Below, piece by piece: positions 1-36,339 of a stretch of DNA of 36,339 nt (position 1 is its first letter; the number at the start of each line of letters is the position of its first letter). The position numbers and the translations under genes are program-made. Where the stretch lies: positions 1 through 36,339 of the forward strand of contig DVJC01000006.1 in assembly GCA_018710835.1 (NCBI GenBank). The letters run 5' to 3'. A model generated the notes under the pieces. The model was not told where the DNA came from. It ran no database searches and saw only the letters and a list, made by a program, of their open reading frames with translations. The stretch is from Candidatus Limadaptatus stercoravium. Its GTDB lineage: Bacteria > Bacillota > Clostridia > Christensenellales > CAG-917.

Positions 1-43
1 GGCAGCCAAAAATAAGAATACGGCGGAAAACGGAAAGATTTGC

Positions 44-70
44 AAAAGCGGGGCTTTGTGCCCCGCTTTT
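44..70. terminator. Rho-independent terminator hairpin, possibly bidirectional (downstream of serA on -)
   Basis: AAAGCGGGG-CTTTGTG-CCCCGCTTT followed by a T-run on +; a shorter TTTT on -. Confidence 0.7.
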
Positions 71-101
71 TCAGTGTTTAACATTATGTTGCGTCATTAG
101 C

Positions 102-1199
102 TTATTTTATGACGCGGACTTTTATCACGCCATCTTTCGCTTCGAGTGCGGCGGCGTCGATGACGGAGTCGGTGTCGATGAGGGTATAGGTGTAGCCCTT
201 TGCCGTGGAGGACAGTCCGTCCGTACCGAGCGCTGTGCCTTCCTTGGAAAGCACGGCGATGCGGTGTTTTGTCTTGAGCTCCGCTTTGAGGCAGGGCAGG
301 TTGACGGAATTGACGATGTTGCCGTTCTCGATATAGTCCTTTAGTTCGTTCGCCGCCATGACCGCGCAGTTGTCCTCCGCTTCTTCCGTGGACGCGCCGA
401 GGTGGGGCACCGCTATGATGCCGTCGCAGGAGTTGATCTCCGCGGTGGGGAAGTCGCAGACGTACTTGTGCAGTTTGCCGCCGGCGAGCGCCGCCTTGAT
501 GTCGGACACCACGGCGAGTTCGCCGCGCGCGGCGTTGACCACCACCGCGCCGTCCGCCATTTTCGCTATCGCGGCGGAATTGATCATACCTTTGGTTTCC
601 TCGGTGGCGGGCATGTGCAGGGACACGAAGTTCGCGTCCTCATATGCTTCTTCGGCGGTGGGGCACACTTCGACGAAGGGGATCTCCGCTTTCGCCGCGT
701 CGGAGAGGTAGGGGTCGTAGCCCTTAACGGTCATGCCGAGCGCGTTCGCCGCGGCGGCGACCTTTCTGCCTATCGCGCCGAGCCCCAGCACCGCGAGCGT
801 CTTGCCCGCGATCTCGTGTCCGACGAACTGTTTCTTGCCCTTTTCCACCTGTTTCGCCACGTCGTCGCCGGTGAGAGAGGACGCCCACTTTATGCCTTCC
901 GCGAGGTTGCGCGCGGCGAGCATGAACTCGCATATCACCATTTCCTTGACCGCATTCGCGTTCGCGCCCGGCGTGTTGAAAACGACGACTCCGCGCTTTG
1001 CGTAATCGGCATGGGGGATATTGTTGACGCCCGCGCCGGCTCTTGCTACGGCAAGCACGGAGGAGGGCAGATCGTATTCCGCCATATTCGCGCTTCTGAC
1101 GAGTATGCCCGCGGGGGACGCGCTCTCGTCGACCAGGTCGTATCCGCTCAGGATCTTGTCTGCAAGAGGAGAGATGGCGTTGAGTTTCAGAATGTCCAT
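102..1199 (-). CDS. serA: D-3-phosphoglycerate dehydrogenase
   Basis: 365-aa ORF; NAD-binding motif VLGLGAIGRKVAAAANALGM, VVNAARGELAV, PHLGASTEEAE; directly downstream of serC. Confidence 0.93.
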   Translation of the reverse strand: MDILKLNAISPLADKILSGYDLVDESASPAGILVRSANMAEYDLPSSVLAVARAGAGVNNIPHADYAKRGVVVFNTPGANANAVKEMVICEFMLAARNLAEGIKWASSLTGDDVAKQVEKGKKQFVGHEIAGKTLAVLGLGAIGRKVAAAANALGMTVKGYDPYLSDAAKAEIPFVEVCPTAEEAYEDANFVSLHMPATEETKGMINSAAIAKMADGAVVVNAARGELAVVSDIKAALAGGKLHKYVCDFPTAEINSCDGIIAVPHLGASTEEAEDNCAVMAANELKDYIENGNIVNSVNLPCLKAELKTKHRIAVLSKEGTALGTDGLSSTAKGYTYTLIDTDSVIDAAALEAKDGVIKVRVIK

Positions 1200-1206
1200 A
1201 ACGCCC

Positions 1207-2280
1207 TCACTTGTTTTCCGTTTCGAACTTCTTCATGAAGCCGATGAGCGCTTTCACGCCTTCGACGGGCATCGCGTTGTAGATGGACGCGCGCATGCCG
1301 CCGGCAAGACGGTGCCCCTTGAGGGACACGAGTCCCGCGCCTTCCGCTTCCTTGACGAACTTCGCGTCGAGCTCGGCGGAGGGGGTGACGAAGGGGACGT
1401 TCATGATCGACCTGTCTTCGGGATTGACCTTGTTGGCGTAGAAGGAGGAGTTGTCGATGAAGTCGTACAGCATCGCCGCCTTTTCGCGGTTGATCTTCTC
1501 CATGGCCGCCACGCCGCCCATCTTCTTGAGATAGCGCATGTTGAGCATCATGACGTAGATCGCCCAGCAGGGAGGGGTGTTGTAGAGGCTGTTGTTGGCC
1601 GCGTGCACGGAATATTTGAACATCGTGGGGCAGATCGCCATCTCGCCGCCGAGCATATCCTTGCGGACGATGACGAGAGTGACGCCCGCGGGGGCGAGGT
1701 TCTTCTGCGCACCGGCGTAGATGAGCGCGTACTTGTTCACGTCCGCGACTTCGCTCATGATGCAGGAGGACATATCGGACACGAGCGGCGCGCCGCAGTC
1801 GGGCACATAGTTCCACTTGGTGCCGAAGATGGTGTTGTTCTCGGTGATGTGGACGTAGTCGATGTCATCGCGGAAGTCCGCACGCGTGACTTTGGGTATG
1901 TAGGTGTAGCCCGCGTCTTCGGAGGACGCGACGAGGCGGATGTCGCCGTATTTCATCGCTTCCTTGTACGCCTTTTTGGAGAAGTTGCCCGTCACGACGT
2001 AATCCGCGCGTCCCTTCTTCAGCAGATTGAGAGGGACGGACTCGAACTGCGTCGACGCGCCGCCCTGGAGCAGCAGCACTTCGTATTCGTCGGAGATGTT
2101 CATCAGCTCGCGGACGAGGGCGATGCACTCGTTGTGTATGGGTTCGTACACCTTGCCGCGGTGGCTGAGCTCCATGACGCTCATTCCCGAACCTTCGTAA
2201 TCGGTGATCTGTCTGCCGGCCTCTTCGAGCACTTCCATGGGAAGCATGCTGGGACCTGCCGAAAAGTTGTAAACTCGCAT
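1207..2280 (-). CDS. serC: Phosphoserine aminotransferase
   Basis: 357 aa starting MRVYNFSAGPSMLPMEVLEEAG; AGAQKNLAPAGVTLVIVRKD PLP-lysine region. Confidence 0.96.
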   Translation of the reverse strand: MRVYNFSAGPSMLPMEVLEEAGRQITDYEGSGMSVMELSHRGKVYEPIHNECIALVRELMNISDEYEVLLLQGGASTQFESVPLNLLKKGRADYVVTGNFSKKAYKEAMKYGDIRLVASSEDAGYTYIPKVTRADFRDDIDYVHITENNTIFGTKWNYVPDCGAPLVSDMSSCIMSEVADVNKYALIYAGAQKNLAPAGVTLVIVRKDMLGGEMAICPTMFKYSVHAANNSLYNTPPCWAIYVMMLNMRYLKKMGGVAAMEKINREKAAMLYDFIDNSSFYANKVNPEDRSIMNVPFVTPSAELDAKFVKEAEGAGLVSLKGHRLAGGMRASIYNAMPVEGVKALIGFMKKFETENK

Positions 2281-2318
2281 AGTGCCTCCTTAAACGGTCA
2301 AACCGGAAATACGCGAAT

Positions 2319-2348
2319 ATTATACAACATTCCGCGCCGCCGTGTAAA
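2319..2348 (-). promoter_or_regulatory. Putative sigma-A promoter for serC
   Basis: On -: TTTACA (2348-2343), N18, TATAAT (2324-2319). Confidence 0.5.
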
Positions 2349-2404
2349 GAATTTAACCGTGTAAATCATTCCGTGACGGAATTTTCCGTTAGTGGTCCGT
2401 GCGC

Positions 2405-2433
2405 TTGCATAAAGCGTTTATATTTTGTATAAT
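2405..2433 (+). promoter_or_regulatory. Putative sigma-A promoter for the rnj operon
   Basis: TTGCAT (2405-2410), N17, TATAAT (2428-2433). Confidence 0.6.
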
Positions 2434-2499
2434 AAAACTTAATTTGAGAAAAAATCGGATAGGCGCGCGGCATGAGCCGGCGCGCATGACAGGAGAAAT

Positions 2500-4131
2500 A
2501 TGGCAAAATCTGTGAAAGTTGTTTTTCTGGGCGGCGTGGGAGAGATAGGTAAGAACATGACCGCCATCGAGTACGGCGACGACATCGTCATCGTGGATTG
2601 CGGCGTGGAGTTCCCGCAGGGCGACAGCCCCGGCATCGACGCGATCATCCCCGACATCACTTACATCCGCGACAACCGCAGGAAACTGCGCGGCATACTC
2701 CTCACCCACGGGCACGAGGATCACATCGGCGCGCTGCCTTACTATGCGGACGAGCTGGACGTGCCCATCTACGGCACCGCGCTCACGCTCGGACTGCTGG
2801 AGCGCAAGCTCTCCGAAAGGGGAGTGAAAGCGGATCTGTGCAAGGTGAAAGAGGGCGACACCGTGAAACTCGGCTGTTTCGAGGCGGAGTTCATCAAGGT
2901 CGCGCACTCCATGGCGGGCGCGTGCGCGCTGTCGCTGACCACTCCGATAGGCATAGTGTTCGTCACCGGCGATTTCAAGATCGACAACACGCCCATAGAC
3001 GGCAAAAAGACGGATCTCCAGCGCATTGCGGAGATAGGCGCGAAAGGAGTGCTGCTCATGCTGGGCGAGTCCACCAATGTGGAACGCAAAGGCTCCTCCA
3101 CCTCCGAAAAGATGGTGGGGCAGGGGCTTGAAAACATCTTCGTCGCCAACGCTGACAAGCGTATCGTCGTGGCGTGCTTCGCCTCCTCCAACTACAGGGT
3201 GCAGCAGATACTCTGGCTAGCGGAGAAATACGGCAGGAAAGTCGTGCTCGCAGGCAGAAGCATGAAGGGCATAGTCGAAGTCGCCTCCCGCGTCGGGGAA
3301 CTGCATGTGCCGAAGGGCATCATCGCGGACGGCGTGGGCAAACTTCCTCCCGAAAAACTCGTCGTCATCGCCACGGGTTCGCAGGGAGAGCCGACCAGCG
3401 CGCTCAACCGCATGAGCCGCGGCGATTTCAACAAAGTTTCGATAGGTCCCGACGACGTGGTCGTGCTGTCCTCGACGCCCATACCCGGCAACGAGAAGTC
3501 CGTCTACGACGTCATCAACAATCTGTTCCGCAAGGGCGCGAACGTCATATACGAGGCAATGAACGAGGTGCACGTCTCCGGACACGCGTACGAGGAGGAG
3601 CTGAAGATCATGCTCTCTCTCGTGCGTCCTAAATATTTCATGCCCGTGCACGGCGAATACCGCCACCAGTTCAAGCATGCGGAGATCGCAAAATCGCTCG
3701 GCATCAAGGAGAGCAACATCGTCATACCCAACATCGGCGAAGCGTACGGCGTCAACGCGCATTCGCTCAAACAGCATTCCAATGTGCCGGCGGGCAACGT
3801 GTACGTCGACGGCGTGGTGCTCGAGGACGGCTCTTCCGTGGTGTCCGACCGCAGGTCGCTTGCCGAATACGGCATGCTGCTCGTGCTCGCGTCAGTCAAC
3901 ACCGAGAAGGGCGTGATAGCCGGAGAGCCCGACGTCATCGCGAGAGGGTTCAACCTCACCGACGAGATAGAGCAGGAGATCGCCGGCACCGTCCGCGACA
4001 CCGTGAACGGCGCGGATTTCGACGAAAACGGGCTGGGCGAGCTTGCGCGCGCCGTCAAGAAAGCGGTGCGTAAACTGTTCTACCGCGACAGGCAGTTCCC
4101 CATCATAATCCCGATCATCGTAGAGGACTGA
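2500..4131 (+). CDS. rnj: Ribonuclease J (beta-CASP metallo-beta-lactamase RNase)
   Basis: 543 aa; LTHGHEDHIGALPYY metal site; PVHGEYRHQFKHAEIAKSLGI; RNase J-like C-terminus. Confidence 0.95.
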   Translation: MAKSVKVVFLGGVGEIGKNMTAIEYGDDIVIVDCGVEFPQGDSPGIDAIIPDITYIRDNRRKLRGILLTHGHEDHIGALPYYADELDVPIYGTALTLGLLERKLSERGVKADLCKVKEGDTVKLGCFEAEFIKVAHSMAGACALSLTTPIGIVFVTGDFKIDNTPIDGKKTDLQRIAEIGAKGVLLMLGESTNVERKGSSTSEKMVGQGLENIFVANADKRIVVACFASSNYRVQQILWLAEKYGRKVVLAGRSMKGIVEVASRVGELHVPKGIIADGVGKLPPEKLVVIATGSQGEPTSALNRMSRGDFNKVSIGPDDVVVLSSTPIPGNEKSVYDVINNLFRKGANVIYEAMNEVHVSGHAYEEELKIMLSLVRPKYFMPVHGEYRHQFKHAEIAKSLGIKESNIVIPNIGEAYGVNAHSLKQHSNVPAGNVYVDGVVLEDGSSVVSDRRSLAEYGMLLVLASVNTEKGVIAGEPDVIARGFNLTDEIEQEIAGTVRDTVNGADFDENGLGELARAVKKAVRKLFYRDRQFPIIIPIIVED

Positions 4132-4132
4132 C

Positions 4133-5230
4133 ATGCAGCGCAAACCCGTCGTACTCATTCTCACATCTTCCGACGAACGCGGCGGCGCGGCGGAAAATTA
4201 CGCCGCCGCCATAAGCGCGGACGGCAGGTTCAACACTGTGGTGCTCGGTGAGGACAAGTACGGCGCGAAGGACATCTTCGGAAAGCACAGCAAAGCGGCA
4301 TTCCGCGCGGACAAGCGCAGGCTGCTCATGAGCGGCGCGGCTTCCGCAGGCAGACTGCTGAGGGCGGGGACGTGCCGCGGCAGACTGCACGGCAGGAACA
4401 GGCGCGTCGCAAACGCAGTGAAACGCTATGCGCCGGAGTACGTCCTCACGGTCACGCCGTATGCGCAGGCGGCTTTTACGGAGGCGAAGCGCAGGGCGGG
4501 ATTCGACGTGCCGTCCGTGCATGCGGTCACGTCCTTCGTGCTTCCCGGCACGGACTATCCGGCGTATGCCGCGGACGTCTATCTTGTGGAGAACGCCGAC
4601 GTCAAGGAGGAGCTGGTGTCGAGGGGCATACCGTCCAGGCACGTTGCAGTCACGGGGCTTCCCTTCGACGCGCCGCGCGTCACCCCGGCGGAAACGGAGG
4701 ACGGCAAGCAGGAACTCGGACTTCCGCGCACGCCCACCGTGTTCGTCAATGCCGGCGGCAGGGACGCGGTGGAGATACTCGGATTGCTGGCGGATCAGGG
4801 CGACATCATCAACATCGCGTGCTATGCCGAGGACGTGAAGCTCCTTGCCGCGCTGCGCACCAGGGCGGACAGGGCGGAAACGCGCAGCAACGTCGTGCTG
4901 ATCACGCGCAAGGACATGTTCCGCGAATATCTGCTCATGAGCGACATCGTGATCACGCGGTTCGAGCCGTCCGTGGTCTACACCTGCTTCAAGGCGGGTA
5001 AACCCGTCGTCGCGTTCGGAAAGAACGCGGAGGAAGAAAAAAACGTCGCCTATCTTGCCGAAAGGAAGCTCGTCATGCCGGCGCGGTCGGACATCGACGT
5101 GGTTGCGCTGATATACAAATTCATGCAGACGGACACCGCTTCGGAGTACGTCGAAAACGGAGTGGAGAGGACGGAAATGTTCTCGCTCGAAAACACGGCG
5201 AATTATCTCGCCGCCTACTCGGAAAGGTGA
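4133..5230 (+). CDS. Putative glycosyltransferase, GT-B/MurG-MGDG synthase-like
   Basis: 365 aa; VYLVENADVKEELVSRGIPSRHVAVTGLPFD resembles GT28-like linkers; C-terminal SDIVITRFEPSVVYTCFKAGKPVVAFG; tightly packed after rnj. Confidence 0.45.
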   Translation: MQRKPVVLILTSSDERGGAAENYAAAISADGRFNTVVLGEDKYGAKDIFGKHSKAAFRADKRRLLMSGAASAGRLLRAGTCRGRLHGRNRRVANAVKRYAPEYVLTVTPYAQAAFTEAKRRAGFDVPSVHAVTSFVLPGTDYPAYAADVYLVENADVKEELVSRGIPSRHVAVTGLPFDAPRVTPAETEDGKQELGLPRTPTVFVNAGGRDAVEILGLLADQGDIINIACYAEDVKLLAALRTRADRAETRSNVVLITRKDMFREYLLMSDIVITRFEPSVVYTCFKAGKPVVAFGKNAEEEKNVAYLAERKLVMPARSDIDVVALIYKFMQTDTASEYVENGVERTEMFSLENTANYLAAYSER

Positions 5231-5231
5231 T

Positions 5232-6515
5232 ATGGCAATCGTAAGATCTCTCGGAAAAGCCGCGCGCCGCGCGGGAATGCGCGCCGGCGACGACCTCGTT
5301 TCCCTCGGCGGAATACCCGTCCGGGACATTTTGGACTGCCTGTATTTCGACGGGGAAGAGAAGTTCGACGCCGAAATCGTACGGGGCGGCAAACGCCGTG
5401 TGCTGCATGTGAGAAAGAGTGCCGACGAGCCGCTCGGCATCGAACTCGAAGAGGAAATGCGCCCCATGCGCTGCCGCAACAAATGCGTGTTCTGTTTCGT
5501 CGATCAGCTGCCGAAAGGAATGCGCGAAAGCCTCTACGTCAAGGACGACGACTACCGATACAGTTTCATCAGCGGAAGCTACGTCACTCTCACCAATCTT
5601 TCCGACGACGACATAGACAGGATAATACGCCTCGGACTCAGTCCGATATACATATCCGTGCACGCTTTCACCGACGAAGTGCGGAGGCGGCTGGTGACCA
5701 ATCCCGGCACCGACACTCTCATCGCTAGGATGCGGAAACTGGGCGCCGCAGGTATAAAGATGCACACGCAGCTCGTCATTGTCCCCGGACTCAACGACGG
5801 GGAGGAGCTGACGAAGAGCATACGCGGACTGCACGGCGTGGAGGGCGTGGCGACCGTCGCCGTAGTACCCGTGGGGCTGACCGGACACCGCGAAGGGCTT
5901 GCGCCCCTCCGTCCCGCGACGCGGGAAGAATCCGCCGCGACGGTGAAACAGGTGGAAGAGCTGAATGCGGAATTCGGCGGTTTCTGCTGGTGCTCGGACG
6001 AGTATTACGTCAAGGCGGGCATGCCGCCGCGCGAATACCCGTATTACGGCGATTTCGAGCAGATAGAGAACGGAGTCGGGCTTTTCGCGGAGTTTTACGA
6101 CAACGTGGACTACGAACTCTCCTCCCTTCCCGACATGCGGCTGAACAAGAAGATCGCCCTCATCACGGGGGTGGACTTCGCGCCGTACCTCAGGGAGAAG
6201 ATGAAAGAAGTTGACGCCAAAATCGGCATTTCAAGCACCGTTTTCGGCATAATAAACCGTTTCTTCGGAGAAACGATCACAGTCGCCGGGCTTGTGACGG
6301 CAGGAGATATAACAGCACAGGCGGACTGCTCGGGCATGGACGCCGCCGTCATTCCCGACAATATGCTGAAGGAGTTCGGCGACGTATTTTTGGACAACGT
6401 AACGACGGACGAGGTGTCGCGCGCTCTCGGCGTGCCGCTCATCGTCGTGTCGCACAACGGCTCGGATCTGGTGAGCCGCATCGCGGACCGTTTCCGCGGG
6501 GAGGAGAGAAGATGA
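5232..6515 (+). CDS. DUF512 family protein (PDZ-like N-terminus, radical-SAM-like core)
   Basis: 427 aa; CRNKCVFCFVDQLPKGMRESLYVKDDDYRYSFISGSYVTLTNL is characteristic of the DUF512/TIGR03279 family; precedes der. Confidence 0.88.
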   Translation: MAIVRSLGKAARRAGMRAGDDLVSLGGIPVRDILDCLYFDGEEKFDAEIVRGGKRRVLHVRKSADEPLGIELEEEMRPMRCRNKCVFCFVDQLPKGMRESLYVKDDDYRYSFISGSYVTLTNLSDDDIDRIIRLGLSPIYISVHAFTDEVRRRLVTNPGTDTLIARMRKLGAAGIKMHTQLVIVPGLNDGEELTKSIRGLHGVEGVATVAVVPVGLTGHREGLAPLRPATREESAATVKQVEELNAEFGGFCWCSDEYYVKAGMPPREYPYYGDFEQIENGVGLFAEFYDNVDYELSSLPDMRLNKKIALITGVDFAPYLREKMKEVDAKIGISSTVFGIINRFFGETITVAGLVTAGDITAQADCSGMDAAVIPDNMLKEFGDVFLDNVTTDEVSRALGVPLIVVSHNGSDLVSRIADRFRGEERR

Positions 6516-7822
6516 AGCCTCTTATTGCCATAGTGGGACGCCCCAATGTGGGCAAATCCACGCTTTTCAACCGCATAGCCGGAGGGCAGATCGCCATCGT
6601 CGAGGATACCCCCGGCGTGACGCGTGACAGGATATACGCCGACTGCGAGTGGTGCGGCCGCGCTTTCACGCTCATTGACACCGGCGGACTCGAACTCAAG
6701 AGCGAGGACGAGATGTGGATGCACATCCGCGCGCAGGTGGAGATAGCCGTCGAAGCGTCCGACGCCATCATTTACGTCGTGGACGGCAAGACAGGGCTCA
6801 CGCTCGACGACGAGGCGATCGCGGCGTATCTGCGCAAGGCGAAAGTCCCGGTGATACTTGCCGTCAACAAGATAGACAACAACGAACTGCATGAAGCGTA
6901 CGGCTTCTATTCGCTCGGTTTCGGGGAGCCTTACGCCGTTTCCGCCGCGCAGGGGAAGGGCATCGGCGAGCTTCTCGACGCGGTGACGGACGCCGTCCCC
7001 GCCGTCGCGCCCGAAGAGGACGAGGACGTGATAAAGATCGCCATAGTCGGCAAGCCGAATGCGGGCAAGAGTTCCATCGTCAACAGGCTGCTCGGCTACG
7101 AGCGCGTGATAGTCAGCGACGTCGCCGGCACGACGCGCGACGCGATAGATACGCCCATCACCGTGGGAGGGGACAAATACGTCCTTATCGACACCGCCGG
7201 CATACGCAGAAAAAAGAGCGTCGGCGACGGATTGGAGCGTTACAGCGTTCTGCGCAGTCTGCTCGCGGTGCGCCGCGCGGACGTCGCGGTCATCGTGCTG
7301 GACTCTGCCGAGGGAGTGACGGAGCAGGACGTCAAGATCGCGGGTTATGTGGACGCGCAGGGCAAACCCTCCGTCGTGGTAATGAACAAGTGGGACCTTG
7401 TGGCAAAGGATACGCATACGATAGAGAAGTACGAGAAAAAGTTGCATGAAGACCTTAAATTCATGGACTACTTCAAGTCCGTGTATGTGTCGGCAATGAC
7501 GGGAAAACGCGCGGACGCGATACTTCCCGCGTGCAGAAAGGTGCTCGCCAACAGCCGCAGGAGGATCGCTACGGGACTTCTCAACGAAGTGCTTGCGGAC
7601 GCTACGCGCATCAGCGAGCCTCCCTCCAAACTCGGCAGACGGCTCAAACTGCTGTACATCACGGAGGCTTCCGTCGCGCCGCCCACTTTCGTGCTCAAGG
7701 TCAACGATCCCGACCTCATGCACTTCAGCTACAAGCGGTATCTCGAAAATGCGCTCCGCCGGAGCTTCGACTTCTCGGGCACGCCCATACGCCTGCTGGT
7801 GCGCGGAGGAAAAGAGGAATAA
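6512..7822 (+). CDS. der: Ribosome-associated GTPase Der/EngA
   Basis: Two G domains (GRPNVGKSTLFNR and GKPNAGKSSIVNR), NKID/NKWD; ATGA overlap with the upstream gene. Confidence 0.97.
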   Translation: MKPLIAIVGRPNVGKSTLFNRIAGGQIAIVEDTPGVTRDRIYADCEWCGRAFTLIDTGGLELKSEDEMWMHIRAQVEIAVEASDAIIYVVDGKTGLTLDDEAIAAYLRKAKVPVILAVNKIDNNELHEAYGFYSLGFGEPYAVSAAQGKGIGELLDAVTDAVPAVAPEEDEDVIKIAIVGKPNAGKSSIVNRLLGYERVIVSDVAGTTRDAIDTPITVGGDKYVLIDTAGIRRKKSVGDGLERYSVLRSLLAVRRADVAVIVLDSAEGVTEQDVKIAGYVDAQGKPSVVVMNKWDLVAKDTHTIEKYEKKLHEDLKFMDYFKSVYVSAMTGKRADAILPACRKVLANSRRRIATGLLNEVLADATRISEPPSKLGRRLKLLYITEASVAPPTFVLKVNDPDLMHFSYKRYLENALRRSFDFSGTPIRLLVRGGKEE

Positions 7823-7869
7823 AGCCGCTTGCGCTTCGGCGCAATGTGTGGTAGGATAATTGAAAACGT

Positions 7870-7907
7870 CCGCGGCAGGACCGCGGCGCGCCGTTCGGAT
7901 CGGCGCG
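7870..7907 (+). promoter_or_regulatory. Tandem GC-rich hairpins in the leader of the aminotransferase gene
   Basis: CCGCGG-cagga-CCGCGG (7870-7886), then CGCGCCG-ttcggat-CGGCGCG (7887-7907) abutting SD AGGAGG (7908-7913). Confidence 0.4.
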
Positions 7908-7916
7908 AGGAGGATT

Positions 7917-9194
7917 ATGGATTATAAGTCTTTTTCCGCAAAGGAACTCGAAAATCTGCTCCGCGACGAGCAGAAACGCTTCAAGAAGCTCGTAAAAGAG
8001 GGCAGAAACGTGGATATGACGCGCGGCCGTCCCTCAAAGGAACAGCTTGAGATCGCAATGCCCATGCTGAAAGCCGCGGGCACTTACAACTATTCGGCAG
8101 AAACGTCCGACGCCCGCAATTACGGCGATCTCGGCGGTACGAAAGCGTGCAAGGCGCTCTTTGCCGAGCTTTTCGGTGTGAAACCGGAGGAAGTATTCGT
8201 CGGCGACGGCAGCAGCCTCGATCTCATGTACACGCTTGTGCATTTCGCAAAGCAGTTCGGCGTGCTCGGCGCCGCGCCCTGGAACAGCCTGAAAAAGGTC
8301 AAGTTCATCTGTCCTGCGCCCGGCTACGACCGCCACTTCTCCATCTGCCAGCAGTTCGGCATCGAGATGATCACCGTCCGCATGAAAGAGGACGGCCCCG
8401 ATATGGACGTCATCGAGTCCCTCGTCAGAGAGGACGATTCCATCAAGGGCATCTGGTGCGTGCCCAAGTATTCCAACCCCACGGGCATCACGTTCTCGGA
8501 CAGCGTGGTTGAAAGACTCGCCACCATGAAGACGGCGGCAAGCGACTTCCGCATCTTCTGGGACAACGCATACATGGTGCACAGCCTCTACGACGAGGAC
8601 GACAAACTGAAAAACATCTTTGACGTCGCGCGCAAGGCGGGCACGATGAACAGGATCTATTCCTTCGCGTCCACGTCCAAGATCACGTTTGCGGGCAGCG
8701 GCATTTCCGCTATTGCGGCGTCCGAGGAAAACATCAAGGATATCATGGGCAAGATGTTCTTCAAGTGCATCAACGCCAACAAAGTAAATCAGGTCATGCA
8801 CGTCAATTTCCTGAAAAACGCCGACGGCGTCAGGGAAGTGATGAAGAAGCATGCCGCGATGCTGCGTCCCAAATTCGAGCTGTTCGATAAGAAGTTTACG
8901 GAAGCGTTCGACGGCGACGAGTTCGTCAAGTGGTCCAAGCCGCGCGGAGGTTACTTTATTTCCGTAGACGTCAAGTCCTGCGCGAAACGTATAGTCGAAC
9001 TCGCTGCGACCGCGGGCGTCAAATTCACCGCTGCAGGCGCAACCTTCCCCTACAAACTCGACGACATGGACAGCAACATCCGCGTTGCACCGTCAGTTCC
9101 TTCCCTCGAAGAGATGGAGTTCGCCATCGACGTCATGATCTCCGCCATACGCCAGGCGCGTATGGAGATCGTCCTTGCCAAAACCAAGTCCTGA
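7917..9194 (+). CDS. PLP-dependent aminotransferase (Aminotran_MocR / aspartate aminotransferase-like)
   Basis: Start trimmed from 7860 to the ATG with SD AGGAGG; MDYKSFSAKELENLLRDEQKRFKKL, VDMTRGRPSKEQLEIAMPML, SNPTGITFSDSVVERLA, STSKITFAGSGISA. Confidence 0.85.
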   Translation: MDYKSFSAKELENLLRDEQKRFKKLVKEGRNVDMTRGRPSKEQLEIAMPMLKAAGTYNYSAETSDARNYGDLGGTKACKALFAELFGVKPEEVFVGDGSSLDLMYTLVHFAKQFGVLGAAPWNSLKKVKFICPAPGYDRHFSICQQFGIEMITVRMKEDGPDMDVIESLVREDDSIKGIWCVPKYSNPTGITFSDSVVERLATMKTAASDFRIFWDNAYMVHSLYDEDDKLKNIFDVARKAGTMNRIYSFASTSKITFAGSGISAIAASEENIKDIMGKMFFKCINANKVNQVMHVNFLKNADGVREVMKKHAAMLRPKFELFDKKFTEAFDGDEFVKWSKPRGGYFISVDVKSCAKRIVELAATAGVKFTAAGATFPYKLDDMDSNIRVAPSVPSLEEMEFAIDVMISAIRQARMEIVLAKTKS

Positions 9195-9436
9195 GCGGAC
9201 GGCTGACTGTGGTACCGAACGTTACATAAGTTATCGCAAAGTCCTGAGCGGACGGCTGACTGTGGTGCAGTGCATTACATAAGTTACCGCAAAGTCCTGT
9301 GCGTCCGGGTTCTGAGCGGACGGCTGACTACGGTACCGAACGTTAAATAAGTTATCGCAAAGTCCTGAGCGGACGGCTGACTGTGGCGCAGTGCATTGCA
9401 TAAGTTTCGGCAAAGTCCTGAGCGGGCGGCCGGCTA
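9188..9436. repeat. 53-bp tandem repeat array, about 4.4 units, one 15-bp insertion
   Basis: GTCCTGAGCGGACGGCTGACTGTGG... phases: GTCC at 9188, 9241, 9294, 9362, 9415; CTGAGCGG resumes at 9312 after a 15-bp insert. Confidence 0.9.
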
Positions 9437-9481
9437 TGCGGTAGAGAGTATAAAACGCACATTTAACAGCCGGCACACGCG

Positions 9482-9526
9482 TCGGACGGCCACCGACAAA
9501 GCAAAACCGCGGCATATGCCGCGGTT
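9482..9526. repeat. 45-bp dispersed repeat, copy 1 (contains terminator palindrome)
   Basis: TCGGACGGCCACCGACAAAGCAAAACCGCGGCATATGCCGCGGTT; 44/45 identical to 29227-29271. Confidence 0.9.
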
Positions 9527-9530
9527 TTTT
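9503..9530. terminator. Bidirectional intrinsic terminator between convergent genes
   Basis: AAAACCGCGGCATATGCCGCGGTTTT perfect palindrome with a T-run on +, and TTTTGCTTTG on -. Confidence 0.85.
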
Positions 9531-9607
9531 GTGTAGTCGGTTATTGTTTTGCTGCTTTTAGCGCTGTATGCCGGAGCATACTTTCTTCTCTCCGCCGGAC
9601 GGCGAAG

Positions 9608-10561
9608 TCATGCCTCGGCGGGGAAGATGTCAGCGAAGGTGGTGTCCGCGGAGAGTATGGAATACTGCGCAGAGGTAGCTACATTACCTCTTATTCTTAT
9701 TCCGTCGGTGATGATCTCCGATAAGTCGAGAGTGATGAGTCCGGTGATTTCAAGTGTTTTGTTTTCAAAGAGCTTAAAGAGCTCCATCGGGAAGAATTCA
9801 ACGTTATAGGCGAGGAATTCCGCGTCTTCATAAGGCATGAACGCCGTGATGTCCTGCGAGGTGGTCATCGCGGCGAAGTTGCCGTCCGAAAAGGTCACGG
9901 AGCCGGTCACGTCGCCGAAGTCGATCCAGTCGTAGATCATGGGCATGATGTCGTAGCCCGCGTCATATGCGAGTATGGGAGCGACCTGCTGCAGTATCCA
10001 GTCCAGCGCGCTCTCGCCGGGGATGGTGTAATCTGACGCCGATCCGCCGATGAGTTCCGCGTCATAGAAGGTGTTCATGCCGAAGTCCAGCACGGGAATG
10101 GTGTCATGCAGGGACTGTTGCGTAAAAGTAACGTCTTCGGCAAGAGGATAGAGCCCGCCGAGAGCAACGGCATCCAACGTGAATACACCGTCCGCGCTTT
10201 TGTGTACGGAAAGATCGACGTCGAGTCCGTTTTCGAGCGCGCCGGCGAAAATTCCGCTTGCTATGGCGTCAAGCCCGTCCACCTTGACGGTGTAGTCCAT
10301 GCGGAACTCGTCACCCAGATACACACGTTTGCCCTCGAGGGTGATCTTTACGGGGACTGCTCCTTTACCGCTGCCGAGAGTGGCGTCGATGACGCCCGTA
10401 TCCGTGCTCATTTTGTATTCCGCGCCGTCCCATGCGGACTTCGCATTTGCATAGCTCGCGACGAAATCGTCTTTGTTGCACGCTGCGAGCGCAAGGGCGG
10501 AAACCAGAAGGCAGACGAGCAGTATAAGTGACACAATGATGGTTTTAGCAGTGCGTTTCAT
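9608..10561 (-). CDS. Putative lipoprotein of unknown function
   Basis: 317 aa; signal peptide/lipobox MKRTAKTIIVSLILLVCLLVSALALAAC; 14 bp downstream of the GH18 gene. Confidence 0.7.
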   Translation of the reverse strand: MKRTAKTIIVSLILLVCLLVSALALAACNKDDFVASYANAKSAWDGAEYKMSTDTGVIDATLGSGKGAVPVKITLEGKRVYLGDEFRMDYTVKVDGLDAIASGIFAGALENGLDVDLSVHKSADGVFTLDAVALGGLYPLAEDVTFTQQSLHDTIPVLDFGMNTFYDAELIGGSASDYTIPGESALDWILQQVAPILAYDAGYDIMPMIYDWIDFGDVTGSVTFSDGNFAAMTTSQDITAFMPYEDAEFLAYNVEFFPMELFKLFENKTLEITGLITLDLSEIITDGIRIRGNVATSAQYSILSADTTFADIFPAEA

Positions 10562-10575
10562 GTTCGAAAACCTCC

Positions 10576-12270
10576 TTATTCGCCGTAACCGACGATGCGT
10601 TCGGCCGCAGTGTCTCTAATGACGCGGAGCAGATTGAGATAGTTGTCGTCGTAATCCTTCGCTTCCCAGTCGCAGTCTGTGTCTTCGCGCCAAAGCATCA
10701 TGCCGGCAAAGCCCTGTTCGATGACGTAAGCAGTTTTGTCTGCGACCATTGCGCCGCCGTTGACCCAGACTTGTATAAATTGAATAGTGTAGGTGACGGA
10801 GCCGTCAAGGTTTGTGCCCGTGTAATACAGCCACTGCGAGTTGTCCCAGTAGGTATAGGGCTTTTTGTCATAGGTCGCCCATGCCTCTATGTCATATTCG
10901 TATTCGCTGCCGCTGTGCTCACCGTTCTCGCCGGGAATTTCCTTGTAGCCATAATTCGTCCACACGGTGTCCCAGCTGTTGGGCCTTCCGTAGACGGGGA
11001 GTCCGAGCACAAGTTGGGAAGGCTTGAAACCGATGTTGACGAAGTAACGCATGGAGGAGTATGCTCCGCTGCGGAATGAGGCGTGGTTGCCGTCCTTGAT
11101 GTCGAAGCGGTCGTACGCCATCATCTGCACGAAATCCACCGCGTCGATCTGTTCCTGCGTGAGGCGCACGTTGTCTGCAGAGAGAGCCAGGGAAATGTAC
11201 TTGTCCTCGCCGGAGGAGTCGATTGCCTCGCTGACGCGGGTGATGAGGTCGCCGTAATGTTTCCATTCGGTCACGCCGTTCGGGTACTCCCAGTCGAAGT
11301 CGATGCCGTCAACGCGGTCGTCGTCGGCAATAAGGGAAGTAATGTTTTCCATCAGCGTATCCATGTTGCCGGGAAGTCCGTGTGCGGACAGGTCGGACGG
11401 GAAGAGATCCATGCATATGTTCACGTTGCGGTCGCCCACGATGGACACGATCCTGTCGAGCAGCTGATTGTAGAAAGTCGGGTCTGACGTGCGGTTCTCG
11501 GGGGCGAAACCGTTCTCGGACGCGTAGACAAGCGAGCCGTCCTCTTCCCAGAAAACAAAGGATATGAGGATCATGTCCGTGATCACGCCGCGGTCGAGTT
11601 CCTCCGCCAGTGCTGCCGCTTCTTCGTCCGTCATATTGTAAAAGTCATCCACTCTGTAATAGTTGAATACACGGAAATCGTTCTCGTATTCTTTGGGGGC
11701 GATGTTGTATATTTCGACCTCCGCGATCGATATATCTTTCCCTTCATCGCAGCGTTCGAAATAAATGCGGAAAGTGGTCACTTCCACCGCGTCGAAAGTG
11801 CAGTAGCGGTAACGCTCGATCCTGTCCTGCTGACGATAGAAGAAATTCTCGAAATAGCCGTAGCCGTCTGTCGGATATTCCCCGTTCTCGTCGGGGGTGA
11901 CGAAGCTGAAACCGGAGATGTAGTTGCCGTTTTCGCGCAGGACTACGGTGTTGATCTCCGTAGGCGAGGGAAGTGTGATCTCGATATACTGTCCGGTGGT
12001 GCTTTCCGCCGTCCATGCCGTCGAGGTGTCGCCGTCCGCGACGTTCCCCGCGCTGTCCGCCGCGCTCGATGCCGTGATCTGCTGCGCGCTTGCCGCGAGG
12101 TTTTCGGCGGCGGTGGTGTCGAGATCGTCGGTGAACACGTTCCCGAAATCCTCGACGCCCATCGAGCCGACTGACGGAGGATCGTTGTTGCAGGCGGCGA
12201 AGAGAACGCCGCATACGACCGTAAGCACGAGCGCCGCGGCGATGATGACGGTAAATCTTCCTTTCTTCAT
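10576..12270 (-). CDS. GH18-family glycoside hydrolase lipoprotein with N-terminal F5/8 type C (discoidin)-like domain
   Basis: Start trimmed to MKKGRFTVIIAAALVLTVVCGVLFAAC lipobox; DRVDGIDFDWEYP matches the GH18 DxxDxDxE motif; NVADGDTSTAWTAESTTGQYIEITLPSPTEINTVVLREN discoidin-like. Confidence 0.85.
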   Translation of the reverse strand: MKKGRFTVIIAAALVLTVVCGVLFAACNNDPPSVGSMGVEDFGNVFTDDLDTTAAENLAASAQQITASSAADSAGNVADGDTSTAWTAESTTGQYIEITLPSPTEINTVVLRENGNYISGFSFVTPDENGEYPTDGYGYFENFFYRQQDRIERYRYCTFDAVEVTTFRIYFERCDEGKDISIAEVEIYNIAPKEYENDFRVFNYYRVDDFYNMTDEEAAALAEELDRGVITDMILISFVFWEEDGSLVYASENGFAPENRTSDPTFYNQLLDRIVSIVGDRNVNICMDLFPSDLSAHGLPGNMDTLMENITSLIADDDRVDGIDFDWEYPNGVTEWKHYGDLITRVSEAIDSSGEDKYISLALSADNVRLTQEQIDAVDFVQMMAYDRFDIKDGNHASFRSGAYSSMRYFVNIGFKPSQLVLGLPVYGRPNSWDTVWTNYGYKEIPGENGEHSGSEYEYDIEAWATYDKKPYTYWDNSQWLYYTGTNLDGSVTYTIQFIQVWVNGGAMVADKTAYVIEQGFAGMMLWREDTDCDWEAKDYDDNYLNLLRVIRDTAAERIVGYGE

Positions 12271-12437
12271 AAAAAACTCCCTTAACGATTTGCCGTATAT
12301 ATACGGATTGCTAATATAATAACACGTCGTAAGACAAAACTCAACGGCGATCCGCACATTGGACCCGCGTTAATGAGTGCAGGTACGGACCGCCGTCTGA
12401 TGCTGTGCGCCGCGAAGGCGGCGCGTATGTAAGTTCG

Positions 12438-12578
12438 TCAGGCCTGAGCTTCCGCGCCGTAGACTGCCGCTACGCTTTCGAAGGTCGCGTCGTCGTTGCA
12501 GGCAAACAGCATCGGAGTGAATGCAAGCATGGCGACAACAACCACCGAAAACAATGCGATTGTTTTCTTTTTGCTCAT
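12438..12578 (-). CDS. 46-aa micro-lipoprotein (not in the supplied ORF track)
   Basis: Translated by hand: MSKKKTIALFSVVVVAMLAFTPMLFACNDDATFESVAAVYGAEAQA*; G-rich SD (AGGGGGTAATT-ATG), signal peptide plus lipobox LFAC. Confidence 0.55.
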   Translation of the reverse strand: MSKKKTIALFSVVVVAMLAFTPMLFACNDDATFESVAAVYGAEAQA

Positions 12579-12610
12579 AATTACCCCCTGTCAGGAATTG
12601 AAAGTCGAAA

Positions 12611-12643
12611 GGGATCAAGGCCCCTCTGCAGCGCCTTGATCCC
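12611..12643 (-). promoter_or_regulatory. Stem-loop in the 5' leader of the micro-lipoprotein ORF
   Basis: GGGATCAAGGC / GCCTTGATCCC, 11-bp perfect stem; TATACT -10-like box just upstream on -. Confidence 0.6.
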
Positions 12644-12734
12644 TGCGATAGTATAGCATTGACCATTTGTCAGTCAGCAGCGTCTGCGCGCGGAAAAAAT
12701 TTTTAATGTCGGGGCGTGCGGCGGCATTTTGTGC

Positions 12735-12762
12735 TTGCGGACGAACCGAAAGGCTGTATAAT
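12735..12762 (+). promoter_or_regulatory. Putative promoter for the amidohydrolase operon
   Basis: TTGCGG (12735-12740), N16, TATAAT (12757-12762). Confidence 0.45.
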
Positions 12763-12852
12763 TATTGTATAGGCGTGCGCAAGGGCGCAGTTGCGCGGGC
12801 GCGCGATAAGACGTGTGTGAAAGGCGGGATCCGGCTTTCCGAGGAGTGCGGC

Positions 12853-14166
12853 ATGAAGAAAAACGGAAAAATCGTGTTTGTCGGCTGCGATATCGTGGAC
12901 GTGACCGCGGACTGCGCGGTGGTGAAGGGCAGGGATATTTTTACCGAAAACGGACTTATTGTAAAGATCGCTCCGACAGGCGGCGACACATCGGGCTATG
13001 CGGTGTACGACGCTGTCGGATTGTACGCCATGCCGGGGTTGGTAAATGCGCATGCGCATCTTTTCGGCACCGGCGCGCCGAGCAAGATCCTTTCCGGCGG
13101 CGGAGCGCAGAAACTCGTGCTGAAGCTCGTGCGAAGCGCCTTCGGTCCGGCTGTGCTGAAAAAGCTCGTCGCTTCGGCGTGCGCTCAGGAGCTCAATTCC
13201 GGCGTGACGACGCTTCGCGGACTGGGGGACTTCAGATTCTCCGACCTTGCGGTGCGCGACGCGATAAAGAAGGGCAAAGGAAAGGCGGCGGGACTCAATC
13301 TGCTGGTTTCCGGCCCAGCGCTGACGGCGCCCGGCGGACACGGCGACGGCACTTTCGCGGTGACGGCATCCACTCCCGCGGAGTTTGCCGCGCTTGCGGA
13401 GCAGAACGTCAGAAACGGAGTGGATCTCGTGAAGATCTGCATCACGGGCGGCGTTACCGACGCGAAGAAGAAGGGCGAGCCCGGCGAAGTCAAGATGACG
13501 GAAGAGCAGGTGAAAGCCGTATGCGACAGAGCGCACGCGCTGGGCAAAAAGGTCGCTGCGCACGTGCAGAGTCCGAGAGGTGTGGAGATCGCCGCAAAAT
13601 GCGGAGTGGACACCATAGAACACGGCGCGCACATGAGCGATGAGGCGGCCGCGGCGCTGAAGGCGCGCGGCGGCGCGGTCGTTGCGACTTATACGCCTGC
13701 ATATCCCTATTTCAAACTTCCTCCCGAAATGACCAAGCTCGACGAGGTCAGGGTGTTCAATTCCGGCATAGTGCTGGATGGCATGACGCAGAGCGTGAAG
13801 GACGCGTACGCGCACGGCATAACAGTGGCGATGGGTACCGACGCGTCGTGTCCGTTCTCGACGCAGACCGGCATGTGGCGCGAGGTGATATATTTTGCAA
13901 AACTCGGCGGATTCGGAACGAAAGCCGCGCTGTATGCGGCTACTATGGGCGGAGCGGCGGCGGTCGGACAGGCGGACAAAACAGGTTCGCTCGAAGTCGG
14001 AAAACGCGCGGACATACTGCTGCTTTCCGACGATCCCGTCAGCAACCCCGAAACGTTGCGCACCCCCGTCGCCGTGGCGGCCGGCGGCAGGCTCATCGCA
14101 CGCCCCAAGCCGAAACGCAACAAGAAGATAGAAGCCGTGCTCGACGGACTCATGAAGGAGCTTTGA
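12853..14166 (+). CDS. Metal-dependent amidohydrolase (imidazolonepropionase/prolidase-like)
   Basis: Start trimmed to MKKNGKIVFVGCDIVDVT after GAGGAG; GLVNAHAHLFG, KKVAAHVQSPRGVEIAAKCGVDTIEHGAHM, MGTDASCPF, VGKRADILLL. Confidence 0.85.
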   Translation: MKKNGKIVFVGCDIVDVTADCAVVKGRDIFTENGLIVKIAPTGGDTSGYAVYDAVGLYAMPGLVNAHAHLFGTGAPSKILSGGGAQKLVLKLVRSAFGPAVLKKLVASACAQELNSGVTTLRGLGDFRFSDLAVRDAIKKGKGKAAGLNLLVSGPALTAPGGHGDGTFAVTASTPAEFAALAEQNVRNGVDLVKICITGGVTDAKKKGEPGEVKMTEEQVKAVCDRAHALGKKVAAHVQSPRGVEIAAKCGVDTIEHGAHMSDEAAAALKARGGAVVATYTPAYPYFKLPPEMTKLDEVRVFNSGIVLDGMTQSVKDAYAHGITVAMGTDASCPFSTQTGMWREVIYFAKLGGFGTKAALYAATMGGAAAVGQADKTGSLEVGKRADILLLSDDPVSNPETLRTPVAVAAGGRLIARPKPKRNKKIEAVLDGLMKEL

Positions 14167-14167
14167 T

Positions 14168-15136
14168 ATGGAAAAGTACGCACTCGATTACAGCGAAAAC
14201 ATCGAAGTGAACGGCGATATGCAGAACATCCGCGTACGCGCCGCGGAAAAAGGGCTGCCCGTAGTGCTCTTTCTGCACGGTGGTCCGGGAGTGTGCGACC
14301 GCCATCAGATCATGAGGAACCATTCCGCCCTTGCGGAGAAATACACCCTCGTGTGCTGGGATCAGCGCGGTTCGGGCAAGAGTTACACCCCCGCGATCCG
14401 CACGCAGAAACTTTCCGTTGCGACATTCGTCGACGACGTCGAGTTCATGCTCGAATATCTCACGGGCAAGTTCGGGGTGAGGAAAGTCGCCGTCGTCGGG
14501 CACAGCTGGGGGTCCATCATCGGCACCCTCGCGGTATCCCGCCGCCCCGATCTGGTGTCGGTGTACATAGGAGAGGGACAGTTCGTGGACGGCGACAGCA
14601 ACGAAGCGGAATCCTACCGCTTCTGCCTGGAAGAGGCTGAAAAGAGAGGGGACAAAAAGGCTTTGAAAGCCCTGACGGGCAACGCGCCCGTCGACGGCGT
14701 GTACGCTTCGCACAAAGCGATGATGACGCAGCGCGACTGCCTGTCACGCTACGGCGGAGCGATATACCGCGGTGACGACGGACTGGTCAAAGGGCTGCTG
14801 ATGCCGCTTCTGAAAAGTCCGGAATACACTCTCGGCGACATAGCGAAATACGCGCGCGGAGCGCTGTACCTCACCGACGTGATATGGAGCGACGTGGTAG
14901 GACAGAGGCTCGGCAAGATCACGCGGCTGGACGTGCCCGTGGCTATCACGCAGGGCAGACACGACTTCAACACGCCGTCCGCGCTTGCGAAGAAGTGGTT
15001 CGACGCGCTGGAAGCTCCGTACAAGAAGTGGATATGGTTCGAGGATTCCGCGCATTCTCCCGATCAGGAAGAGCCGGACAAATGGCGCGCCGCGCTGGAC
15101 GAGATCCTCTCCGAAACAGCGTCCGTAGAGAAATGA
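14168..15136 (+). CDS. Alpha/beta hydrolase, proline iminopeptidase-like
   Basis: HGGPGVCDRHQIM, DQRGSGKSY, GHSWGSIIGTLAVSRRP, C-terminal His region EDSAHSPDQEEP. Confidence 0.82.
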   Translation: MEKYALDYSENIEVNGDMQNIRVRAAEKGLPVVLFLHGGPGVCDRHQIMRNHSALAEKYTLVCWDQRGSGKSYTPAIRTQKLSVATFVDDVEFMLEYLTGKFGVRKVAVVGHSWGSIIGTLAVSRRPDLVSVYIGEGQFVDGDSNEAESYRFCLEEAEKRGDKKALKALTGNAPVDGVYASHKAMMTQRDCLSRYGGAIYRGDDGLVKGLLMPLLKSPEYTLGDIAKYARGALYLTDVIWSDVVGQRLGKITRLDVPVAITQGRHDFNTPSALAKKWFDALEAPYKKWIWFEDSAHSPDQEEPDKWRAALDEILSETASVEK

Positions 15137-15167
15137 CAGAAGGAGCAAAAACGCGCTATGGCAGCAA

Positions 15168-15200
15168 AAACCCGCCTTTAACGGCGGGTTTCGCTTTTTT
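15168..15200. terminator. Intrinsic terminator between convergent genes
   Basis: AAACCCGCC-TTTAAC-GGCGGGTTT followed by CGCTTTTTT. Confidence 0.85.
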
Positions 15201-15266
15201 ATCCGCTTGTTCTGACATTTTGCGCCGCGGCGCGCGGTTGAGCCGATTGGGCGCGGCGCGCGGCGT

Positions 15267-16253
15267 TCAGCTTGTAAAAATGTTGTGTACGAAGTCGTTG
15301 AGCGCGGGACGCCATACGGACGGGGAGTGTCCTATAACAGCGAATTTGACCTGGTAGACGTGTTCCACCCCTATGGCGTTGAGTTTCTCGTGGATGTTCG
15401 CGCTCACTCCCGCCAGGGTGTCGAACATGCTCACGGTTATCTGAACGTAACGGAATCCGTCCGAGCCTTCGTCGAGGGCGAAGTCGGGCACATAGTCGGA
15501 CGAGGAAACGACGTCCTCGCCGAAGGACGCGGAGGAGAAGGCTCCCACCCAGCCGAATATATCCTGATAGGCGAACGCGGTCAGCAGCGCTTCGCGTCCG
15601 CCCATCGAGAATCCGGCGATAGCCGTATTGTCCTTGCCCGTAAGCACGGAGTAGTGCCCGTTGACGTACGGCATAAGGCATTCGACGATATCACGTCCCG
15701 TGAGGTCGTAAGTGGCGGCGAGTTCCGGCGGTGCGGAGGGCGGGATCATCGTCCACTCCGGCTCGGTCTCCGTGGCGTTGACAAGACTGTTCACGCACAC
15801 GACGACCATCTCCGGCACGCCGTCGAATATGTGCGCGTTCTGCACCGTGTACTGCGCGCCCATGGGTATGCCCGACACACCTTCCGTCCACGCGTCCTCG
15901 TCGCACTGAAGTCCGTGGAGCAGATAGAGCACGGGGTAGCTTTTCGATTCGTCATAATCCGGAGGAAGTATTACGTTCGCATGCTTGTACGCGCCCGCGA
16001 CGGTAGAGTAATACTCTATCTTGACGATCTCGTCGCCTTCGGTGTAGTCGTACCCTTCGACGGGCTCGTAAAACAAATAACCTTCGGGTTTTTCGGGATA
16101 GTCCGGGACTTCGGGCTCTTCGGGCAGGGAAGGCTCGTCCTCTCCGCCGGGAGAAGAGCCGTCGTCGGAGGCGCCGGAATTGTCGCATGCGGCAAATGCG
16201 CACACGGAAAGCGCTAAAATCAAAATCAAGAAAAACGCAAGCAGTTTTTTCAT
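15267..16253 (-). CDS. CE1/esterase D-like carboxylesterase lipoprotein
   Basis: Start trimmed to MKKLLAFFLILILALSVCAFAACDNSG; YPVLYLLHGLQCDEDAW, AGFSMGGREAL nucleophile elbow. Confidence 0.82.
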   Translation of the reverse strand: MKKLLAFFLILILALSVCAFAACDNSGASDDGSSPGGEDEPSLPEEPEVPDYPEKPEGYLFYEPVEGYDYTEGDEIVKIEYYSTVAGAYKHANVILPPDYDESKSYPVLYLLHGLQCDEDAWTEGVSGIPMGAQYTVQNAHIFDGVPEMVVVCVNSLVNATETEPEWTMIPPSAPPELAATYDLTGRDIVECLMPYVNGHYSVLTGKDNTAIAGFSMGGREALLTAFAYQDIFGWVGAFSSASFGEDVVSSSDYVPDFALDEGSDGFRYVQITVSMFDTLAGVSANIHEKLNAIGVEHVYQVKFAVIGHSPSVWRPALNDFVHNIFTS

Positions 16254-16440
16254 ATTCCACCTCGTTTTCCCCATATATGCCTCTTATATGATACGACGTG
16301 CCGCGCGAAAAATCAATATCAATGTGTTCAGTTCTTGCCGCGTCTGCCTTTCGCGCCGTCCCTCAGTGCGTGCGCATAGCCGAGAAGCTGCCTGCGTCCA
16401 GCCGGATCGAGCTGTTCGTAGATCTCCTGTATCTCGCTTT

Positions 16441-16677
16441 TCAGTAATCCGTCCTGCCGACCAGATAGTCTATGTCGACGTTGAAATAGTCCGCAAGCAG
16501 CCACAGGCTGCGTATGCTCGGTTCCTTTTTGCCCAGCAGCCATGCGGAGATGGTGTTCTGACTTATCCCGGCGCGCGCGGCGAGCTGGACCTGGTTGAGA
16601 GAGTTCTCCCTCATCAGCTCCTTGATCCTTGCGGCGACCTGGATTTGTACGTTTCCGTGAAGTTCGCGGTATGCCAT
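16441..16677 (-). CDS. Cro/CI-type HTH transcriptional regulator (78 aa, probably missing its tail)
   Basis: C-terminal part of ORF 16441..17439: MAYRELHGNVQIQVAARIKELMRENSLNQVQLAARAGISQNTISAWLLGKKEPSIRSLWLLADYFNVDIDYLVGRTDY*. Confidence 0.8.
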   Translation of the reverse strand: MAYRELHGNVQIQVAARIKELMRENSLNQVQLAARAGISQNTISAWLLGKKEPSIRSLWLLADYFNVDIDYLVGRTDY

Positions 16678-16683
16678 GCGTAA

Positions 16684-16712
16684 ATTATAGCACCTTGGGA
16701 GTACCCGCGCAA
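16684..16712 (-). promoter_or_regulatory. Putative promoter for the HTH regulator (possible leaderless transcript)
   Basis: On -: TTGCGC (16712-16707), N17, TATAAT (16689-16684); ATG at 16677 is only 6 nt past the -10 box. Confidence 0.45.
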
Positions 16713-16770
16713 GAACCTTTTTATTGCGAATGCGGTAAATATGTGTTAACATTACGGCAGGAGGAGCGAT

Positions 16771-17421
16771 ATGGCAAACGTTACGGCAGTTCCGGCGATC
16801 CGCACCGCAGTTGCGAAATGCGGCAACGTGCGGAGAAAAAACAGAGTATTCGCCGCAGTTATGAGCATTGCCGCGGCTATGATCGTCGCCGCTTTCGCCG
16901 CTTTCATCGCGCTCATGTGCGTGCGCGGCGAAGGAAGCGCGGAGATAGAATTCTTTTGGAATTTCATTCCTTTTGCATGTTTTGCGGCGGCGGCGTTCGT
17001 CATGCCGTTCGCTATGGCGAAGAAAAACTTTTACAGGCAGCTTTGCGCCGTTGCGGACAGGATAGAGAGCGCGGACAGCACCGTGATAGCCTCTCTTGCC
17101 GTCGATTTGTCCCCCGCGGCGGAGGACGCCGCAAGGATAACCGTCGGAGCGATCATCGCGGGCGGCGCGCTGCCTGACTACGAGATAGTCGCGGATAAAG
17201 TGGTGGCAAAAAAGTCCCTGGCTCTTTCCGATAAAAAAGCGGAGGAAATGTACGGAGAGTTCGTCGCGCGCGCAAATTCCGTCGCGGCGGTGTCCGTTGC
17301 CGTGCGGGCGGAGGAAAAAGTCCCGACGCATTGTCCGTCCTGTGGCGCACCCGTCGTGCGCGACGGGGCGAAATTCTGCGAATCGTGCGGAGTGCGGCTC
17401 CGCGGCGGCGGCGCGGAGTGA
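16771..17421 (+). CDS. Two-TM membrane protein with C-terminal zinc ribbon
   Basis: 216 aa; two hydrophobic helices, then CPSCGAPVVRDGAKFCESCG; SD GGAGGAG upstream. Confidence 0.65.
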   Translation: MANVTAVPAIRTAVAKCGNVRRKNRVFAAVMSIAAAMIVAAFAAFIALMCVRGEGSAEIEFFWNFIPFACFAAAAFVMPFAMAKKNFYRQLCAVADRIESADSTVIASLAVDLSPAAEDAARITVGAIIAGGALPDYEIVADKVVAKKSLALSDKKAEEMYGEFVARANSVAAVSVAVRAEEKVPTHCPSCGAPVVRDGAKFCESCGVRLRGGGAE

Positions 17422-17490
17422 GCCCTGAGCGCGCCGCACGCCCGCGAGCGCGCCGCGCGCAAAATCTTTTCAAAAAGGGCGGTCAACTTT

Positions 17491-17519
17491 TTGACATCGC
17501 TTTTCGGATAGTGTATTAT
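17491..17519 (+). promoter_or_regulatory. Strong sigma-A-type promoter of the purine operon
   Basis: TTGACA (17491-17496), N17, TATTAT (17514-17519). Confidence 0.8.
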
Positions 17520-17524
17520 TAGAC

Positions 17525-17688
17525 CATGCAAACTAAGTGCGGAACGGTTTTCGTATATGTACGCGGACTTTGCGCGCCGGCACGGGCGGCAGTCGTTCGC
17601 GGAGGAAAATTCGTACGCACATGCGAGAGTTGGTCATGACGGCAGTTTTGCGCGAGCAAACTGCCTTTTTTCAAACATCGGAGGTACT
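17525..17688 (+). promoter_or_regulatory. Structured 5' leader of purE with terminator (candidate riboswitch/attenuator)
   Basis: ~160-nt untranslated region between promoter and purE ATG; terminator hairpin 17641-17665 plus TTTTTT; upstream GCAAACT (17528-17534) duplicates the terminator 3' arm. Confidence 0.6.
17641..17671 (+). terminator. Intrinsic terminator within the purE leader
   Basis: GGCAGTTT(T)GC-GCGA-GCAAACTGCC (GNRA loop, one bulged T) followed by TTTTTT. Confidence 0.85.
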
Positions 17689-18180
17689 ATGAAAAAAATT
17701 GCGGTCATCATGGGCAGCGACAGCGATCTGCCCGTAGTGCAGAAGGCAATAGACACCGTGAGATCTTTCGGCGTTGAGTGCGAAGCGCACGTTTATTCGG
17801 CGCACCGTACGCCCGCGGAAGCGAAAGCGTTTGCCGAAAACGCGGAGAAGAACGGATTCGGAGTAATTATAGCGGCGGCAGGGAAGGCGGCGCATCTTGC
17901 CGGCGCGCTTGCCGCTTCGACCACGCTTCCTGTCATCGGGATCCCTGTCAAGAGTTCCGCGTTGGACGGGCTTGACGCGCTGCTTTCCACCGTGCAGATG
18001 CCTCCCGGAATACCCGTCGCAACCGTCGGAATAGACGGCGCGCAGAACGCCGCGCTGCTTGCTCTCGAAATCCTTGCCGTGAGCGAACCCACGCTTGCGG
18101 AGAAACTCAGGGCAAAGCGCGAAGCGGACAGACTCGCCGTCCTCGAAAAGGACAGGAAACTGAACGAAGACGTCAGGTGA
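17689..18180 (+). CDS. purE: N5-carboxyaminoimidazole ribonucleotide mutase
   Basis: Start trimmed to [20 protein letters not shown] after [42 protein letters not shown]. Confidence 0.97.
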
Positions 18181-18183
18181 ATT

Positions 18184-19218
18184 ATGGAGAAATCTTTCAG
18201 CGAAAGCTATAAGCAGGCAGGAGTGGACATCACCGCCGGTTACAGGGCGGTGGAGTTGATGAAGAAACATATCGCCCGCACGGTCACCCCCGGTGCGGCG
18301 AGCGACATCGGCGGCTTCGGCGGACTGTTCGAGCTCGATCTTACGGGAATGACGCGCCCCGTGCTCGTCAGCGGAACGGACGGTGTGGGCACGAAGCTCA
18401 AATACGCTTTCATGCTCGACAAACACGATACCATAGGCATTGACTGCGTGGCGATGTGCGTGAACGACGTCGTATGCTGCGGCGCGAAACCCCTCTTTTT
18501 CCTGGACTATATCGCGTGCGGCAAAAACGTGCCCGAACGCATAGCGTCCATAGTGTCGGGCGTGGCGGAAGGCTGCGTGCAGGCGGGCGCGGCTCTCATC
18601 GGCGGCGAGACCGCGGAAATGCCGGGGTTTTATCCGGAGGACGAGTACGACCTCGCGGGTTTTGCTGTCGGTGCGGTGGACCGCGCAAAAGTGCTGGACA
18701 ACTCCAAGGTTAAGGAGGGGGACGCGGTCATCGCGCTGCCGTCGTCCGGCGTGCATTCCAACGGCTTCTCCCTCGTGCGCAAGATCTTTGCGGAGAAGGA
18801 TATTACATCACCGCGTGAAGAGTTCGGCGGAAGGAGCCTCGGAGAGGTGCTGCTCACTCCCACCAGGATATACGTAAAGCCCATGCTCGCGCTGTTTGAA
18901 AAGGTCACCGTCAAGGCGGTGTCGCACATCACCGGCGGCGGATTTTACGAGAACATACCGCGCAGTATTCCCAAGGGGCTCGGCGCGAAGATAGAAAAGA
19001 GCGCGCTGCGCGTGCTCCCGGTGTTCGACCTCATCGCAAAAGAGGGGAACGTCCCGGAAAGGGATATGTTCAACACCTTCAACATGGGCGTCGGCATGAG
19101 CGTCGTAGTCGCCGCGGAGGATGCGGACGAAGCGCTCGGCGTGCTGAAAGCCGCCGGGGAGGACGCCTACGTCATAGGGGAGATCGTGCGCTCCGACGAC
19201 GGAGTGGTCATCTGCTGA
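18184..19218 (+). CDS. purM: Phosphoribosylformylglycinamidine cyclo-ligase (AIR synthetase)
   Basis: 344 aa; [50 protein letters not shown]. Confidence 0.97.
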
Positions 19219-19219
19219 T

Positions 19220-19837
19220 ATGGACAAGATAGCGGTGGCTGTGCTGGTGTCGGGCGGCGGCACCAATCTTCAGGCGATACTCGACGCGGAAAGAAGAGGA
19301 GAACTTTCGCATGCGGAAGTGAAAGTCGTCGTTTCCAGCCGCGCGGACGCATACGCTCTCGAACGCGCAAGGGCGGCGGGAGTCGAGGCGGTGGCGGTGG
19401 AGCGCGGCAAGTGCGCTTCGCAGGAGGAGTTCGAGGACGGGATAGAGCGTGCGATAAAGAACGCCGGCGCGGAGATAATCGTGCTCGCCGGGTTCATGAG
19501 CATATTGTCGGAGAGGTTCACTTCCCGTTACCCGGAGAGGATAATCAACGTGCACCCGTCGCTGATACCTAAATTCTGCGGCAAGGGGTTTTACGGGCTG
19601 AAAGTGCACGAGGCGGTGCTCGCCGCCGGCGAAAAGACGACGGGCGCGACGGTGCATTACGTCAACGAGATCCCGGACGGCGGAGAGATCATTTTTCAGA
19701 AGGAAGTTGCGGTGAAGGAGGGCGATACGCCCGAAACGCTGCAGAAAAGAGTCATGCAGGAGGCGGAATGGCAGCTGCTGCCGCGCGCCGTCGAGCTTAC
19801 GGCGGAAAGGATCGCGGCGGAGCGCTCCGCGAAGTGA
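19220..19837 (+). CDS. purN: Phosphoribosylglycinamide formyltransferase
   Basis: 205 aa; VLVSGGGTNLQAILDA, NVHPSLIPKFCGKGFYGLKVHEAVL, GATVHYVNEIPDGGEII. Confidence 0.96.
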   Translation: MDKIAVAVLVSGGGTNLQAILDAERRGELSHAEVKVVVSSRADAYALERARAAGVEAVAVERGKCASQEEFEDGIERAIKNAGAEIIVLAGFMSILSERFTSRYPERIINVHPSLIPKFCGKGFYGLKVHEAVLAAGEKTTGATVHYVNEIPDGGEIIFQKEVAVKEGDTPETLQKRVMQEAEWQLLPRAVELTAERIAAERSAK

Positions 19838-19847
19838 GGAGATACAA

Positions 19848-20567
19848 ATGAGCATTTACGACATCAAAGACCTGAACGCCGTACTCGGCGCGAATTCCTA
19901 TCCCGGCAGGGGTATTGTCATAGGCAAGACCGCGGACGGCAGGCATGCCGCTTTCGCGTACTTCATCATGGGCAGGAGCGAGAACAGCCGCAACCGCGTC
20001 TTTGTGGAAAAGGAGAACGAGCTTGTCATCTATCCTTTCGACGAGAGCAAGGTGGAAGATCCTTCCCTCATCATCTATTCGCCCGTCAAGCGCGTGTGGA
20101 ACAAGTGGATAGTCACCAACGGCGACCAGACCGACACCGTAGAGGCGGCGCTGCTTGCCGGCGACAGCTTCGAAAGCGCGCTGGAAAAGCGCGAGTTCGA
20201 GCCGGACGCGCCCAATTTCACACCGCGCATAAGCGGACTCATCGACCTTGAGGGCAGGTTCCGCTACAAGCTCTCCATCCTCAAGAGTGCGGACGAAAAG
20301 GGGAGCGCGTGCAACCGCTTCTCTTTCTCCTACGAGCCTGTAGACGGACTCGGACATTTTATCCATACATACGAGCACGACGGCAATCCCATTCCTACTT
20401 TCACGGGAGAGCCGGAGAGGGTGGCTGTGGGCTCCGACCTTGCGGCGTTCGCCGACGGTATATGGGACAGCCTGAACGCGGACAACAAGATCGCGCTTTA
20501 CGCAGGCTTTATCGACCTCAAGACTTACAGAGTGAAAACCGCGCTCTTCAACAAACACGTCAAATAA
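19848..20567 (+). CDS. purO: IMP cyclohydrolase, PurO-like
   Basis: 239 aa; NSYPGRGIVIGKTADGRHAAFAYFIMGRSENSRNRVF matches the PurO-type family; sits between purN and the AICARFT gene. Confidence 0.85.
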   Translation: MSIYDIKDLNAVLGANSYPGRGIVIGKTADGRHAAFAYFIMGRSENSRNRVFVEKENELVIYPFDESKVEDPSLIIYSPVKRVWNKWIVTNGDQTDTVEAALLAGDSFESALEKREFEPDAPNFTPRISGLIDLEGRFRYKLSILKSADEKGSACNRFSFSYEPVDGLGHFIHTYEHDGNPIPTFTGEPERVAVGSDLAAFADGIWDSLNADNKIALYAGFIDLKTYRVKTALFNKHVK

Positions 20568-20576
20568 GGAGAGGAT

Positions 20577-21758
20577 ATGAAAGAATTCGAGCTGAAATAC
20601 GGCTGCAACCCCAATCAGAAACCCGCGCGTATATATATGGAAAACGGCGGCGATCTGCCCGTGGAGATCCTGAACGGCAGACCGGGATACATCAATTTCC
20701 TCGACGCATTCAACAGCTGGCAGCTGGTCAAGGAACTTAAAGCGGCGACGGGGGAGTGCTGTGCGACTTCGTTCAAACACGTCAGCCCGACTTCGGCTGC
20801 GCTCGGAAGAGTGCTGGACGAGAGGCTTAAGAAGGCGTGCTTCGTCGACGACATCGAAGGTCTGGACGACAGTCCCGTAGCCTCAGCGTACGCAAGGGCG
20901 CGCGGCACGGACAGGATGTCGTCGTTCGGCGACTGGATCGCGCTCTCCGACGAGTGCGACGCGACGTGCGCGAAGATAGTCGCGCGCGAAGTGTCCGACG
21001 GCATTATCGCCCCCGCGTACACTCCCGAAGCGCTCGAAATACTGAAAAGCAAGCGCAAAGGCGCATACAACATCGTCAAGGTGGATCCGCTCTACACCCC
21101 CGCACCCGTGGAGCATAAGCAGGTGTTCGGAGTGACATTCGAGCAGGGCAGGAACGATTTCGAGATCAACCGCGCGCTGCTCGGCAACGTAGTGACAGAG
21201 AAGAAGATACCGCATTCTGCCGAAACGGACCTCATCGTCGCTCTCATCACCTTGAAATACACGCAGTCCAATTCGGTGGCGTTCGCCGCCGACGGACAGG
21301 CGATAGGCGTGGGCGCCGGACAGCAGTCAAGGATACACTGCACGCGCCTTGCCGGACAGAAAGCGGATCTGTGGCATCTCAGACAGCACGATAAAGTGCT
21401 CGGTCTGCAATTTGCGGAAGGAATAGGCAGACCGGAAAAGAACAATATCATAGACATCTACCTCTCCGACGAGTGCGGTGACGTCATAGGCGGGGACGTG
21501 TGGCGGAAGTATTTCGCGGTGCGCCCCGAGGAGTTCACACGAGAGGAGAAGAGGGCGTACCTCGACACCCTCACGGGAGTGTCCCTCGGCTCGGACGCGT
21601 TCTTCCCCTTCGACGACAATATCGTTCGCGCGCGCAAGAGCGGCGTGTCCTATGTCGCCGAGCCGGGCGGCTCGGTGCGCGACGACATCGTCATCGACAC
21701 GTGCAACAAACTCGGCATAGCGATGGCGTTCACGGGCATGAGATTGTTCCACCACTGA
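20577..21758 (+). CDS. purH: AICAR formyltransferase, standalone (no MGS-like IMP cyclohydrolase domain)
   Basis: 393 aa; FELKYGCNPNQKPARIYM, TSFKHVSPTSAALG, AIGVGAGQQSRIHCTRLAGQKADLW. Confidence 0.92.
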   Translation: MKEFELKYGCNPNQKPARIYMENGGDLPVEILNGRPGYINFLDAFNSWQLVKELKAATGECCATSFKHVSPTSAALGRVLDERLKKACFVDDIEGLDDSPVASAYARARGTDRMSSFGDWIALSDECDATCAKIVAREVSDGIIAPAYTPEALEILKSKRKGAYNIVKVDPLYTPAPVEHKQVFGVTFEQGRNDFEINRALLGNVVTEKKIPHSAETDLIVALITLKYTQSNSVAFAADGQAIGVGAGQQSRIHCTRLAGQKADLWHLRQHDKVLGLQFAEGIGRPEKNNIIDIYLSDECGDVIGGDVWRKYFAVRPEEFTREEKRAYLDTLTGVSLGSDAFFPFDDNIVRARKSGVSYVAEPGGSVRDDIVIDTCNKLGIAMAFTGMRLFHH

Positions 21759-21767
21759 GAGGGTAAC

Positions 21768-23039
21768 ATGAAGATTCTGGTTGTAGGCTCCGGCGGCAGA
21801 GAGCATGCGGTAATCAAAGCACTGAAGAAGAATCCGGCGGCGGAAGTCATCTACGCGCTTCCCGGCAACGGCGGCATCGCCGCGGACGCGGTGTGTGTGC
21901 CCGTAGGTGCTAAGGACATCGCCGGCATAACTGCGTTCGCAAAGGAAAACGGCATAGATTACGCCGTCGTCGCCCCCGACGATCCGCTCGTACTTGGCGC
22001 GGTGGACGCGCTGGAAGAGGTCGGCGTGCCGTGCTTCGGTCCGCGTAAAAACGCGGCGATAATCGAAGGCAGCAAAGCGTTTGCCAAAGAGCTGATGAAA
22101 AAATACGGTATTCCCACCGCCCGTTACGAAACTTTCGACAGCGCGGAGAAGGCGGAGAGTTACATCGACTCGCTGCCGGAGGGGAACATCGTCGTCAAGG
22201 CGGACGGACTCGCGCTCGGCAAGGGCGTCATCATTGCCGAGAGCCGCGAAGAGGCAAAGACGGCGGTGCGCGAAATGATGCTGGACGGCAAGTTCGGCGC
22301 GAGCGGACGCCGCGTAGTCATAGAGGAGTTCCTCACAGGACCCGAAGTATCCGTGCTGTCGTTTACGGACGGAGAGAGTGTTGTGCCCATGATTTCAAGC
22401 ATGGATCACAAGCGCGCGCACGACGGCGACGAGGGGCTCAACACAGGCGGCATGGGAGTCGTCGCTCCCAATCCTTATTACACCCCCGACATCGCCGCGG
22501 AGTGCATGGAGAGGATATTCCTGCCCACCGTCCGCGCCATGAAAACGGAGGGGCGCACTTTCAGGGGCTGTCTTTATTTCGGGCTGATGCTCACGCCGGA
22601 CGGACCGAAGGTGATAGAGTACAACTGCCGTTTCGGCGATCCCGAAACACAGGCGGTGCTGCCGCTTCTCGAATCGGATCTGCTGGACATCATGCTCGCA
22701 TGCACGGAGGGCAGGCTCAGGGACGCGGACGTGCGTTTCTCCGACAAGTGCTCCTGCTGCGTGGTGAAAGCGTCGCGCGGCTATCCCGAAAAGTACGACA
22801 CGGGATACGAGATAACCGTTGACGGCAAGCCCGACGCGGAGATTTACATCGCCGGGGCGAAACTTGAGGACGGCAGACTCCTGACATCGGGCGGCAGAGT
22901 GCTCGGCGTGACCGCGGTGGCGGACACTCTCGCGGAGGCGGTGCAAAAGGCTTACCGCGAAGCTGCTAAGGCGCACTTCGGGAACGAGTTTTTCCGCCGC
23001 GACATAGGAGCGCGCGCACTTGCAGCAAACAAGCGGTAA
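21768..23039 (+). CDS. purD: Phosphoribosylamine--glycine ligase
   Basis: 423 aa; MKILVVGSGGREHAVIKAL, NTGGMGVVAPNPYYTPDIA, ATP-grasp motifs. Confidence 0.97.
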   Translation: MKILVVGSGGREHAVIKALKKNPAAEVIYALPGNGGIAADAVCVPVGAKDIAGITAFAKENGIDYAVVAPDDPLVLGAVDALEEVGVPCFGPRKNAAIIEGSKAFAKELMKKYGIPTARYETFDSAEKAESYIDSLPEGNIVVKADGLALGKGVIIAESREEAKTAVREMMLDGKFGASGRRVVIEEFLTGPEVSVLSFTDGESVVPMISSMDHKRAHDGDEGLNTGGMGVVAPNPYYTPDIAAECMERIFLPTVRAMKTEGRTFRGCLYFGLMLTPDGPKVIEYNCRFGDPETQAVLPLLESDLLDIMLACTEGRLRDADVRFSDKCSCCVVKASRGYPEKYDTGYEITVDGKPDAEIYIAGAKLEDGRLLTSGGRVLGVTAVADTLAEAVQKAYREAAKAHFGNEFFRRDIGARALAANKR

Positions 23040-23096
23040 GATATACGAAACGATAGATAAAACGCGTTTACGCGCATTTGGCGCGGCGGAGGTAAT

Positions 23097-26000
23097 ATGG
23101 TAAACAGACTGTTTGTCGAAAAGAAGGAGAGTCTTGCCTCGGAGGCGCGCGCGCTGTTCGGCGAGGCTGTGAACATGCTCGGCGTGCGCGGACTTACGCG
23201 CGTCAGAGTGATCAACCGCTACGACGTGGAGGGCGCGGAAGGCGGGCTCATGGAGTATGCGGAGCGCAATATTTTCTCCGAGCCGCAGCTTGACGACGTG
23301 AGCGGCACGCTGGAGTGCGAAGGCGCCGCGGCGGTGTTCGGCGTGGAGCCGCTGCCCGGTCAGTTCGATCAGCGCGCGGACTCGGCGGCACAGTGCATAC
23401 AGCTCGTGTCGCAGGGCGAGAAGCCCGTCGTGCGCACGGCGAAGTTCTACGTGCTGTACGGCGACGTGAGCGCGGAAGACATCGCTAAGATAAAGAAATT
23501 CGTCATCAATCCCGTGGAATGCAGGGAGGCGGATTTCGCACTGCCGGACACTCTCCGCACGGAGTATCCCGAACCGCACGAAGTGGAGATCCTCACAGGG
23601 TTCATAAATATGGACGGGGAGGAACTCGCCGGATTCGTGAAGAAGTACGGGCTTGCCATGGACGCGGACGACGTGAAATTCTGCCGCGACTATTTCGCTT
23701 CCGAAAAGAGAGATCCGACGCTCACGGAAGTGCGCATGATAGACACTTACTGGTCGGATCACTGCCGCCACACGACATTCCTCACCACCATTGACAAAGC
23801 GGAGTTCGAGGACGCCGAGGTGCAGGCGGCATGGGAGGAATATCTCGCCGCGCGCAGGACGCTCGGACGAGAGCATAAGCCGGTCAACCTCATGGACATT
23901 GCGACGATCGCGGCGAAACTTCTGCGCAGACAGGGGAAACTTCCCGCGCTCGACGAGTCGGACGAGATCAACGCGTGCACGGTGAAGATAAAAGTGAACG
24001 TGGACGGGAAGGACGAGGACTGGCTCCTGCTGTTCAAGAACGAAACGCACAACCACCCCACGGAGATAGAGCCTTTCGGCGGCGCGGCTACCTGCATAGG
24101 CGGCGCGATACGCGATCCGCTCTCCGGCAGGGCGTACGTATATTCGGCCATGCGCGTGACGGGCGCGGGCGATCCTCTCACTCCCGTGGAGGACACTCTG
24201 CCAGGCAAACTGCCGCAGAAGAAGATCGTGACTACCGCGGCTGCGGGGTACAGCTCCTACGGCAACCAGATCGGGCTTGCCACCGGCATCGTGGACGAGA
24301 TCTACCACCCCGGTTACGTCGCCAAGCGTCTTGAGATAGGCGCGGTGACGGGCGCGGCTCCCGCGCGCAACGTGGTGCGCGAAGTGCCCGCTCCCGGCGA
24401 TGTGGTCATATTGCTGGGCGGCAGGACGGGGCGCGACGGCTGCGGCGGCGCGACGGGATCATCCAAAGCGCACAGCGCCGAGTCGCTTTCGACATGCGGT
24501 GCGGAAGTGCAGAAGGGCAACGCTCCCGAGGAGCGCAAGCTGCAGAGGCTGTTCCGCAATCCCGAGGCGTCGCTCCTCATCAAACGGTGCAACGATTTCG
24601 GCGCGGGCGGCGTGTCCGTGGCGATAGGCGAGCTGGCGGACGGGCTGTTCATCGACCTCAACGCCGTGCCCAAGAAGTACGAAGGACTTGACGGCACGGA
24701 GCTCGCCATCAGCGAATCGCAGGAGAGAATGGCGGTGGTGGTCGCGCCTGAGAATGCGGAGAAATTCCGTGCGCTCGCAAGCGCGGAGAGCCTCGAAGCG
24801 ACCGTCGTCGCAAAAGTGACCGAAGAGCCGCGGCTCAGGATGCGGTGGAACGGGAAGATCATCGTGGACATCTCGCGCGAATTCCTCAACTCCAACGGCG
24901 CGGAAAAGCACGCCGAGGCGCGGCAGAAGAAGGCGGGCAGTCTGAAAAAAGAGATCCCGACAAACTTCGCGGAGGGTATGAAGCAACTCGTCGGCGACCT
25001 CAACGTGTGCTCCAAGCGCGGACTGTCCGAACGCTTTGACAGCACCATAGGCGCAGGTACGGTGATGATGCCGTTCGGCGGCAGAAATCAGCTCACTCCC
25101 ATACAGTGCATGGTGAACAAGGTTTCGGTGGAAAAAGGCGAAACAGACACTTGTTCGCTCATGTCATGGGGTTTTAACCCCTATATCAGCGAAAAGAGTC
25201 CCTTCCACGGCGCGTATCTCGCGGTGGTAGAGAGCGTGGCGAAACTCGTGTGCGCCGGTGCTTCGACGGATGAAGTCTGGCTCACTTTCCAGGAATATTT
25301 CGAGAAGCCGATGGGTGTGCCGGAGCGCTGGGGCAAGCCGCTTGCGGCGCTGCTCGGCGCGTTCCGCGCGCAGCTTGATCTCGGCATGGGCGCGATAGGC
25401 GGCAAGGACAGCATGAGCGGCACATTCGAGCACATCGATGTGCCTCCCACGCTCGTGTCCTTCGCGGTCACGACGGAGAGAGCGTCGGACGCGGTGTCGG
25501 CGGAGTTCAAGCGCGCCGGCAGCGAGGTCAGACTGCTTGAATGCGAATACGGCGCCGACGGGCTTCCCGTAGCGGCGAGTTTTCTCGCAAACGCGGCGAA
25601 AGTGCACGCGCTCATGCGCGAAGGCAAGGTCGTTTCGGCATATACGCCCGGCTTCGGCGGAGTGGCGGAGGCGGTGTTCAAGTGCGCGATAGGCAACGGG
25701 TTCGGATTCGCGTTTGCGGACGGCGTTACGCTCGACGACGTTTTCGGATATAAGTACGGCGCGTTCGTGCTCGAATGCGCGGACGGCGTCGACGTCGGGA
25801 GGAAACTCGGCACCGTAACCGCGGAGAGAGCGTTCGTGCTCGGCGGCTGTAAAGCGGGTGCGGAGGAGCTGCTTTCTCTCTACGAGAACAAGCTGGAAAG
25901 CGTGTATTCCTGCAACATCGCGCAATCCGGATACGCGCACAAAGCGACATACACCGCGGGCAAGGCGCAGAGGAGCGCGGAGAAGTTCGCCGCTCCCAGA

Positions 26001-26789
26001 ATGCTCATCCCTGTGTTCCCCGGTACGAACTGCGAATACGACACCGCAAAGGCGGCGCGCCGCGCGGGGATAGTGCCGGAGATCTTCGTCATCAACAATC
26101 TTACGCCTTCCGCCGTTGCGGAATCGGCGGAGAAATTCGCCGATCTCATACGCGGAGCGCAGATGATATTCATTCCCGGCGGCTTTTCGGGCGGCGACGA
26201 GCCGGACGGCAGCGGCAAGTTCATCACGTCTTTCTTCCGCGGAGCAAGAGTCGCGGACGCGGTGAGGGATCTGCTCAAACGCCGCGACGGACTCATGGCT
26301 GGCATATGCAACGGCTTCCAGGCGCTCATCAAGCTCGGTCTGGTCACGCACGGCGACATAGTGGACGCGGCGGCGGACTATCCCACGCTCACTTACAACA
26401 CCATCGCGCGGCACCAGTCCATGATCGTGCGCACGCGCGTGTGTTCAAATCTTTCTCCGTGGCTGTCCGGCATGACGCCGGGCGACATCGTGAACGTGCC
26501 CGTGTCCCACGGCGAGGGCAGGTTCATGGCGACTCCGGAGTGGCTGGACAAGCTTGAGAAGAACGGGCAGATCGCGACGCAGTACGTCGATCTTTCCGGC
26601 GAGCCGACATTCGACGTCGCCTTCAACCCCAACGGGAGCGATATGGCGATAGAGGGCATCACTTCGCCGGACGGCAGGGTGCTGGGCAAAATGGGACACA
26701 GCGAGCGCGTGGACGACGGACTTTACGTCAATGTGCCCGGCAACTACGACATCAGACTCTTCGAGTCGGCGGCGGCGTATTTCGCGTGA
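23097..26789 (+). CDS. purL: Phosphoribosylformylglycinamidine synthase, PurL with fused C-terminal glutamine amidotransferase
   Basis: 1230 aa; YWSDHCRHTTFLT, FKNETHNHPTEIEPFGGAATCIGG, C-terminal PVFPGTNCEYD, GICNGFQALIKLGL. Confidence 0.97.
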   Translation: MVNRLFVEKKESLASEARALFGEAVNMLGVRGLTRVRVINRYDVEGAEGGLMEYAERNIFSEPQLDDVSGTLECEGAAAVFGVEPLPGQFDQRADSAAQCIQLVSQGEKPVVRTAKFYVLYGDVSAEDIAKIKKFVINPVECREADFALPDTLRTEYPEPHEVEILTGFINMDGEELAGFVKKYGLAMDADDVKFCRDYFASEKRDPTLTEVRMIDTYWSDHCRHTTFLTTIDKAEFEDAEVQAAWEEYLAARRTLGREHKPVNLMDIATIAAKLLRRQGKLPALDESDEINACTVKIKVNVDGKDEDWLLLFKNETHNHPTEIEPFGGAATCIGGAIRDPLSGRAYVYSAMRVTGAGDPLTPVEDTLPGKLPQKKIVTTAAAGYSSYGNQIGLATGIVDEIYHPGYVAKRLEIGAVTGAAPARNVVREVPAPGDVVILLGGRTGRDGCGGATGSSKAHSAESLSTCGAEVQKGNAPEERKLQRLFRNPEASLLIKRCNDFGAGGVSVAIGELADGLFIDLNAVPKKYEGLDGTELAISESQERMAVVVAPENAEKFRALASAESLEATVVAKVTEEPRLRMRWNGKIIVDISREFLNSNGAEKHAEARQKKAGSLKKEIPTNFAEGMKQLVGDLNVCSKRGLSERFDSTIGAGTVMMPFGGRNQLTPIQCMVNKVSVEKGETDTCSLMSWGFNPYISEKSPFHGAYLAVVESVAKLVCAGASTDEVWLTFQEYFEKPMGVPERWGKPLAALLGAFRAQLDLGMGAIGGKDSMSGTFEHIDVPPTLVSFAVTTERASDAVSAEFKRAGSEVRLLECEYGADGLPVAASFLANAAKVHALMREGKVVSAYTPGFGGVAEAVFKCAIGNGFGFAFADGVTLDDVFGYKYGAFVLECADGVDVGRKLGTVTAERAFVLGGCKAGAEELLSLYENKLESVYSCNIAQSGYAHKATYTAGKAQRSAEKFAAPRMLIPVFPGTNCEYDTAKAARRAGIVPEIFVINNLTPSAVAESAEKFADLIRGAQMIFIPGGFSGGDEPDGSGKFITSFFRGARVADAVRDLLKRRDGLMAGICNGFQALIKLGLVTHGDIVDAAADYPTLTYNTIARHQSMIVRTRVCSNLSPWLSGMTPGDIVNVPVSHGEGRFMATPEWLDKLEKNGQIATQYVDLSGEPTFDVAFNPNGSDMAIEGITSPDGRVLGKMGHSERVDDGLYVNVPGNYDIRLFESAAAYFA

Positions 26790-26828
26790 GCCGCGCAACA
26801 GAAAGGATAAATTTACGGAGATAAAATT

Positions 26829-28337
26829 ATGGCAAAGTATTTCGAGGAACCGTCAAGAACATTCAGCGAATATCTTCTCATTCCCGGCTACACGGATGAG
26901 AACTGCATCCCCGCGAACGTGAGTCTGCGTACGCCGCTCGTCAAGCACGCGCGCGGCGAGGAGCCGGCGATCTCGCTCAACATCCCGCTCGTGTCCGCCA
27001 TAATGCAGTCGGTGAGCAACGACACTCTTGCCATCGCGCTTGCGCGCGAAGGCGGTATGTCTTTCATCTACGGCTCGCAGAGCGTGGAGGACGAGGCGGA
27101 AATGGTGCGCCGCGTCAAGAATTACAAAGCGGGGTTCGTGGTGTCGGACTCCAATCTCACTCCCGACAACACGCTCGCCGACGTGCTCGAACTAGTGCGC
27201 CGCAACGGGCACAACACCATCGCGGTCACGCACGACGGCAGCAGCTTCGGAAAGCTGCTCGGCATCGTCACCAGCCGCGATTACCGCGTCAGCCGCATGC
27301 CTCTCGAAACGCCGGTGAAAGACTTCATGACTCCGCTCGATAAGCTCGTCACCGCGCCCGCGTCCACGGGACTTGCGGAGGCGAACGACATCATATGGGA
27401 GCACAAGCTCAATTCCATCCCCATCGTGTCCGACGAAGGCAATCTGATGTATATGGTGTTCAGGAAGGATTACGCCCAGCACAAGGAGAATCCGCTCGAA
27501 TTGCTGGACTCCCACAAACGCTATATGGTAGGCGCCGGCATCAACACTCTCGATTACGAAAAGCGCGTTCCCGCGCTCATCGACGCCGGCGTGGACGTAC
27601 TGTGCATAGACTCTTCGGAGGGCTACACCGTATGGCAGAAGAGGACGCTGGAATTTATCCGCAAAAACTACGGCGACAGCGTGAAGGTCGGCGCGGGCAA
27701 TGTAGTCGACCGCGACGGGTTCCTCTTCCTCGCGGAGTGCGGAGCGGATTTCGTCAAAGTCGGCATAGGCGGCGGATCCATATGTATTACGCGTGAACAA
27801 AAGGGCATAGGCCGCGGACAGGCGAGCGCGCTCATCGAAGTCGCCGAGGCGAGGAACGAGTATTACGAAAAGACGGGCATATACATCCCCATATGCTCGG
27901 ACGGCGGCATAGTGCACGACTACCACATGACTCTCGCGCTCGCAATGGGAGCGGATTTCCTCATGCTCGGCAGATATTTCGCGCGTTTCGACGAGAGCCC
28001 GACGGCAAAGCTCAACATCAACGGCAACTACGTCAAGGAATACTGGGGCGAGGGCAGCAACCGTGCGCGCAACTGGCAGCGTTACGACCTCGGCGGCAAG
28101 TCCGGGCTATCCTTCGAGGAGGGCGTGGACAGTTACGTCCCCTACGCCGGCAGTCTTAAAGATAACGTGGAAAAGAGCCTTTACAAGGTGCGTTCCACAA
28201 TGTGCAACTGCGGCGCGGTCACTATCAAGCAGCTGCAGCAGACCGCCAAGATGACCGTCGTTTCCGCCACCAGCATCACTGAGGGCGGCGCGCACGACGT
28301 CATTCAGAAGAACACCGGCTATTCCGGCAACAGATAA
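26829..28337 (+). CDS. guaB: IMP dehydrogenase
   Basis: 502 aa; CBS-domain region, [23 protein letters not shown] catalytic loop, [31 protein letters not shown]. Confidence 0.94.
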
Positions 28338-28346
28338 GGAGAGAGT

Positions 28347-29201
28347 ATGCAGATAATAGACGGAAAACTCGTTGCAAAACTTACTCGTGAGAACATCGCG
28401 CGGCAGGTGCAGGCTCTGCCGCAGGACAAACTCGGAAAGATAGGGCTTGCGGTCATACTCGTGGGCGACGATCCGGCGAGCAAGGTGTATGTGCGCAACA
28501 AGATCAACGGCTGCGCCGAAGTGGGTATCGCGTCCACCCTCGAAGCAATGTCCGCGGATTCGACCTTCGAGGAAGTGGCGGCGAAGATAGAGCAGTTCAA
28601 CGCCGACCCGGAGATCAGCGGCATACTCCTGCAGCTTCCCGTGCCGAAGCACCTCGACGAGGCGGCGCTCCTGCACCTCATCGATCCGTCAAAGGACGTG
28701 GACGGCTGCCATTACGTCCAGAAAGGCAAGCTGTGGACGGGCGAGCCGGAGCTTATCCCCTGCACGCCTTACGGTGTGATGAAACTGCTCGACCACTATT
28801 CCATTCCCCTCGAGGGGAAGAACGCCGTGGTGGTGGGACGCTCGAATCTTGTCGGCAAACCGCTTGCGCAGCTGCTGCTCGACCGCAATGCGACCGTCAC
28901 CGTCTGCCACAGCCGCACGAGGGACCTCGGCAGTATAACCTCGCGCGCGGACATCGTGTGCGTGGCGATAGGGAAGGCGAAGTTCCTCAAAGCCGATATG
29001 GTGAAAGAGGGAGCGGTGGTCATTGACGTCGGCATGGACCGCGACGAAAACGGCAAACTCTGCGGCGATGTGGACTTCGCCGAAGTCGCCCCCAAGTGCT
29101 CTTACATCACCCCCGTCCCCGGCGGAGTCGGACCGATGACAGTCACCATGCTCCTGCAAAACACAGTCACGGCATACAAACTCTCCCGCGGCATCGAGTA
29201 A
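28347..29201 (+). CDS. folD: Bifunctional methylene-THF dehydrogenase / methenyl-THF cyclohydrolase
   Basis: 284 aa; VGDDPASKVYVRNK, GILLQLPVPKHLD, VVVGRSNLVGKPLAQLLL, TPVPGGVGPMTVTMLLQNT. Confidence 0.97.
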   Translation: MQIIDGKLVAKLTRENIARQVQALPQDKLGKIGLAVILVGDDPASKVYVRNKINGCAEVGIASTLEAMSADSTFEEVAAKIEQFNADPEISGILLQLPVPKHLDEAALLHLIDPSKDVDGCHYVQKGKLWTGEPELIPCTPYGVMKLLDHYSIPLEGKNAVVVGRSNLVGKPLAQLLLDRNATVTVCHSRTRDLGSITSRADIVCVAIGKAKFLKADMVKEGAVVIDVGMDRDENGKLCGDVDFAEVAPKCSYITPVPGGVGPMTVTMLLQNTVTAYKLSRGIE

Positions 29202-29226
29202 AAACCCCACCACACAGAAACGGCAT

Positions 29227-29271
29227 TCGGACGGTCACCGACAAAGCAAAACCGCGGCATATGCCGCGGTT
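29227..29271. repeat. 45-bp dispersed repeat, copy 2 (contains terminator palindrome)
   Basis: TCGGACGGTCACCGACAAAGCAAAACCGCGGCATATGCCGCGGTT; one mismatch (C9490/T29235) to copy 1. Confidence 0.9.
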
Positions 29272-29280
29272 GTTTTATTT
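29248..29280. terminator. Bidirectional intrinsic terminator between folD and the convergent dehydrogenase gene
   Basis: ACCGCGGCATATGCCGCGGT palindrome with TTGTTTTATTT on + and TTTTGC on -. Confidence 0.8.
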
Positions 29281-29336
29281 ATCGAATAGCGGTTAGGTCG
29301 TGTCGGAGCAGGCGGTTTTTGCGGAATGCCAGGCGG

Positions 29337-30293
29337 TCAGTAGCCTTTTCGGCAGTCAACGATGTTGTCGGGGAGAGCTCCGTTGAGGTATCGCAAGACG
29401 TTGTTCAGCGTATCTTCTACATATCTTGCGTGTCCGTCGGCTACCTGCATTGCTTTGTGGGATGAGAGCAGAACGTTGTCAAGCGTCTGGAACGGGACGT
29501 CAAACGGAAGAAGAAGTTCGTCCGCAGATGCCGGCTTTTCGCGCCATGTATCTATGGCGGCTCCTCCCATGCCGCCGTTGGCGAGGGCTTCGAAGAGAGC
29601 CGCTTCGTCTATGCAGTTGCTGCGTCCCACATTGACGATGTATTTACCTTTGAGCAGTCCGAAAAGTTCTTTGCCGAACAAGTTGTCGGTGGACGGAGTT
29701 TTGGGCAGAGAAACGAAGAGTATGTCGCTTGCTTCACATAATTCACGCAAGGAATTCACAAGCAGGATGTCGTCGGGATATTCCTTTCCGCGATCCGTCG
29801 TATAGCATTTGATCCCGTTTGCGGCAAGCAGAGAATAGATTTCTCTGCCTATATGTCCGAACCCTGCCAGTCCTGCTTTCATCGAAAACAGGCTGCGCCA
29901 GTAAGGATTGTCCGTTGCCCAGTTGCCGAGGCGCATCTTACGGTCGAATTCCGCCGTTCGGCTGACAAGAGTGACCGCCAGGCTGAAAGCGTACTGAGCT
30001 ATACTGCGTGAATTGACATGTGAATTCGCAAGAATTATGCCGCGCTTTGCAAATTCCCGTACGGGAAAATCGTCCACACCGGTTTTGTAGGCAAACACCG
30101 CCTTGAGGTCATCGGCGTCTTTGAGTTTATCTGCCGACATTTTTTTCCCGATGAATATATCAGTGTCGCGGAGAGAGTAGCCGTCAAGTCCGACGACCGC
30201 CACTTCGGCAAAGCCGGAGAGCGCGGCGGCCATTTTTGCGAAAGACTCATCCATTGACGATATGCTCAGACAAATACGGTATTTTTTTGTCAC
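29337..30293 (-). CDS. D-isomer-specific 2-hydroxyacid dehydrogenase family protein
   Basis: 318 aa; AGLAGFGHIGREIYSLLAANGI Rossmann motif, KGKYIVNVGRSNCIDEAALFEAL, GGAAIDTWREKP. Confidence 0.85.
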   Translation of the reverse strand: MTKKYRICLSISSMDESFAKMAAALSGFAEVAVVGLDGYSLRDTDIFIGKKMSADKLKDADDLKAVFAYKTGVDDFPVREFAKRGIILANSHVNSRSIAQYAFSLAVTLVSRTAEFDRKMRLGNWATDNPYWRSLFSMKAGLAGFGHIGREIYSLLAANGIKCYTTDRGKEYPDDILLVNSLRELCEASDILFVSLPKTPSTDNLFGKELFGLLKGKYIVNVGRSNCIDEAALFEALANGGMGGAAIDTWREKPASADELLLPFDVPFQTLDNVLLSSHKAMQVADGHARYVEDTLNNVLRYLNGALPDNIVDCRKGY

Positions 30294-31249
30294 TGAATGT
30301 CCTCCGTCTTGTTCATAAAACTTATTATATCATTTTCGCTCGCTTTAAGCACATCGCCTTTCACCTGATGTTTCAACGCAAATGCCGCCGCGGCGAAACG
30401 CAGGATGTCGATATCGTTCATTCCGCACAGCAGCGCATGCAGGAACGCCCCGTTGAATGCGTCGCCTCCGCCGATTTTTTCCGTTACCGGGAAAGAGAAA
30501 ACGGGCAGTTCGCTGCGCCTTTCGCCGCGATGCAGCATGGCTATTCCGACTGAGTGTAAATACGGTGAGACGACATTTCTGTCGCGCAGCACAAGGTATT
30601 TGCACGGATAGTCATCCAATGCGTTTTCTTCACCGGTTTGCAAGAACGCATCCAGATCCCGGCTGCTTGCGAGCAAAATATCCGCAATTTCGGCAGCGCG
30701 GCGGAGATGAGCGCGCGCGTTGTCTGCAGTCCACAATGCAGGACGGTAGTTGAAATCGAACGAAACCGTGATGTTTCTCTTTTTTGCTTCGTGCATAAGT
30801 CTGAACGCAAGATCGCGCGAAGAGGGAGAGAGAGCGAGAGATATTCCGCTGATATGGAAAAGGACGGCGTCGTCGAAGACTTTTTCGAAATCGAACGAGT
30901 CCTCCGTAAGAAGCGTGAATTGCGAGTGGCGGCGCGCATAGACCACGTTTGCGCCGCGGCTTGCGGAGCCTGATTCGGAAAAATACATTCCGATGGTGTC
31001 GCCGCCGGTCAGCACTCCCGATACGTCTATACCGAGTCCGGTCAGATGATCGAGTGCGGCTTCTCCCAAAGGTCCTTCGGGCAGAGCGGAGAGGAAAGAA
31101 GTCCTGTGCCCCAATGCCGAAAGGCATGCGAGCACGTTTGATTCCGTGCCGCCGTAGCACGCGTTGAATGAGCGGCTGTCCCGTATCGTGCCGTCAGCCG
31201 CGGAAAGCCGCAGGAGCAATTCGCCGTAAGCAACGATTTTGCCGTTCAT
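30290..31249 (-). CDS. PfkB-family carbohydrate kinase (2-keto-3-deoxygluconate kinase-like)
   Basis: 319 aa; GELLLRLSAADGTIRDSRSFNACYGGTESNVLACLSALG; IGGGDAFNGAFLHALL; ATGA overlap with downstream gene. Confidence 0.85.
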   Translation of the reverse strand: MNGKIVAYGELLLRLSAADGTIRDSRSFNACYGGTESNVLACLSALGHRTSFLSALPEGPLGEAALDHLTGLGIDVSGVLTGGDTIGMYFSESGSASRGANVVYARRHSQFTLLTEDSFDFEKVFDDAVLFHISGISLALSPSSRDLAFRLMHEAKKRNITVSFDFNYRPALWTADNARAHLRRAAEIADILLASSRDLDAFLQTGEENALDDYPCKYLVLRDRNVVSPYLHSVGIAMLHRGERRSELPVFSFPVTEKIGGGDAFNGAFLHALLCGMNDIDILRFAAAAFALKHQVKGDVLKASENDIISFMNKTEDIQ

Positions 31250-32787
31250 ACAGTAGCCTCCGTCGCTTCGGACATTTTGAGTTCCTTTTCAATCCGTTCA
31301 CTGCACAGGTCGGCATAATAAAGGCATGCCAGCAGAGCTTCGCCGCATTCTTTTTCGAAAGGCATACCCAACGCGCGCCTCACTCTGTATGCCGTGCCGT
31401 CGAAGTGCTGTCTCAGGCGCGTTACGCGGGGAGCGAACCTGCGTCGTACATAAATGATCCTGCGCGGATCGAGTTTCAGTTCGTATCCGAAGTTTATAGC
31501 GATATCGTCCAGTGGCACGAGATAAAGATCGCTGTCAAGTTTTGCGCCAAAGATCGCAGGCAAGTCGTCCTTTTCGGCTTTCTTTGCCGCGTCAGCCGCT
31601 TTTTCCTGCAGTTTGTCTTTAAGTTCCGCGGCGGTCATGTCGGCGATCACATAGAAATACATGTTCGGCTTGCCGCCCTCTATAAGGTCGCGCGCGAGTC
31701 CCAAAAAATTGTTCTCTACGGAAAAAGGCTTCAGGCAGCTTGCTTCGATGCCGTAGTTTTTGGAGAGCGTATCCAGTATGATTTCCTGCAGTGCGGCGGC
31801 GGTCCCGCTTGCTCCGGGAGTTTTGCATGAAGAAAAAGCCTTTTCTTTGAGAGCGAGCGATATCGGCTGCGCAAATTTATCCTTCCACGTGGTTTTTCTT
31901 TTGCCGCGCTTTTCTATTAGTACATATCCGTCCGTTGTGAATACCAGTCCGTTTATACCCAGTTGGTTGCCGAGTCTGGATTCCGGCAGAGGAGAGACTT
32001 TGTCTTTGAATTCGTAAATGTCGCGTATTGTGATGTTGCCGTCGAGTTTGTAATCCATACAGCGGTTGGTGACCAGCATATAAAAGTATTGCGACCGCTG
32101 CGTTTTGAGCGTAAGACTTTTTCCGTCGGATTCGACGTCCTGCAGTCTGACAGTGACGGTATTGCGTATGGATGAACCGCCGTGAGCTTTGAGAAGCTCC
32201 GTTGCATGTTCGCGGATGAAGGAGGGGAGTTCGGACATTTCTTTCGAATCGGCAAAGACCATACTTGTGTCGCCGTTTACGTTTGCATACACATTCAGCC
32301 CGGAGAGAAAGAGTCTGCCGTCCATGTATTCGTTGATGTCATTTTCGCGCCGCGCATATTCTTCCGAGTAAGTGTCGGCGACCATATTCCGGGGCCTCTT
32401 GCGATCATGAGGCACTCGTTTCAGCTGCATGAATATGCCGTCGGGCGAAAACACGTTGCCGTTTGTTTCCTTGGTCGGATCCGGAACGGTATGCTTATAA
32501 TATTTTGATATTATTTTATGATGGTCGTCTTCCAGTTTCAGCGACTCTTCCATCGTGTGCTTTATTTTCAATGCGATTTTTGCCACAATGAGGGAGAAAG
32601 CCGCGGCAAGGAAGATCGACAGCATATCTGTCCCGGTAATAAACTCCAGGATTTTGTTTTTGGCGTTTTCTCCGGAAGCGAACGCGCCGCCTAGTGCAAG
32701 CACCGCAAGAGCGAAAAGTATGAGTGCGATCAGCTGCACCCAAAAGTTTTTGAAGATTTTTTCGCAGATCTTAAAGAACTTTTTCAT
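31246..32787 (-). CDS. Two-TM protein with Nudix-like domain (degenerate Nudix box), function unknown
   Basis: Start trimmed to ATG at 32787 after AGGTGGGG; two N-terminal TM helices; GLVFTTDGYVLIEKRGKRKTTWKDKFAQPISLALK...AALQEIILDTLSKNYGIEA resembles a Nudix fold with an altered REXXEEXG. Confidence 0.55.
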   Translation of the reverse strand: MKKFFKICEKIFKNFWVQLIALILFALAVLALGGAFASGENAKNKILEFITGTDMLSIFLAAAFSLIVAKIALKIKHTMEESLKLEDDHHKIISKYYKHTVPDPTKETNGNVFSPDGIFMQLKRVPHDRKRPRNMVADTYSEEYARRENDINEYMDGRLFLSGLNVYANVNGDTSMVFADSKEMSELPSFIREHATELLKAHGGSSIRNTVTVRLQDVESDGKSLTLKTQRSQYFYMLVTNRCMDYKLDGNITIRDIYEFKDKVSPLPESRLGNQLGINGLVFTTDGYVLIEKRGKRKTTWKDKFAQPISLALKEKAFSSCKTPGASGTAAALQEIILDTLSKNYGIEASCLKPFSVENNFLGLARDLIEGGKPNMYFYVIADMTAAELKDKLQEKAADAAKKAEKDDLPAIFGAKLDSDLYLVPLDDIAINFGYELKLDPRRIIYVRRRFAPRVTRLRQHFDGTAYRVRRALGMPFEKECGEALLACLYYADLCSERIEKELKMSEATEATV

Positions 32788-32818
32788 TTTCCCCACCTGT
32801 AGAAGATATTACTCAAAT

Positions 32819-32848
32819 AATATATCACAAAATATCGCATGCGGTCAA
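32819..32848 (-). promoter_or_regulatory. Putative promoter of the 2TM-Nudix-like operon
   Basis: On -: TTGACC (32848-32843), N18, TATATT (32824-32819). Confidence 0.55.
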
Positions 32849-32902
32849 CAGCGGCGGACTTCGGCGGCTATGCGCGGCGGATCCGCTTCGGATGGCGGAT
32901 TG

Positions 32903-32931
32903 TCATATTCGGCGGAAGGGGGGCATATGTT
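32903..32931 (+). promoter_or_regulatory. SigE-like sporulation promoter upstream of spoIVA
   Basis: TCATATT (32903-32909), N14, CATATGTT (32924-32931); resembles the mother-cell SigE consensus (ATATT ... CATACAnT). Confidence 0.55.
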
Positions 32932-32956
32932 TCAGTAAACCGAAACGGAGGAGTTT

Positions 32957-34435
32957 ATGGACAAATTCGACCTTTATCGAGACATTGCCACACGCACGGG
33001 AGGGGACGTTTACGTCGGCGTCGTCGGACCGGTCAGGACGGGCAAATCCACCATCATCAAGCAGTTTATGGAGAAGCTGGTGGTCGGCGGCATCGAAAAC
33101 AAAGACGTGCGCGCACGCGCCGTCGACGAGATACCGCAGTCCGCCGACGGAAAAACCATCATGACGACTCAGCCCAAGTTCGTGCCGGCGGATGCGGTGA
33201 GGGTGGTTTTTCAGGACAATCTTGCCGTCAACATGAGGCTCATCGACTGCGTGGGCTACATGGTGAGCGGAGCTCTCGGCGGCGAGGAGGACGGCAGAGA
33301 ACGCATGGTGCGCACTCCGTGGTCCGACGAAGAGATGCCCTTTTCCGAGGCGGCGGCGCTCGGCACGGACAAAGTCATCCGTGAGCACAGCACGGTTGCG
33401 CTCGCCGTCACCACGGACGGCTCGTTCACGGACATCCCGCGCGAGGCGTACGAACCTGCCGAGGAGCGCGTCATCGAGGAACTGAAGCGTACAGGGAAGC
33501 CTTTTGCCATAGTGCTCAACACCGCGGATCCGGCGTCCGAGCAGGCGTACGCGCTTAAATGCGCGTTGGAAGAAAAGTACGGCGTGTCCGTATCTCTCGT
33601 CAATGCGCTGAACATGAGCGAGAGCGACATATCCGGTATAATGGAAAACATATTGCTCGAATTCGGGGTGAGGCTCATCGACTTCGATCTGCCCCGCTGG
33701 GTGCAGGCGCTTGCTCCCGATGACGACGTGGTGAAGGAGATCGTGTCCGCCGTGCGCGAGATGGGCGAGAATGTGTCGAAGATGAAAGATTACACCCTGG
33801 TGGACGAGTATTTCGCGGACAAGGAGTTCTGGAAAACGCCGGACAAGGTGGAGCTTGACGCCGGCAAGGGCAGGGTGTATGTCGCCGTTGCGCCGAAGGA
33901 CGACGTGTTCTTCAAAGTGGCGAGCCGCGAATGCGGTCTGGAACTTGCTGACGACTTCGCCTTGCTTTCCCACCTCAAACAGCTCGCCCGTGCGCGCCGA
34001 AGGACGGAAAAGCTCATCGACGCGATCGACCAGGTGGAAGCCACGGGCTACGGCATCGTGCTCCCCACCATGGAGGAGATGGTGCTCGAAGAGCCGGAGA
34101 TCATACGTCAGGGACAGCAGTACGGCGTGAAACTCAAAGCGAGCGCGCCTTCGCTGCACATCATGAAAGTGGATGTGGAAACGGAAGTGCGTCCCATCGT
34201 GGGCAGCGAGCAGCAGAGCTCCGAACTCGTGGACGCGATGCTGGGCGATTTCGAGAACGACAAGCAGGCTATATGGGACACCAACATCTTCGGGCGCTCG
34301 CTCTCATCGCTGGTCGCGGACGGCATCAACAACAAGCTGATGAGCGTGCCCGTCGACGCGGAGCAAAAGCTGCGCAAGACTCTCGGCCGCATCGTCAACG
34401 AGGGCAAGGGCGGAGTGATCTGCATACTTCTGTGA
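32957..34435 (+). CDS. spoIVA: Stage IV sporulation protein A
   Basis: 492 aa; MDKFDLYRDIATRTGGDVYVGVVGPVRTGKSTIIKQFMEKLV, C-terminus KGGVICILL. Confidence 0.97.
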   Translation: MDKFDLYRDIATRTGGDVYVGVVGPVRTGKSTIIKQFMEKLVVGGIENKDVRARAVDEIPQSADGKTIMTTQPKFVPADAVRVVFQDNLAVNMRLIDCVGYMVSGALGGEEDGRERMVRTPWSDEEMPFSEAAALGTDKVIREHSTVALAVTTDGSFTDIPREAYEPAEERVIEELKRTGKPFAIVLNTADPASEQAYALKCALEEKYGVSVSLVNALNMSESDISGIMENILLEFGVRLIDFDLPRWVQALAPDDDVVKEIVSAVREMGENVSKMKDYTLVDEYFADKEFWKTPDKVELDAGKGRVYVAVAPKDDVFFKVASRECGLELADDFALLSHLKQLARARRRTEKLIDAIDQVEATGYGIVLPTMEEMVLEEPEIIRQGQQYGVKLKASAPSLHIMKVDVETEVRPIVGSEQQSSELVDAMLGDFENDKQAIWDTNIFGRSLSSLVADGINNKLMSVPVDAEQKLRKTLGRIVNEGKGGVICILL

Positions 34436-34462
34436 GCGGTCTGCCGCAATAAGCATAAATCA

Positions 34463-34501
34463 CATAAAAAAGAGTTTATATCACCAAAACGTGATGTAAA
34501 C
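34463..34501 (-). terminator. Candidate intrinsic terminator (-)
   Basis: On -: GTTTACATCAC-GTTTTG-GTGATATAAAC then CTCTTTTTTATG. Confidence 0.6.
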
Positions 34502-34529
34502 GCAGCGTTGCGAAAAATCAAAGAAGCCG

Positions 34530-34565
34530 AAAATAAAAGAGAGGCGGAGAGCACAGGCTCTCCGT
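34530..34565 (-). terminator. Candidate intrinsic terminator (-)
   Basis: On -: GGAGAGC-CTGT-GCTCTCC then GCCTCTTTTATTTT. Confidence 0.6.
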
Positions 34566-34670
34566 CTCCCGCCGTTTGCGCAATTTCCGTCTGTCGGCTT
34601 CCGTACTCCGACGGCGCCTGCCGCGTTTAGGCGGCGGAATTTCCGACGGAGAGAGAAAGCGTGTTCGGGA

Positions 34671-36020
34671 TCAGTTCTTGAAGCTGTGTATGGGGGCGGG
34701 GATCCTGCCGCCGCGCGCTATGAACGCGTCCGCGTTTTCCTTGCCCACGGGCATGATGGGAGCGCGTCCGAGCAGACCGCCGAACTCCACTTCGCCTTCC
34801 TCTTTGCCCGCGACGGGGATGACGCGCACCGCCGTGGTCTTGTTGTTGATGACGCCGATCGCCGCTTCGTCCGCTATGATGGCGGACACCGTCGCCGCGC
34901 TCGTGCTGCCGGGGATGGCGATCATGTCCAGACCCACGCTGCACACCGAGGTCATTGCCTCCAGTTTGTCCAGTGAGAGCGCGCCGCTTCTCACCGCTTC
35001 GATCATGCCTATGTCCTCGCTGACGGGGATGAATGCGCCGGAAAGTCCGCCGACGTGCGAGCTTGCCATTGTGCCGCCCTTTTTCACGGCGTCGTTGAGC
35101 ATGGCAAGGCATGCGGTAGTGCCGTGCGCGCCGACGGAGGAGAGCCCCATCTCTTCGAGCACCTCTCCCACGCTGTCGTTGCGTATAGGGGTGGGGGCGA
35201 GGGAGAGATCGACTATGCCGAACTCCGCGCCGAGCGCTTTTGCCGCTTCACGGCCTATCAGTTCGCCCATTCTGGTGATCTTGAAAGAGGTGTTCTTTAT
35301 GGTTTCGGACAGCACGTCGCAGCTCTCTCCGCGAATGTTTTCCAACGCCGCTTTCACCACACCGGGACCGGACACTCCCACGTTCACCACGCAGTCGCCC
35401 TCGCTCACGCCGTTGAACGAGCCCGCCATGAAGGGGTTGTCCTCCACCGCGTTTGCGAACACTACCAGCTTGGCGCATCCTATACCGTCGCGGTCGGCGG
35501 TGAGCTCCGCCGTACGTTTCACCACCTCGCCCATGAGCTTCACCGCGTCCATGTTGATGCCCGCGCGGGTGGAGCCGACGTTCACGCTCGCGCACACGCG
35601 GTCGGTGGCGGCGAGCACTTCGGGGATGGTGAGGATGAACTCTCTTTCCTCTTTGGTCATGGACTTTTGCACCAGGGCGGTGTAGCCCCCGATGAAGTCC
35701 ACGTCCACCGTCTTTGCCGCTTCGTCCATGGCGAGCGCGATCTTGCGGTATCCGCCGCTCGCCGCGCCGATAAGGCTTACCGGACTCACCGACAGACGTT
35801 TGTTGACGATGGGGATGCCGTATTTGGACTGTATCTCTTCCACCACCTCTTTCAGTCTGCCGGCACGGGAGAGCAGTTTGCGCTTCACGTTTTCGGCGGT
35901 CCTGTCCGCGTCGTCGGAGATGCAGTCGAAAAGACTCAGGTGCAGCGTGACGGTGCGGATGTCGAGGTGCTGATCCTTGATCATGGATATTGTTTGTATG
36001 ATTTCCTGTTGGTTGAGCAT
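34671..36020 (-). CDS. PFL family protein, UPF0210/DUF711
   Basis: 449 aa; [74 protein letters not shown]; paired with an ACT protein. Confidence 0.93.
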
Positions 36021-36032
36021 AGTCCTCTCCGG

Positions 36033-36302
36033 TCAGATCCTGTGCATGGAGTTGAAGATGTCCTCGTGCTGTACGCGTATCTCGACGCCGAGCTCCGCGC
36101 CCACGGCGGCGAGAGCTTCGTTCACTGCGCCGACCGCCAGCCCCTCTTTCAGGGTGATGAGCATGATCATGGTGAAATAAGACCCCTGCATTACGGTCTG
36201 GGAGATGTCCTCGACGTTGCAGCCGAGCTCGTAAAGTCTTGTGGTGACTTTGGCAATTATACCTGTGCGGTCCTTGCCGATGACAGAAACTATGGCTTTC
36301 AT
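36033..36302 (-). CDS. ACT domain protein, UPF0237
   Basis: 89 aa; MKAIVSVIGKDRTGIIAKVTTRLYELGCNVEDISQTVMQGSYFTMIMLI. Confidence 0.95.
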   Translation of the reverse strand: MKAIVSVIGKDRTGIIAKVTTRLYELGCNVEDISQTVMQGSYFTMIMLITLKEGLAVGAVNEALAAVGAELGVEIRVQHEDIFNSMHRI

Positions 36303-36339
36303 AAGCCCTCCGCTTTGGATTTTTCGATTGATTATATCA

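What the first reader, a model, noticed from the sequence alone, without database searches (positions are those of the whole stretch)
29337..32787. ATGA-overlapped operon: 2TM Nudix-like protein + PfkB kinase + D-2-hydroxyacid dehydrogenase
Seen: three - strand genes with two 4-bp overlaps (31246-31249 and 30290-30293) and one promoter, implying co-translation. Established: 2TM proteins fused to a Nudix-family domain are described among CBASS effectors (SMODS-associated NUDIX type). Here there is no CD-NTase, and the partners are a KDG-kinase-like and a 2-hydroxyacid-dehydrogenase-like enzyme. The Nudix box looks degenerate (AALQEIILDTLSKNYG rather than GX5EX7REUXEEXGU), which suggests ligand binding rather than hydrolysis. 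Inference: either a sugar-acid metabolic module with a membrane sensor, or an uncharacterised nucleotide/sugar-phosphate signalling or defence system.
Basis: partly seen in the sequence, partly recalled or inferred. Interest (0 to 1): 0.7.

Follow-up and report, generated by a model that had tools for sequence, protein, structure and literature searches.

The report
Membrane Nudix-like sugar-acid enzyme cassette
Three overlapping genes, which stay together as a unit in scattered gut Clostridia, encode a membrane protein with a worn-out NUDT22-like Nudix domain plus a sugar-acid kinase and an oddly modified dehydrogenase; it is most likely an undescribed small sugar-acid metabolism or sensing module rather than the phage-defence system it resembled.

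Summary
The three genes, both 4-bp overlaps and one plausible promoter are real. The trio is a conserved unit: every sufficiently long contig with a full-length relative of the membrane protein (18 loci plus the window, several Clostridia families) has the kinase and dehydrogenase next to it, once fused into one 634-aa gene. Flanks differ, and the three proteins' distances co-vary.

The membrane protein (513 aa, 2TM) is Nudix-like, but its closest solved fold is human NUDT22 (UDP-glucose hydrolase), not a CBASS Sa_NUDIX effector, which it does not match. Distant relatives keep intact Nudix boxes (REFREECGI, NEINDELGL). The trio copies lost the metal-binding acids and carry an invariant Asn instead. 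The dehydrogenase replaces the catalytic Glu with an invariant Lys, found in 0 of 27 other dehydrogenases checked. The kinase is KDG-kinase-like with its catalytic Asp intact.

Best reading: a patchily distributed, membrane-tethered two-step sugar-acid kinase/reductase cassette (same logic as Pseudomonas KguK/KguD) with a probably non-hydrolytic NUDT22-type binding domain as sensor or tether. Substrate and activity are untested. Defence is possible but unsupported: no CD-NTase, no defence neighbours recognised, no phage copies found.

The parts
32819..32848 (-). promoter-like site TTGACC-N18-TATATT with extended TG
   Evidence: consensus scan; 10 of 12 matches; not above chance count for the region, but correctly placed
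31246..32787 (-). TMN: 513-aa two-TM protein with NUDT22-like Nudix-fold domain (no known Pfam family)
   Evidence: AF2 model pLDDT 79 / pTM 0.78, Foldseek NUDT22 E 1.8e-11
32683..32745 (-). first predicted transmembrane helix (residues 15-35)
   Evidence: hydropathy and AF2 helix
32563..32631 (-). second predicted transmembrane helix (residues about 53-75)
   Evidence: hydropathy and AF2 helix 53-84 (low confidence at 76-90)
31588..31968 (-). Nudix-like core (residues 274-400) with conserved GINGL, DG, EKR and EGGKP motifs
   Evidence: alignments A1, A4, A5; collinear with NUDT22 over 113 columns
31747..31776 (-). degenerate Nudix box LDTLSKNYGI (residues 338-347): the three Glu of REuxEExGu are T340, K343, N344
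   Evidence: alignments A1, A5, A8; relatives have REFREECGI, NEINDELGL, EEMNDELGI, RGVYEELGV
30290..31249 (-). PfkB-family sugar-acid (KDG-kinase-like) kinase, 319 aa; catalytic Asp263 in GGGD invariant
   Evidence: Pfam PfkB 4.4e-28, PDB 4gm6 3e-50 and KDG kinase 2afb 6e-48, A2
29337..30293 (-). D-2-hydroxyacid dehydrogenase, 318 aa; GxGxxG, Arg224 and His279 kept, catalytic Glu replaced by Lys253
   Evidence: Pfam, PDB alignments, A3, comparison with 27 other DHDHs
29535..29537 (-). codon of Lys253 at the catalytic-Glu position
29250..29271 (.). bidirectional terminator-like hairpin between dehydrogenase gene and convergent folD

Best explanation
The trio is a compact, patchily distributed cassette for a sugar-acid pathway attached to, or controlled at, the membrane. 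Shown by sequence: one likely transcription unit, fixed gene order, joint inheritance, a KDG-kinase-like PfkB with its catalytic Asp, a 2-hydroxyacid dehydrogenase with Rossmann motif, Arg and His but an invariant Lys in place of the catalytic Glu, and a 2TM protein whose soluble domain resembles NUDT22 but has lost the metal-binding acids. Inferred: the kinase phosphorylates a 2-keto sugar acid; the dehydrogenase reduces or oxidises the phosphorylated product at C2, as KguK and KguD do for 2-ketogluconate, with Lys50, Lys70 and Lys253 suiting a more negatively charged substrate; TMN no longer hydrolyses but binds a nucleotide sugar or the pathway's sugar phosphate, and holds or gates the two enzymes at the membrane.
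For: Trio conserved in all loci with enough contig, no fourth gene recurring across lineages; kinase and dehydrogenase fused in one 634-aa ORF in L026, both domains confirmed by Pfam, as expected for consecutive steps; protein distances correlate r=0.94/0.81/0.78, 0 of 2000 permutations each. Kinase: closest solved relatives 4gm6 and KDG kinase 2afb, sharing Y89, Y104, R106, NYR(167-169) and GD(262-263). Dehydrogenase: trio copies score 531-537 bits against 146 for the next best in 291 class genomes; Lys253 and Lys70 only in trio copies. TMN: NUDT22 is the top PDB fold, E 1.8e-11, target TM 0.58-0.70; hhalign 27.6 over 113 collinear columns against at most 21.4 in 200 shuffles and 20.5 in unrelated ORFs. 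Intact-box relatives, one beside glycosyltransferase, epimerase and UDP-glucose-dehydrogenase genes (L108). Precedent for kinase + reductase: PMC11678583. Flanks with a family match are housekeeping.
Against: No transporter, regulator, aldolase or epimerase travels with the trio, unlike the kgu operon. NCBIfam KDG-kinase equivalog cut-offs are not reached, so the substrate is open. The loss of the dehydrogenase Glu and of the Nudix acids could mean that one or both are non-catalytic. The NUDT22 match is strong in structure but weak in sequence (hhalign probability 9%). Nothing shows that TMN binds a sugar nucleotide or touches the enzymes. Patchy distribution without a metabolic neighbourhood is also what a defence or signalling cassette would show.
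Confidence: 0.45

Rival explanations
1. Phage-defence or stress-signalling system: the kinase and dehydrogenase make or remove a small sugar-acid-derived signal, and TMN is the 2TM effector whose degenerate Nudix domain binds it and opens or damages the membrane.
For: Two TM helices plus a probably non-hydrolytic ligand-binding domain is the layout of CBASS TM effectors such as Cap16, whose NUDIX mutant stays toxic (PMC10419184); patchy distribution (6 of 150 relatives, 3 of 391 class genomes), lower GC than flanks, trio kept as a unit.
Against: No CD-NTase in the genome assembly, no PADLOC hit for any of the three, no match to Sa_NUDIX, flanks of ten lineages are housekeeping or unknown with no defence island recognised, nothing in phage or viral collections.
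Confidence: 0.17
2. TMN is still an active sugar-nucleotide hydrolase using other residues, feeding sugar-1-phosphate or a sugar acid into the kinase/dehydrogenase pair.
For: NUDT22 itself was said to lack a conventional NUDIX box and showed no activity in a first screen (PMC5688067), yet hydrolyses UDP-glucose (PMC10101856); TMN has strongly conserved polar residues (E292, K293, R294, K304, Q307, R366, D367, E370, K373).
Against: NUDT22 keeps QEICDEVNL, with acids at the metal positions, whereas all trio TMN lack them, with Asn invariant at one.
Confidence: 0.15
3. The dehydrogenase is a pseudo-enzyme or NAD(H) sensor and the cassette is a redox-regulated kinase with a membrane anchor.
For: Catalytic Glu changed to invariant Lys; the 2HADH family includes branches with broken triads of doubtful activity (PMC6303947).
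Against: Arg224, His279, GxGxxG and the Gly of the substrate loop are invariant, and other Glu-replaced 2HADHs (FDH; SERA type IIIK) are active.
Confidence: 0.13
4. Chance neighbours: three unrelated metabolic genes in one operon of this lineage.
For: None beyond the lack of an obvious common pathway.
Against: Same order in 19 loci from several families, a fusion, correlated distances, dehydrogenase subfamily found only with TMN in the class sample.
Confidence: 0.01

Closest known systems
Human NUDT22 (UDP-glucose/galactose hydrolase)
   Same: Best fold match for the soluble part, well ahead of ordinary Nudix domains; collinear motifs G-x-x-x-x-x-T-x-D, LGIAR, FYV
   Different: TMN has two N-terminal TM helices and lacks the acids that NUDT22 keeps in QEICDEVNL; only 17% identity over 113 columns
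CBASS TM-NUDIX effector (Cap16 / Pfam Sa_NUDIX PF18167)
   Same: TM helices followed by a Nudix-type domain
   Different: No profile match, about twice as long, no CD-NTase partner, NUDT22-like rather than Sa_NUDIX
[quoted passage not shown]
   Same: A sugar-acid kinase and a reductase of the 2-keto sugar-acid phosphate in one operon (PMC11678583); that KguK is PfkB-type and KguD 2HADH-type is from my own knowledge
   Different: No KguT transporter or KguE; TMN instead; Lys for Glu in the dehydrogenase; orthology to KguK/KguD not tested
2-keto-3-deoxygluconate kinase (PDB 2afb, 1v19; PfkB family)
   Same: E 6e-48 to 2afb, shared pocket and catalytic residues
   Different: Below every NCBIfam KDG-kinase equivalog cut-off
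SERA type IIIK and FDH branches of the 2HADH family
   Same: Other 2HADHs with a replaced or missing catalytic Glu that stay active (PMC6303947)
   Different: IIIK replaces His by Lys and lacks the Glu; FDH has Gln; here His stays and Glu becomes Lys

Membership tests
CBASS 2TM-NUDIX (Sa_NUDIX, Cap16) | match to Sa_NUDIX domain | tested here: not met
   no Pfam hit at E<=1; hhalign against three genuine Sa_NUDIX proteins score 16, E 0.33
CBASS 2TM-NUDIX (Sa_NUDIX, Cap16) | neighbouring CD-NTase | tested here: not met
   none in trio or flanks; no SMODS hit in the assembly, which is about 80% complete; the control Sa_NUDIX locus L034 has a CD-NTase-like gene next door, recognised by eye
NUDT22-like Nudix | NUDT22 fold | tested here: met
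   Foldseek E 1.8e-11, target TM up to 0.70, next non-NUDT22 hit 2.8e-4
NUDT22-like Nudix | sequence similarity beyond chance | tested here: met
   hhalign 27.6 against at most 21.4 in 200 shuffles; one relative found with the same profile hits Pfam NUDIX above cut-off
Catalytic Nudix hydrolases | metal-binding Glu of REuxEExGu | tested here: not met
   T340, K343, N344 in the window; acids absent at these places in trio copies
PfkB kinases | G-x-G-D catalytic Asp and N-terminal GG motif | tested here: met
   G262, D263, Y32-G33-G34 invariant; Pfam 4.4e-28
KDG kinase (equivalog) | score above curated equivalog cut-off | tested here: not met
   186 bits vs 440, 116 vs 400, 42 vs 400
D-2-hydroxyacid dehydrogenases | NAD-binding and catalytic domains, GxGxxG, Arg, His | tested here: met
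   Pfam PF02826 and PF00389; R224 and H279 invariant
D-2-hydroxyacid dehydrogenases | catalytic Glu of the Arg-Glu-His triad | tested here: not met
   invariant Lys253; Glu in 27 of 27 other DHDHs. The review allows single replacements in this triad, so this marks a variant, not a non-member
kgu-type 2-ketogluconate operon | transporter and KguE epimerase with kinase and reductase | tested here: not met
   no other gene recurs with the trio
kgu-type 2-ketogluconate operon | activity on 2-ketogluconate | not testable with these tools
   needs enzyme assay

The most novel reading that the evidence does not exclude
A signalling or immune cassette of a new type: the kinase and the Lys-variant dehydrogenase make or erase a phosphorylated sugar-acid signal, and the 2TM protein with its dead NUDT22-like domain is the membrane effector that reads it.
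Probability: 0.14. Interest if true: 0.85.

Novelty: new variant of a known kind. Interest (0 to 1): 0.5.

Why it matters
It defines bacterial relatives of NUDT22, an outlier among human Nudix enzymes, with both intact-box and degenerate membrane-anchored forms, and ties the degenerate form to a fixed pair of sugar-acid enzymes. The dehydrogenase has a Glu-to-Lys change in the catalytic triad that the passages read in the 2HADH review do not list, so it is a direct test of how that family tolerates active-site change. If TMN is a sensor or an effector, this is a clean three-gene system to assay.

Tried and rejected
CBASS/Cap16 membership: rejected by profile comparison and absence of a CD-NTase. 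Sequence searches of TMN against PDB, alone or as profiles: only chance-level hits, so the NUDT22 link came from the AF2 model. The hit of A4 to a designed membrane protein, 9ivk (E 7e-4), covers the TM helices and nearby linker only and was ignored. Foldseek against viral models gave only generic Nudix hits. Phage, viral and plasmid searches for the trio: none; the plasmid hits are short relatives without kinase and dehydrogenase. Literature search for PfkB + 2HADH + anti-phage: nothing. PADLOC hit of an L026 neighbour to a CARF/beta-galactosidase/LolE model covers only an internal stretch (model positions 311-474) and was not taken as defence evidence. PfkB genes missed by the greedy caller in some loci were recovered by tblastn.

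Full report
Observation. The three - strand genes exist at the stated coordinates: TMN 31246-32787, PfkB 30290-31249, dehydrogenase 29337-30293, overlapping by 4 bp at both joints (ATGA and GTGA), each with a ribosome-site-like sequence. A TTGACC-18-TATATT promoter-like site lies at 32848-32819 and a bidirectional terminator-like hairpin at 29250-29271, between the trio and convergent folD. Pfam recognises the kinase and the dehydrogenase but gives nothing for TMN; NCBIfam and PADLOC give nothing usable for TMN either.

Conservation. TMN relatives were found in 16 genome contigs and a few genomes. In every locus with enough contig around a full-length TMN, PfkB and the dehydrogenase follow in the same order: L008, L010-L016, L018-L024, L026, L032 and L033 (L009 is the same contig as L024; L022 starts inside TMN; L017 and L025 end inside PfkB). 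In L026 the kinase and dehydrogenase are one 634-aa ORF with both Pfam domains. No other neighbour recurs outside closely related loci. Flanks with a Pfam match are housekeeping-type genes: NAD synthase, PGI, M18 and M13 peptidases, YidC-type protein, GH3, polysaccharide deacetylase, DegV, Band 7, biotin/lipoate ligase. Pairwise distances of the three proteins correlate strongly (0.94, 0.81, 0.78; 0 of 2000 permutations); this is expected for joint inheritance and, alone, would not separate transfer from vertical descent.

Distribution. The module is rare and patchy: 6 of 150 relatives with any TMN match including this genome (two of these have only short relatives without the enzymes), 3 of 391 in the class including this genome, and no full-length TMN outside the class in the phylum sample. 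In its own genus only this genome and G002 have it, in both convergent to folD. GC falls to 0.49-0.53 across the trio against about 0.59 around it. No copy was found in the phage, viral or plasmid collections.

TMN. An AF2 model on 17 sequences is usable (pLDDT 79, pTM 0.78; TM region less certain). Foldseek against PDB puts human NUDT22 at ranks 1-6 (E 1.8e-11 to 1.5e-10, target TM 0.58-0.70), with the next hits several orders weaker. Sequence supports this modestly: the TMN profile aligns to NUDT22 (segment of 5lf9) over 113 collinear columns with score 27.6, against at most 21.4 in 200 shuffles and 20.5 in unrelated ORFs. The NUDT22 query letters were first recalled from memory, then checked against the PDB chain, and the chain's own letters were used for the comparison. 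NUDT22 converts UDP-glucose to UMP and glucose-1-phosphate (PMC10101856).

Degenerate box. More distant relatives of TMN carry intact or near-intact boxes: REFREECGI in a protein of G674, RGVYEELGV in G844 (which also passes the Pfam NUDIX cut-off), NEINDELGL in Acetoanaerobium and EEMNDELGI on an Arthrobacter plasmid. The automatic alignment A8 slips by a few columns at this point, so the register was read by eye from the motif. The window has DTLSKNYGI (trio consensus xTxKKNFGL), so all metal-binding Glu are gone while N344 is invariant among the trio copies. Loss of hydrolysis is therefore likely but not shown. The G844 relative lies beside glycosyltransferase, NAD-dependent epimerase and UDP-glucose/GDP-mannose dehydrogenase genes, a hint to sugar nucleotides.

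Kinase. Closest solved proteins are PfkB 4gm6 and the KDG kinase 2afb; the G-x-G-D motif and residues shared with 2afb are invariant. NCBIfam KDG-kinase cut-offs are not reached, so the exact substrate is open.

Dehydrogenase. It has both 2HADH domains, GxGxxG, Arg224 and His279, but Lys253 at the position of the catalytic Glu, aligned residue by residue with PDB 2d0i and phosphoglycerate dehydrogenase 2p9c. Lys253 and Lys70 are invariant in the trio copies; of 27 other class DHDHs examined all have Glu at the first place and none has Lys at the second. Trio copies form a tight subfamily (531-537 bits against 146 for the next best in 291 genomes). The 2HADH review lists Glu-to-Gln (FDH) and the His-to-Lys IIIK type but, in the passages read, not this change (PMC6303947). 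Lys50 lies in the region where SERA and PdxB enzymes keep a phosphate-binding Arg (same review); that it binds phosphate here is inference.

Mechanism. A kinase followed by a reductase is the logic of Pseudomonas KguK and KguD: 2-ketogluconate to 2-keto-6-phosphogluconate to 6-phosphogluconate (PMC11678583). The trio lacks transporter and KguE, so I claim that it works like this pair, not that it is a kgu operon. TMN as a membrane sensor or tether is inference from its layout, lost acids and fixed linkage. CBASS membership was tested and not met. Confidence in the sugar-acid reading is about 0.45; defence or signalling about 0.17.

Caveats. The genomes are mostly MAGs; the window's is about 80% complete. 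The contig shows a rearrangement next to the trio (see noticed items), which could be an assembly joint. It does not affect the trio, which is intact in many other genomes.

Noticed in passing
window 9265-9526, 29236-29271 and about 32895: In all nine genus-mates window 1-9265 abuts spoIVA (32895-34435) closely, and the 9.5-29.2 kb block (IMPDH, folD etc.) lies elsewhere. An exact direct repeat of at least 34 bp (9491-9524 and 29236-29269; its core has only these two copies in the genome) flanks that block, so it is a rearrangement or an assembly joint.
   Followed up: partly
L048 5554-7627: Acetoanaerobium TMN-like 2TM protein with intact Nudix box is followed by a 266-aa gene that looks PP2C-like by eye (EDG...DG), but Pfam gives no match.
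   Followed up: partly
L050 6013-8262: Lachnospira eligens TM-less relative is followed by a 391-aa gene without Pfam match that looks HATPase-like by eye, and a DUF4325 gene, next to polysaccharide genes.
   Followed up: no
L027 4733-6855: A short TMN relative overlaps by 4 bp with a Gfo/Idh/MocA oxidoreductase, another sugar-type dehydrogenase partner.
   Followed up: no
L028 3661-5598: A short TMN relative lies just downstream of a gene that looks like an ordinary Nudix ADP-ribose pyrophosphatase by eye.
   Followed up: no
L032 6719-8167: The TMN gene of G194 has an in-frame TGA while kinase and dehydrogenase are intact: split gene, sequencing error or decay.
   Followed up: no
window about 9180-9460; L051 about 9410-9670: Repeated copies of a unit like GTCCTGAGCGGACGGCTGACTATGG near the rearrangement point, also present in G004 at the same place.
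   Followed up: no
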